Assembly (NCBI RefSeq): GCF_002865645.1
Contig: NW_020194685.1
Coordinates: forward strand, 682,001-746,000
Reading direction: 5' to 3'
Length of the DNA stretch: 64,000 bases
Origin: Hyaloscypha bicolor E
Taxonomy: Eukaryota; Ascomycota; Leotiomycetes; Helotiales; Hyaloscyphaceae
Part shown: piece after piece, positions 1 through 64,000 of the stretch
How positions within the stretch are numbered: position 1 is the stretch's first letter
How the letters are laid out: each line of letters begins with the position of its first letter
Made by a program: the position numbers and the translations under genes
The notes under the pieces: generated by a model
Database searches by the model: none
Seen by the model: the letters and a program-made list of their open reading frames with translations, nothing else
Told to the model about the DNA's origin: nothing

Positions 1-1111
1 CGCGACACCAACTCACGCCGCACATCATGGGCTCTAACTCGAAATTGTTCATTCTTGGACGGGCTATCCTTTCCTTTCTCACGACATTGGCTCACGCTGC
101 ACATCACAGTACTGGATGTTGGAGTTAAAAATTCCATTTTGCGTTCTTTTGGATGATGCACATACCCATCCTTACACGGCAGAGGTACGGTACCTGCTTG
201 AGACGATAGGGTTTGCTTTCTGAACATAATTTGCGATGACTCCTTTAGGGACTGGGGCACGATGTACATAGGTCAGATGGCATACATCACGAATAAGCAA
301 TGATTTTCAGGAAATAAATTAGTGTGATTTGAACGTGAATTGAATGTACCCATCTTACTGCTGAGGTTGCAAAAAGGTTCTCTTATTTCCACTCATAGTG
401 AAGCATGGAGTGGCTGTAATTGAGCTTTTGTTCCCGAGAGACAGGGAGATGCGTGCTGTCCGTTAAAGTGAATTCCAAAACCTCTGAAAAGAATGTTCCA
501 GTCTTCACTGTAAATTTTCATGTGACTATAAATGAATATATCAACTTTACTCCTCCATTTCAGAGGCTCTGGTCACGATGCCCCAAGTCCGGAGGATACC
601 CTTCGCAAAGACACTGGCAGGTTCGAGCGAGACAGTATGAGGTTGGTATAGAAGACTTGTCTTCTGCCACTTCCATGGAACTATATCCCCTCCCTTCCTC
701 CCTTCATCCTAACATTTTCATTTCCATCTCACCATTCACAACAACGATATCTCACATCAATCATATCAATCATATCAATATCCATTTCAAGTCGAGTCCA
801 GTCCAGATCAGGCCAACTCTATCGTATTTCTCTCTCGCTCTCAGTCCGCACTATTATCTCAGTCCGCTCGTTCGTTTGTGTCCCACTAAGATCCATCAAC
901 CCGTGTATTTCGTCCATACATCGCTCGTCTCCCATTCCCTAACTCCAGCCCGCCATCCACAAACCCTCTCAAACCAAATCAGTTCATCGCTTTCCATCCC
1001 ATCAACAACGTCTAAGGAACTATCCCACCCTCGCTATGCCATGCAACATCAAATTCAAAGATCAAAGTCCAAGTCAAATCGAAAAGAAACAAGAGAGGGA
1101 TGCTCGAGATA
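1..1111. other. 5' flank without a recognisable gene
   Basis: Nothing coding is supported here. The stretch is the 3' flank of the importin gene that ends at 1112. It contains a short near-duplication (an element reading ctcacgcCgcacatca near 11 and ctcacgcTgcacatca near 91, differing by one C/T) and a small run of 'atcatatca' repeats near 755-775. A long open frame over 420-1187 has serine/proline/histidine-rich composition, no domain, and runs into the importin gene on the other strand, so it is not called. Confidence 0.5.
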
Positions 1112-4100
1112 TCAAGCACTGAAATGGAATCTCTCGGCCTCAAGCCTGCCCAGTCCATCTCTCGGCGCGACGTATCGTCTCCGGTAGCTGTTCGTGAAAT
1201 CCTGGAGTAAGCTGCGGACCTTACGAAGGCCATCGTGGCCGAGAGCCAGTCGTTCCCTGATACCAGTCATCAAGCGATCGATCTCGGGTTCGCGGATTGT
1301 GCCGGCTGGCAACATGCGGACGGTCTTGTCAACCCAGCCGGCGGTTTGTTGAGGCATCAACTCGAAGAGACCAAGGAGTGCTCCGCTGCCGTCGGTGAAA
1401 CAGTCATCCGGGAAGGTGATCATCATTCCTGCCAGGATTTGCTTGACGAGATGCTCGCCGTTGGCAAGAATAAGGTCCCGTACAGCCTGCTGAATATCTG
1501 GCGGATTTGGACTATCGCTTGAGCTAGGTGGATTGTCGCCACCATATCCGATGACATCCCGGAGGTAATGCAAGGCAGCGTTTAGGGGATCGCGTTGCTC
1601 CAATGCCAATGCTGAGATGCCAGCTTGGAAAATAGGAGTAAACAGTTCTGAACCGATCAACATATGCGGATAGTAGAGTAGAGCATCCACCATGAGACGA
1701 TAGAAGTCCTCAATGACATCTGGCAAATCTCGGGGTGCAAGATCACTCATCATCCGCAGCATGTTGGTGGCTTGGGCCTCAAAGAAGGCATAGATTGCCT
1801 GCGTCGTCTGATCGTCTACGTGCTCCCGGTCCTCCGAGAATTCACGAAGTATGGCAGCTGTGACCCAAAGGAAGCAGCCTTGCTTCGAAGCAGCGAAGCC
1901 ATTCGCGAGTTTATTTGCCATCTGAGGTAGTAATGGTGCCATGGCAGTGCGATATGAGATCACCATATACCGCCAGTTTCGACAAATACGCTCGCAAACC
2001 GGGTTAAAATCGATGAAGGTGTCTAGAATTGTGGCCAAAATTGGGAAGATTTCTTGACAGTATTTGACTGCAGGATTCTCCTGTCCAGGCTCAACGTATG
2101 GAGTGACGATCTGGACGAAATATGTGATTAATTGCATGTGATCTGATCGCAAGACTTGGTTAGCAGAGTCCGTTCCATAGGATGGATTATACCGACCTGC
2201 AATAGCCAATTTTCCTTCGTCGTCCTTTGCTTCATTGGCAAGGGCCATCAATCTGGCCATTAACGGATCACAGTAGAGCTTCAAAAGGTCAAAAATCTGT
2301 GCTGGAGGTTGTACCGCAACAACTGATGCGACACCTTCTGTCAATTCTTCCTGGCTGATGCCCGGAAGCTTGTCGAGAGTCTGGTTATAGAACTGTTGAA
2401 GCTGCACCACCTGACCACTAAGTAGGTGCTTGCAGTCAGTACAGAAGAACTTCATAGCCATTGCGGCAGCACGAACAATCTCCTTAGAATCTGTCTGGAA
2501 AGACGACACAATGTATGTAAATTGTGCCTCCAGAAGTTCTGGATGATTCGAGGTCCACTCCGTGTAACGACCCAAGACCATAATCGTGGCGAAGCGTAAC
2601 TTTTCGTGATGGGGGATCTGAACAATCAGCGGAATAATCTGGGGTAGTATAATATCTTCATCCTTGTCGACCATTCTTCCCAGTGCCCGCATACTGAAAA
2701 GTGGAGCCTCGAGCTGCTGCCAGTGTGGAACTGAAGTCGTAGTTGCTTGACTGGCATAGTCCCTAGTCCAGATCTTGATTCGCTCCAAAACTTTCGTTAA
2801 GCATTCGGTGACACCCATAATCTCGCAACAGTCCTTGAGCACATCGCCCATATGATGTCTGAACTCGCGAAACTTTTCCTCCGCCTCTCTATCTCCATCG
2901 AACAGATCTGATTCGTTGCCATCTGGGGTTGGAAACTCGAGTTGCTTCAACATAACGTCTACGAGCTTCGAGTAGACATCGACATACTGCATACGAGCTT
3001 CAATGTATCTCTCTAGGATGAGATACAACTTCAGCTCATACCAGAAGACGAAAGTTAGGGCAATGGCGTCTCGGTCCATATCTCTGGCAGCACACTCCAA
3101 AACAGCCTCCACCAGTGGCCGAAAAACGGTTGGCTCCCTCGCAATAAGGACAACCCACGCCTCACCTGCTTCTGCGAATATCCTGGTGATTCCCTTGAAC
3201 AGTTCTGCATCTTCTTGCTCGGCGGCTTGAGCAATCCGGGGCTTCAAGGCGATCACACGCGGTAATAGAACCTGGATCGTAGAAATGTACTCGTCTACAT
3301 CGCGGGTCTCTTTAAAAATGGCGCACAGACAATCCGTTGCCGCCTCGAAGGATCGGTCAGTATCCAAGGCACTGATTATGACATGCAAGAGTGGGGAGTT
3401 GACGACATCGGCAACTGGTACTTCCCGCAGCCATGATGTGATAACTTCAAGAAGTTGGGGGTTCGTCGATGCAGAGTCTGATGAAAGTTGTCAGCCAAGT
3501 GCATCGAGTACGGGAGGGGAAACAGACCTGACGACTGGGCATAATCGATCAAAAGTCGAACGACCAGAGAGGCATTGTCTCCCAATAGTTCCTGTGTTCT
3601 TTGTGACAGCTCATCTTCCTAGTTTGACGCATTAGACTTTGATACAGGTATTCTCTCGCCCACCCCACGTCGTTGTAGATGCTCGGAGGATGGTGTGTTT
3701 CGGCCCACATACAGTCAAATTGATCTTCCGTCCTTCGGTGACTTCTTCGGGAAGAACTTTCAGGAAATCTAGAATGCAGGCGTGGCTCTCGGCGTCGTTG
3801 CCTAGCGTTGAGATAACCATCGGCATAACATCCTTCCATTCTGTCATTTGTATTGCCAAAATCGCCAAACACACGCATAGTTGGACTCGAATTGGTCGCG
3901 GGCCCGTTGCAAACACTTTCAAAAGCTCTAGAATCTGATTTCGGAGTGCTGGAAGGGCTTCGGTGGGTATTTGGTTGACATCGTAGGTGATCTGGATAGT
4001 CAGCCCAACTCGAAATTATGCAAAAACAGAGCCCCTCCTACCTTGCCCCTCAACGTTGTAGCTGCGAACAACTTAGCTTCAGCGTCTGCTTGAGATTGCA

Positions 4101-4334
4101 GCAGTCCGATAGTGATTTGCCACGCCTCAGCCTGCGGCATCTGTAAGCCCTGTGGTCCTCGCACAGTTCGCGCAAGTTTATTGATTCATGACCTACCGAC
4201 TTCTGGAAGCCCTCCAGAAACTGATGTGCAGCCTTTTTCTGCTCCCTCTGACCATCGCGCATAGTCGACATAGCCGCCAGTACGGGCATAAAGGCAGCCG
4301 TGGCGCCGGTGCCATTTGTAGCCATGGTGACCAT
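1112..4334 (-). CDS. MTR10: Mtr10/transportin-3-type importin-beta family nuclear import receptor
   Basis: This is a karyopherin of the Mtr10/TNPO3 class, which imports SR-type and other mRNA-binding proteins and is released by Ran-GTP in the nucleus. Five exons are visible on the minus strand: 4334-4197, 4140-4042, 3991-3713, 3618-3528 and 3477-1112. All have GT donors and AG acceptors, and they join in frame to 990 codons, close to yeast Mtr10 (about 970). The N-terminus carries the importin-beta N-terminal helix pattern (REQKKAAHQFLEGFQKS, then EAWQITIGLL). The rest is helical HEAT-like sequence (for example FKGITRIFAEAGEAWVVLI). A second methionine three codons downstream (MATNGTG) is an equally good start. 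It is head-to-head with the SmE gene, 385 bp apart. Family assignment rests on recognised sequence character, not on a search. Confidence 0.9.
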
Positions 4335-4719
4335 TTCTGATGGAGGGGCAGAAGGCGAGATTGAAATGACCTCAGGAGCTCGGGAAAGGCACGCAAATCT
4401 GCAAGATTGTGGCCGGCGCGCCCCTGCTGTTTTATTGCAGGTCTGCTTGTGGATAAGAGGGTGGTAAGATCAAGTTGAAGGGGATCAGTTTGTTTTTAGG
4501 GGCATAAAGACCAATATCAAGGTGATATCCGAGAGCGGGCTGTTGTCTCACTAGCGCGAAATCTTGCAGCCTTGTGAAGAAGAGGGAAACCGCGACTAAA
4601 TATTTTACGATCCAAGACACGCGACCAGAACGGCAGAATACGAAACAGGAAGGAGAAGCTTTTGAAGCCAGACTTGTCGCCTTCCTTCTTGGACGCCCCG
4701 GAAACCAATCAAATTCATC
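4335..4719. promoter_or_regulatory. Divergent promoter region MTR10 / SME1
   Basis: This 385-bp gap separates the start codons of the importin gene (-) and the SmE gene (+), so both 5' UTRs and promoters must lie within it. No strong TATA box or named operator was identified. The region between the two genes is free of repeats. Confidence 0.5.
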
Positions 4720-5109
4720 ATGAACAGAGGAGGTGGAGGCGGTGGGCGCAAAGTCCTTCTGCCACCGATTAATTTCATCTTCAAACTCCTCCAGCAACAT
4801 TCAACGGTTCAGATATGGCTCTACGAGCAGCTAGCGATACGAATTGAGGGCAGAATTAGGGTCAGTGGCCTGAACATGGAAGAGTGTGGTGCTGTGCTAA
4901 CGGCTGTTTAGGGCTTTGACGAATTCATGAACCTGGTCATCGACGACGCCGTGGAGGTGAAGCAAGCTACAAAGACAACTGAGGAGAGCCGGAGGTCACT
5001 AGGTAAGGATTTACAAGCCGATATATTGTGGAAATAAGCTGATCCAAGTCCAGGCCAGATTCTCTTGAAGGGGGATAATGTGTCGTTGATTCAGAGTCTG
5101 AATGGATAG
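4720..5109 (+). CDS. SME1: Small nuclear ribonucleoprotein E (Sm core protein SmE)
   Basis: One of the seven Sm proteins forming the ring around the Sm site of U1, U2, U4 and U5 snRNAs, needed for snRNP assembly and splicing. Three exons, 4720-4860, 4912-5002 and 5054-5109, join in frame to 95 amino acids, the usual SmE length. The introns are only 51 bp each. Sm1 motif residues are visible as [24 protein letters not shown], split by intron 1 after IEGRIR. Sm2 appears as ILLKGDNVSLIQSL near the C-terminus. The N-terminus starts with a run of six glycines (MNRGGGGGGRK), longer than in many homologues. The gene converges on FAU1, with stop codons about 120 bp apart. Confidence 0.95.
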
Positions 5110-5231
5110 AGGGGATCAATCGGCGTTAATTGCATTCGAGTTGGGGTTCACGGATACCAAAAAGCACCATGGAATTGCGCAGAGGATCTGGAGGTGGTTT
5201 TGAGTGTTACCTGACCAGCGTGGTCGAAATT

Positions 5232-6073
5232 CTATTCTCGTTTGATCGGACCCTCCAGAAGTTTTCCACCGCCAATGACCAGACCATGAAGAAGGCTGTC
5301 ATGCTCTCCAACAGGTACCGAAGAATCCGCATTGGATTCCAGAAATTGCTCCTCAAGAGCCAGACCATACAACAATACATCAGTTCCTGGACCCGTTGAT
5401 GGCCCCTCCTCGTGTGACTCTCGACTTTGCCTGTACCTATGCAGAAAGAAGTCATAAAACCCCTTTCCATGACCAAGCCGTCTTACAAATCCAGTCTTTG
5501 GGTCAATATCAAAAGCCACTCCAGGCATAAAAATTATGTTTAACCCCTCGTTTTCCTTTGTTGAGTTCTCAAGTACGTGTTCCCGCTGATCAATTGTATC
5601 TGCACCAATAGTAGGTATTCCCCAACTGTCTCTCTTTAATGCATCATAATCAGACAGAGAGCGAAGATCCACCATATCCATCACAGAGCGTGGTGTATCA
5701 GGTGATGGTGATTTCGCCTTGTGGAGGTAAGGTACGAACACTTTCTTCCCAGACTCAAGTGCATGGCGGACAATGGCATCCGTTTGAACCTCACCAGTAG
5801 GCATGGAAAGGTATATTCCAACTCGCTTTGCTTCTTGGTATGGTCTGAGACTGGTGACACTTGTGAAGATGGCATTGCCTGGGCTCAATTTAGCACAAAG
5901 AATCTAAGTCTGCAGTGTAAAAACCTACTTTGAGCATTTACAGACTCAGAAGTGACGTTTGAAAGCTTTTGCTTCATCAAAGTCCTGAGATCCTTCTTAG
6001 CAGTCTTAAGCACAGCAGATGAAGCCATGCTTTCTGAACTTAAGCCTGCCTCAGACCCGTTTGCTGCAGCCAT
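5232..6073 (-). CDS. FAU1: 5-formyltetrahydrofolate cyclo-ligase (methenyl-THF synthetase)
   Basis: Catalyses ATP-dependent conversion of 5-formyl-THF to 5,10-methenyl-THF in one-carbon metabolism. Two exons, 6073-5929 and 5878-5232, flank a 50-bp intron. The acceptor after cccag at 5879-5880 is the one that keeps the frame; a nearer AG would introduce a stop. The joined product is 263 aa. Diagnostic segments are YLSMPTGEV (substrate loop), FMPGVAFD and RLGHGKGFYDFFL (the glycine-rich nucleotide-binding signature). The start at 6073 (MAAANGSE) is chosen as the first plausible ATG. A start at 6028 (MASSAVLKTAKKDLR) would give 248 aa and align better with the 203-211 aa human and yeast enzymes, whose N-termini begin near the KKDLR motif. 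Confidence 0.92.
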
Positions 6074-6374
6074 ATCAGACGTGAGATTGTCTTCCCTCCA
6101 GAGGCCGGCTGTCAAAGTATGCGTCTCAGCATCGTTGTATTGCAAAATTTGAGTCGAAGAGTCTTCACTCAAAGAGACTCCCTCGAAACCATCAAATATC
6201 CGCGTGAAGACAAGTCTTGCCTTCTCCTCGGATCGACTACAGGGATAAATTTCGGAGTGGCTTGGTGGCGTTCAGGTGTGGCTGGTGATGCGCTAAGGCT
6301 CGTTTGCGATTGACACCCTAAATCGTGCTTCACCCTTCGACAACAGTCTAACACACTCGTTCACAACCACAACA
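6074..6374. promoter_or_regulatory. Divergent promoter region FAU1 / ROT1
   Basis: About 300 bp between the two start codons. An open frame continues upstream of the FAU1 ATG to 6172, so the transcription start or the start codon of FAU1 could lie further upstream. No named element was recognised. Confidence 0.4.
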
Positions 6375-7313
6375 ATGGCCTCACTCTCCTTGCAGTCGTT
6401 ACTTGTTGCAAGCGCATACCTGTTTACCACGACGTCCGCCATAAATGCCGCTCTAGTTGGAACATGGTCCACGAAATCAGCGAAAGTGTTAACTGGTCCG
6501 GTATGTTTCTATTCTTGGAACGATGGGAGAGAAAGTTGGAAATGAAGGCATTCGAAGGAAATATAGACTGATTCGGCGCTCTAGGGCTTCTACAATCCTG
6601 TTAACGACACCTTCATTGAGCCAAGTCATACGGGAATCTCGTATTCGTTCACGGCGGATGGGTTCTATGAGGAAGCATACTACAGAGCCATTTCCAATCG
6701 TACGTTGGCCTTTGAATAGTGCTGGAGGGAAGAACTAATGGACACTCAGCTACGAAACCATCATGTCCCCAAGCAATGATGCAGTTTCAACACGGCACAT
6801 TCGTTGAGAACGCAGATGGGTCACTGAGCTTGTCGCCCTTCTCAGTAGATGGCCGACAATTACAATCAGATCCATGTTCGAGCAAGACATCTACATACAC
6901 ACGGTACCACCAATCCGAAATAATGAAGGTATGTCCCCCTCTCCAGTTACCCAAATCGACTTCCTAACAGTAGCTAGAAATACCAAGTCTACACAGACCC
7001 GTACACGAAGTTGACCCGTCTCGACCTCTACCAATTCGATGGCACACCCATGAACCCCATGTTCCTCGCCTTCAGTCCACCTCAGATGCTCCCAACGGTC
7101 ACAATGAACCCGACTCCAACTACAACATCATCAGGAAAGAAGTCGAAGCGAACAGCGGGAGCAGGAGAAGAGATGAATCTGCCCCTTAATGCGAACGCCC
7201 CGCACATCAAGCGAGACTTTGAAAGATCTCTTGTTCACAGAATCGATCTGAACATGCTGTGGTGGGCCGGTGTAGGAATGACGATCTTCGGTGGAGCTGC
7301 GTATCTATTATGA
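6375..7313 (+). CDS. ROT1: Rot1, ER membrane chaperone-like protein for cell-wall biogenesis
   Basis: Rot1 is an essential ER-membrane protein assisting folding of glycoproteins and beta-1,6-glucan synthesis in yeast. Four exons, 6375-6500, 6585-6699, 6750-6928 and 6978-7313, join in frame to 251 aa (yeast Rot1 is 256 aa). A signal peptide is seen at residues 1-23 ([17 protein letters not shown]...). Family landmarks follow: [41 protein letters not shown] and [12 protein letters not shown]. The last about 20 residues form the C-terminal transmembrane anchor ([17 protein letters not shown]). It is divergent from FAU1 and convergent with the phytase gene. Confidence 0.95.
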
Positions 7314-7615
7314 GTACGGGATCTCGGGAAGGGGAAAGTAGAAGGGAAGATATATATTATTTTGTACATTTGGGCAATTGGGATGAGGAACGGGGATTAG
7401 ACGACTTATGTCAAAGGCAAGCGTATACCATGTCACCGCAGACACCAAGCGGGTTCTTGCGGCATCGGAGTTCAGGTTTGGGGTCAGGTTCAGGGATTTC
7501 ATGTCTTGTTAATAATCCCACCATACACACGGTTCACATGAGCACACAAACTCAGGATTATTTGTACAGCAACAAACTTTTGAGTCACTGCTGTCTAAAC
7601 GGCTCGGCAATCTCT

Positions 7616-9287
7616 CTACACGAAACACTTGCCCCAATCTCCCCCTTCCCTCGCGAAGCTCAAACTGTCCACAAAGTTGCTGAGCGTACAGCGCCCCAAG
7701 TAATCGCCACCACAAGTTTTCAAAGGAAGAACCCGATCATTCACAACAATCCTCACAAACTCCTCAGAAGTACCTACGCAGCTCATCTTCTCAAAGTACG
7801 CCCTCGCAGCAAACGGCACGGTCCAAGCAGCCGAATACCCGTTCGTGCTTTCCACGCTCTCTACAGTGGTGTTCAGTAGTGGCGCCGTCTCATTGTACAA
7901 TCCCATTGCGCTGAAAATCCCAGTCATGTCGTTATCGTGACTGAAATCTGCATACAGAACTGTCTTCCCTCCTATCGGGAATGTCTGTCTCGAATCATCT
8001 AGTGTCGAGTTGGTAGAAGTATGGTCGTCAACGGGCGTATTTGTCAATCGAGCAATCAACTCGTTGGTAAATCCCACACCCTGTGTTGCTCCCAACGGAT
8101 TACCCCAGGAATAGCTGTAGTACTTTCCGAGAGATTGGTAGTAATCGTAGGCATGCCATTCATCTTCTGTGAATAGGGCGCAGAATGGAGAGATAAAGCC
8201 GTGTAAATCGGCTACAGTATTGAAGGGGCAGAGATCCATCATATTAATTGTTTCCGCGTTGGTGATATTTGCTCCTGGGAGATTTTCGTTTAGGCGGTCT
8301 GTGATTGAGGGGGTGAAGATTGAGACCCAAGTTGCTTGGGCGCTGTCCCCAATCGTGGAGTCGAAGCCTGATTCGAACTCATTGCAGAGGCCGTGGTCGA
8401 GGGTGTTGTTTGACCCAGTGTCTTCAGAGATGACGAGTATGGGGTAGGGGTAGTCGTCTTTCTCAGATTTAGATCTTTTGTCTTTGATACGAGCGTCGTG
8501 GAAACCTTGAGTCCAGTTCCTCGCGGACTCTACGACTCGATCCTGGCCGGAGGAGCGGACGAAAGGGGTAATGTCTTTGGCGAGCGCCTGGTATCGTTCG
8601 TAGTACTTGATTCCCGAGTTGATCATCTGCTGCTGGCCGAAAATGGAGAGCTGGTCCGCACCCAGGTCGTAATCGTAGTCCTTGATGAAAGAGTAACCAG
8701 CTCCGTAAGCTGTTGCGTTTGAGTGGATGCGATCAACTAGCTGCGCGTACTTGGTCGTCTTTGAGGAAGTAGGATCTCTAGCACCATGACGGGAGAGGAT
8801 CTGAGCAAAGGTGATTTGGCACTGATCAGGCACACCGGTGGGAATTTCTGATAATATGCTGAAATAGGGGGAGTATTGACCCCAGAACTGTGAGATGTGT
8901 GGTTGGCATCGGAAACCGAGGTCAACGGAGTCACATGATGGAGATAAACGTTGACTTGAGCCTCTATACAAAGTTTAGCCGTGATCCAACAGAATTTAGA
9001 CAAGAAAAGGGGGTTTGAAGCGCAAGCAGATCACACTGTAAGGTAAAGCTCAAGACGTACGCAATAGCCCAGTATAAGAAGAGGAAGAACCCAATAGCGC
9101 CCATCACTATAAAAGTTGTTCTTTTTCTATTCTTTTTCTTGAAAGATTCCAGGTGCCGGTCCAGGTCTAAAGCAGCTGGATCTTCAATGCTGTGATGCCG
9201 TTGAACTTGATGATCTTGAGTCTCGTGCTCCGAAGAAGACACAGGCTGGTACTTGTGCGCATCATTAGCTTTGCGTGAGGGCAACAT
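7616..9287 (-). CDS. Membrane-anchored histidine acid phosphatase / phytase
   Basis: Histidine-acid phosphatase of the phytase branch, expected to release phosphate from phytate or other phosphomonoesters. Two exons, 9287-9061 and 8963-7616, join in frame to 524 aa. The N-terminal half-active site RHGARDP is at residues 134-140 (nucleophilic His135) and the distal HD pair (SHDNDMTG) is at 417-418. Several cysteines match the disulfide pattern of fungal phytases. Instead of a secretory signal peptide there is a basic cytosolic tail (FKKKNRKR) and a hydrophobic segment at about 57-76, so the protein looks type II membrane-anchored, or cleaved after it. Many N-x-S/T sites follow the segment. A second in-frame ATG at 9308 is possible. 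Confidence 0.9.
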
Positions 9288-9543
9288 CCTGGCAATTGTT
9301 AGGTTCAAGGGTACGACTCTGTATCATTCTAGCTCTGCAAGTTGGAGCTTGAAGTGGAAGACTTTTTCCGCGGTTGCACTGGTTGGTCGCTCATGGGTTT
9401 AAAGGAGGGTCGGGCATAATTTCAATTTCGGGCGTCATCGAGAAAGGAAGTCGACCGTGCCAAGTGCGAAGAGAAAAGGAGCGATTGCGTGGTCTTTCTT
9501 TTAGGATGCAAGATATGAATTTGTTCTGTCGAACTGTGTTCTA

Positions 9544-9579
9544 CACGTGTGTGGAGATTACGTTGTGACAAGCCACGTG
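9544..9579. promoter_or_regulatory. Pair of CACGTG motifs upstream of the phytase gene
   Basis: Two CACGTG hexamers (9544-9549 and 9574-9579) lie about 257 and 287 bp upstream of the phytase start codon. CACGTG is the core site of the phosphate-starvation regulator Pho4/NUC-1, and of other bHLH factors such as Cbf1. Given the phosphatase downstream, phosphate regulation is a natural reading, but it is inferred. Single CACGTG motifs also occur elsewhere in the window, for example near 42131 and 49730. Confidence 0.45.
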
Positions 9580-9852
9580 ATACCAAATACAAGATCCTGA
9601 TGAAATCCCATCCGATGATTCCTTTAATGGACTATTTATCTGTAGCGCATATTGATTAAGAATAGAAATACCAAAACATTGGGCCATTCGTCTCAACTGT
9701 CAGAATCCATGAATCTGTCACGGCTCGGAGCGCGCATCACTTGGACATAGCAAACGCATGGGGAAGAACAGAATTCACGCGCAAAATCCTGATTCGCACT
9801 ATGCAGTTGATTTGTGGTACAGTCTACAACCCGCCATGGGTATATCTACAAA

Positions 9853-11299
9853 CTACAGGCGCTTGATGATCGCTCCAGCATACTCGTGTGTCTTCGACTT
9901 TCCACCCAGGTCACCTGTCAATGTCTTGCCCTCTGCAAGAGTATCGAAAATGGCTTTCTCTATTCTTGTCGCATGATCGTTCAATTCCATGTGTCTCAAC
10001 ATCATAATAGAGCTGAGAAGGAGAGCGGTTGGGTTAGCGAGACCTTTACCAGCAATATCTGGAGCAGATCCGTGAACAGCTTCGAAAATGGAGCATTCGT
10101 CTCCGATATTACCTGAAGGTGTAAGACCAAGACCACCGATGAGACCAGCGCACATATCCGAGAGAATATCACCGTAGAGGTTGGGCATAACCAAGACCTT
10201 GTCGTTGTAGGGGGAGGGGTCGGTAACGATCTTCAGGCAAGTGTTGTCCAGAAGCTCGGCATCGAATTCGACACTTGGGAAGTCCTTGGCAACGCGGTCC
10301 GCCGTGCTCAAGAAAAGACCATCGCTCATCTTCATGATGGTAGCCTTGTGGACAGCCCGAACCTTCAGTCTTCCAACATCCTCCGCATATTGGAACGCAA
10401 ATCGAAGCACTCGCTCACTGGCCTCTCTTGTGATAAGCTTAATGCTTTGCACAACACCATCTACGACAACATGCTCAATACCCGAGTATTCTCCCTCGGT
10501 GTTCTCTCGGATAAGCACTGTATCGACATTATCGTAGGGGGTCTTATATCCAGCAATAGATCGGCAGGGTCGGACATTGGCGAAGAGATTGAATGTTCGT
10601 CTGAGGGTCAAGTTGAGAGAGACATGACCTTTTCCAATGGGGGTCTACAAGTAATTAGTGACTGCTATGCTCAGATAGAAGGAATGCCTTACAGCAAGAG
10701 GTCCCTTAAGAGCTACTTTGTTTTTCTCGATACTCTTGATTGTCTCGGCCGGGATCGTAGTCTTGCCATCTCTCAATTGCGGGGTCACATCGACTGGCTC
10801 CCACTTAATTGGTGCCTTTCCAGTCTGTTAGTGGACATTTCCAAGCCATTGAAAGTCATTTCCGTACCTTAGCAGCAGCAAATATGTCCTTCACAGATTG
10901 GGAGATTTCAGGTCCGATCCCATCACCCTCAATCAAACTGACTGTATATAGCCCCTGCCATTATGTCAGTGATTGTTCATCCTCTAAGTCACCTTCACAA
11001 GCTCAATTGAGCCCATTGCTGGACCGTAAATAACTTTCATTCTCTTTATCACATCCGGGAGAGCCTTACGTCGGAACCCTTCTGGCCGTGGAACTGGGCA
11101 ACCTTCTCCTTTTCTGAAAAGCCAGTCGCGTATTGGCGTCGAGCCTATAAATTATAAGAAATCAGCCGGTGATCTTCAAGTCTAATGTTGGCTTGCAGCA
11201 GAGCAGAGGTCTGACCTGGATTGAGGTGGGAGCCCACGAACGAGCAGGGTGAAGACACTGTCTCCGGGCCGGAGACGCGAATGAACGAACTGCAAGCAT
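9853..11299 (-). CDS. IDH2: Mitochondrial NAD-isocitrate dehydrogenase, catalytic (IDH2/IDH3A-type) subunit
   Basis: TCA-cycle enzyme oxidising isocitrate to 2-oxoglutarate with NAD. Five exons, 11299-11216, 11144-11070, 10954-10868, 10824-10693 and 10644-9853, join in frame to 389 aa. Exon 1 encodes a classic mitochondrial transit peptide ([20 protein letters not shown]...), rich in Arg/Ser with no acidic residues. Core motifs are [26 protein letters not shown], the substrate loop [34 protein letters not shown], and [21 protein letters not shown]. The C-terminus [21 protein letters not shown] is closer to yeast IDH2 and human IDH3A than to regulatory IDH1. All four introns interrupt the N-terminal third. 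It is head-to-head with SEC5. Confidence 0.94.
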
Positions 11300-11644
11300 T
11301 TTGGGCAACGCAGAGTCCAAGTGCTTTTGCAGATAATGAGCAAGAGTATATGGGAGAGAGGTTGCACGACGACCAGAGGTGGAGGAAAGGGTTTGCGATA
11401 GCTACGGCTCGAGACTTGCGTTTTCGCCGGACCAGGGTTGTCGGGTCGGGTCGGATAAACAGATCGGTATTTGCCGACTTTCTGGAACACTTCCTAACCT
11501 CGATCAGCTTCAACTTGGATTCGACACGTCTGGGACACAACGATGCAATTTTGAGAAGTCTTGCACTTAAGGCTAGAAGGGTGCCGAAATTAACCTGTGA
11601 TTGAAGAGCTGTTTTTAAGGCAAGGACCGTCTATTCCATCCAAC
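11300..11644. promoter_or_regulatory. Divergent promoter region IDH2 / SEC5
   Basis: This 345-bp gap lies between the IDH2 and SEC5 start codons. Open frames on both strands here have arginine/serine-rich composition and no homology that I recognise. They are most simply 5' UTR or promoter sequence. Confidence 0.45.
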
Positions 11645-14600
11645 ATGGCCGATTACGAGCGGATGGTGCTGGACCATTATCAGCTCTCGACTGCATATCC
11701 CGTGGAGTGGCCAGCCGAGAAGGACATGAGTGATGCCTCAGACGAAGAGGACAAGAAAGCGAACCGCAATGGCATGGTCCGAAGGTCTAAATCACGGTAC
11801 TCCGCATTAGAAAGAGCAGCCAGTGACCGCAGGAGCATCCTCCCTGGTTCTCAAAGAACTGGTGACGGCGTGGAGAACCTGGTGCAAAGAGATGAACCGG
11901 ATCCTTTGGGCAGCACTGAGAGTGTTGTGAGAATTCTTCGACAACTGGGTCTCCCGGTACAAGAGGATACGCGACTACGTGCGTACATCCCTCTCGCATG
12001 GCCGCCACAACTAACAATACCAGGCAATAGATTCCTTCTCTCCTCCACAACCTTCTCCCCAGCACTTTTCCTGTCCCAGGTACATTCAACTGCCTCGACA
12101 GAATCTCTTTTGGACGGCCTCGATACCCTCTCCAGATCCATCGACCAGAAGTCAGCCTCCTTGAAGGTGTTGGTAGAATCCAATTTCGAACGGTTCGTGA
12201 GGGCCAAGGCTACTATTGACAACGTCTATACCGAGATGAAATACCGAGGTGAACCACCGGCTACACCACAGCGTCCCCATTCGCGGCATGCCAGCCGGAA
12301 TAGCTTTCGTACAAGTAGCGGAAACCAAGCTTCGATGTCGATCTCTCCCGATTCCAAGAGGAAGAACGCTTTGACAAAGGAAAGCGAGTACGGAGTCATG
12401 GGAATCAAAAAACCCCTGTTGGACGTGTCTGCGAAGGCCGAGGAGGTTTGGGGACCTGCCTTGGGAGGGCGAGAGAAAGAAGACAGTCTAAAAATTATGA
12501 CTGGAACTGTGGAGAGGTACAAAGAATTGTACGAAGTCAATTCTGCAATCACGGATAGCATAAAGCGGAAGGACTACGAAAGCATCGTTGAAGAGTACGC
12601 CAAAGCGAAACGATTCGCAGATGATGCTAGGAGACTTACTGAATCCCGTTCACCTCTAACAGACTCTCAAATATCTCAAATGCTACTGGCCGCCCGTGTC
12701 TGGCGCGATGTGGAGATACAGATCGAGGATTTTAAACGTGACGTTTGGAGGCGGTTGGTTGCTATGCAAGGTGGGCCGTCGAAGGCAGAAGGAGCCATTG
12801 GCGATGCTCAAGACCAACACATGGAGCTGATAGGGGTTCTCCTCGAGTTGGGCGTCACAGATAATCCTATCTGGGTCTGGCTACTCAGCCGCTTCGACCA
12901 TTTGAAAAGCAAGATTCAGACAACCTCCGACCGTTCCAAGATCGAGATTGAGATTTTCAGGCGACGATTGGCGAATGGCGAGAGACCTACGACTCAGATT
13001 ATAGCCTCCCACTTAAGGTCACTTAGTCGCCAGACTGCTGAGGACAAGCCAACCTCTGTAGACTCATCTGAAATCGTTGAGCTCTGGGAAAAGATGCACA
13101 CATATCTCAGCAACATGCTGTCATCGCAAGGTATTCTCGGGGAAGTCGTCGAGTTTTGGCAGACTGTGCAGAGCTTCATTCAAGGCAAAGCCCAGAAGAA
13201 TCTGCCAGTAGGGATCAACGGATCAGCTCGAGAACACCACAGGCTTTCTGACCAAGGAACACTCGATCTGCAGAAAGGCACAGTCGAGCTCATAGACATG
13301 ATCAGAGAAAGTGTATTCGAGTTCTTTGCTGAACCCCCAATTGAAGACATTTCTTCCTTGTTCTCGCCATTACCTCCAACTCCGCGAACCCCTGGATCTT
13401 CACAATTAACTCCATCAGCACTTCGAGATCCGAGGTTCAACTTCGACCCAAGTAACTTACCCCCACCTTCACCAAAGCGAGGAGAGTCGTGGGAGAAGTT
13501 TGCATTCTGGCCACCTTGGTCAAATTCCTTAAGCGCAGTCCACTACCTGGCAAAGCTTCTTGTGTTGGTTGGAACTGGAGCGAGTGAGATGGCTGCAGTA
13601 TCTGCTGTGAACAAAGGAGATGATGCTGCCGTGGAACGGTTGAAGATGCTTGTTGGTGGGGCTCGAGAACGATGTGTCAGCGCTATATGTGCAGCGTGGA
13701 ACAGAGATGCGGAAAACATCAAGGTGTTGGAGGATTGGAGACGGTCACCTGAAAAGCGTGATCTCACCAGGATACCGGCTTATTTTGGTTCTTTTGAAAG
13801 CGCCGTGTTAACCGGGATGCAGAAGATTCTCTATATCTCTGAAGCTGTTGTCAAACCAGGTTTTGCGGATGTGGTTTCCCCACCTCCAGTAAAACTTCTC
13901 ACAATGGTCAGGAGTCAATTCGTCACCACCATCTACAAATCTTTGAGTGGTATGGTGGAGAACGCTGAGAAGACCGTGAAGAAAGCAGAAGACGACTGGA
14001 CAACTGAAAACGATGGCCTGGCAAGCCCTGTGGCAATGGTGATCGCAACTAGTATTGGCGCCGGGACTGTCAATGCCAGTGATAGAGTAAGTCTCGTGAA
14101 TGAAATTCCCGAAATATAAGCTAACAATACCAGAACGTTCGTATGCTCCTGACCCTAAGCAATCTCCAAGTCCTCCGCATCGAGACCGTCCCGAACCTTA
14201 CCACCCAGTTCGAGAACGCGTTCTCTGTAAAGCTCACCGAAGAATCCAAAACCATCCGAGATGTGCTTGGTCAAATCGATGCCCGTCTCTTCCAATCTTA
14301 CACCCGCCCGGCCGTCGATGCGATCCGTACCATAATCCGCGCTGGCATCACCTCTCCAACTTGGTCACCTCCGCCAAACTCCAGACCCCGTGAAGTGCGT
14401 CCTTACGTCTACGAAGCTTTACTCTCCCTCGTGCTCGTGCATACCCAAGTCTCAACAACCGCCTCTTCACTCACTACACAAGTCCTCTCCTATCTCCTCG
14501 AGCAAACCTCACGAGAGCTTCTTGAAGCCTTCAAACTCCGCCAACGCTATAATCTAGCCGAGCTCATGCAAGCAACACTCGATGTCGAGTTCGTAGCCCA

Positions 14601-14874
14601 AACACTAAGTCAGTACACGACAGACCGAGCAAGCGAGATGCAGAGCCAGATTTACCAGGAGTTGGATAAAGGCACCGATAATGATGCGAGGACGAAGCTA
14701 CAGACGGAGTTGCCGGAGATGAGAGCTGTATTGAAGAGATTAAGGGAGGGAAGCCGTAGCGAGTTTGCTTGCTTTAAGAAGATGAGGCGTTCAAAAAGCG
14801 AGAGAGGGGAACAGGGAGAGAGAGGTGAGAGAGGGGATAGACAGGCGACTGCTGCTAATTCCGTGGTTAGTTGA
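11645..14874 (+). CDS. SEC5: Exocyst complex component Sec5
   Basis: Subunit of the octameric exocyst that tethers secretory vesicles at the plasma membrane, important at hyphal tips. Three exons, 11645-11978, 12024-14086 and 14134-14874, join in frame to 1045 aa. The first intron (11979-12023) is only 45 bp, a multiple of three and free of stops, so it can be misread as coding. Its GTGCGT donor, ctaac branch and cag acceptor, and the continuity TRLRNRFLLSSTTFSP, argue that it is spliced. The Sec5 hallmark is the helical segment LKVLVESNFERFVRAKATID, then NVYTEMK, at about residues 165-195. The C-terminus is a low-complexity basic tail. A GTG-initiated extension upstream to 11597 was rejected in favour of the ATG at 11645. 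Confidence 0.92.
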
Positions 14875-16766
14875 GGTGGTAATCAGATCTAGTGTCCGGA
14901 GAGAGATTATGAAAGCAGAAGGGGGGTGTTGTGTGTAGGGTGTTTGTTGTATGTAGGAAAGGAAGTGTTGGACACATTGAACGACACTAAATATTCTTCA
15001 GTGAGACCCAACACTGTGTGCTAGGCAAGTACAGTACTTATCAAAGGAGATTTAAAAAGGTGAGCACTACTTCCTCCAAATAGCTTCTTACGCACACTAC
15101 ATATCTATAATTCTTTATCTCTTAATGTCCAAGCTCCTCCACCTATATCTACTAAGCGGTACTCTGGAATCTGAAGAACAGTTGCAGGTTTCCGCAGTGA
15201 CAAGCGTGTCGAGGCCCGAGGTCGTGTCCCCCTCCACGCCTATTGCTATCTCTCCTCCAATCAAACTCTTTTTTCAAGGATTTGTGACTCTCAACTTTTG
15301 GGAACGTTTCTAGGACAGATGTCCGGCAGTCACCTATTCATTGGTCATGGTCTTCATGATCAAGTGTTAAAGACGGGAGGTTTTTGACTGTCAGCTTGGG
15401 GGGTGGTGTCAATTTTCATTGGCGTGCCGGTATAATGAGCGGAAACAGGATTTTGTTGAGATGATTGATGTATTTCTTTCATCGGTTCATACCTCTTTAT
15501 CATCCGGTAGAATTTGGAGTTGCGTTGCTAGCCTGTCACTTGTTGTCAGGTGTGCAACTGTGCTCCCCTCGCTTCAAAAAGGATTGTATGAGGTTAAGTG
15601 AGTTAAAGTTCTGTGTTTGAGAACACGCCTCTTTGAATAGGCTAGGACAATTCTAGGCCGGGAACCTCTGCACTTTGCTCTTCTTAATGGTCCAAGTGAC
15701 GAACGTGGAGTTTGCAGTAATCCTCTCACCCCCCACCAGGACTTATTTAGCTGGTATTATGAATCTCATTGTTATCAAAAGGAGGCATGTCAATCGGTCT
15801 TACAAGTTGATCTTTTATATTTACTAGATTAGGAGGTTCAATTATGTTTCTCTGAAAGTTGTCAAAAACAATCTTCATGCCTTGACTATTCTTCCTGACC
15901 AGGTACACGCCGAACTCAAACACCTGCAGTCTTGATGATCCACTGAGAGTTGTCGAAAGGAACAACAAGAATATAATGCTATCCAAACACAATTCTGGTA
16001 CATTCCGAGTTACAGTTCTATTACAGTAATCCCATCATCTTGTTGACCTGTACAGCAAGACAAAATGCTGGCCTCGAGAAAGGGGGGCGCGTCACGTGTG
16101 GTCCTCGTAATAGCTTCGGCTCGGCTCCACTAAAACGTTGCTAGGCTTCCCACCGCAAACTCGACATGAACACCATCGCCCGGTTCAAAGAACTCATGGT
16201 TGATCGTGCATCGTGCAACGTGCATCGTTCATCGTTCGCCCCATTCTTGCGGTTCTAGAAGTAACCCCCATTCAATTGGACCCCGGCGGCAAAACGTGAT
16301 ATCGGTGAGGTTCCGACAGGATGTCAGCCACTGCGTGATGATTCGGGCAGAACCTAACCGCCGTCACCACACCAGCCGCTCTAGTGGCGGCCACAGCCTA
16401 TCAACGCTCCCGGCTGGCCCTGACCTGAGCAATTAAGGGCCAGCCCATGGAGCCCAGGACAATTATGAGCCTCTCATTGCCTTGCGTACCCGCTGCGAAG
16501 AGACAACACCCAGATACCGATTGGCACGCAATTGCTTCCATTCGGCATCAGGCGCGTCGAACGACCTGCAACCCTCTCATCCGTATAGGACCTATCAGCA
16601 CTCCCATTTGTACCTGCCTGGCTCTCCAGTCCTGCCCTCTGCTTTCTCTCCAATGGCGAAGATTTCACAGCTTCTCTTCCTTCTGTATTCCTTTCTTTGA
16701 GCTAAAACTTTAAGCTTCTGACTTCTGGATTGCGCAAGTTCGCATTCGGAATGAGAAGTGGTCGCC
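14875..16766. other. 1.9-kb intergenic region, no supported gene
   Basis: No gene is supported. An 81-codon minus-strand frame (15992-15747) has a hydrophobic start and non-repetitive composition but no recognisable family and no close partner exon. It is a weak candidate only. Around 16195-16245 there is a short cluster of near-repeats of the type gtgcatcgt. A gtCACGTGtg E-box lies near 16091-16098. Confidence 0.4.
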
Positions 16767-18517
16767 ATGCAAATCTTGAGCGGGTATCTCGATGAAGCAT
16801 ATCGGACATGGCTGGACTCGTCCGCGAATTGCTGTTCGCCCCGGAAAGCCCAATTTGAAGCGCCCAGGCTTGGTGAGTATCTTCAAAACCTCTCCTGCAT
16901 GTAGCAGCTTGTCTAACTCCTGAGCTTAGGTGCTGAGAAGCCCATGAGAATTGAGCATCATCAACCTCGTCTGGTGCCGCCCCTGGTACCGCCCCAAGAC
17001 TCCAGCAATGAATGGAGTACTCGGACGAGAAGTTTCGGGTCCCGCGCCTCAACTCGAGCGAGCTTTGCCGTGAGGAGGAAGCTGAATGCGTACAATGGCT
17101 TTCATTCAAACAATAATACACCGCGCAGGCCGCAAATTGGTGCACCTTCAGACTTTAGACATATCGATCATGCCATGCCACGGCGGAAGGAGGTATTCAG
17201 ACCTCTAGAATTGTCCATCTACATGCCGGAGAATCAGCTGTCTCCTATTCTTCCACATTTCGGACAAATCGACGAGATGTCCTTCCCATCAGACGAGAAG
17301 GAGCTCCCCTATCCACCGGCAGCACTTCCTCACTCTAGAAGCGAGTCGCAAATATCGTTCCGGATACCACGGAAGCCTCTTCGTTCAAGCTCTAGAGCTT
17401 CTTCAGAATGGACTGCTCAGTTCAAACCAAGGCCAGAGTCACTCAGTGCCAATGAGCTGTTAGCGGTCATGGAACATGACCTTCCAAGAGTTCCACCACC
17501 AGCACGTCTGAGGTCCTACACCGAGCCGCCAGCTTACGAGCGAGTCAAGTCGGCTTTGCACGAGAAGTACGAGTTAGAGCAACGATTGAAGGATCTGGAA
17601 GAGATTATCGAGGAGCGGAAATCTGTGTACTTCAACTCTCGACCCACGAGTCGGGCACTCAGTCGACCAACAAGCGTCTACTCAGAAGCTCAAGGCACGT
17701 GTCCCTCCCCTATTCTCTTCAGTACATTCTAACAAGCCCAGAACCAATGCCACCACCACCCCAAGCCCTTCCCGCAGTCCCCACACCACCGATCGCGCCC
17801 TCGTTTGCCACGCGTGTCACCCTCCCAGACGCCGACCGACGCCCCAAAACCGCCCCAAGCCCCTTAAAAACAGTCCACATTCCTGCCCGCCTAACCCCCT
17901 TCACCGAAGCCTCCGCCGCATTCACCACACCCTCCCCGTCCTCCTCCTTGGCCTCCTCCCGGCCACCTTCCCGCCCAGAGCACGTTACTCCCCTCCCACC
18001 GCCCCCTCCTCTCCCCCTCGTCCTCCAATCCCCTCACCCACCTTTACGAAAAAAGAAATCCTTCTCAGGAAAAGTCTCACACTGGCTCTTCCCCTCCGAA
18101 CACAGCCGGAACATCTCCTTGGACTCGATAACCAACAGCCCGAAACCGGTTACTTCAAGGGAAGGGTTCTATCAGTGCATTGACCTCCAACCTCAGCGCC
18201 AAAGCCAGAAGGGGAGGGATTCCATGGATAGTGATAATGCGAGCACAGTTAGTACCCTGGAAACGAGAAGTGAGAGCGAGCTCGAGGCGCCGCGGACGAT
18301 GGAGACCGGGTGGACGCCGGATTCAAGTCCTGGGCGGGAGAGGAGTGAGAAGGAGCTCGGAGTGGAGATTAGGGCGCTGAGTATGGATAGTAAGAGGGAG
18401 GAGAGCGTGGAGTTGTCGAGGGTGAGGACGTTTGGGGAGAAGGAGGTTGAGGTTGGGAGCACGGAAGGTTGGGCGATGAATGGGCATGGGAGGAATAGTG
18501 TTGGTGTTGCGTTTTGA
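16767..18517 (+). CDS. Uncharacterised fungal protein with disordered regions and a central coiled coil
   Basis: I do not recognise a characterised family. Exons 16767-16872, 16930-17694 and 17742-18517 join in frame to 548 aa. The second intron (17695-17741, 47 bp) needs a GC donor (caag/gcacgt) with acceptor cccag and a ctaac branch point; the GT donors nearby either lose frame or create a stop. The protein is Ser/Pro/Arg-rich, with repeats of SRP/TSR type and a short charged coiled coil at about residues 245-270 (EKYELEQRLKDLEEIIEER). A proline-rich central part has runs such as LPPPPPLPL. A basic motif LRKKKSFSGKVSHWLFPSE follows. The profile resembles fungal scaffolding or cell-polarity proteins, but no function is asserted. 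Confidence 0.75.
17695..17741 (+). other. Probable GC-AG intron
   Basis: The donor is aag/GCACGT and the acceptor is cccag, with ctaac about nine bases upstream of the AG. Splicing joins codons for ...SEAQ to EPMPPPPQ... and restores an open frame across the 548-aa protein. The nearest GT alternatives give a stop or place the branch point too close to the acceptor. Confidence 0.6.
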
Positions 18518-19825
18518 TCTTGGGGGTAGATACCAGTTGCCTTTTGGTTCGTTTGCGCATGTATGAAGGAATGTTGCGTTTGCGAATTCAAATGCTTTCA
18601 TGGCTGTAAGCCATGCTAATACCAATATCAATACAATCGTTGAGAAAGAATTGAATTTGCTTAGATAAGGAGTCTCAAGGTGGACAACACAACGGCAGTT
18701 ATTTCCAATATTCCACGTCAAGTTAGACATTCCAAATGCCTCTCGAAACATCAATTTCATTATTGCACATTGAAAATCTACCCACCGAGGCCCCTTCAAA
18801 TATCTCTGCTTTCCCTGCTTTCCTCACTCCCCTTCGTCTCTCTCCACTCACAGTCCGGGACTCCTCAACTTGCCAGTTGCCACTTGAGCGGGCTTTGCGT
18901 CCGACGACCTTATCCTCGACTTCTTCATCCTTGTCGGCCAGTTGCGGTGATTCATCCTTCCGAGTGGCGATCTCATCTTCTTCTGATAGAGAAGTTCGTT
19001 CATTCTTCTTGATGTCCTTGACAAGAACCTTGAGAGGCCAAACTCCAACAGTAGCGCTGTCGTGGTCAAAGCCGCCGGTATCGTTGAGAGCCGAGTTTGC
19101 TTCCTCCACGAAACTATATGGATGGCGTGAAAACTTTTGTACAGAGAGGAACCGTTATGTGATGACTCGCATCTGAAGGCAGCGACTTGCTTTTTGATGG
19201 AGAAGACTTGGATCCGAACAGCGGAGAGGTGTCGCCGACTGGTGCTTTCTTCGCAGCTAGGGATTTGGAGACATGTGGGTGCAACCCGTCTGCTTGGGTG
19301 TGGATTTCGGTATGATGGCTCTCAGAGACCTGGAATATCTGGACTCCTTCCAACTCCGGGCACGATTAAATTTCCAAGTTGCCTTGAAACATTGAACACG
19401 CAGTGCGGCTCCTGTCGCCCACCACGAGTGATTGAAGTGTTAGAGACTGTGCAGGTCAGATTTGCACCAGCTATCTTCTCACCCCCGTTTTTGAATGGTT
19501 GGATACGAGTCTAGCGAGCGGGGGAACTGTTTGATACATGAGGAATGTGTCAATCTGTAGATAAGCTGTAGATAAGCTCTCAAACAGCTCTAATAGACGC
19601 TGAAAGATTTCCAATAGGGAGTACCTTATATCCAATACGGAATGTCTCCCGAGTCATTATCAAGGCTTTGTGGCATTCCTTCCCATACCTGCGAGTGACC
19701 GGATTGTCCAAACAGTGAAGTCGAGGAGATCGACATATTGAAAGGTTATGATGAGATCACAGGGGAAGAGGCAGGTCGTCCGATTTTGTGTATACGCATT
19801 GATAAAAGCGCCTGGGAAGGAACAT
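18518..19825. other. Region between the coiled-coil gene and MITE A; coding-like minus-strand frames, unresolved
   Basis: Two minus-strand open frames (19353-19114 and 19109-18723) have charged Ser/Lys/Glu-rich composition that looks more coding-like than the other frames. One contains SLAAKKAPVGDTSPLFGSK and the other EEVEDKVVGRKARSSGN. I could not find a donor/acceptor pair that joins them in phase. The 3' end of the second runs through a dispersed repeat (18707-18785). They may be a degraded gene. No family is recognised. Confidence 0.25.
18707..18785 (+). repeat. Diverged dispersed repeat, copy 1 (partner near 63770-63868)
   Basis: The segment reading tttccaat-ttccacgtcaag-ttagacattcca and then attgcacattgaaaatct matches, with mainly C/T and G/A differences, the segment at 63770-63868 near the window end. 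There the corresponding pieces are tttccaat-gtcccaagtcaag-ccagacattgca and attgcacgttgaaagtct. The second copy has about 20 bp more in the middle. The match is by eye only. Confidence 0.45.
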
Positions 19826-20475
19826 TGGGGGAAAACTAAAACGACCTCCCCCCAAGGTGCCGATTAGGGGTGTCGATTGGGGCAAGGGTGTCGACGACTT
19901 GCAATTGGCTACCTAAGCTCTTTAAAATCTAAAGTTAGACTTTTTAATATAAGTATAAGCTAGTATATTATAACCCTTGTATCATAATCACGTACTTCCT
20001 AACTTATAGTAAAGAGATTCCTTAAAATAGTATTTTAATTTAAGGGAGTTTATATACTAATTAATTAAGTTTTAGTTTTTAAGCCCTATAAGGCCCTATA
20101 AATTATAGGCTTATAGGGCTCTTATATTTGGTTTTAGGGACTTTTTCACTAAATTTCTAGGCTTTCGCAAGCTTTCCTTTAGGCTATAAAATATGAAAAT
20201 TTTAACTTTTTTAATTTGAAGAGCTATTACTAATTAATATTTTATATAAAGCTCGTATTTAAATAGCCCTTAATTAGTGCTATAAGGAAATAAAACAAGT
20301 ATTGAATTATATTAATTCCTTATGAAATTGAATTAAAATAAAGAAAAAGCCAGAGTTTTTGGTGTTCCTGTCCGAGCGCCTCTACTTGGGTTAGTGGCTA
20401 GTTTGCTCCCAATCGACGCCCCTAATCCTGGTAAGGTCAATCGACATCCCTAATCGACACCGTTTTAGTTTTCCC
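19826..20475 (+). mobile_element. AT-rich TIR element (MITE-like), copy A
   Basis: About 650 bp with no coding capacity. The left end gggggaaaactaaaacg is matched in inverted form at the right end (cgttttagttttccc). Both ends carry several copies of a subterminal motif tgtcgattaggg/tgtcgattgggg. The interior is strongly AT-rich and contains imperfect palindromes around ccctataagg...tataggc...agggc. One side carries a conserved GC-rich patch (gtccgagcgcctctacttggg). Copies B, C and D in this window share interior and ends. No target-site duplication could be established. It marks the left edge of the accessory NLR block. Confidence 0.75.
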
Positions 20476-20747
20476 GGGTTTTCGGGGATCTTCATGCAGC
20501 TCACAGATATGCCAGGAAGACTGGATTCAAGGCTGGCTTCCCCCAGTCCCACAGCTCGTGTCCACCCCAGCCGTGCGTGGCATGCCAACGAAGCAGTTCG
20601 GGACTCGGGGAGTTCTGTCTGCACTGTGCAATCCCGTTGAGCTCCCTAGGCCAAACGCATCTTGTTTGCGACTCGCGAGCACTTTGGAGGATCAGGACAG
20701 CTCTTCTCTCGCTCACCTACGCTCGTCGAAATCCACATCTGCCTACA

Positions 20748-21954
20748 ATGAATGAAGAACGAATTCACGAGTCCGATAATGAAGCTCAATTTTGGGACCG
20801 TGGCGTATTTGATTACCAACATCCAATGCCGTATAATGCTGCATATCCATCGACGTCTGATGGATTTGCCTGGAGCATCCAAGCCAACAATGAAGTGCTC
20901 TCTTACGCTTACTCTCCCTATCCAGGTTCTAATGCTATACCACTAGCTCCTACCCCATTTTAACCAGCATTGTCTCCAAGTATGCTCAGTTTACGATTTG
21001 CAGCGCCTTCCAACATCGTGCCATCACAGTCCGCAGGAGTTCCTCCTGGTGCTAACGGCAATGGACCTGAAAACAACGAAACGCCGCTGATGAGCCCTCC
21101 TCCCCCAAGAGCAGTACAAGCTCCTCCTGCTCGCCGCTCAAAATATGCTGCACTGAATTGAGACGACGATAGAAAAGTTATCTAGAAGCTATATTTGGAC
21201 GAAGAGAAGCCGCTTGAGGAAGTTGTGAAGATCATGGCCAAGGACCACTCGTTTAATGCGCCGTGGGTCCAACCCCCCTTCCTTTCTTGCGTACAAAGCA
21301 ATACAATGCTAACGAATCAATCTGTTCAGAGTCAAGCTATACAAAGACAAATTCAAGCATTGGGGGTGGTGCAAATACTTAACGAATGACATGGCACAGT
21401 GGATGCTTGCAAAAGGAGATAAGAGAAAGATCGAAAATAGAAAGGAGACTGTCTTTTTGCTTGGGGGCCGGGTATGGACTCTGGAGCGAATCTAGAAGAG
21501 TGCAAGAAGAGCAAGAAAAGAAGATTTTCAAGCAGTGGCTAGTAAGAAGCTATTTCCAAGTAATCTTGATTGTTTCTGACGAGCCAGCAGATGCACCAAC
21601 TCCATATGGTGTCACTTACAAAACGCCTCACAATGTCACGAATAGCCCGTCACCAGACAATGCACTTTCTCCTCAATCCTCGTTCTGTTCACTCCCATTT
21701 GTCAATACGAGCGGGACTTATCAGCTCGGTATTTGCCATTTTTCGCCAACTCAGCTCCGCCAAAATTTCAGCTCTCCGGCTTACGCCGTCAGCTGACTCC
21801 TATGCTGCGACCCAGAACTCTCGCCAGGAGTAAAACCTCCTCGCCTGCTTTGCTTCATATAGGGGCAGGAAACCTCGATGAGACTAGCTCACAGGTGTTG
21901 AGACCTGAAAGCGCAAAAGACCGTACGATTCCCACGACATCTCCATTGACCTAA
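20748..21954 (+). pseudogene. Clr5-domain protein pseudogene, disabled by in-frame stops only
   Basis: The frame opens at 20748 (MNEERIHESDNEAQFW) and stays in register to 21954. It is interrupted by TAA at 20961, TGA at 21159, TAG at 21183, TAG at 21493 and TGA at 21577, with no detectable indel. A 67-bp intron (21263-21329, donor gtgggt, ctaac branch, cag acceptor) joins the two halves of a Clr5 domain. The readable segments are DDDRKVI, KLYLDEEKPLEEVVKIMAKD and VKLYKDKFKHWGWCKYL. The TGA at 21159 falls where Clr5 domains normally have their first Trp (TGG to TGA). Every stop can be reached from CAA/CAG/TGG by a single C-to-T or G-to-A change. Clr5 domains are common at the N-termini of fungal ankyrin/NLR-type proteins; here it lies directly upstream of an NLR but ends before that gene's ATG. 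Confidence 0.75.
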
Positions 21955-21985
21955 ATATCGATTTGGTTCAGTTGCCGATTGAGTG

Positions 21986-24900
21986 ATGGCTGCGGCCTCC
22001 TATTACAGTGGCGCGCCTATGGGCGACGAAGCCAGCGATCTCGGGGAGATGTGGAGACAGGCGCTCGATGAATATGCTAATGAGTCTGGTGGAAAGGATC
22101 TTCGAGGCACTGATTCTTCTCAGTGGAATATGGGACGAATTCTTAGCGAGCAAGAGGAGCAGCTGCAACTATTCAGCGTTTTCCGCCACGACAAGGGTCG
22201 CGTAGACAAGCTCAGAAGCTTGGTGTCGAAGAATTCGCAAATCATCCAGAGCGTGGCCTCCAACATCGCCAGCGCAGCGAGCACTGCATTCCCGCCAAGT
22301 TCCGCCATCTTGACAGCGTTCAACTACGTGATGAATGCCTCCAAGGCAGTGTCAGACGACTACGACATGATCGTGCAGTTCTTTGATATTGTGAATTCCT
22401 TCCTCGAGAGGGTCTCCATGTTGGAGGACCGGATGCCGGATATGAGGCCGTTCCAATTACATCTTATGAAAGTTTTCAAATCCTTATTACTTCTATGTGC
22501 TATTGCGAGAAAGTACCGAACTTCTCAAGGCCGGCTCAAAAAGTGGGCGAAGGCCCTGGTTGACGGGAGTGATGGAAAACTTCAGGGCGCCTTCCAGGGT
22601 CTCCACACGCAGCTGGAGAGGTTTGAATCTTCGACTCAGATCGCAACTTTAAGAACAGCAATCGACTCCTCAAGAAAACTGGATTCATATGGCAAGGAAT
22701 TCAAGGTCATCCAAGCTGGTGTGAGTCAGACTATCGACTTGGGGCTTCAGGGAGTTGCTGTCGGCCAACAAAATCTCGCCCAAGGACAGCAAATCCTGGC
22801 TATGGAGGAGCACACCTTTTCGGCGGTTGTGGCAGGGAGCGGATTTGCCAAGGATGCTGCTATGAGCAGCAAGGAGATACTCGAAGTAGTCACACGACAT
22901 GAAACTACCGAGTCGGAGCAGACTGACATGATGAAGAGATTCGAGAACAAGCTGGATCGGACCATGAAGAGCCAGCAACCGAAGAATAAGTTAGGGGGCG
23001 ATCAGGTAATCGATGCTGGTGCAAGAAAGTCGGGTGCGTTGAAGAATCTGGAACAAAAGTTGCGTGACGATACGAAGAGCCAGTTGACGGACCTTGAGAG
23101 CAATTATGTTCGAGGAACTTTCGGGTGGCTAGCCAAATCGAAGATTTACCAGGACCTTGAGGCCGGTGTATTACCAATAGTTCATCTTACTGCCCCCCCC
23201 CCCCGGAATGGGAAAGTCGATGATCACATACGCAACTGCTAGTGCTCTGAAGGAACAGTTCGATGGCGATTCACAAACATCGATTGCCTTCTACTTCTTC
23301 CGCGCGGACGATGACGACGAGTCACGCTCTGCTGAGTCCATGTTAAAATCATGCGCGTATCAGGTGGCCGCTCATGACATCAGATACCGCGAGGAGGTGA
23401 ATGCGGAATTGCAGCGGGACGAATCCAGGTGGATCAAGGACGCATCAAATGCAAAGGCCTTATGGCGACGTTTGTTTACATCCAAATTCCCGAAGCCTGG
23501 CCGCAAGGTTATTCTTCTTCTCGATGGAGTCGACGAAGCCGAAGACGACTCAATCAAGAGGATTATAGACATCATCAAAAAGCTCAAAACAACCGAGGTC
23601 AACATACAGATCATGTTCAGTACTGATGCTGCCGTTTCTGATGAGCTAGGATTGGATAAAATCGCCGCCGCCAAGTTCACACTCGACAAGAAGATGGTCG
23701 TGGAGGACATCAAGCTCGTTGCGATGGCAAGGATGAAGCGATTATCACGCCTCAGCAAGTTGAGGACGACCACAAAGAAGAAGATTGCCCATAAACTGTG
23801 CAAGAAAGCTGATAGTAAGTTTTGTCTCCCATTCCTTGCTGTTGAAGTATGTTTCGTGGTTTCCCTTAAACTTCTCCGCCGAAGTGCAAATTTCTTTACC
23901 ACCACAACAGAGAATGTTGATCTAGTCCAGGTATCCGTTATATTGACCACATGTTACGGAGGCTCAACGCAATTGGCCGAGAAGCGCCCATCCTCAAAGA
24001 ACTCGAGAAGCTGCCAGATAATACCATCATGCTTTATGGCATGCTCCTGGAAGACTGTCAGCGCGATCGGACAGATGCAGACCGAGACCTTCTTCGAAGG
24101 CTCTTCGCCTGGATTGCGTATTCAAGAGAGCGACTTCACATGGGGTCAGCTAAAAGACTGCTCGAGTATATTGCAAAAGACAACAGAATCGTCGTCGATG
24201 AAGAAGTTGAACACAAATCAGCGAGGTAAGCAATCGCTGTTTGATGTGTTGGCTACAAAATTTGGGCTCACTAACTTTGCGCGAAGAATCCTGCGACTGT
24301 CAAATGCAACGTGGGCGGACTCGTATGAAACATATGAGAGCGACCACGACACGGATAAGGGTGAAGACGATGCTAGAAGCGACGACGACGAGGATATGTC
24401 TGAAGATATGGATATATACCTGAGCTTCCAAGAGCGCTCTTTGCGGGAATACTTTCGTGAGAATGAACCCAATCCGGACAGTTTGCGGAGCGCTCCCTCA
24501 ATAGGGAATATGATGATGTTTGAGGCAATCGCCGCAATCCTGACAACTCCATCAAACATAAACAAAGGCACGCAAGCCGAGGAGATACTTCAGTTTTATT
24601 GCAGCTCTCACTGGATGAAACATCTACAAGAGATCAAGTGCGGTGAACTCAATGATGACCAAGCCGCAAATGTGATCAACAGTCTGTACGCCATATTATC
24701 CAACCGGGACAACTCTCTAAGAGTCTTCGAACAAAACTGGAGGCTGGAAGGGCATACCATATTTGGTACATCCGAAGAGCAGGAAAAGAAGGCTCTAGAT
24801 GCGCTCCACGAATGGGCGTCAAGAGCGATTCGAATCAGGTCATCCGCTCTTGCCCCCGGCGCCACGGATTGGATACGACCCCTAATCCGTAACCAAGATA

Positions 24901-27391
24901 TTATCTACATCAGACTCGCAGAGGCCCATGTGGCCAATTGGTTCCTTGGCGCCCAAGATTTTTGGGGCGCCTACGCGTCCTTTCTCTTTGCCCATGCCTC
25001 TCTTGAACATGGAAGGGATATGCTAAAACATAGACCAGACTTGCTCAACTACTTCGAGGAGAGGAGCAAGGCAGGAGACAGTGGAGGGGACAACATCACG
25101 GCCGAATCGATCCGCATCGTCTCGAAATCCTCCTGGCAGATGGAAATGATCATGACCTCACAATCTTACAGGGCCATTGGCATGGCCATGCTAGCCAAAG
25201 GTTTCCAGAAGCCCAGTTTAATACAGTTCGATCTCAGCCTTCAAAACGCGGATGATAGCCGGGACAAAATCCTTGTGTATAGCAAGATGGCTGAAGTGCT
25301 CGTAGACCTGGCACACCTTGCAGCCAAGCGAGAGGAGGAAGCGAAGCCAGAGAAGGATACGAACAACGTGCTTGGTCCCAAGACAGACGCAACCGACCCA
25401 AAACAGGAAGATGGAGATCAGCACCGCAGCGAATCAGAAGCCCTTAATTCAAATACAGGTCTCACACCTCATCACGAATCCGGCGTCGATGCTTCGCCGA
25501 ATAACAAGGACGAGACACCGAAGGTAGAGGTTTCCAGCAAGGAATGGATTCAAAGGGCGTTGGATTGTCTAGCCAGTGCCCAAGAACTTATCCCAAAACT
25601 TGAGTATGACGGAGATCCTGACTTAGACAGGGAACTTAACAATGCCGTCAGAAGCGTGCATGCTCAGCTTGCTAGGGCGGAGTTGATACAAGGAGACACA
25701 GAACATTTGGTTTCGCACCTTACCGAAGCGATGAAGGTGCCAAAGCATAAAGATAATCTAATTCTCTATCTCTTAGACATCCCGGAAGTCTTCAGGCAAC
25801 TGGCCAAGAAGGAACAGTGGTCTACCATCATGGACGTGTTCAACCTACTGCCTAAAGAGGACCGACTTTATTTCATCTGGTTTGAGGAGGACGATGATCA
25901 CCTTTTACATAAGGCTGGGAAGATGACTGACCAGTTTCAACTTGTGGTCAGCGCGTACAAGGATGGGATCAGAATGCTTCAGAGCTGGGAAGCTATAGAA
26001 ATCGTGAACCAGTTTTTCCTCCAGCTTGCCGAATTCCACCGGACGGTGGTAGGAGGACCCGAGGCGTTGGCAGAGGCGAAGATCATTCTGAACAAAGTGC
26101 TTAATACAGCAAATGATTCGCAAGTCGTTTCCAAAGCTTCTTTCCAGATAGCCGACATCCTTGTCGAGGAGTTCCGCGCGACACGCGACCCCTATCGCAA
26201 GATCGCTGCCCAGGGCGACATGAAGATGCTTGTCTCAAAGGTGCGTGAAAACATGAGCATCGATTTCGATGCAACACAGTCACAGACCACGATCCCGCTT
26301 GCGTACATGACCCGAAAGTTAGCGGCATTCGAGTTCCAGGAGAAGTTGAGGGAAACTTTTTTCGGTTGCTACGAGCTTCTCACGGACGCGACGATTAGCA
26401 ACGACAGCCAGAGTCTACGGATGTTAGCTAAGGTCCTAGCATACGTACCTGGCCTAGAACGCGATGCAGAGATCGCCGCGAGCTGTCAATTGTACATAGT
26501 GGATAAGGAGGTTCAAAAGAAAGAAATGGCGTTGGAGGACTCGGAGCATGAGAGTGATACTGACGACGACAAGCAAATTGAGGATTCTGGAAATGGCAAA
26601 GCTGAAGCCGAGGACAAAAAGACGACTAATGACGAGCCAGAAAATGTGGCTAGTGTTAATAGCATAAATGGTGTCGACAGAGGGTTCAATGGACACAATG
26701 AAGAAGGGTCTGACAAGCCAGCTGACGTCAACGTTGGTGAGACGAAGTTGACTAGTGACCATAAAGAGACGGGTGAGATGGACAAGAAGCCCAACGAGGA
26801 GTCTAGAAAAGCCGATACCGAGGAGAAGCTGAAAGAAGGGGAAAGGAACTCGCAGGAAAATTCTGATGACGTGGACGACAAACTCAAAGAAGATAATGGA
26901 GATCTCGACGAGATACATGGGAGCATCAGCTGCAAGAACTGCAAGAAATCGGTGACGAACTGGAATAACGGAGCCGTGTATCTCTGCTACTACTGCACCG
27001 AGCTGGACCTATGCGAAGAAGTACGTATGAACTACACAGCAAGCTCTTTTGACCAACTCTAGCCTATTCGTCCCTCCACCGACCGCGTACCTGCCCAAGC
27101 TCTCCTTTCCATATAGAGATAAAATTCGCTAACTAGATCTTCCCACAGTGCTACGTAGTAAAGAAGAAACGCGAAAGCGGAGAACTGCCGCCCGATTGGC
27201 ACACGCTATGTCCGTCTGGCCACAAGCATATCAAGGCTCCGTCACCGGGTTGGAAGGGGGTCAAGGATGGGGTGATCTGCTTCGAGGTGGAAGAGAATAA
27301 CACAAGGTTCGAAACGTGGCTAAACGAGTTGAAACATAGCAAGTGGAATACGGCTTGGGAGACGTTCTGGTCGAAAGAAATGCAGGAGTAA
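21986..27391 (+). CDS. Goodbye-NACHT-TPR-ZZ NOD-like receptor, single frameshift at the P-loop
   Basis: Fungal STAND/NLR protein of the type linked to non-self recognition and programmed cell death. Exons are 21986-23814, 23931-24225, 24287-27020 and 27149-27391. Their sum is one base over a multiple of three. The only discontinuity is a 12-C run (23193-23204) immediately before GMGKS: 11 C's would read APPPGMGKS and give 1699 aa, while 12 C's end the protein after about 418 aa. Order: Goodbye domain (about 18-140, EMWRQALDEYANESGGKDL), helical linker, Walker A (about 400-409), Walker B LLLDGVDEAED (about 509), SFQERSLREYF, long helical TPR-like region (about 850-1450), acidic low-complexity stretch, and a C-terminal ZZ-type zinc finger (from about 1588, CKNC...CYYC...LCEE then CYVV...HTLC..GHKH). 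Family placement is from motifs. Whether it is functional depends on the run length. Confidence 0.8.
23193..23204 (+). repeat. 12-C homopolymer at the NLR Walker A motif
   Basis: Twelve consecutive C's precede ggaatgggaaagtcg, which encodes GMGKS. The reading frame upstream (LPIVHLT) and the one downstream (GMGKSMITYATAS) differ by one base, and this run is the only place a shift is needed. Eight C's would give a canonical APPGMGKS Walker A, eleven would give APPPGMGKS, and twelve disrupt it. Confidence 0.9.
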
Positions 27392-27719
27392 GGACAAGAT
27401 GGAAGAGGAAAAAAGGATTTCCTACTCTACTCTAATCGTCAATCAATCCGGCGGAAGCTTCTATGCTGGAAGAGGAGCGGGTAAATCCTTGGAGCTGACA
27501 CATTTCTTTCATTATTAGTTATCCCCTTGGTACTTGGAGCTCTCGGGAATTTCTCAAGGAAAGACAAGAACGGTGTCGATTCATTTTAATTCGCTGGAAT
27601 AGTGAGTCAAATATCAAAGTATTTACTGCTCGTGATAGTCTCTAATACATTCTTCTAAACACTTTCAATAAAGCTTGTCTCGGAAATACCTTATGCCAGG
27701 AGAACTTGCCTTATATTAT

Positions 27720-28485
27720 AAATTACACATATGGTTTATAACCTCTTATTAGTTAAAGAACAATATAAAATTAGACTCGGAGCTAGGTAAAAGTAAGCTT
27801 AAAATAACCCACAGATTTAGTAAATAAATTCTTGAAACTAAATATAAGAGCCTTATAAGCCCATAATTTATAAGGCCTAATAAGGCTTAAAAACTGGAAC
27901 TTAATTAATTAATATATAAACTTCTTTAAATTAAAATATTATTTTAAGAAATTATTTTATTATAAATAAAGAAATATATAATTATAATATAAAGGTTATA
28001 ATATACTAGCTTATACTTATATTAAAAATCTAACTTAATTTTTTATTATCAAAGAGCTTAAGTAGCCAATTGCAAGTTATTAATACCCTTCCTTGCTCTA
28101 ATTAACACCCCTAATCGATATCGGGGGGAGAGGGGGTGTAATGGGCACACGTGATGGCGCATGGACAGGTGTCAGATATCGTGGATCTAGTTCCCTATTT
28201 TGGGTAAAGCTTGCGATCGGAATCGTACGGGCGATCGGAATCGTACGGATCGCATGGGATCGTGTTTCCTAGTTAAGTAAAGTGCTTCGCAGGCTTGGCT
28301 AAGCACTAGGGAACATATAGGGAGACGCTCCTAGCTTTGGAAAGGGGCATCAATTAGTCTTTTATTGGAATCAATTCTTGGAATCAGTTACACTTGCAAG
28401 CGTCACTCTGCAGCTTACTTACCTTGACTACTTGTACATCACCCTGCTATTAAGTGCCTCACAGGGGGTCGTTTTACTTTTTCCC
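27720..28485 (-). mobile_element. AT-rich TIR element, copy B (inverted, truncated, with nested solo LTR)
   Basis: Reverse-oriented relative to copies A and D. The AT-rich interior shares segments with copy C such as aagagcttaagtagccaatt and the ccctataag-type palindrome. One end carries cccctaatcgatatcgggggg. The terminal piece gggggtcgttttactttttcccc lies at 28464-28486, separated from the rest by the solo LTR at 28170-28463. The opposite end, with the conserved gtccgagcgcctctac patch, is missing, so this copy is truncated on its left. It is the most diverged of the four. Confidence 0.55.
28170..28463 (+). mobile_element. Solo LTR of a retrotransposon, copy 1
   Basis: A 294-bp segment running from tgtcagatatcg to gtgcctcaca, giving the TG...CA ends of an LTR. 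It aligns along its length with the reverse complement of 44977-45235: shared blocks include gctaagcactaggga/gctaagcgctaggga, ggggcat, ttcttggaat, acacttgcaagcg, and the terminal ccttgactacttgt...accctgctatt...gcctcaca. No internal coding region or second LTR is nearby. An 18-bp unit (gcgatcggaatcgtacgg) is tandemly repeated inside near 28212-28248. No convincing target-site duplication is visible. Confidence 0.65.
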
Positions 28486-28675
28486 CTTCCCTGCGCGAAG
28501 CTTCAAACAACGAACATGAACGTATGAGCCTTGCCCAAAATATGTAGCCTAAATAGCGGGCCTTAGCTTGCCGAGTCGACCTCTCAGGATGGGCGAGGAT
28601 GAAGTTTTTCCGGTTGAGTGTGCCTGGTGATATTTCAACTGGGGTGGCGTGCTGGAGGAAATCTAGGCGCGCATC

Positions 28676-29250
28676 GGGGGTAAAAGTTTAAACGACACGC
28701 CCAGACTAGCCACTAACCCAATGTAGAGGCGCTCGGACAGGAACACCAAAAATCTAGCTTCCTCTTTAAATGTAATTTACTTTATGGGGAATTAATAGAA
28801 TTTAATATTTTCTTTATTTTCTTATAGCACTAATTAAGGACTATTAAAAGATGAACTTTTTATAAAATATTAATTAGTAATAGTTCTTTAAATTAAAGAA
28901 GTTAAAAAGGCAATTTTTATAGCCTAAAGAGAAGCTTAAGAAAGCCTAGAAATTTAGTAAACAAGTCCCTAAACCTAGATATAAGAGCCCTATAAGCCCC
29001 TAATTTATAGGGCTTTATAGGGCTTAAGAATAAGAACTTCATTAATTAGTATATAAACTCCTTTTAAATTAAATTAAATTCTAATTAATCTTTTTATTAT
29101 AAGTTAAGAAGCGCGTGATTATATTATAAGCCTTATAATATACCGGTTTTTACTTATTAATAGAACCAACTTAAGGTCTCTAAAGAGCTTAAGTAGCCAA
29201 TTACAAGTCGTCAACACCCTGGCCCCCAGTCGACACCCCCTTTTCCCCGC
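28676..29250 (-). mobile_element. AT-rich TIR element (MITE-like), copy C
   Basis: Inverted relative to copy A. The left end gggggtaaaagtttaaacgacacg and the patch actagccactaaccc, then gaggcgctcggacagg, then aacaccaaaaatc, match the reverse complement of the right side of copy A. The right end has agtcgacacccccttttcccc. The AT-rich interior corresponds to copies A and D. It lies 200 bp from copy B. No coding capacity. Confidence 0.7.
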
Positions 29251-29555
29251 ATCGGCCGTGGCTCCCTTGCAGAAAGCCACCGGAATCAATTCATCAGTTT
29301 GTGCGGGGAAAGCCGTAAATTTTGTCAGAGGACTCGGCGCCGCAAGATTCGTGCGAGCACAGTTCAGGCAGAAGAGGATGATTGTAGAAGTGGAAATGTT
29401 TTGGATCAGAGAAGGGAAAGTCCTTGATGAACCGAGGGAGGAGGGAGGGAGGCTCACCTCATCTCAGGGTCCGTCCAACTTGGCGATCTTCGTGCGCCGG
29501 AAGCGGTTTAGTGCTGAGGGTAGAAAGCTTATTCGTAGATCGGCACTTCTCGTTC

Positions 29556-29755
29556 TCTCCTCTCCTCTTCTCTCCTCTCCTCTTCTCTCCTCTCCTCTTC
29601 TCTCCTCTCCTCTTCTCTCCTCTCCTCTTCTCTCCTCTCCTCTTCTCTCCTCTTCTCCTCTTCTCTCCTCTCCTCTTCTCTCCTCTCCTCTTCTCTCCTC
29701 TCCTCTTCTCTCCTCTCCTCTTCTCTCCTCTCCTCTTCTCTCCTCTTCTCTTCTC
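29556..29755 (+). repeat. 15-bp pyrimidine-only tandem repeat, about 13 copies
   Basis: Unit tctcctctcctcttc repeated in near-perfect register for about 200 bp, with one shortened unit around 29652. One strand is entirely C/T and the other entirely A/G. Every frame is open through it, which creates artefactual proteins made of LLSSP or RREE-type repeats; none is called. Mirror-symmetric polypurine-polypyrimidine DNA of this type can form triplex (H-DNA) structures. Confidence 0.9.
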
Positions 29756-30535
29756 CGGATCTGATCTGATCAGGGGCCAGCAACCGTTTGAGGACAGGGC
29801 TGCCGAGGGCTGCAGGGCCCTCCGCGCATAGCACACTATTGTATTCTTCTGCAAATGGCGACAGAAACGAGTGCTGAACCAACAGACTCTCACTCTAATT
29901 GGCGGCTAATTGACCAGATCACATTGAGGACAGCCACTTGCGCGTGAGCGAGATCTCCCGGGTCAGTCATGCCCTCGCGAGCCCAACGATTCGGCACACC
30001 TGAATTTCTTCAGCGTTCCAGGCACATGGCAGTCTGCTTCAGGATGTGCCCCCTCTTGTGAGACCGAGCACCGCAAGAAAATATAAGAGAAGTAGAGTGC
30101 CACGCCCATTTTTTATGTTTGTTGGCTTTCTCTCCATGTTCCCCCTTTGCTCCGGAAAGTCTCGAGACTCCAACACAGAAAGTGCTATGCAGGCATGGTA
30201 ATCTGCTGTGTGCGAGCCATTTATTTCGTAGCCATATTGGCTGTTGCTCGTTGATGATAAGATGCTTTCTTCCTGCTTTTAATCCAAACATAATTAATTT
30301 TGTTCATCGCTCCTTCCTAAACTACCTGAGCATCATACCTTTTCACGTGACCCACGTCATTATCTCAGTCGGCCTTCGAAGCTTTTCACCTTCAGAAATA
30401 TCCATACAGATCAGTCCACTCCTGGGAATGGTTCTGGCCTGAATACATGCGCGCAACACGAACTTGGGAATAATATAATGGAAGTGCGACCAAGAACGAC
30501 AACCTCCCTTCTGTTTCAGTTGCCACATTTTCCCA
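29756..30535. other. Intergenic region upstream of the GH92 gene
   Basis: No gene is supported in this 780-bp stretch. A CACGTG hexamer (ttCACGTGac) lies near 30344-30349, about 190 bp upstream of the GH92 start. Otherwise nothing was recognised. Confidence 0.4.
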
Positions 30536-33500
30536 ATGTGTCTTTACGCTTCCCTGACAGTCTTATTGGTGGCTGCTGCCAGAGCAGAACCAACAGACCT
30601 TACTCAATATGTCTTGACCAATGTACATTGTACCCTGCAAAACATGTAGATTGCCAGCTGACACCTTCTAGACTGGGCAGACAAATGGAGGGAACACCTT
30701 TGCAGGAGTCACCCTACCCTTTGGTATGGTGAAGCTAGGTCCTGACATGTTTTTTGGAGCGGATTCCTACTCTGGAGATGTCAATGTCGGCAATTTCACG
30801 GGATTCTCCATGATGCACGAGAGTGGCACTGGTGGAGCTCCAAAGTATGGAGTAGTCAGTCAAATGCCTGCCCTGGGAAATATCACCAATCCTCTGGCAA
30901 ATTTGAATGATACCAGAGCTTCTCCGGATATTGCCTCTGTCGGGTACTACAAAGCCTCCCTCGGGTCTAGGATTACGGTCGAACTCGGTGCGACAAGTCG
31001 AGCAGGATTTTACCAGTATACTTTCCCAGCAGGAAATCAGTCAAACGTTGTAGTGGACATCTCCCATGTTCTTCCTTCATATCGTGGTCAAGGCCTATCA
31101 CAGCACTATCTTGGAGGAAATATCACCACTTCCAGTGACCACTACGAAGGACATGCAGATTACGACAATGGATGGAATCGAGCACCCGACTGGAGAATTT
31201 TTTTCTGCGCATTTTTCGAGTCCAATACCTCTGCGACTGTTAATACATTTATCGGACAGAACGATAACACTAGCAAGCTGGCTGATTATAGCACTGCTTC
31301 AAATATCAACTCCACTGCTCGTCTGGGGGCTGTTTTTTATTTTGGCAATGCAACCAGCGTTACTTCCAGAGTTGGAATCTCCTTTATATCCACTGCCCAG
31401 GCATGTGACAATGTCAATACACAGATACCAGCTGGAACAACACTCTCAACTTTGACCAGGAACGCAAAGCAAGTCTGGAACGGCGAGGTGCTGTCCAAAG
31501 TAACAACAGCTGAATCCAATCTGAGCAACCTGCAATTACTGTACAGTTCGATGTACCACATGCATCTCCTACCTTCAAACAGAACAGGGGAAAACCCTCT
31601 CTGGACCTCCACTGAACCCTATTATGATGACGTCTATACGTCCTGGGATCTTTTTAGATGCACTTTTGCACTACTGCAGGTCTTCCAGCCAAGGATGTAT
31701 GAAGAGTACATCAGATCGCTCATCAACATCTTCCGATTCGAAGGCTATACGCCGATGCTCGGTCGTCCAATTTCAATGGCGCCAGTCAGGGTGGCTCGAA
31801 TTCGGATAACATCTTGGCTGACGCCTACATTAAAGGAGTTCGTGGAGCTGTGAACTGGAATGATGGATACAAGGCAATGCAAAAGAATGCAGAAGTGACT
31901 CCACCAAACAATAACGACCCTCGTGATCTATCTTCTTCGACTAAAGAGGGGCGAGGAGCACTCCCAGATTGTAGGTATTTGGGGAGAAACCTTTTCCTAT
32001 TACGGACTGTTTCATGAGTTTCTCCTAAGACAATGTCCTCTCCCGAAAAAATCTTAATCTAGAAATGCTAACTCCCCCGTTACCCAGGGCTTGAACTTGG
32101 ATACATAACTCCAAGATACGGTCGCGCTGTTACTCGAGCCGTTGAGTATTCCGTCAATGACTTCTCGCTCTCCCAGGTTGCAGCCGGGCTTGGAAAAAGT
32201 CCCGACGTCAGGAAGTACATTGATCGATCTCGGAATTGGCGAAACCATTGGAGCCCGGAGGCGACCTCTCTCAACTTCTTCGGCTTCATTGTTCCTCGCA
32301 GCAGAGATGGATTTATTGAGCAAGATCCCCTGCAATGCGGCGGTTGTTATTGGGGTGATGCATATTATGAAGGTTTACCTTGGAAATATAGCTTCAACAC
32401 CCATCACGACATCAACACCCTGATTGCACTTTCCGGTGGACCAGAGACCTTCGTCAAACGCCTAGATATGATGTTTACGCCCAATATCACTAGCCGCAAT
32501 GCCGCATTCAACAGCACAATCTTCAATCCTGGAAACGAGCCCAGTTTCGCAACCCCATATCTGTACAATTATGTTGGTCGCCAAGATCTCAGCGTCAAGC
32601 AAAGCCGAAACATTGCAAAAAGTTACTACAGCCCTACTCCGGGGGGTCTGCCCGGAAACAGCGACGCAGGAGCAATGGAATCCTGGCTCCTCTGGAACAT
32701 GCTTGGACTTTACCCAATGGTCGGCCAAACAACGTTTCTCATCGGCTCACCCTGGTTCGCCAACACTTCCATCTCCCTTGGAGGCGGCAAATCCCTCACT
32801 ATGACCACGACTGGCGGTTCCAATGACTCGTACTACGTACAAACTCTCCACGTAAACGGAAAACCGTGGACGCAGTCGTGGGTTACATGGGACCAGATAT
32901 TCGCCAAGGGTGGAACGATGGACTTCGTGTTAGGGCACGAGCCGAAGAATTGGACGACGGGGCCACCACCCCCGAGTCCGGCGAGTGAGCATAGCCAGTA
33001 TACGAATTCAAGCATTATTGTTAGGCCAGGAGAGGTCCCAATGGCGCCTAGTGCTGCAGTGCTGTCAAAGGAGGCGCACAGGAGCAAACTCTTGAGAGAT
33101 GTGGCATTGGGGGTTATGGGGTTTGTGGTTTTGGGGTTATTGGTTTTGGCGGGGTGGTTGTGGTGGTATTGGGTGAGGAAGGCGAGGACAGTTGCTGAGG
33201 AGCAAGAGACGGGCCAAGAGAAAGCATTTACTAGGCTCGGCAAGCTTGTTACCGTGAGAGGAAGCTCGCAGATCATGGTCAGAGGAGCTCAAGACCAGCT
33301 CACGCACCTCTTCAAGAAGAGGTCGATATCGACGAAAGAGGCAGGCCGACCAAAGAGTGTGGACGACAGTATCGGTGGCGAGACAATCATTGAAAACGAT
33401 GGCGAAATACAAATCAGCAAGAAGAAAGAGCTAAGAGTATTGGTTCTTGAAGCTTATGATCAAGAGCCTGAACCCGCTGAGCCTTGGACACCGAGGGGTA

Positions 33501-33547
33501 CGAATCGACGAATTCATGATATAGCTGAGGAAAGGACGGAGTCATGA
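30536..33547 (+). pseudogene. GH92 alpha-1,2-mannosidase-like protein with one frameshift
   Basis: Glycoside hydrolase family 92 member, expected to act on alpha-mannosides outside the cell or in the secretory pathway. Exons are 30536-30622 (signal peptide MCLYASLTVLLVAAARA), 30672-31970 and 32088-33547. The sum is one base short of a multiple of three. The missing base lies near 31754, where YTP should continue as DARSSNFNGASQGGSN but reads into another frame; with it the product is 948 aa. Family landmarks are NGGNTFAGVTLPFGMVKLGPD, YYEGLPWKYSF (acid/base Glu region) and LPGNSDAGAMESWLLWNMLG. In the last, the Asp pair known from bacterial GH92 (GNDD) reads NSD, as I believe is usual for fungal members. 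A transmembrane segment at about 798-822 gives a type I anchor. Intron 2 is a repeated introner-like sequence. The lesion may be real or a sequencing error. Confidence 0.8.
31971..32087 (+). repeat. Introner-like intron, copy 1 (in the GH92 gene)
   Basis: A 117-bp intron with donor gtaggt, a ctaac branch motif and acceptor acccag. It splits a Trp codon (t/gg) between ALPD and LELGYI. From end to end it matches the intron at 40900-41017 on the minus strand, including an identical 26-nt run (32023-32048 versus 40966-40941) and an identical gactgtttcatgag. The flanking exons of the two genes are unrelated. Confidence 0.85.
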
Positions 33548-34422
33548 GGTGCGAATTTAGATAAAAAACTTGTTAGTTAGTGAGTAGATAATGATAGATA
33601 GATGAAGTATGGATCTCAAAACTACCGTGTCTCCAGCTTTGGAGTAAAATGGGGGAAAGGTTCATGTACATTGCTTAACTTGCACGCTAAGGGGTACTTA
33701 GTCTTGCCCACGAACTTCTCACGAGCTTCAGACTTCTCTTCTAGAAAATATCTCAATTTCTAGAACTCACTCTCGTATCGCGTGAAGGCCATTTTTACTC
33801 CGTCGATCCATTACCTGGTACAAGTCTCACTTCTACCTCTTAGTCCTTTGAACTCTCATTTATGTGAACTATTGGTGGAAAGCGGGAAACTGGGCTAATG
33901 GTTCTCATTCTCAGATCATTCCATATTTTGCAATTCTCGACAGGAAATAACATGGCCTGGTTCAATGGGATTTCACATCACCTCCTTTGGAGGTAAAGGT
34001 GAGGTAAAGCAACCTTGATTCGAGGAAGATCACGTGGCTTCCCTGTCACCTTCCCCGTCTGATTGGTTCGGTTGGAGACTTCTTGACGTGTGAAGTGTAC
34101 CTAATGTTCCAAACTTATATTTCTGTCAACATCAATGAATAATTCTCCTTGAAATAAAGTAAAGAACCCCCACCCTTTCAGTTCACAAATCGGCGTTGAT
34201 TCGGCCTGACCGTCAATGGAACCAAAGTATTTGAAAGAGTCGGAAATTCCTCGCCGAAAGAGGAATCCATGACATGTGTTCGCCATTTCCCAGGTCATCG
34301 CACCTTCCCCTCACACTCAAATGGAGACCCGGGACTAAATCAAGATCTTTTGAGCTCAGCATTCAATCCCCATTGCATGCAAAATTAAGATTCTACACTT
34401 ATCCAACCAAAAAAGCATCAAT
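33548..34422. other. Intergenic region between GH92 and the Zn2Cys6 factor
   Basis: No gene is supported. A tcACGTGgc-type CACGTG motif lies near 34031-34036. A short minus-strand frame over 34101-34298 has no recognisable family. Confidence 0.4.
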
Positions 34423-36588
34423 ATGAACCCATCACACGTCACCTTCCTTCCTCAACCCACCGGACTACCACAAACGCCGCCGAGCCAACCATCATCAACA
34501 GGACAAACATCCGAAGCCAAAAAGCGCCGCCGCAGCTCCCAATCCTGCGATTAATGCCACAAGCGAAGCATCGGATGCCAACCCGGCAAGACAGATGCCT
34601 CGAAATGTCAGAACTGCATCGATTTTGCCCATAGTTGTACCTACGACCAACCTGCCAAGAAACGAGGGGTCAAAAGTGGCAGGTCGAGTGAGCATGGATC
34701 GAGCTCTATGGATAGAGAGAGTGGTGCACGGTCGTTGACGGGTATGGCGAATGGGAGTGGGAGCGGGAAGGGGATGTAGACAAGTGCGGAGTGGCGGAAG
34801 GGAAACCTAGAGGGATATGAGCAGGACATAGGGGATCTGGTGGATGTTTACTTTGAGGTTGTTTATCCTTTGTAAGTCATCTTACTTCCATCATTGTTTT
34901 GTTTAAGCGGATTCCTAATGTGGTGTAGATATCCTCTCTTCCATCGTCCCAGTTTGCTTCGAAGATTGGAGGCGCGGGAGTACCTTACGAACCAGTCTTT
35001 CTCCGCGGTTATCTTGGGTCTTTGTGCTCTTGCAGCGGCGAGAGCTAGGGATGGGGCTCTCTATTCCCATGGCTGGAACCCGGAGTATTTCAAAACTCCT
35101 TTGGCGGAAGTGTACTTCACTGCTGCTGACGAGGTGATGCGCCGAGGCGTGAGCAAGATGATGGCACTGGGGGAAGGACTGGATTGGATGCGAGCTTGTG
35201 CTCTATTGGCACTTTATGGCATTCAGATTGGCGAAGAAGGTATCGCGCATCAGTATCTGGGCATGTATCACAGCTTGGTGTCGATAGATGGATTGCAAGA
35301 TGAGAAGAACTGGCCGAAGCACATAGGAATCGTGGAAACCGAACTTCGGCGGCGATTGGTAAGTGTCACCCTAATGCAGCTGGAACAACAGCTAATGCAC
35401 GAAGTTCTGGTCAATGTATTGCTTAGAAGTCTATTGCTCGGCCGTCTGGGGAAGGATCAACAGGTGCCGGGAAGCACAATCTCAGGTCGCGTACGCCAGC
35501 GAAATAGAGGACGAGGATTTCTCGGACGCTGGATACAACCACCCAAGTTCGCACATGATACCCCAACAATCAATCACAAATCCCAACTCCTGGCTTCACG
35601 GATGGAATTTCGTCACCGAACTCTATCGGATCCTTGAACATGCTATGGATGACTTCTATCAACGAACTTCAAGTAGAGTCGGCCCAGTTTCTTTAGGAGA
35701 CCTATTCGGAAACGGAATACCTCATCAAAGCCACGCTCTCAACAGAGTAATGTCTATGTACTCAGACCTCCCCCCAATGTTCAAAGAACCCCAAGAAATC
35801 TCTCAAAACGGGAAACAACAATCAAGCCTAGACAAGAACGTCGGCTTCCAATCAACCAACATAACCGCTACCCTCCATCATATCCGTATAATCCTCACCT
35901 CTCCAGCAGAAGAAACAGTTGATCAAAAATATGCAATCGCCCGCGATCTCCTCGACGGGTTGACCAAAACCCCAGCTTGCTACCTTCGAGCAATGTCTTC
36001 TCCTTTGCTTCTCCAAATTGCGGCAATCGCTTCAATCATCTCCTCGCCGATGAAACGTCCGTACTCCGAGTCCGAGTATGTGAACATCAGACAAGTGTTG
36101 TGAGCAAGCCCCCTTGAACTTCACAAATCCACAGCTAATGGAAAGATAGAGTAGAAATAACCAACCTCGTATCACACTTAGCAGTAGGCTTCACCGACCG
36201 CTTGAGCGCGGAAACCCGCCTCTGGAGTCAACTACATGTGCTAGGAAACTCCTGGTACAGAGCTGCCCAACTACAAGGCGAATCCACTCACGCTGCGGGT
36301 ACACCTTCTACTCTAACATTTGTTTCACCTCCACCTCTCCGACTTAGAAGGGTAGCTGGTCTTAATATTGATCCGAGTTTACAGGGTTCTGGTGTTACTG
36401 ATGGAGGCGTAGGTGCAGCGGGATTTGAGGCGAATGTGTATGAGTCTGTATCACAAGGTATGGGTGTTAATGGTATTGAGATAGACCGAGCAGCAGCAGA
36501 GGAGAATAACCAATCAGGGGCTCCGCAAGAGTTGTCAGGGGGCTTCAAGTTCGACCCTTCGCAAGGAATTGAGCAGTTTGAGGAGTGA
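34423..36588 (+). pseudogene. Zn2Cys6 fungal transcription factor with two premature stops
   Basis: Four exons, 34423-34871, 34929-35358, 35405-36099 and 36150-36588, sum to exactly 671 codons with every junction in phase. The frame is broken only by TAA at 34552-34554, inside the zinc cluster, and TAG at 34777-34779. The zinc cluster keeps all six cysteines (C-x2-C-x6-C-x9-C-x2-C-x6-C). The TAA sits at the residue between the first two Cys pairs, where homologues have Gln (CDQCHKRS), so CAA to TAA is the simplest change. The middle is a fungal-specific transcription factor domain with the motif RRRLFWSMYCLE across intron 2. The target genes cannot be inferred. The lack of indels suggests recent inactivation, RIP-type mutation, or stop-codon readthrough. 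Confidence 0.85.
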
Positions 36589-37761
36589 GGTGGCCATGTT
36601 TTATGACGGGATGACTGCATTGGCGGAATATTAAATTGGTGGAGTTTGGGAGAAAGCATAAATTAGAAAAGGTGGTATACGGAGCGGTGTTTGGGATTTG
36701 CATGGCTTACTGTATAGGCTAGAGTTGAGAGGGTCATTGCTTGCGTGAGTGGAGTGTTGCCAGTAAAGCCTACACCGACTAAGTAAAGGACAATCAAGGC
36801 TTGTATAAATAGTGACATTTACGTTCATGTGAAGCAACACCTACAAACCATATCTGTAGATCCAATCTACCAACTTATAACCTCTAGTAAAGTAGGGTGG
36901 CACACACCCTATACTCTCCGATCACCACTCCTCTGCTATTAAAAGCAACTTCAGTGACAATCAAAACCATATGATAGACAAGGAAGGAGACAAGATGAGG
37001 CATGGAGCTTTCGATTGGACTGTACAACAAATTTAAATCTAGGAACTGCTCGAATTATAAACTGGTCCTTGCTGTGACACATCATTACGCAACCGATATG
37101 TCTCTTGAACTCAGGATATGCATGAGTAATAACGCCTGAAACAGTTGACAGCAACTCTTGAGGATGTCCGGGCCATGTGAGAATCTGACCAGATGGAAGA
37201 AAGGATCATATCGTTCCAAACGAGTCCCCATTTTCTCTACTGTGGATACCCAAGAGTCCAAGTTGGCCTTCAAGATCAATTTGGCAGGTCGGTAACCTGC
37301 GCGTAGTACTTCACTTCTTGAGAGAAAGTTCCCCGAGAGAAAAAGTCTGCTCCTCAGCTTTATGGTAAAGATCCTCCATTCTTGGCCGTTGTTTCTTCGA
37401 TGCGCATGACCACGTTCGTGCTCCGTCGTCCTGTATATTCAAGTCTTGAGCACCAAGACAGGCCTTCTATTGGCAGAGACAGTTTGCCGGTATCTCACTT
37501 GGCTCATTGCTCTTGAGCACACAGTACATCCTCATCTCTTACTTCTCATTGTCCCATGAATCTCTTGGCATTTGACCGGATCATGACCCTCAAGGCTTTC
37601 AGAGATCTTGGGATACTGCAAAATTTTCTCCTTTTAAACTCCCATTGCTTCGCAGAGCATTTTGATGGCAGTGGCCTCGATATTCCCCCAGATGGAAGCA
37701 CTCCAGAAGAGTGGAGCGGGCAGGACTTGAGCCTCACCTTCTCATAGCTGCTCAAGCTAGC
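36589..37761. other. 1.2-kb intergenic region, no supported gene
   Basis: Short open frames on both strands overlap at 37546-37755, but neither shows a domain or a splice partner. Nothing else was recognised. Confidence 0.4.
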
Positions 37762-38772
37762 TCAGGTAATCTCGATCGGATTGGCACCTGTCCCAAGACC
37801 CTCATCAAAGTTTCCATCTGCATGCAAATGCTCACTCAAAAACTCCCTAATTGCAACGCCTGGAACGCCATGCCTCATAGCTGTCTTGTCATCCCAACTA
37901 CTATGTAACCCCACCAGCCCCCCCTCCTCTGCGCTGATTAACGGAGCACCCGAATGCCCCCAATAAGTCCAACAATCATGCATCAAACTCCCAATCTCCG
38001 CATTATCCTGCGGATCCTGCCCCTTAACCATCCCCTTCCACCTCCCTTCTGAAATCTCAATTAGATTATACTTCGTTTTCTTGTTCCCCTCCGCCTCTAA
38101 ATCATCCCTGCCTGGCTGTCCAATACAAATCAGCTGCAACCGGTACTTGGGTGCTGCTTCCGAGAGTTTCAGGCAAGCGAATACAGGCGCCGAGCCTGAA
38201 GCAAGGTTACCTGGTGCGGGCGTCTCGATGGCGATGATTTTTAAGAGTGCCAGGTCTCGGCGGGGATCCCAGGCTCGACACTCAACTAGCACGGCTAGGC
38301 CAGTGTAGTAGAGGAGCCACCGCTTCTTCTGAGATGAGAGGTACTCGGCTTCATCGTCGCCGAAGCAGTGGGCGCATGTTAGAAGCCAGCCTGAGGGGTG
38401 GATACAGACTGCTGTGCCTGCTTCATGTTGAGCGAAGATGAGTGTTGAGAGGAGGGCGTTGAGATGAGCTGGGCTTGGGAGCGAGGTGAGAGTTTGGGGT
38501 GCGGTTGACGAGAGTTGGGCTTGCTTTTTGCGGAGGAGTGTGAGCTCTGAGGACTTGAGATTTGAGAACTTGGATCCTGGTGAGATGAGAGTGATGGATT
38601 CTGGTGATTTGGATGAGGAGGCTGGTATATTGGTGAAGGTCATCGGGGATGGGACCGCAGGGGGCTGAGGCTTTGAGGCTGTTGAGGATGCCTGTGCCGA
38701 TTTGAAGGAACCCAAGTTGCGCCTCGTGGTGGGCATGGCGAGGGCATGAACATTGTTCAAGGTGGAGTTCAA
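37762..38772 (-). CDS. Trypsin-like serine protease domain protein
   Basis: A single-exon 336-aa protein. After a disordered N-terminus of about 100 residues comes a chymotrypsin-fold (trypsin_2-like) domain with a complete catalytic triad: His135 in LLTCAHCF, Asp173 in RRDLALLKI and Ser274 in YWGHSGAPLIS. No signal peptide is seen, so it may be a cytosolic or nuclear protease, unlike secreted trypsins. A later ATG (MPTTRRNLG, 12 codons in) could be the real start. The gene is intact although its neighbours on both sides are decayed. The substrate is unknown. Confidence 0.8.
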   Translation of the reverse strand: MNSTLNNVHALAMPTTRRNLGSFKSAQASSTASKPQPPAVPSPMTFTNIPASSSKSPESITLISPGSKFSNLKSSELTLLRKKQAQLSSTAPQTLTSLPSPAHLNALLSTLIFAQHEAGTAVCIHPSGWLLTCAHCFGDDEAEYLSSQKKRWLLYYTGLAVLVECRAWDPRRDLALLKIIAIETPAPGNLASGSAPVFACLKLSEAAPKYRLQLICIGQPGRDDLEAEGNKKTKYNLIEISEGRWKGMVKGQDPQDNAEIGSLMHDCWTYWGHSGAPLISAEEGGLVGLHSSWDDKTAMRHGVPGVAIREFLSEHLHADGNFDEGLGTGANPIEIT

Positions 38773-39012
38773 ATGTTGGATATTTTATTCTTCCCCCTCC
38801 ATCGATGGAAGCCTGGCGAGGCTTGGAACGCTGAAGTAGTCATTGAGTGTTGGCACGGCAACCCTGGAACCCTGGAATTGGGGCCTGATATCCTGCCAAC
38901 ATCAAATGTCCGCAGCAACGTGATTAAATCCTCATTCAGAGTGCTTCACGGCCGGAAAGACTTGAAGTACCTATGAATATTCATTATCATTATTAACATG
39001 CAATTAAGTCAT
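38773..39012. other. Short spacer between the protease gene and the membrane-protein remnant
   Basis: This segment holds the upstream region of the protease gene (minus strand) and the 3' flank of the remnant at 39013. No other element is recognised. Confidence 0.3.
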
Positions 39013-39519
39013 TCACCGCCCAGCATAAACAGCATCCATCATCATAATATCCCCCAATTCCTCCTTTCTCATACTCGTCCCCGCACACCTAATCCCATCA
39101 TCCAAACCCCCTTTATTACCCCACCATAACTTTCCCGCGGGATCCAGACTCCGATCATCAACCAAGCCCGTCAACGTCTGGAAATGTCCTCACGCAGCAG
39201 GCTGAGGTCCTTTCCGCTTTCTCACCACTAGATAAGTTGCAAATATTGCCAGCGCAGTAATGAAGATGGGCCCGATAAGACACCCAAGAATTGCTAGCCA
39301 TGTTGCTCCCAAGCTTAGGAGACAGCCAAGTTTAGACAAGTGACCTCTGTCGACATCGGGGAGCACAGGTCGGTAGAGTTGAAGATACAACTCGCTTTCA
39401 ATAGGGAGCCTGAATCGCGCTGGGTGTTTAAGCTCTGCCAAACTGTTGACCCGCTCATCGTAAGATGGGAATGGCCAATTACTGAGAGTCATCGAAGTGA
39501 AGGATCGGAGTGAGTCCAT
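39013..39519 (-). pseudogene. C-terminal remnant of a fungal multi-pass membrane protein
   Basis: One minus-strand frame of 169 codons runs from 39519 to a stop at 39013, interrupted by a single TGA at 39192-39190. Before the stop are two hydrophobic segments (LGCLLSLGATWLAILGC and IFITALAIFATYLVV). After it the frame continues as GHFQTLTGLVDDRSLDPAG, then KLWWGNKGGLDDGIRCAGTS and MMMDAVYAG. That tail resembles the conserved C-terminal end of a family of fungal integral membrane proteins, in which a Trp precedes G-H-x-Q-T-L; TGG to TGA would explain the stop. The 5' part is missing or lies in another frame; a frame over 39806-39567 could be a further remnant. The family name is from memory of sequence character and is tentative. 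Confidence 0.5.
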
Positions 39520-39806
39520 TGTTCGAAGTTCTTCGATTGAATCAGTGCTCTTCTCAGATGCTTTTTTTAATCAATCAACCCAGCGGGAAAATTCCAGACG
39601 TATATAATGATCGTAGTATCATTATCAAAATGGTCGGAAAGACCAGTAGGAAACAAACGCAAGCTGGAAGAGTCCCCCAAGTACATATCTTCACCCAAAC
39701 ATCCTACGAGGGGTATTTTTAATGAGAGGTACTGCCCAGCTGAATCGGAGGAGGAAGTGTGGGGCCAAGGGGAGGAATTTGAATAGGGGTCCATTGCATA
39801 AATCAA

Positions 39807-40579
39807 CCCTTCATCAAATTAAGTCGTAAATAAAATTTGAGGAATCCATGCACAGCCTCACGTGGCGGGTGAAACATGGTCGGACCAACTTTCGTCGGCC
39901 AATCACAATCTGCGTGTTAATCTTTCATTGTGAGTTCTACCCTCTGGAGGTGCTTTGGAGGTGCGAAAAGAAGCTGGCCAAAACACAGACAAACATTCTG
40001 AAGCCACAGACACGATCCTCAAGCTTACTTGCAAGGGAGGCTGAGGAAAACAAGAGTATGGCAGGCCATAAGAAGGAGACAGGGGTCACAAAAGCAATTC
40101 ACCATATCGGCTTTGCAAAACGTCAAAAAGAAAACACTTAATTTGCAATCTCCAATAAATGAACCTGTCAATCAATGCAAACGATGAATGTCTGCCATGA
40201 TCTCGAACACTCTCGGAAAGGCAGCGTGGGAGAGTGCTCAACTTCCCTAAAAGCAAAGCTTGTGGTGTGATAGAGAGCTTGAATCCACGACCAGATTGGA
40301 AGACCTTGGTCCCCTTTGACTCATGTTCCAAGGAAGCAATTCGCTATAAAGGCCGGTGATGGCCCAGTTCGAGATATCTAGGGGCGTTAAAGGATGAAGA
40401 GCTGCCGGAGGAAGAGACCGGGGCATGTCTGCCACAAATGCAACCAAAAGAAAGCCCGTTCATGTGCTGGTACAAACCACAAAAATCTCGAAAAATGATT
40501 CAAGGTGCTGAACCGCAATTTGAATGATGCATTCCTGGATTACCAGGCTTGATTGCACTTAAGGACCTTCCTGCCTTCC
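39807..40579. other. Intergenic region, no supported gene
   Basis: Nothing recognisable is encoded in this 770-bp stretch. It contains no copy of the MITE family. Confidence 0.4.
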
Positions 40580-41804
40580 CTACTTCTTCGACGTCAGCAG
40601 CCTCCGCTTTTCGAGCTCCCACTCCACCGCCTCTTTGATGATGGAGTCATGATCTGCAATGGGATTGAAATGAAGGCGCTGTCGTGCTTTTTGAGTGTTA
40701 TATGTATGTGTATTAACACAATATGTCATTGAAGTTTTGCTGACAGACACTGGTGGTTCCTTACTCCCAAGCGTAAAGATCCAGTATATCCACCCCACAA
40801 TGAAAGCGGTGACAAGTGCAGTCCACTTTGGCAAGATGGTAACATCCACGAGGTCATCCCGATGCCGGCCACGAGCGATGGTCCAGATTAAGCGTGCGTC
40901 TAGGTAACGGGGGAAGTCAGCAATTGCTCAATTGGGATTGTTTCGGGAGAGGACATTGTCTTAGGAAATCTCATGAAACAGTCACAAATAGGAAAGGATT
41001 TCTCCCCCAACACCTACGGTACCAGAATGGTATTGCTACTCCATCTGAGATGATGAAAGCTTCTCCGTCGACCTTTCCAGAGGCACGACTGGGGTTCAAG
41101 AGAGCTTTGGCAGCGAGAATATGGGCCGTCGCCGCGTTCTCGATCCACAAAATTTCAACGAGATTTTTGCCGTCTCCGATCTGGAAAGGCTTCTGATTTC
41201 CTGGGCATGCATTGAGAGTACCAGGGATGGTTTGACTATCCCTAACGCCGTATGAATGTGCCATGACGAGGCGGACAGTTGGGAGACTTGGGGCGTTGGC
41301 AGCGCCGACAATTTTATCAGCCATGGCTTTGGTGCGACCATATTCCCAGGTCTTGGATGATGGATTCCAGAGCTTTTGGCTCTCATCAACGTTGAAATGC
41401 GGGGAATCGGCGTAGGCATCTACTGTCGAGCTGAAGACAAAAGCTCTCACCGACGAGCATTCAGATCCGCTGGTGAGTAAGATTTCTGTACCTTTAACGT
41501 TCGTTTCGTATTGGTCTACTTTCCCGCCCGTAGGAAAACTCGGATTGGGGCTGGCAGTATGAAAAATGACACGGGGCTTGATTTCTTGGAATAATGAGTC
41601 CACTTTGGTCGCATCTGTGATGCTACCCTGAATGTAGGTCGCTCCGTCATGACGATTAGACTCGATGTCACGATCCAAAACGTAGACAGGACCGCACTCT
41701 GGATCCTGTAGCAGGTCGCGGACAAGATAGAACCCTAGAAATCCACATCCGCCGGTGACTAGGACTGTGTCGAGCAGGGGCGAGGCGCGCGTTGATGGGG
41801 CCAT
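40580..41804 (-). CDS. 3-beta-hydroxysteroid dehydrogenase / sterol-4-alpha-carboxylate dehydrogenase-like protein (Erg26 paralogue)
   Basis: NAD(P)-dependent short-chain dehydrogenase of the 3-beta-HSD family. Two exons, 41804-41018 and 40899-40580, join in frame to 368 aa. The nucleotide-binding motif is VTGGCGFLGFYLV near the N-terminus and the catalytic YxxxK is EYGRTK. The C-terminus keeps the FW..ARLIWTIAR motif across the splice junction, followed by a hydrophobic anchor (TALVTAFIVGWIYWIFTLG) typical of ER-bound sterol enzymes. The exact substrate is uncertain: a paralogue of Erg26, or a secondary-metabolite enzyme. The only intron (118 bp) is a copy of the introner-like sequence also found in the GH92 gene. 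The ATG at 41804 was chosen over an in-frame upstream methionine at 41912. Confidence 0.82.
40900..41017 (-). repeat. Introner-like intron, copy 2 (in the 3-beta-HSD gene)
   Basis: A 118-bp intron with donor gtaggt, branch region gctgac and acceptor acctag. It aligns end to end with the GH92 intron at 31971-32087, with donor and acceptor coinciding with the ends of the similarity. Both copies lie in the sense direction of their host gene. Roughly four fifths of positions agree by eye. Confidence 0.85.
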
Positions 41805-42274
41805 CTTTTTGGATTCTTGGCCGAGGCGTTTCAAAATTGAGATGTATATATCAAACGTAGTATAATATGTCGAAGGGAGGGGACAAACCATATATGCCCA
41901 CGTCTCCAACAAATGGAAGTGCTAGCCAACTATGAAGCAAGAAAGGATGGGATCGTCAGACGGAGCTGAACAGAACAGAGCAAGGGCACCAATCAGAACA
42001 CTGAAAGCTGCCCACGACTAAGTAATATGAGAATGTAAAGTTTAGCACTCTTCCATTGAAACAGAATAATGGAGTGAAGCTTGAAATGAGGGAGTGCTGG
42101 TAAAATTCACCAGCCTATTTCTTATCAGCCACGTGACCGGATTTAAACTTCGTGAGCAAACTCGCGACGAGAGGTCAACTTGGACAAACGCCGTGCAACA
42201 ACAATGATCCTTTGAACTTCATCGCAAAATCGCCTTTGGCGAACCCCTAATCCAGTGCCACAGTCCTTACCAAG

Positions 42275-44687
42275 ATGCTGTTCTCTGAAGAAGATGCGCC
42301 ACTCCTCAAGAAGTGGATTGTGAAGAGACTCGAGAATACGTAGGTAGCTCCAACGCCTCATATCCCCAAATATTTTACTAACAGTTGTCGTTCCACAGCT
42401 CAGATGCAGACGCCGACGTACTCGCCGATTACGTCCTCGCGCTCCTTCGTCATGATGGAGACACCGAGATCGTTCGACAGCTTTGCGAGGCGGAGATTCC
42501 TGATTTCCTAAAGGAAGACTCTACAATCTTTGTAAGGGACGTCTTCGATGCAATCAGCTACAAATCATATCTTCCAGGAGCTGTTCCTCCCCGCCGACCT
42601 TCTATACCTTTCGTGCCACCGTCCGGGCCCTCTGCGCCTTCAAATGGGAATGTTGGGATGGGTGCCTCGATGGGACCTCAAATTGGCTCGAGGAAACGCT
42701 CGTATCACGAGAGAGGTGATGGGGATCCTCAAGATAGAGGTTTTCAACTTGGTGGAGATTCGAATGGGAGGATGTACAAGCAGACGAGACGAGGTGGCCC
42801 TGGTATGGGCAGAGGGATGGAGAATTTCAACCCAAACCAAGGCAGAGGAGGCTTTGGTGCAGGTCGACCATCGCCTATAAATCTCCAATCAATACCGCCT
42901 CAAGGATTTCCAGGAATGCCTGGAATGCCGAGTCCACCAGCTGGTATGCCACCGTTCGACCCTAATAACCCCATGACTGCGCTTCTTGCTATGCAGGTTA
43001 TGGGCTTCCCCGTTCCTAATCTGGCGCCATTTCCAACGCCAACCTCACCTATAGGTAGAGGACCCCATGGACCTCCTATGCCGCCGAAGAGACCGAGATG
43101 TAAGGATTATGATATTAAGGGGTTCTGCGCTAAGGGAAATACTTGTCCGTATGAACATGGGGAACATCCTATTTGGGTCCCTCCAGTTAGTAAAGCTGAT
43201 GAATACGATCCTACGAATTCGAATCTTATGGCAGGTATTGAGAATAATGGCAGCCCTGCTCCGGGTGGCTTCAATCAGTTCAGAGGCGGCGATAGGGGTC
43301 GAGGGCGTGGAGGCATTCACCGAGGGGACGGTAGAGCATTCAACAACCCAAGTAGGAGAGGAGGAAGAGCAGATTTCTCGTCGGATCGACCGAACTTTGA
43401 CAAAAATAATACAACGATCGTTGTGGAGCAAATACCGGAAGATAAATTTTCTGAAGATGAGGTTCGGGGATTCTTCTCGGAGTTTGGCAACATCCTGGAA
43501 GTTTCCATGCGACCTTACAAGAGGTTGGCAATTGTTAAGTTCGAACAATGGGATAGCGCACAAGCAGCATACAAATCCCCGAAAGTCATATTCGACAACA
43601 GATTCGTCAAAGTCTATTGGTTCACTAATGCAGAATCACTACCACAACCACCTGCTGTCTCTGCCACAAATGGTGCTGCGAAGAATGGTTCTTCGACACC
43701 AGGTACTCCAGCTCCAGTGAGAGCAATATCAGAACCTCAAATAGACATTGAGGAGTTCACTCGAAAGCAAGAGGAAGTTCAGAAGGCGCACGAGGAGAAG
43801 CAGAAGAAACTGAAAGAGATGGAAGCCGCACGGAAAGAGTTAGAGAAGCGGCAGGAGGATCTTCTGAAGAGTCAGGCCGAGGAGAAGAGGAAACTTATGG
43901 CGAAGCTAGCTGCTAAGAGCGGACAATCCGGTTCTCCACCTGTTGGCTCTGAAAATGGAGCATCAGTAGAACCGGATAATCCTACGGATAAGTTGAAGAA
44001 ACAACTAGCCGCACTGGAAGCTGAAGCGAAGTCATTGGGAATTGATTATTCTCTGTCAGATGATACCTCGTCTTGGGGTGGTCGAGGTAGGGGCCGTGGT
44101 CGAGGGGGTTACCGAGGAAGAGGCGCCTTTGTGCCTCGAGGATTCCGTGGAGGCTACAGAGGACGTGGTGGGGCACCATTTGCGGTGTCAGGACGGTCAT
44201 TCAATCTTGACAACAGGCCCAAGACGGTCGGTTTGGTGGGCATTGACTTTTCCGATCCCGAGAAAGACGAGAGTCTCAGACAGTACCTCTTGGCAGGTCC
44301 CACCACACCCTTTTCGTAAAGCAACTTGCTAACCTGACGCAGGGAATCGGCGAGTACACCGACATCGAAGTCATCCCCGCCGGCCGCACAGCCATAACCT
44401 TCAAAGACCGCCACACAGCCGAGAAGTTCATGTTTGGCATTCCAAACGGCGAGATCCCATCTGTCGGCAAAGTCGAGCTATCATGGATCCAAACCCCACT
44501 TCCTCCTGTCATGTTACCTGCCAAAACGAACGTTGCGAAACATGGAGATGATGACGTCCATATGGATGACGGCGATGCGATGGCGGCAACGAATAGTCCT
44601 GCACCGGTTGGAGGTGGTGAACAGCAAGAAGCGCAAGAGAATCTTGACTATGACGTTGCTGATGATAACGAATGGGGTATTCAATGA
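42275..44687 (+). CDS. RBM26/27-like RNA-binding protein (PWI-like, CCCH zinc finger, two RRMs)
   Basis: Homologue of metazoan RBM26/27 and fission-yeast Rmn1, nuclear RNA-surveillance cofactors. Exons 42275-42339, 42399-44292 and 44343-44687 join in frame to 767 aa. The N-terminal PWI-like helical domain begins EEDAPLLKKWIVKRLEN. A CCCH finger at about 252-280 (CKDYDIKGFCAKGNTCPYEH) is followed by RRM1 at about 357-430 (TTIVVEQIPEDKFSEDEV...). Then come a charged coiled coil at about 455-520, an RGG/RGR-rich segment, and RRM2 from about 625 spanning the last intron (LRQYLL/GIGEYTDIEVI). That last intron needs a GC donor at 44293; the GT four bases on puts RRM2 out of frame. A CACGTG lies about 145 bp upstream. 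Confidence 0.88.
44293..44342 (+). other. Probable GC-AG intron
   Basis: A 50-bp intron with donor ttg/GCAGGT, a gctaac branch and acceptor gacgcag. It joins LRQYLL to GIGEYTD, matching the conserved second RRM. Using the nearby GT (44297) gives the wrong phase, and reading through meets a TAA. Confidence 0.65.
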
Positions 44688-44976
44688 GTGCGCCCTTGGA
44701 TTTATTGCATTTGGTGAGCGAGTTACGGCGCAGCAAACATTGCCAGAGGTAAAGAAATGTGTGTATTTGTATTGTATGTAGGAAACCCTTGTACACTACG
44801 ACTTGGCGAAACCCGAGAATAGATCAAGCGATGATTTCATGGTCTATTTTCTCTCAAGTTGCATTCTTCTTTCACTAACTCCCGTTTATTCCTTGGTAAG
44901 TTCGATTTTGGGGTTAACGCTAGCCTATTATAGTAAATCCTAGGATAAAAAGTTTGTTGCACAGGAACGAGGTCAT

Positions 44977-45235
44977 TGTGAGGCGCACAATAGCAGGGTG
45001 TTGCACAAGTAGTCAAGGTAAGGTAAGTGTAGACTGATGCTTGCAAGTATAACTAATTCCAAGAAGTGACTCTAACAAGAGACAATCAATGCCCCCTTCT
45101 AAAGCTCTGTGTTTCTTTATATACTCCCTAGCGCTTAGCTGAGTATACGCAAGCTCTTTACATAATTAGGAAATATAATCCGGTCATGCGATCCGGCGTA
45201 AGCAATAACCCAAATAGGAAACCCAATCCATGACT
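44977..45235 (-). mobile_element. Solo LTR, copy 2 (partner of 28170-28463)
   Basis: On the plus strand it begins tgtgaggcgcacaatagcaggg. Its reverse complement aligns with the solo LTR at 28170-28463. The 5' terminal bases at about 45235 are not clear, so this copy may be slightly truncated. It lies in the gap downstream of the RBM26-like gene. No internal retrotransposon sequence is adjacent. Confidence 0.6.
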
Positions 45236-45369
45236 GGGGCTGGATTTTAGGCGGTAAAGGGCCAAAAACCAAAACACTCGAGCAACAAAACACCAAAACC
45301 GCGAAACCCACGAAATCAAAACTACGAATTGCATGCTACTTAAAATTAGGCGTGAAATTGCACTGAAAT

Positions 45370-45580
45370 TATATGAGTTGCCCCGCAGGGAGCTGCCCTC
45401 CCCCTCCCCCCTCCCCCAAGAGAGCTCTTTATGTATTGCAGTGAGCTTTCCCTAGGGAGCTGCCCTTCCCCCTCCCCAGAGAGCTCTTCATGTATTGCAG
45501 TGAGCTGGCCCTGCAGGAAGCTGGCCCCCAGGGAGCTCTTTATATATTGCAATAAGCTGCCCCCAAGGGGCTACCTCCCA
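45370..45580 (+). repeat. Imperfect minisatellite, units of about 60 bp
   Basis: About 3.5 diverged units, each with gagctcttTatgtattgcagtgagct followed by a C-rich segment (ccctagggagctgccc, then ccccctcccc). Successive units differ by substitutions and by length of the C-rich part. Open frames through it are repeat artefacts. Confidence 0.7.
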
Positions 45581-45862
45581 ACGGGTCCATCGCATCTTCA
45601 ACTATTTATAATTTCGAAAGCTCCAATTAAAAGAAGAAACATCAATAGAGGATATCGAACTTCTAGACAGGAAAATTTCGTAAGAAAGCACCCACTTCAG
45701 GTTTCCAATATCAGTAAACTCCGGCCACGAATATGAGGAAACCTTTCTTTCCACTTCCGTCACTAACCGAGCCACCAAGTAATCATAATCCCAACAAGAA
45801 TCAAATATTGTTGGACCAGCGAAAGGAATACTCCTCTTGCCACGCCAAAGGATGGAATTAAT

Positions 45863-46896
45863 TTAGCGCCCCATAATCTTATCAAGGATGGTATCGGTAA
45901 ATTCCCAGAGGAGCGACACATCGTGAGCTTGAAAAGCGGAACCGGTGTAGTAGGTGTTCCTGTGGCCATGCAGTTCATTGAGCTCCTTGTAAAAGCCATT
46001 TTTGATTGCGGATACAGGGACCGTCAACTCAAACGGTGTATGACTTGAGAAAAGGGCGATTTCAGGCGGGGTGGTATAAACCGTTCCTGCCTTCCTCAAA
46101 CGCGCAAGGCTATCCATCACATCCCGTTCCACCAATTTCTCTAGCATCGAAACTGGGCTTCCATACTTCAGGTTGACTAGGTTCGGGACCCCAGTTGGGG
46201 TGATCTCGTAAATGCCTGGCAGATCTGGAAGGTTTTCTCTCGCGTCCACTGCCACATTAATGAGGCAGTGATTGTTGGGAATGCCTGTGTTCCGAAGTAT
46301 GAAGTGTAGTAGGCACTGTTACTGAATTGGACAAATAGTGACGTCTCTTTTGCGTCGAGATCAAAGCCTTGAAGATTGTCTAACTTCGGAGGAACCGTGA
46401 CAAGAAGTGTCTTCGTTTCAATGATCTTCTGTCCAGTCGGGGTCTTGACCAGAACCTTCACAGAATCCCGTTCTCTCCTAGTGGAAAGAACACAGCTACT
46501 CAGCAGAACGTCGTCGTCTAGTTCTGCAAGTGCTTTGACGTATAGCTCGCTGTTATCTCCATTGGCGGGAACAAGAAAACCTTTGGCAAATCCCTCCAGA
46601 GCAGTGGCACCAAATTTCTTTATCACATATAATGTTGGCTGATAGAGAAGATCTCCTAGTCCTTGGCCGAGCTTAGAGACCAGCATCACCATTGCACTAA
46701 GGTTGTATTTCTTGACAAAGTCGCCGAAGGGAAGGAGAAGATCGGCCGGGATAGGGTCAGGGAGATCGAATCCATTGTCGAGAAAGGGATATTTTTCAAG
46801 CTGCTCACCATAAGCGGCAAACGCTTGCGATGGATCGCTTGGGGTGAAGTTGACTTTCTTTCCAGTGCTGAAATCCACGTACAGGGTTGAGTCTGG

Positions 46897-46927
<31 letters not shown>

Positions 46928-47319
46928 TTGAATTTGGTCAGTGGAATGTTGAAACGGGCGAAATATTCTTGTGATATTGTAGAAGGTCGAATAACGACTA
47001 GGCCTGCCTTAGTCTTCCCCCCTGTGGTAGGGTCCTGGTAGGTCAACGTGTGGCCTCCAAGTCGATCTTTCTGCTCAATGATAGCCATACTCTTCCCTCG
47101 ATCCCGGAGGCCAATAGCAGAGAACGTGCCAGTTGCTCCACCCCCAATGATGCACACATCCCGTGCAATGGTATCCTTATGCTGCAAATGGCCTGGGAGG
47201 ATTGTGGAGTAAGTCCGACCTTGACGAATAGTCGCGCCGTATCTACCGTGCTCCACCGATTTGACCTTTACGCCCTCTTTCCAGGCGGAGACGCCCATGT
47301 TCCAGAGTCTTGTTCGCAT
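45863..47319 (-). pseudogene. FAD-dependent amine oxidase-like protein, frameshifted, 5' end abutting MITE D
   Basis: FAD/NAD(P)-binding oxidoreductase of the fungal amine-oxidase/protoporphyrinogen-oxidase-like group. The dinucleotide-binding fold reads DVCIIGGGATGTFSAIGL and later GGHTLTYQDP. The frame runs 47319 to about 46284, then must shift by one base (...YFGTQ to IPNNHCLIN...) to continue to the stop at 45863. One missing base, probably a G at FGTQ-G-IP, explains it, giving 485 aa if repaired. A 27-G run on the plus strand (46901-46927) encodes nine prolines in frame. Homologues usually begin with a signal peptide. Here the first ATG (47319) sits about three bases from the terminal repeat of MITE D, so the native 5' end and promoter may have been displaced. 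Confidence 0.7.
46901..46927 (+). repeat. 27-G homopolymer
   Basis: Twenty-seven consecutive G's, read as nine prolines on the minus strand inside the amine-oxidase gene (KFN-P9-MPDSTLY). The length is a multiple of three, so it does not break the frame as assembled. Runs of this length are unreliable in sequencing and can be unstable in vivo. Confidence 0.9.
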
Positions 47320-47321
47320 TG

Positions 47322-47970
47322 TGGGGGGAAAACGAAAACGACACTCCCCCAACCCTCCCCCCCACACGGGTGTCGATTAGGGGGTGTCGATTGGGGCAGG
47401 GGTATTTAATTGGCTACCTAAACTCTTTAAAATCTTAAGTTAGAATTTTTAATATAAGTATAAGCTAGTAAATTATAAATCTTATATTGTAATCACGTGC
47501 TTCCTACCTTATAATAAAGAGATTCCTTAAAATAGTATTTTAATTTAAGGGAGTTTATATACTAATTAATTAAGTTTTAGTTTTAAGCCCTATAAGACCC
47601 TATAAATTATAGGCTTATAGGGCTCTTATTTCTGGTTTTAGGGACTTTTTCGCTAAATTTCTAGGCTTTCTTAAGCTTGCCTAAGGCTATAAAATGTAAA
47701 AGTTTTAACTTCTTTACTTTGAAGAGCTACTAATCCAAATTTTGTAAAAAGTTTATATTTAAATAGCCCTTAATTAGTGCTATAAGAAAATTTAAAAAAA
47801 GAATTGAATTATATAATTCCTTATTAAATTAAATTAAATTAAATTAAATTAAAGAAACGCCAGAGTTTTGGTGTTCCGCTCCGAGCGCCTCTACTTTAGG
47901 TTAGTGGCTAGTCTGGCCCCCAATCGACACCCCAAATCGACACCCGGGGGGAGTCGTGTTACATTTTCCC
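47322..47970 (+). mobile_element. AT-rich TIR element (MITE-like), copy D
   Basis: Same orientation and almost the same interior as copy A: shared stretches include taatataagtataagctagta, aagagattccttaaaatag and gggagtttatatactaatta. Left end ggggggaaaacgaaaacg; right end gtgttacattttccc in inverted form. Subterminal tgtcgattaggg/tgtcgattgggg motifs and the gtgttccgctccgagcgcc patch are present. A small aaatt tandem run lies near 47823-47850. It inserts at the 5' edge of the amine-oxidase gene. Confidence 0.75.
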
Positions 47971-48364
47971 GAACTACGGGATAAGTCTTTTCAGGGGCAT
48001 ATCGCACCCCCCCGCTCTCCATCAACCTCTGAACCTGAACAACACTTCACAACAGCCTCTTCGTCATTTTCGCAACAACGCGATAATCAGTAGCTAGACT
48101 TCCGTTTAATGCATATCCAAGGTTCATAGGAAGTCCACGGGCCGAACATGCGTCTTCCAAATATCGGCCGAGGTAGCACTTCGGCATCTGAGGATATGAA
48201 TTCAACATGCCGGACTTTGGAGTTAAGGTCTAGAAATCTATTGTATAAGTATTTACTTTTTTGCATAAGAGACTTGTGGTGTCTTCTCTTTAACCTTTCA
48301 TATCTCATCAATCTTCTTAATTCCAAATGCCCCACAGATTTTCCGTCAATCAACCAAGATCAGC

Positions 48365-49509
48365 ATGAGCAACGCAGTCAAGAGCAAGGTCGATGTGGCC
48401 TTTAGCACCATGGCCATTGGGAAGGCTGGTAAATTCTGACACTACGTTGTGGTCCAATGATTGTTAACATATATTCTTAGGTCTCGAAGGGGTTCGCATC
48501 CACACCATTGAAGATACCGTTGCTATTCTCGAAGTCATCAGGGAGCATGGCTACACTGAGATCGATACTGCACCCTTACGCTGGAGAAACTTGTGAGGGG
48601 ATGCTTGGGGATGCTAAATGGCAAAATAAAAGCATTAAGATGCAAACGAAGTGAGCATATTTCCTGGAAATTCCCTTTCCGGCTCCCAAGATCTCTTTCA
48701 TTGAGCAAAGTTGACTTAAGAGTATCCAGGCTCTACCCCACCACTGGCAAGGGCATGAATACAATGCCTTCTGAGGAATACTCGCACTCGGCAGCCGATT
48801 ACATACGAGCTGGTCTCTTGAAGAGTTTTGAAGCCCTGAAAACAGACAAGATCGATATGTTCTCGGACCTGATCGTAAAACAGACTTCCAGATCACAACA
48901 GGAGAAGTTGGCAAGTTGCGCAAAGAAGGCAAGTTCGGGAGCTTTGGCCTCAGCAACTTCGTGTCACGGGAAGTGAGTGAGTTTTGCGAAATCTCCAAGA
49001 AGAATGGGTGGACCATGCCGAGCGTTTACCAGGCAATCTACAATGAACTACACCGAACCGTGGAACCTGAATTATTTCCGTGCCCCAGATTTTACAAAAT
49101 CGCACTCTATGCTTTCCGGCCTCTAGCTCGCGGCTTGCTCACAGGGAAGTTCAACCTTGGCCAAACGAAGTTCGAGGCCGGCAGCTGGTTTGAACCAAAG
49201 CGATTGCAAGGGAAGCTGCATCATTCACTTTACTTCGTACTAGAATGAGGACTATTTCAAGGCATCGAGCGGAATTCACGAGGCCGTAGAAAAGCACGGT
49301 TTCACAGTTGCTGAATTTGCATTGAGATGGATGATGCATCATTCGCAGCTGAAGGGGGAGTTCCATGATCCCGTTATCATTGGGGCAAGCAGCGCTAAGC
49401 AGCTTGAGAGCAATCTGGTGGGTATGGGGAAGGGCTGCTGCCCGAGGATGTGGTGAAGGCTTTGGATAACGGGTGGCAGTTTGTCAAAGGTTTCCAGTCC
49501 AAGTATTAG
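48365..49509 (+). pseudogene. Aldo/keto reductase pseudogene with several frameshifts and a stop
   Basis: AKR of the fungal aldehyde/ketone reductase type (AKR7-like character: YAGETCEGMLGDAKW, DMF...GPDRKTDF, GLLTGKFNLGQTKF, VIIGASSAKQLESNLV). The start MSNAVKSKVDVAF and introns at 48429-48480 and 48651-48729 are still recognisable. The frame is broken near 48573 (DTA then YAGE in another frame), near 48863 (about five bases lost where YLH is expected), around 49235-49248 (shift plus TAG where Trp is expected in Y-W-NEDYF) and near 49428 before PEDVVKALDNGW. The tail runs to a stop at 49509. This gene is clearly dead, unlike its single-lesion neighbours. Confidence 0.85.
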
Positions 49510-49892
49510 CATTAAGTGTACCGTATCCAGGATTGTTCCTGTACACTTAGGGCAATTTTCCGTCTATTCAGCTCGAGACTAGTAAAAGGGGGCGGCTCTC
49601 GAATTTATTCTTGTTCAATATAGATCACAATAAGCCGTATTACTAAATATATCTAATGGACATAAGCTCAGATTAGAGCAATTGTTCTTATGTCAATTTA
49701 GAGGTCTTTCTTGGAGAATATAATATTCCACGTGATTCGGGTTGAAGATCTCCTGACAGGGGTACAAATGGTGACGCGACATTCTAGGCTCAGAGCAACA
49801 GCGAACTTGTTTCCAACTATTTTTTGGGAAAGTTTTACGACCAAGTCGCCATCCCCTTATTGCAATGTCAATCAAAAGGTAGACATATCACC

Positions 49893-52190
49893 ATGCCGAG
49901 GGACAGACCTCCAACCACTGGCTACGCCCGAATTGCCCAGGCCGAAGAATCCGATTCAGACGACGAGCTTTCCCATAGCTACGCCTCTTTGCAACCACCC
50001 AACGGTCCACGTTATGCATCCATTACCCAGCCACGGCCGCACGGTGGCATGTACACCGATGGCACAACCTCTCCGAATACCACACGAAGACCGCGGAACC
50101 GAAGACGAATGCGTAGTAATTCTTCTGGCGTGGACATCAAGGCGATCAATGCGAGGCTAGAGAGATGGGCGGATGAGATTGCTTCGAAGTTTAAAATCAA
50201 CAAAGTTAAGGGGAAGACGGAGCGAGAGGAGAAGTTGGAGATACATCATTCCGTTTTCCAGGCGCCAGAGGGAGTACGACCCATGACGGCTGAGTCGCTG
50301 GCTATCGATGTTGACCATGGCCGGATGTCGAAGATGGAGTTTGATGATGTGGTGGAGAGTGTGAGGGTTGCTATTGAGCAAGGCATACATCCGAAAATGA
50401 TCTCACAAGGAAGTTCTGGAAGCTATTTTGCGAGGAATAGTGATGGGAAGGTGGTGGGTGTGTTCAAACCGAAGGATGAGGAACCGTATGCGGCAGGCAA
50501 TCCGAAATGGAACAAATGGATACATCGAAATCTATTCCCATGCTTCTTTGGCCGAGCTTGTTTAATCCCCAATCTCAGCTACGTCTCAGAAGCTGCTGCG
50601 TACACACTCGATTGCAGACTGCGAACAAATCTGGTACCTTATACCGACATCGTTCACCTCTCATCGAAATCATTCCACTACGATTTTTGGGCCCGCAGGA
50701 ATTTCTACAGGAAGAAGAAGCCTTTCCCACCAAAGGTTGGCAGTTTCCAGGTCTTTCTTAAGGGTTTTAAAGATGCGAATATTTTCCTTCGAGAGCATCC
50801 TTGGCCAGATGTTAGTGGTGGGTACAGACCCACAGATCAACCAAGGAAGAAGGGCAAGCCTTGGTCGGAGACTTGCAGGCCAAATAGCTCAGCTGCTGAT
50901 GATGAAGACGAAGAGGACAGCACCGCTCCGCCAGAAGAGGGCCAGAAACGATTTGTCTGGACCGATGCGCTACAGCAGTCCTTCCGGGGAGAGCTCGAGA
51001 AGTTAGTGGTATTGGATTATATTATGCGCAACACGGACAGAGGATTAGATAACTGGATGATCAAAGTGGATTTTGAGAACCAGGACGTTTCTATTGTTTC
51101 GGAGCCGCCTCGAATGAATGGCGGGCACGAAGAAGAGCAATCACCACGATTGGTTTCTACATCTGACGGCATACCAGTAAAATCCCACCCTTACAGAGTT
51201 CAGCAACCTATGGAAGCGACTAGCAGGTCAGCAACACCTTCACGGATTGGCGGACCAACTATGTCGATCGGAGCTATCGACAACAGTCTTTCATGGCCTT
51301 GGAAGCATCCGGATGCGTGGCGAAGCTTTCCATTTGGATGGCTTTTCCTCCCAGTATCACTAATCGGCCAACCATTCTCTCAGGAGACAAGAGATCATTT
51401 CTTACCACTTCTGACCTCCAAGCAGTGGTGGAGTGAAACTCAATTGGAATTGAGAAAGGTCTTTTCCCAGGATGCTGATTTCCAGGAAAGGATGTTCGCA
51501 AGGCAGATTGCGGTCATGAAAGGCCAGGCATGGAATGTCGTCGAGACTCTTAAGCTTCAAGATCACGGGCCGTTGGAGCTGACTAGGAGAGCAAGGGTGT
51601 GCGTATGGGACGACCTGGTGGATATTCCAGTCGCAGTACCCATGCGAGTCCCGTCGGCTGAAATGAGGAGACGAAATCATCCATCATTCCAGAAGGACCC
51701 CCAAGAAGAGATGGATATCAGCACAGCCAACGCTTCTGCTCCTCAACCCGACCTTCTCAGCCTTGCATCGCCAGCAGGAGAGCTTCCGAGCCCGAATCGA
51801 TTTGAGTTGGCCAGTCCACGTGCGAGTGAAGACGCCTCTGGCATTCAATCTCCTGAATCGCCTTCCGCACTCATGACTGTGACGAATGCCCTTCGAGAAG
51901 GCAAAAGCGGACTGGTCAAGTTCTCGGAAAGACCTACCATGAACCATTCACGAAACCGGATGAGCTACGATGGGCCATCAAGATCAAATTCTCACACTCC
52001 TAGAATTGAGGGCAGGAGATTTTCCTTCTCGACGAGAAATAAGAGAGTGCCGATGATGTACGACGGTGATGATCTGGAGGGCGACCTGGGGTATGCAGCA
52101 GCCGAGGGTATGGAAGGCAACCAAAGGAAGGTTATTGTAGAAAGGCTCGAGACGGTAAAGAGCAAAAACCCGGTGTTTACATGGTGTTAG
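49893..52190 (+). CDS. LSB6: Type II phosphatidylinositol 4-kinase (Lsb6-like)
   Basis: Makes phosphatidylinositol 4-phosphate on endosomal/vacuolar and plasma membranes. A single-exon frame of 765 aa; the ATG at 49893 (MPRDRPPTTGYARI) is chosen because the upstream extension lacks ATG. PI3/PI4-kinase landmarks are GSSGSYFARN and VGVFKPKDEEPYAAGNPKW (nucleotide/glycine loop and lysine), the insert rich in basic residues FWARRNFYRKKKPFPPK, the catalytic loop YIMRNTDRGLDNWMIK and IGAIDNSLSWPWKHP. The C-terminus is Ser/Pro-rich and probably disordered. A CACGTG motif lies about 160 bp upstream of the start. Intact. Confidence 0.93.
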   Translation: MPRDRPPTTGYARIAQAEESDSDDELSHSYASLQPPNGPRYASITQPRPHGGMYTDGTTSPNTTRRPRNRRRMRSNSSGVDIKAINARLERWADEIASKFKINKVKGKTEREEKLEIHHSVFQAPEGVRPMTAESLAIDVDHGRMSKMEFDDVVESVRVAIEQGIHPKMISQGSSGSYFARNSDGKVVGVFKPKDEEPYAAGNPKWNKWIHRNLFPCFFGRACLIPNLSYVSEAAAYTLDCRLRTNLVPYTDIVHLSSKSFHYDFWARRNFYRKKKPFPPKVGSFQVFLKGFKDANIFLREHPWPDVSGGYRPTDQPRKKGKPWSETCRPNSSAADDEDEEDSTAPPEEGQKRFVWTDALQQSFRGELEKLVVLDYIMRNTDRGLDNWMIKVDFENQDVSIVSEPPRMNGGHEEEQSPRLVSTSDGIPVKSHPYRVQQPMEATSRSATPSRIGGPTMSIGAIDNSLSWPWKHPDAWRSFPFGWLFLPVSLIGQPFSQETRDHFLPLLTSKQWWSETQLELRKVFSQDADFQERMFARQIAVMKGQAWNVVETLKLQDHGPLELTRRARVCVWDDLVDIPVAVPMRVPSAEMRRRNHPSFQKDPQEEMDISTANASAPQPDLLSLASPAGELPSPNRFELASPRASEDASGIQSPESPSALMTVTNALREGKSGLVKFSERPTMNHSRNRMSYDGPSRSNSHTPRIEGRRFSFSTRNKRVPMMYDGDDLEGDLGYAAAEGMEGNQRKVIVERLETVKSKNPVFTWC

Positions 52191-52877
52191 TAAGAATAAT
52201 TGGATGTACATTACACAGAGGGGGAGCACTGGCAGGCGTCGGGAAGCGGAGTTGATCATACGGCAGACAAGATAAAGATTTCTTGGAGCATTTAATGAAC
52301 ATCCTTAGCATCTGGGTCACCTCTTCTTGGCTGTTGTTAAAACGTGGCTCATCCAGTAATTCGTGGCAGGTATTGAAGCTGTATTTTGTTTTATTTAGAA
52401 TATTTAGAATATTACACAAGCCCTACAGACTCCGGATTCTATTTCCAGCCAATGCCCCTGAAGAGTAATTTTCCAGCGCCACTCCTCTGGTCTTACTAAG
52501 CCGGCTTGGAATCACCGTCTTTTTCCAGGCGATTGTATCGGCGCGGCGGTAGGCTCAACATCCGAATGTTCAAGACCCAAGCCAAATAATCACTCACTCA
52601 CTGGCTCCTCCGAAGTGATTTCTCATACAGCACAAGACACCAAGACGCCCATTCACCTTTGATTGGAAATCAACGACGTTGAGTAACTTCGAACTCAACC
52701 TTCGTTTCTTATTGCGACTCCATCGCCCATGTATTCTCACCACGATAATCGCCCCTCAATCTCGTAGTCTGCGCTGCGCCGGCTACAGAGGCAACGACTT
52801 GGTACGCCCGCGCAAACCTCGACCGAATCATCTGTATGCGAGCGTAACGTGAGCAACCGCCGGTGGATCGCGAAGAC
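52191..52877. other. Intergenic region LSB6 - SNF2 ATPase
   Basis: This 690-bp gap between tandem genes must include the LSB6 terminator and the promoter/5' UTR of the SNF2 gene. No named element was recognised. Confidence 0.4.
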
Positions 52878-55800
52878 ATGGCGTCCCGGAATCAGCCAAA
52901 CGGTACATCACCGCATTTCACTTATGGCGACTCTTCGCCCTGGCCTACGATGGGTGGGCTTGGAAGTCCAGAGCCTCGCCCCAGGCCGACTGCCCCTTTG
53001 CATACTGGAACCAACGCATCGTACAATAGTGCTCATATGAATGGCTTTGATATAGGTCGGCCACCCTCGAACGTTCCTCTGAAGTCAAACAGCGCCCGGG
53101 CGTTTTCTTCCCAGCCAAAATGGAATCCCGCCGCGTTGCTCAATCCACGAGGCTTCCATTCAGGCCCACAGCAGAATGTACAGAACGGTTTCTCGAACAA
53201 CAATCCTGCACAGAAACTCTCCTTCCAATTCGATAGTCCTGCGACAACACCGGAGCCAAGTTTCCATGCTCATCCCCCTCCCCAGCGCAACAATGAGCAT
53301 ATCAGGCAGAATGGCATGAATGGAAATGGTTTTGCTGCCTATGCAAACGGAAATGGAAACATGGGAGGCATGGGACACATGTTGGAGCGCATGCACAATG
53401 TCACCGAGCGGGATATGGTGCCTCAGAAACGAAGAAAGATTGAAGATCAGTCAAACGATGCTCAGAGAAAGGCCGAATTCAACGGTGGTGGCAAAGGCGG
53501 CGTCCTGGGGAACTACATGAGAGAAAAGAAAGAGGAAGGCCAAAGAGAAGCCCGCGCAAATGGAACTGTCCCCGTTGTTACGGCACTCGATGACGACGAC
53601 GAAGTCGAAGTTGTTCCGGATGCTGGAGACAAAGAGGTTTGCTATGGTCGAATCGAAGGTGCAGAGATCAGCGCTTTCAAGGTCCCTACACCAAAACCAG
53701 GAGCCACTGCCATCTCAAATGGATACTTGCCTCAAGTAAAAATCGTGTTGCGGAGACGTGTTGGAGAGAGAACAAATACAATCCATGCGGTAGACAGTAC
53801 TCGTGAGATTATTGGATGTGTCGATGTCAATACCTCTATTGGCCTCACACCTCTCCTTGACTCGAAGTTTGGGATCCGGACAGCTGCTAGAATCCTAACG
53901 AGACCAAAACGAGATGGCGACCCTCTCCCAGGTGCGGAAATATCCAAGAGATACGGCCTCGATTTGAACATTTATGGCCCGAAAAAGTATGCCCTCCAAA
54001 TTGGACGCCATCTTTCTCAGAAGCAATTATGGCTGCGAACACCTCTTTTTGTCGAAGCCGGAGTTGAGCTTCACAACCCTCACGCCATTCAAAAACCCCC
54101 TCAACCGCCCCCTCGAAGCACAGGCACCTCTTATGGCTACCGTCAGCAAGGCCCCGTGCGTACTACAGAAGAGATCAGAAACGATGTATTGAGCATGTTC
54201 GACTCTCTGGAACGCTCGGAAAATCTACAGGAAATGGATGCAGATCCTCGAATCACTACGGAACTTCTTCGCCATCAGAAACAAGGCTTGTTTTTCATGA
54301 TTAATAAAGAAAAAGAGCGGGATTTTACAAAGGTCGATAAGAGCAACTGCTCGTTGTGGCAACCGAGGATCTTGGCCAACGGACAAAGATCGTTCTTCAA
54401 TGTAATTACTGGTCAGGAAGAGCGCATTAGCCCGCCACAAGTCCTTGGAGGCATCCTCGCTGATATGATGGGTCTTGGCAAGACATTGAGTATTCTGTCT
54501 TTGGTCGTTCAGACTCTGGACAATGATGCACAAGAGTGGGCGCAGCAAACTCCCGGCATTTGTGAGAACGAGAGAGACTTGTGTCCCACGAAAAAAGGCA
54601 AGGCAGCATTGCCAAAGATCGAGGCAACTTGTCTTGTTCAGAACTGCAAGACAACCCTCCTTGTATCGCCCCTCAGTACGATTGCCAACTGGGAGGAGCA
54701 AATCAAGCAACATATCAAGCCGGGAACTATCAAGTATTATATCTACCATGGTGCAAACCGGGTTAAGGATATCAAGAAGTTGGCTGAGTACGATTTGGTC
54801 ATCACTACATATGGAAGCGTGGCCAGCGAATTCAACTACCGCAGCAAGAAGAAACATGGGACTTATCCCCTTGAGGAGATCAACTGGTTCCGCATTGTAC
54901 TTGACGAGGCACATATGATTCGAGAGCAGTCTACTCAGCAGTCTAAGGCAATCTGTAGATTGGCTGCGAATCGCCGATGGGCTGTTACTGGAACTCCAGT
55001 CCAGAATCGTCTCGAAGATTTGGGTGCACTAATGACATTCCTGCGTATCAGGCCCTTCGACGAGAAAGGTGGATTTGCACAACACATCATGGCTCCGTTC
55101 AAGATGTGTGATCCCGAGATCTTGCCAAAACTTCGATTGCTCGTTGATAGTGTCACTCTTCGACGTCTTAAGGACCGCATCGACCTCCCTCCTCGACGAG
55201 ATCAATTGGTCAGGCTTGACTTCAGCTCAGAAGAGCGCACCATCTACGAAATATTTGCCAAGAACGCCAGTGATAGGGTCAAGGTCATCGTTGGCCAGAG
55301 AGAAAAGAGTTTGGGTGGTAAATCATATGTCCACATCTTGCAATCGATTCTCCGTCTTCGTCTTATCTGCGCTCATGGCAGAGACTTACTTGGTGAAGAA
55401 GACTTGAAGGTCATGGAAGGCCTCAGCAAGGATTCGGCTATCGATTTGGATAGTGACGAGGAGGAGGATAGGCCTGGACTTACTTGTAAGCAGGCTTATG
55501 ATATGTACAACTTGATGAAGGAGACCAATGCCGACCTATGTCTCACATGTGGTCGCAAGATTGGGCCTAACGATGTTGTTGATTCTGATGGAGAGCCAAA
55601 GGACGAGATTATTGGTCATATCACTCCTTGCTACCACATCATCTGCACAACTTGTATTGATCGTTACAAGACTCAGATGGAGGAAATTGCAGGAGGTCAA
55701 CCCGAGATCAGTTGCCCAATCTGCCAGCAACATATCAAGCTTTCTTACTTCCCTCTCCGACAAGGAGGTGTAGAGGATGAGGAGGACAGCCGCAAGATCT

Positions 55801-56405
55801 CCAAGGATAATGCGAGGCACGGCAAGGATCTCGGAAACTACAGCGGCCCACATACCAAGACTAAAGCATTGATTAACGATCTGCTTATAAATCAGCAAGA
55901 ATCAGAGCTGATGCCCAACGAGCCTCCAATAAAAAGCGTGGTCTTCTCGGGCTGGACAGCGCATCTGGATCTCATTCAACTTGCACTCTCCGAAAACGGC
56001 ATCAAATATACCCGTTTGGACGGAAAGATGTCTCGAACCGCTCGTGGCGCTGCCCTCGACGTATTCCGTGATGATTCATCCATCATTGTCATACTCGTCT
56101 CCATCACCGCCGGTGGTCTCGGTCTCAATCTCACAACGGCAAACAAGGTCTATGTAATGGAACCACAGTATAACCCAGCAGCCGAGGCTCAAGCAGTCGA
56201 CCGAGTTCACCGCCTGGGACAGAAGCGAGAAGTCGAGACAGTGCGGTACATCATGAAGGACAGTTTCGAAGAGAAGATGTTAGAGCTGCAGGACAAGAAG
56301 AAGAAGCTGGCGAGCTTGAGCATGGATAATGAAGGAAGATCACGCATGGACAAGACGGAGGCCGCGAGGAAGAGATTAGAGGATTTGCGGAGCTTGTTCA
56401 AGTAA
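52878..56405 (+). CDS. SNF2-family ATPase with RING finger (RAD5/HLTF/Uls1-like)
   Basis: DNA-translocating ATPase with an embedded E3-ligase RING, of the Rad5/HLTF class acting in DNA damage tolerance or chromatin remodelling. A single-exon 1175-aa frame from the ATG at 52878 (MASRNQPNG). A disordered N-terminus is followed by a domain at about 250-390 (VCYGRIEGAEISAFKVPTP...) in the position of HIRAN. The SNF2 motor has Walker A GGILADMMGLGKTLSIL (about 523-539) and DEAH in IVLDEAHMIR (about 675). The C3HC4 RING lies between motor lobes (about 887-950: CLTCGRKIG...CYHIICTTC...CPICQQH). Helicase-C motifs are FSGWTAHLDLI, ITAGGLGLNLTTAN and DRVHRLGQKREVE. Precise orthology (Rad5, Rad16 or Uls1) is not settled by inspection. 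Confidence 0.9.
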   Translation: MASRNQPNGTSPHFTYGDSSPWPTMGGLGSPEPRPRPTAPLHTGTNASYNSAHMNGFDIGRPPSNVPLKSNSARAFSSQPKWNPAALLNPRGFHSGPQQNVQNGFSNNNPAQKLSFQFDSPATTPEPSFHAHPPPQRNNEHIRQNGMNGNGFAAYANGNGNMGGMGHMLERMHNVTERDMVPQKRRKIEDQSNDAQRKAEFNGGGKGGVLGNYMREKKEEGQREARANGTVPVVTALDDDDEVEVVPDAGDKEVCYGRIEGAEISAFKVPTPKPGATAISNGYLPQVKIVLRRRVGERTNTIHAVDSTREIIGCVDVNTSIGLTPLLDSKFGIRTAARILTRPKRDGDPLPGAEISKRYGLDLNIYGPKKYALQIGRHLSQKQLWLRTPLFVEAGVELHNPHAIQKPPQPPPRSTGTSYGYRQQGPVRTTEEIRNDVLSMFDSLERSENLQEMDADPRITTELLRHQKQGLFFMINKEKERDFTKVDKSNCSLWQPRILANGQRSFFNVITGQEERISPPQVLGGILADMMGLGKTLSILSLVVQTLDNDAQEWAQQTPGICENERDLCPTKKGKAALPKIEATCLVQNCKTTLLVSPLSTIANWEEQIKQHIKPGTIKYYIYHGANRVKDIKKLAEYDLVITTYGSVASEFNYRSKKKHGTYPLEEINWFRIVLDEAHMIREQSTQQSKAICRLAANRRWAVTGTPVQNRLEDLGALMTFLRIRPFDEKGGFAQHIMAPFKMCDPEILPKLRLLVDSVTLRRLKDRIDLPPRRDQLVRLDFSSEERTIYEIFAKNASDRVKVIVGQREKSLGGKSYVHILQSILRLRLICAHGRDLLGEEDLKVMEGLSKDSAIDLDSDEEEDRPGLTCKQAYDMYNLMKETNADLCLTCGRKIGPNDVVDSDGEPKDEIIGHITPCYHIICTTCIDRYKTQMEEIAGGQPEISCPICQQHIKLSYFPLRQGGVEDEEDSRKISKDNARHGKDLGNYSGPHTKTKALINDLLINQQESELMPNEPPIKSVVFSGWTAHLDLIQLALSENGIKYTRLDGKMSRTARGAALDVFRDDSSIIVILVSITAGGLGLNLTTANKVYVMEPQYNPAAEAQAVDRVHRLGQKREVETVRYIMKDSFEEKMLELQDKKKKLASLSMDNEGRSRMDKTEAARKRLEDLRSLFK

Positions 56406-59400
56406 TTATTTCATTGTATGGTGTGTGATTAGGGGATCTGGCGTCTCGAGAGGAGCATGGAAATGGAGTTATGGTTCTTAGGGACATGGGAGGTACATAT
56501 TACCGGTCGACATTGCAACGGTCTTTGCGGTTATCAGCATTTATGACTGGTGATTTCAAGGATGGTCCTGGCGACCTGGCATACAGCTTTTCAAGCTTTC
56601 CTTTTCCTTTTAGCGGTCACTAAAGGAGATCATTTTGTTGGAGTATACACTAGAGGATACAGCTTCATCTCACGCATGAACATGGTGCACATGAGGTAGA
56701 TGAAGACACATATTTCGAGGCGCATGGGGAGAATTCATTCGAGATGAATGAAACTTCAAAACAATATGCATTTGCTTGTGACTTGCCGCTTCCTTCTCCT
56801 ACTTGCCTCTAGTGTTCATCTGACTCGTGCCCTTGACAAAATGCTTGAACTCTAGCAAGAGCTTGCTGTCCCAGGGTTTCCATGGCGAAGAGTGCCTTCA
56901 TATAACGTATCAGAACCTCAAAGTATATCTTCGAGGCAGGATTCAGGATGGCTCTGTAGCAACCGGCAAGACTCGAGATCATTGTCCTTGCTCGCTTCCA
57001 AAGAAAAAATATTGCAAAAAGTCTGTTCCAGATCCTCACCGTAGTATACATCAATGAATGTGGTTAAAGCAGTAATGAACATGCTTGGCATGAGGAGGTC
57101 GGACATTGTCTGGATTTCTCTTCCAAAGGAGAGATGTATGAGGGTATTGAGGAGCATAACTCGAAGTATGTAGTATATTTTGTTCATCGCGTGACGACGT
57201 TTTGAAGTATCTGCTCGGGATTGGAAATGAAATGCGAGCCAAGCGCCGAGCCTGTGTTTTAGATAAAATATATCCCCTTCTGATCTGAGCTCAATCCTGC
57301 CCGAATTTTCCCCCCAACTTGGAGATAAATCATCGCCAAACAAAGAAAAAGTAGAAAATAGATACGTTTCACAGAACCTTCAAGTCACATCCAAGACCGC
57401 TCCATTGATTCACGAGAGCCTTTCCCCAGCAACGAAGGGGGGGTGTTAATTATGTGAGCCAAAGATGCTCGCAATTGTCAATAAAACTGCTCGCCGTAGC
57501 TTCTCCCGCCGTGACACTCAAAAAATAACACTCCCAAATCAATTTGCAGTTGTCTCCTTGAGAATTACAAACAGCAAAACCCCTTCCAAAACCAACTACC
57601 GAAGAAGTAGACTCCATCGACCATAAGATTGACTTGAACCAGTCTACGACAAGAGGGGCTTCTTGAATAATACCGTAGGTTTAAAGTTTCGGTATTGTAT
57701 TCTCAAAATTCGTAACCATTCATCTTCCAAGTCCTTCACACATCTCCGTCCAAAAACAGAATAAAGTATGTTAAAAAGGCAGCGGTAGAATTTGCCGCGA
57801 GGAAGTTGGCCTTTGACTCCCATCGTTTCGCGATGAAGAGAAATATGAGGGCGTTGAGGAGCGCAGCGTTCAGGATCGTGATGAGTTTCATGGCGTCAAG
57901 GCGCTTGAGACAAGAAAGTGCTGCTCAAGATTGAAATAGAGAAGAGAAATAGTGTGCCTGGCTTGCACTAATAAGTAACAGTAGTGGACTTCTAACATGA
58001 GCTGCCATCGGCTGGAATCTTCTCCAAACGAACATGAGGTCGTGTCGAACAAAAGAAAGGCTAGCCCTCGCGTGCGCTTTCGTAGCAGACTCACGCTCTG
58101 CTCTTGGGCTTCAACACACATTGGTAAAGTTTTAGAAGCTTCGTGTTGGGTTGGTTAAACTCGGAGATTGTTCTTCGTGACGAGAAGGTTCCATGGCCTG
58201 TGACTTGAGAGACAACATAGGAACCTGTTGGATCATAGCCTGGTTCAAGAACAAATTGGGTACTTCGGAGACGCCTCTTGGCCAAACTCACGAGTGCCAG
58301 AGGCTTGATCCTTGAGGAGTGTTCGATGAACCTAGGACCTTGTCCGAGCAAGGGCAAGGATTTATGAAAAACTTCCAGTCTTGTCCCCTTCCCCTCCCTT
58401 CTAATCCAAGCATCCGAGCCTCTCCTGAAGTAATCTCTAGTTCTCCTTATGTACGTTCCTCAAATCACCTAATCCTCTTATCGCTCTGATCTTCCATTCT
58501 TGAAGCCGACAGGTTCCAATTCTGCCCTTTTTGATCATGCAGACCACCTAGCCTCTCGTAGGTGCCTCTAATATGTAGGTGCATGTCCTATATGTATTTT
58601 CTCCTTCTCACCAGATTTGTTATTGCCATGATCAAGATCACAAGACTCTAGATCAATGAAGTCATGAGGTAGCCCGCTAAGCTCTGTTCTGGTAGAAGGT
58701 CTCCCATCAATTTTCGTCAGAAAAGAATCTTTCACTTCTGCGTTTCTTTTTCTGCGGCGATGACAGCAGACGGAAACTGTGAATGGCACGAGGGCAACAA
58801 TGAAGAGGGTAAGGGAAGCTTCAATTGCGATTCTAGCGGAAAAAGAGAGCCAGATGATGAAGTCGTGGCCATGGCGATCTCTGGATCACTTGATAGTGAA
58901 CAAGTGATCACGGTACCCTAAGCCTATGAAGACACAGGGCCTTCTGTAGGCTGGATAGAAGTGTTGTATAGACCCTAAAACGGAAATTTCAAGGGAGGAC
59001 GGTGAGAGGTTGTCTCAAACAGGTAGGTGACTTGGGGCTAGGAATAGAACCAACAAATGTAAGGAATCGAAACAAAAAGTATGCCAAAGAGCGGTAGATA
59101 TAGCAATAGTAGATCAAAATGCGGTTTTTATCCTAGTATTATTTCATTTCCCCATGTCAGATTTCAGCCACAGACCTCGAAACCCGTGATGTCGGTCGTC
59201 ACTTAACCATCTTACGACTATAGGCATTCAAGCAACCTCTCTCACGGGTCATCCCTTGGCCTTATCCCCTCTTACTTCTCCAACTTCGAGATTGCGATCT
59301 TTCTCAGGAAAGAAATAAAAAGTGAATGAGGCCGCTTGACTTGACAAAGCGCGACGGATTGTGGGGACACAGGGCTTCATTGCCTCCTAGAAAGACGACA

Positions 59401-59650
59401 ATGGCACATTGTCATGTCTGGAAGCTGGCACTATAAACTAAAATTCCATTGTACTGTACTCCACGTCGACGTTTCAGAAATGGTTCAAAAATTTGAAAGT
59501 AGACGAAGAAGGAGTGAAATGATTGGCAAGTAAGTTGAAGTGTAAGGGGGGAGAAGGCGGTGAAGCAGGACCCGCAATTCTGCCGCTCGTCAAATATATT
59601 TTCCCCCAAAATCCAACGTCCTCAACCTCGAACACTCCAATCCACCTACC
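56406..59650. other. 3.2-kb gene-poor stretch between the SNF2 ATPase and RRP8
   Basis: No gene of known family is supported. Two minus-strand segments carry related short hydrophobic frames: 57736-57891 (51 aa) and the part of the 57343-56918 frame starting MNKIYYILRVMLLNTLI. A minus-strand frame over 58789-58568 could be the cytosolic part of a single-pass membrane protein, since the upstream DNA in the same frame reads a hydrophobic segment (ASLTLFIVALVPFTVSVCC), but no ATG or splice site was found for it. Confidence 0.4.
57736..57891 (-). CDS. Possible small hydrophobic protein (51 aa)
   Basis: An ATG-to-stop frame of 51 codons (MKLITILNAALLNALIFLFI, then AKRWESK) with two hydrophobic stretches predicted to span or insert in membranes. 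A similar pattern (MNKIYYILRVMLLNTLIHLS) is found about 0.7 kb away on the same strand. DNA-level similarity between the two is visible around atgagggcgttgaggagc / atgagggtattgaggagc. Such short frames arise by chance, so this is a weak call. Confidence 0.2.
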   Translation of the reverse strand: MKLITILNAALLNALIFLFIAKRWESKANFLAANSTAAFLTYFILFLDGDV

Positions 59651-61390
59651 ATGTTCGCCGTCCCAGGATGGTCTGTTTCCGCAAGTGCTTTGAAGACTCA
59701 GGTCGCAGAGTCTTCAAACCCGGTACCGAACAATTCTACCACAGCACCCACGAACAATAGCCATGATGGTACAGATGAGAAATCGAACAAGAAGAGGAAG
59801 CGAAGCAATGGAGCAAGCAAGCAGAAGGATGTGAATGGAAATAATTTGGCGGACCTTTGGGAGAGTGTTATCGAGGGGAAGAAGAAGAACAAGAAGCATG
59901 ATAAGAAGAGGCAAAAAGTCGGGAAAGATACGGACACACGAGTGGTTGAGAACGCCGAGGGCAGTGCCGACGGAGCTGCAAAGAAGCACGACAAGAAGGG
60001 GCCAAAAGTTGGGAAGGATTTGAAGGCAGAGGAACTCGAGATCAATGGCAAGGAAGCGGAGAAGAAACGACCTAAGACGACGAACGAGGTGGCCAAACGA
60101 ATGATTATACAACATTTGAATATTAAGCTGGAGAAGATCAACAGTGAGAAGAATGTGGAGGAGGAACCAGGAGAGATTCAGAGTGGGGATGAGGATAAAA
60201 CACCGAAAGAAAGGAAGCACCAGAAGTCCAAGAAAGAGAAGAAACGCGAGAAGAAAGCCGCTCTTGAGCAATCTGCAGACGACACTACTCCCGTGAAGGC
60301 CGAAAACACAGCTTCCAAGAAACCCGCACCAACACCAAAGCCAGCACCACAACTCACTCCCCTCCAAGCCTCCATGCGCCAAAAACTAATCTCAGCACGC
60401 TTCCGCCATCTCAACGAAACCCTCTACACAAAACCCTCGGCTCACTCCCTCTCCCTCTTCCAAGAAAACCCAGAAATGTTCAGCGAGTACCACGAAGGTT
60501 TCCGACGCCAAGTTGAAGTCTGGCCCGAGAACCCCGTCGATTCCTACATCAACACCATCAAGACACGAGGTAAGATACGAGGACCACAACGTGGAAAATC
60601 CGACAAGAAAGCCGAGCAAAGTCTACCAACAGACGCCCCGCTTCCAAGAACAGAAGGCACAAGCACAATCGCCGACCTAGGCTGCGGTGACGCTGCTCTC
60701 TCTATAGCCTTACAGCCACTAACAAAAAAACTACATATCAAGATCCACAGTTTTGACTTACAGTCTCCATCTCTTCTCGTTACAAAAGCAGATATTGCGA
60801 ACCTCCCTCTCGCAGACGGCTCAGTGGATATTGCCATCTTTTGCCTAGCGTTAATGGGAACGAATTGGATTGACTTCATTGAAGAAGCCTTCAGAATCCT
60901 GAGATGGAAAGGCGAGTTATGGGTTGCTGAGATCAAGTCCCGGTTTGGGCGTGTTGGAGGAAAGGGGAAGAGGGTTGAGCATAGTGTTGGCAAGCGCCAG
61001 AAAACTGGGCCAGAGAACAAGAGGGAGAAGAAGCGGGCGGAAGAGGAGAGCAATGATCTCGTTGCGGCCGTCGAAGTTGATGGTATGGAAGACAAGGGTG
61101 GAGAGACGGATGTCAGTGCGTTTGTGGAGGTGTTAAGGAAGAGGGGGTTTGTGTTGAAGGAGGGAGAGGGAGGTGTGGATTTGAGGAATAAGATGTTTGT
61201 TAAGATGTGCTTTGTTAAGGGTGCTACACCCGTCAAGGGGAAGTGTGTGCCTGTTCCGAAGGGAATGGAGAAGTTTGGTGGGGGTGAGACGTGGATGAAG
61301 AAGCCGAAAGGGAAATTTATTGAGGAGGAAGAGGAGCGTGTATCGAGTGAGGCGGGTGTGTTAAAGCCTTGTGTTTATAAGCTGAGATAG
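59651..61390 (+). CDS. RRP8: 25S rRNA (adenine-N1) methyltransferase Rrp8
   Basis: Nucleolar SAM-dependent methyltransferase installing m1A in helix 25.1 of 25S rRNA. A single-exon 579-aa frame. It begins MFAVPGWSVSASALK, followed by a long lysine-rich region (KKRKRSNGASKQK, KKNKKHDKKRQK) suited to nucleolar targeting. The catalytic domain starts near 235 (LTPLQASMRQKLISARFRHLNE) with FRRQVEVWPENPVDSYI. The SAM-binding motif is IADLGCGDAALS (about 340-352), and the family segments IAIFCLALMGTNW and ILRWKGELWVAEIKSRF follow. The C-terminus FVLKEGEGGVDLRNKMFV is as in yeast Rrp8. An insert of charged residues (about 455-490) is longer than in yeast (393 aa total). Convergent with DDI1. Confidence 0.95.
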   Translation: MFAVPGWSVSASALKTQVAESSNPVPNNSTTAPTNNSHDGTDEKSNKKRKRSNGASKQKDVNGNNLADLWESVIEGKKKNKKHDKKRQKVGKDTDTRVVENAEGSADGAAKKHDKKGPKVGKDLKAEELEINGKEAEKKRPKTTNEVAKRMIIQHLNIKLEKINSEKNVEEEPGEIQSGDEDKTPKERKHQKSKKEKKREKKAALEQSADDTTPVKAENTASKKPAPTPKPAPQLTPLQASMRQKLISARFRHLNETLYTKPSAHSLSLFQENPEMFSEYHEGFRRQVEVWPENPVDSYINTIKTRGKIRGPQRGKSDKKAEQSLPTDAPLPRTEGTSTIADLGCGDAALSIALQPLTKKLHIKIHSFDLQSPSLLVTKADIANLPLADGSVDIAIFCLALMGTNWIDFIEEAFRILRWKGELWVAEIKSRFGRVGGKGKRVEHSVGKRQKTGPENKREKKRAEEESNDLVAAVEVDGMEDKGGETDVSAFVEVLRKRGFVLKEGEGGVDLRNKMFVKMCFVKGATPVKGKCVPVPKGMEKFGGGETWMKKPKGKFIEEEEERVSSEAGVLKPCVYKLR

Positions 61391-61673
61391 GAGGTTCTGC
61401 CACCAGAACGAGCTATGAGAGCTACGAGAATATTGAAAGCGGCGGCGTTGATACCACAAGTCACGGTAGTAACAAGCATAGTGAGGGGAATCAAAATCAA
61501 TTGCAGTCTCGCCAACCACCAGTCATCGAATTGCTATGCTCCGAAGCCAAGGTACCAAGCAAATGAAAGTAACGCCGGGCACGGAACCCCTTTACATGCG
61601 ATGCTCAACCATACGCTCCTTATGCTATCTATCCATCCCCTGTACGCCATTGATCCCCAATTTATTGTTCAGA

Positions 61674-63125
61674 TCATCCCTGGAACAACAGTCCAGCAGC
61701 ATATTCCACGTTTCCTCCGCAAGCAGCCAACGCATTTACAGACTCCTCTCTCGAGAATCCCAAAGCTACAAGCTGATCGATTGACTCGGCTGGAAATGAG
61801 GGTTGAGCTGCAGGTTGAGGTGCTGGGGGAGGTACAGGAGCTGTAGATGGACCACTCGCAGGTGCTGGGCTTGATGTTGAAGGTCCAGAGACGGCACCTG
61901 ATCGAGCTGCAATATTTGTTAATACTTCTCCAAATTATTGGGCAAAGTTTCTCTTACCTCCGATAGTAGTTCCTCCAGGTCCCGCAACTTTTGGCTCCTC
62001 AGCTCTCTCCTCCTCCATATTCTTAGGGATATCAGCTTCGCCTAAAAAGGAGACCTCGACACCTTGAATGACGAGTTTATCCTTGGAGAGGTCTATGCAA
62101 GCTTGGTGGCGCTTCAGCATATCCAGACCAAGCAGTAAATCGACATCTTTCCCCTCCATGACCGTAAAGCTGCAGGGTAAGAACAAGGTGCCAATCTTGA
62201 TTTGAGCAGAATGCACTCGTCCAAGAATAGCCGCAGTGCCCACACCTCTAGCAATGCCTGCAAACCGCTTGTCTACCAGTCTCATGATACCACAGGCCTC
62301 AGCGCATGCAGGAGACATGATTGTGGCTTGGGCGCCGGAATCGACGAACGCTTTGACTTTGTGACCATTGACTTCGACATCGATGTATAACATGTGGACT
62401 CTACCGAAAACTAACATCCATCAGTCGTAATGTCTAGACATACCTGACTGGAAACTCACCCTCGGGGTTATGCTCAATAGCATTTTGTAGATTCTCCTGA
62501 ACCCGCTCCTCCCGAATCATCTCAGCGATCCTCATCTGAGCATCAATATCAAACGGATCCGCATTCAGGTCTGCAATCTGCTGCCTCCGCCTCATCTGGT
62601 CGTCCCTCTCCTGTTCCTGCATCTGCCTCAAAACTTGCGCGAATCTCTCTGGGCTATCAATCACAGCCGCCAACTCGGGTCTTTGGCTAATGGCTTGCTG
62701 TCTCATCTCCGGATTTCCAAGCAACTGTAATCGAATGGTCTCGGGATCTGGGAAACCTTGCCCACCTCTCTGGCTTGGTTGCTGGCGAGCAGGCTGTGCT
62801 TGTCGTGGGCCTGCTGGCTGGCTTCCTACCATATCTCGAACGTGTAATGCCAACATCTCCCCGTCCCCAATCTGCAGCTGCTCCATGGTTTTGGAGTCAT
62901 CGTTCAGCAGTTGGCCGTTATGGTAGAGGTGTTGAGAGGTTTTAGGGATTCCAGCTTCGGATTGCACGGCTTCCTTCAGCGTGCTGACCGTCGTGTCCGG
63001 GGGGATCTCGAGGGAGAGGAGGTCGGCATCTTCGTGCGTGGGAGCGGTAATGTTGAGCGTGATGCGCCTTCGAAGATACGTCAGTCAAGTCAGCTCAAAG
63101 GAGGGGCCAAGGTTTGTACAAACAT
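61674..63125 (-). CDS. DDI1: Ddi1, ubiquitin shuttle with retroviral-type aspartic protease domain
   Basis: Ubiquitin-receptor/protease acting in proteasome delivery and DNA-damage response. Exons are 63125-63124 (two bases, AT), 63067-62460, 62410-61958 and 61906-61674. Their sum is exactly 432 codons (431 aa). The UBL domain occupies about 1-75 ([20 protein letters not shown]). The helical linker includes [20 protein letters not shown]. The RVP domain has the active site [11 protein letters not shown] at about 230 and [16 protein letters not shown]. The C-terminal UBA domain ([20 protein letters not shown], about 392-431) comes from the last exon. No ATG exists in frame in exon 2. The best model forms the start codon across intron 1: AT/gtttgt...gaag/G, followed by CGC ATC ACG. 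Confidence 0.88.
63068..63123 (-). other. Intron splitting the DDI1 start codon
   Basis: A 56-bp intron with donor gtttgt (not the commonest), a branch region around tgactgac and acceptor cgaag. The upstream exon ends AT and the downstream exon begins G-CGC-ATC, giving ATG-Arg-Ile-Thr as in fungal homologues that start MRI(T/S)L. If unspliced, the ATG at 63125-63123 reads [11 protein letters not shown] and stops. Confidence 0.6.
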
Positions 63126-63769
63126 GATGCCGAAAATGAGGTCTTTGGAGGTGAACGGATGGTGGTGAGGATTTGTTGAGTTTCAGAGGTGGGGAGATTC
63201 AGAATCAGAAGACAGGCAAGAAGTTGTTACTGAGGAGATAACGCAGGCGGTGACATAATCCCGAGCAAACAGTCTGTGGGCTGGGCAGGGTTCTTTGTGA
63301 TCGGTGGATGGGGACGTGAGGGGGCGTGACGAGCGTGTGTTTTTGTTTTGGACTGTACGACAAGCTTTGGGAGAGGGGGCGGCGAGGGGGGAGGGGGTTC
63401 GAGTCGGCCAGCCTCGTCGAGTCGTCACGAAGCGGCGGTTGCCTGCCTTGCCTCGTCAATTCCAACAGCTTCTCAGCTATTCCTTGGCCCTCTTTGCCTC
63501 GCAACTGCAACTCGCGGCGAGGAAACGGGATGCAAGCTCGCAAGGCCATCATTCATCACAACTTCAAACAATGAAGTCTTTGCATGCGCCCGTCGTTTTC
63601 CTCTAGTAGCCGGTCCCTACGGAGCTTTTCTGGGCGCGGGGGGAGCTGAACGATGCAGAGACGGAATACAGGCCCATATCGAGAGCGTGCTCTTGCATCG
63701 CGCCAACAAGCATCGCGTGGAGGTGTGGGGGACGAGGCGTATTTACCTCGCGGGGGACCGAAAAAGCGG

Positions 63770-63868
63770 CACGCATTTCCAATGTCCCAAGTCAAGCCAG
63801 ACATTGCAAGTACTGCAGTACGTCTCTGGATGTACAGTACGCATGCGATATTGCACGTTGAAAGTCTG
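63770..63868 (+). repeat. Diverged dispersed repeat, copy 2 (partner at 18707-18785)
   Basis: Contains tttccaatgtcccaagtcaag-ccagacattgca and, further on, attgcacgttgaaagtct. Both match the 18.7-kb copy, with transitions predominating. About 20 bp more sequence lies between the two blocks here. Confidence 0.45.
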
Positions 63869-63910
63869 CTCCCTGTACACGTCTCGGAAATTCCAGAAAA
63901 TGGGTTTCCA

Positions 63911-63991
63911 GCTCCTCTCCACTCCACTCCACTCCGCTCCACTCAGTCCACTCCACTCACTCCACTCCACTCGCTCCGCTCCGCTCCAATC
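63911..63991 (+). repeat. Degenerate (CCACT)n / (CCGCT)n microsatellite
   Basis: Tandem pentamers tccac/tccgc with occasional cag and cgc interruptions (for example ctccactccactccactccg), running almost to the window end. Confidence 0.85.
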
Positions 63992-64000
63992 AAATGTCCC

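What the first reader, a model, noticed from the sequence alone, without database searches (positions are those of the whole stretch)
31971..32087. Introner-like element: the same intron in two unrelated genes (copy in GH92)
The second intron of the GH92 gene (117 bp) aligns from donor to acceptor with the only intron of the 3-beta-HSD gene at 40900-41017 (118 bp, opposite strand). An exact 26-nt match (32023-32048 to 40966-40941), identical gactgtttcatgag, the same gtaggt donor and the same cccccgttac before the acceptor are visible. The flanking exons are unrelated, both copies are sense-oriented, and the similarity ends at the splice sites. This is what introner-like elements, reported in Dothideomycete fungi, look like: introns multiplying as mobile units. 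This family may be undescribed.
Basis: partly seen in the sequence, partly recalled or inferred. Interest (0 to 1): 0.88.

Follow-up and report, generated by a model that had tools for sequence, protein, structure and literature searches.

The report
Introns copying themselves into fungal genes
A fungus, probably of the order Helotiales, carries at least 77 related copies of one roughly 118-base predicted intron in dozens of different genes, and related copies tend to sit beside the same exon base, so the intron likely spreads as a mobile element, probably by way of its RNA, that is choosy about where it lands.

Summary
The GH92 intron (31971-32087, +) and the 3-beta-HSD intron (40900-41017, -) are 84% identical from donor to acceptor. 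The 82-Mb genome holds at least 85 related places. In 77 copies with readable ends the unit runs from GT to AG, with a branch-site motif in 73. In 67 of 77 the copy-sense spliced frame is longer than the antisense one. Relatives carry uninterrupted frames at both window sites and a paralogue gives an empty site in DNA: insertion is seamless, without target duplication. This is an introner-like family, in a fungus closest to Helotiales (Leotiomycetes) rather than Dothideomycetes. Unusual: insertion favours T|G and C|A sites, and the first downstream exon base follows the element's phylogeny (p 0.0002), more weakly the last upstream base (p 0.003), while positions further out do not. At four sites these bases appear to predate insertion. 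Likely mechanism: reverse splicing of excised intron RNA into exons; DNA transposition without target duplication is not excluded. Splicing was not tested with RNA-seq.

The parts
31971..32087 (+). Introner copy A (117 nt) in the GH92 gene; flanks ATT|GGC
   Evidence: 84% identical to copy B from donor to acceptor; 40 genome-wide matches
40900..41017 (-). Introner copy B (118 nt) in the 3-beta-HSD-like gene; flanks ACC|ACG
   Evidence: empty site in P0121, intron read into in P0127
32068..32072 (+). Predicted branch site CTAAC of copy A, A 16 nt before the 3' end
   Evidence: CTRAY motif within 40 nt of the 3' end in 73 of 77 copies
31971..31987 (+). 5' near-terminal inverted-repeat arm of copy A
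   Evidence: pairs with the 3' arm in 94.7% of 569 cells over 41 copies, no more than shuffles
32071..32087 (+). 3' near-terminal inverted-repeat arm of copy A
32088..33544 (+). GH92 coding sequence downstream of copy A (frame from 32090)
   Evidence: 485-aa query matches GH92 proteins (PF07971)
41018..41807 (-). 3-beta-HSD-like coding sequence upstream of copy B, from ATG
40580..40899 (-). 3-beta-HSD-like coding sequence downstream of copy B, to stop

Best explanation
These are copies of an introner-like element, a predicted spliceosomal intron of about 118 nt present at 85 or more places in this fungus, which likely multiplied by insertion of excised intron RNA into exons (reverse splicing or a close variant). 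Shown by the calls: copies with readable ends run from GT to AG and nearly all carry a branch-site motif; the frame spliced in the copy's own sense is the open one in most; homologues or a paralogue carry uninterrupted coding sequence at the insertion point in four host genes, with nothing gained or lost; there is no target-site duplication; insertion is biased to T|G and C|A sites; and the exon base just downstream follows the element's phylogeny. Inferred: that the copies are spliced in the cell, that an RNA is the intermediate, that targets are hit while transcribed, and that the element influences which downstream base is accepted.
For: Family size and ends. Spliced-sense frame median 180 aa against 84 antisense and 71 unspliced, and 137-144 with the acceptor moved by 1-2 nt. 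Domains cross the junction in 9 of 10 host proteins scanned. Gap-free homologues within 5 residues of the junction: 113 of 114 spanning (GH92), 114 of 118 (HSD), 120 of 120 (host of L006). Empty site in DNA in the L019 paralogue of the L056 host. No TSD. Site bias and its inheritance along the element tree. Branch motif.
Against: No RNA-seq. In 10 of 77 copies the sense frame is not longer than the antisense one, and only 47 of 77 beat both one-base acceptor shifts. The inverted ends could be those of a DNA element. A pairwise test of flank inheritance was not significant (p 0.33 at -1, 0.17 at +1), the tree is weakly resolved (10 of 74 inner branches starred), and in the 38 younger copies the -1 signal is only p 0.06. 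Reverse splicing does not by itself predict a subfamily-specific downstream base.
Confidence: 0.6

Rival explanations
1. A small non-autonomous DNA transposon with inverted ends that carries both splice sites and is inserted at preferred dinucleotides without target duplication by an enzyme supplied in trans (Helitron-like or similar; this comparison is recalled), kept mostly where it is spliced out.
For: Near-terminal inverted repeat; strong short target preference, with T|G and C|A being reverse complements of each other; subfamily-linked target; the survey in PMC9860276 finds most introner families consistent with DNA transposition (abstract and passages).
Against: No TSD at any of 21 offsets; sense-coding bias (67 of 77); no longer relative was met among the hits, but none was searched for beyond the DNA and pattern queries.
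Confidence: 0.22
2. Intron RNA or DNA captured during repair of double-strand breaks in genes, as proposed for Hypoxylaceae stwintrons.
For: Seamless insertion and near-terminal inverted repeat as in that proposal (PMC8469720 passages; PMC12403724 discussion).
Against: That model is said to place introns at random sites; here sites are biased and the bias follows subfamilies.
Confidence: 0.12
3. Ordinary duplication of genes that already held the intron.
For: Some host genes are related and share the intron position: L013/L047/L050, L014/L018/L042, L074/L090 (with junctions).
Against: Only 10 pairs of flanks among 77 copies match at the protein level, one of them inside a single locus; the other hosts are unrelated by that test.
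Confidence: 0.03

Closest known systems
Introner-like elements of Dothideomycetes (Fulvia fulva, Dothistroma septosporum; PMC4457414 abstract, methods and first part of results; van der Burgt 2012 known only through citations)
   Same: Near-identical introns multiplied in unrelated genes; seamless; several families per genome reported; some genes with two copies
   Different: Different class of fungi; sequence relationship untested; strong T|G / C|A site bias linked to subfamily, whereas integration there is described as seemingly random (as cited in PMC8469720)
Sister stwintrons and cropped sister introns of Hypoxylaceae and Xylariaceae (PMC8469720 abstract, first part of results, section 3.6, passages; PMC12403724 abstract, discussion)
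   Same: Near-terminal inverted repeats; no TSD; seamless coding insertions
   Different: Here a single canonical intron, not a nested pair; those authors report no base bias at the insertion site, here the bias is strong
DNA-transposon introners (PMC9860276 abstract, one section, passages)
   Same: Multiplying introns; inverted ends
   Different: No TSD and both splice sites on the element; that paper states that ascomycete families have no TIRs or TSDs, while this one has TIR-like ends

Membership tests
Introner / introner-like element | Closely similar introns over their whole length at unrelated positions | tested here: met
   77 copies with readable ends; 10 matching pairs of host flanks among them
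Introner / introner-like element | Similarity ends at the splice sites | tested here: met
   9 fragmentary hits were set aside
Introner / introner-like element | Sense orientation in genes | tested here: met
   spliced sense frame longer than antisense in 67 of 77; no annotation to classify the other 10
Introner / introner-like element | Recent gain: relatives lack the intron | tested here: met
   P0005 for GH92, P0121 for HSD as uninterrupted frames; paralogue of L056 in DNA; other copies not tested
Introner / introner-like element | Spliced in the cell | tested here: inconclusive
   P0001 matches the spliced GH92 product, but transcript or intron-free allele is unknown; no RNA-seq
Fungal ILE | No target-site duplication | tested here: met
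   |z| at most 2.4 over 21 offsets, 77 copies
Fungal ILE | Stable secondary structure (recalled) | tested here: inconclusive
   z -1.73 and -3.04 for copies A and B; terminal stem without covariation
Published ILE sequence families (cf01, cf02 and others) | Sequence homology to the published consensus | not testable with these tools
   Consensus sequences lie in figures and supplements that were not readable here
[D1,2] sister stwintron | Element begins with an external donor G followed by an internal GT donor | tested here: not met
   The base before the GT is T or C in 66 of 77 copies, G in 8
DNA-transposon introner (MITE-like) | Terminal inverted repeats | tested here: met
   Imperfect near-terminal repeat, 94.7% of cells paired
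DNA-transposon introner (MITE-like) | Target-site duplication, often supplying a splice site | tested here: not met
   both splice sites lie in the element

The most novel reading that the evidence does not exclude
A spliceosomal intron that chooses its own landing base: each subfamily of the element dictates, through its own sequence, which exon base (G, A or a pyrimidine) it accepts just downstream of the insertion point, a spliceosomal counterpart of the single-base exon contact of group II introns (that comparison is recalled).
Probability: 0.2. Interest if true: 0.88.

Novelty: new variant of a known kind. Interest (0 to 1): 0.66.

Why it matters
How new spliceosomal introns arise is a long-standing open question. 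This family offers many copies, some up to 98% identical, in one fungus, with uninterrupted genes in relatives. The landing base is partly inherited along the element's phylogeny, which makes models testable: neither random break repair nor a fixed proto-splice site predicts it. It also points to introners in a Helotiales-like fungus: full-text searches for introners with Leotiomycetes found 0 papers and 'introner-like' with Helotiales found one on another subject (passages). That library lacks most subscription papers, and the supplements of the large introner survey were not readable, so the family may be listed there.

Tried and rejected
Terminal stem as a conserved RNA structure: pairing is high but equals shuffles, and RNAalifold prefers other pairs; left unproven. 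A covariance model was built but could not be used on the own genome. Target-site duplication: none. A guide base inside the element: the best column fits some clades (C with +1 G, T with +1 A, G with +1 pyrimidine) and fails in two others, so no single column is claimed. The flank table of six clades was drawn after seeing tree and flanks; its chi-square is descriptive only. A pairwise test of flank inheritance (pairs of 88% identity or more) was not significant at -1 or +1; the tree tests were. Flank bases carried along with the element: not supported at four sites, where conserved codons or a paralogue show the bases already there. The core motif in viral contigs: 0 matches. Literature searches. 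Papers seen: PMC4457414 (abstract, methods, part 1 of 2 of results), PMC8469720 (abstract, part 1 of 3 of results, section 3.6, passages), PMC12403724 (abstract, discussion), PMC9860276 (abstract, one section, passages), PMC11889510 (passages); all others as listings only.

Full report
WHAT WAS CHECKED. The two introns were read directly. A local alignment joins 31971-32087 (+) to 41017-40900 (-) with 100 identical of 119 columns and 3 gaps, beginning at the donor GT and ending at the acceptor AG; the 350- and 360-base stretches compared share no other match. A core 25-mer occurs only at these two places in the window, none being expected by chance.

GENOME-WIDE FAMILY. The window lies in an 82.0-Mb assembly of 76 contigs. 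DNA searches with copy A and copy B each returned 40 matches, 40 being the number scored of 57 and 73 candidates. The 60 loci laid reduce to 44 distinct places. Pattern searches with a 5' 28-mer, a central 26-mer and a 3' 23-mer at up to 3 mismatches gave 42, 44 and 71 hits, against 0 for each pattern read backwards. These and the unlaid rows add 41 places, so at least 85 in all. Of the 41, 40 were fetched (the one at C71:628415 was not), and a profile of 41 exact copies hit each of the 40 loci at E 0.01 or better. Copies with readable splice ends number 77, the ends of five being set by hand; nine hits were dropped as fragmentary or lacking a clear end. The 41 copies of alignment A1 have a mean column identity of 86%. 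Among 67 copies pairwise identity reaches 98.3%, with a median of 76%: some fairly young copies and an older, decaying background.

ANATOMY. The consensus runs GTAGGTGTTGGGGGAGAAACCCTTTCCTATTT ... GACTGTTTCATGAGATT ... CCTAAGACAATGTCCTCTCCCGAAACAATC ... GCAATTGCTGACTCCCCCGTTACCTAG. Length is 117-119 nt in 50 of 77. A CTRAY branch motif lies within 40 nt of the 3' end in 73 of 77 copies, its A usually 16 nt from the end. Near the ends lies an imperfect inverted repeat, TAGGTGTTGGGGGAG against CTCCCCCGTTACCTA: 94.7% of 569 cells pair in 41 copies, no more than with shuffled partners (94.6%), so it is conserved but without covariation. Folds of copies A and B are somewhat more stable than shuffles (z -1.73 and -3.04).

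INTRONS RATHER THAN REPEATS AT LARGE. For 77 copies the flanks were joined at the predicted ends and the open frame across the junction measured, with up to 380 nt a side. The median is 180 aa in the copy's own sense, 84 aa in antisense and 71 aa unspliced. Moving the acceptor by 1 or 2 nt lowers the median to 137-144 aa. Sense exceeds antisense in 67 of 77, unspliced in 66, and both one-base shifts in 47. The 10 copies in which sense does not exceed antisense may lie near other introns, in UTRs or in non-coding DNA and were not resolved. Pfam domains cross the junction in 9 of 10 host proteins scanned (radical SAM, MFS, phosphoketolase, PEBP-like, TRI12, alpha/beta hydrolase, M28, M20 and PF09994); in the methyltransferase host of L024 the domain lies downstream only (junctions; 16 of the 26 prepared proteins were not scanned).

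EMPTY SITES AND EXACTNESS. For GH92, 114 of 120 listed homologues span the junction and 113 are gap-free within 5 residues of it; the exception, P0017, reads through at this point with 38 extra residues whose letters resemble the translated intron. P0001, from an assembly source, matches the exactly spliced window product over 526 residues at 99.8%, the difference being its start residue; whether it is a transcript or an intron-free allele is unknown. P0005, on a 22-kb contig, crosses the site in one frame. For HSD, 118 of 120 span the junction and 114 are gap-free, the four exceptions being distant homologues with small gaps. P0121 (87% identical, 15-kb contig) reads FWYHARL without interruption, while P0127 (98% identical) runs into the intron and stops. 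For the host of L006, 120 of 120 are gap-free. In DNA, the paralogue in L019 has TTCATCTTCGATCACACCATC where L056 has TTCATCTTCGACC|ATACCATC. At these sites insertion adds and removes nothing.

WHERE IT LANDS. No target duplication is seen: donor-side and acceptor-side bases agree no more than permuted pairs at any of 21 offsets, |z| at most 2.4. The flanks are nevertheless far from random. Ten copies with related hosts or uncertain ends were left out (L018, L027, L042, L047, L050, L059, L062, L081, L090 and the older copy in L093), leaving 67: T|G 27 (6.9% expected from the 150 nt on either side, p 1e-14), C|A 11 (7.0%, p 0.007), any pyrimidine|purine 45 (23%, p 2e-14). Before the intron, T is enriched (40 of 67), G and A are depleted (6 and 3), and C is not biased (18, p 0.67); the usual fungal AG|G (recalled) is thus not favoured. 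On a tree built from the elements alone, the +1 base changes 22 times against 32.0 in shuffles (p 0.0002, the smallest possible with 5000 shuffles) and the -1 base 19 times against 24.4 (p 0.003); positions -4 to -2 and +2 to +4 give p 0.05 or more (with 300 shuffles agrees, with p 0.0498 at +4). In the 38 copies that came from the two DNA searches, +1 keeps p 0.0002 and -1 falls to 0.06. A coarser test on pairs of 88% identity or more was not significant at either position. The tree of all 77 is weakly resolved, 10 of 74 inner branches starred. By clade the picture is +1 G in two clades and some early branches, +1 A in two clades (one with T and one mostly with C before the intron), and mostly +1 pyrimidine in one (clades chosen after seeing the flanks). 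Copy A is T|G; copy B is C|A, an exception within the pyrimidine clade. Where it can be judged, the flank bases were there before insertion: conserved Trp in GH92, His in HSD, Cys in the host of L006, and the paralogue's C|A for L056. No single element column explains the preference.

MECHANISM. Seamless, mostly sense-exonic insertion with both splice sites on the element and no TSD fits insertion of an excised intron RNA by reverse splicing, the model that others have favoured for fungal introners (as reported in PMC8469720). The break-repair proposal of the Hypoxylaceae authors predicts random sites, and they report no base bias. A DNA element without TSD is not excluded: the ends are inverted repeats and the target is a short dinucleotide. 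Against it stand the sense bias and the lack of a longer relative among the hits, which was not searched for in full. That subfamilies differ in the +1 base is not in the passages that I read; it suggests that the element influences target choice, by a means unknown.

WHO. The nearest named homologues of three host proteins include Monilinia laxa, Botrytis cinerea and Cudoniella acicularis (GH92), Stipitochalara longipes (HSD) and Chlorociboria aeruginascens (host of L006). Three of these were looked up and are Helotiales, Leotiomycetes.

LIMITS. Only the own genome could be searched for the element; counts are lower bounds; no RNA-seq, gene annotation or published element consensus could be consulted.

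Noticed in passing
window 31740-31800 (+): The GH92 host gene shows a frame break against its homologues upstream of copy A: the frame of 30672-31799 stops matching and the match goes on in another frame. P0001 also begins downstream of it. Pseudogene or assembly error is open.
   Followed up: partly
L093:179-423: Two copies lie head to tail with only GT between them (120 and 123 nt). Taking out both as one stretch keeps a frame that reads like a NACHT-type protein (by eye, recalled); both ways of splicing give a 185-aa open frame.
   Followed up: partly
P0017, GH92 homologue: In this close relative the introner is open in frame, so that the predicted protein reads through it with 38 extra residues; retention there would not cut the protein short.
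   Followed up: no
L017/L050 (G000:C73) and L013/L068 (G000:C24): Pairs of copies about 760 bases and 1 kb apart, possibly two insertions in one gene.
   Followed up: no
L027 (G000:C54, about 1822647): The host of this 3'-shortened copy looks like a SLU7-type splicing factor (by eye from the translation, recalled, not searched).
   Followed up: no
window 29501-29830: A long CT-rich simple repeat upstream of the GH92 gene, open in several frames.
   Followed up: no
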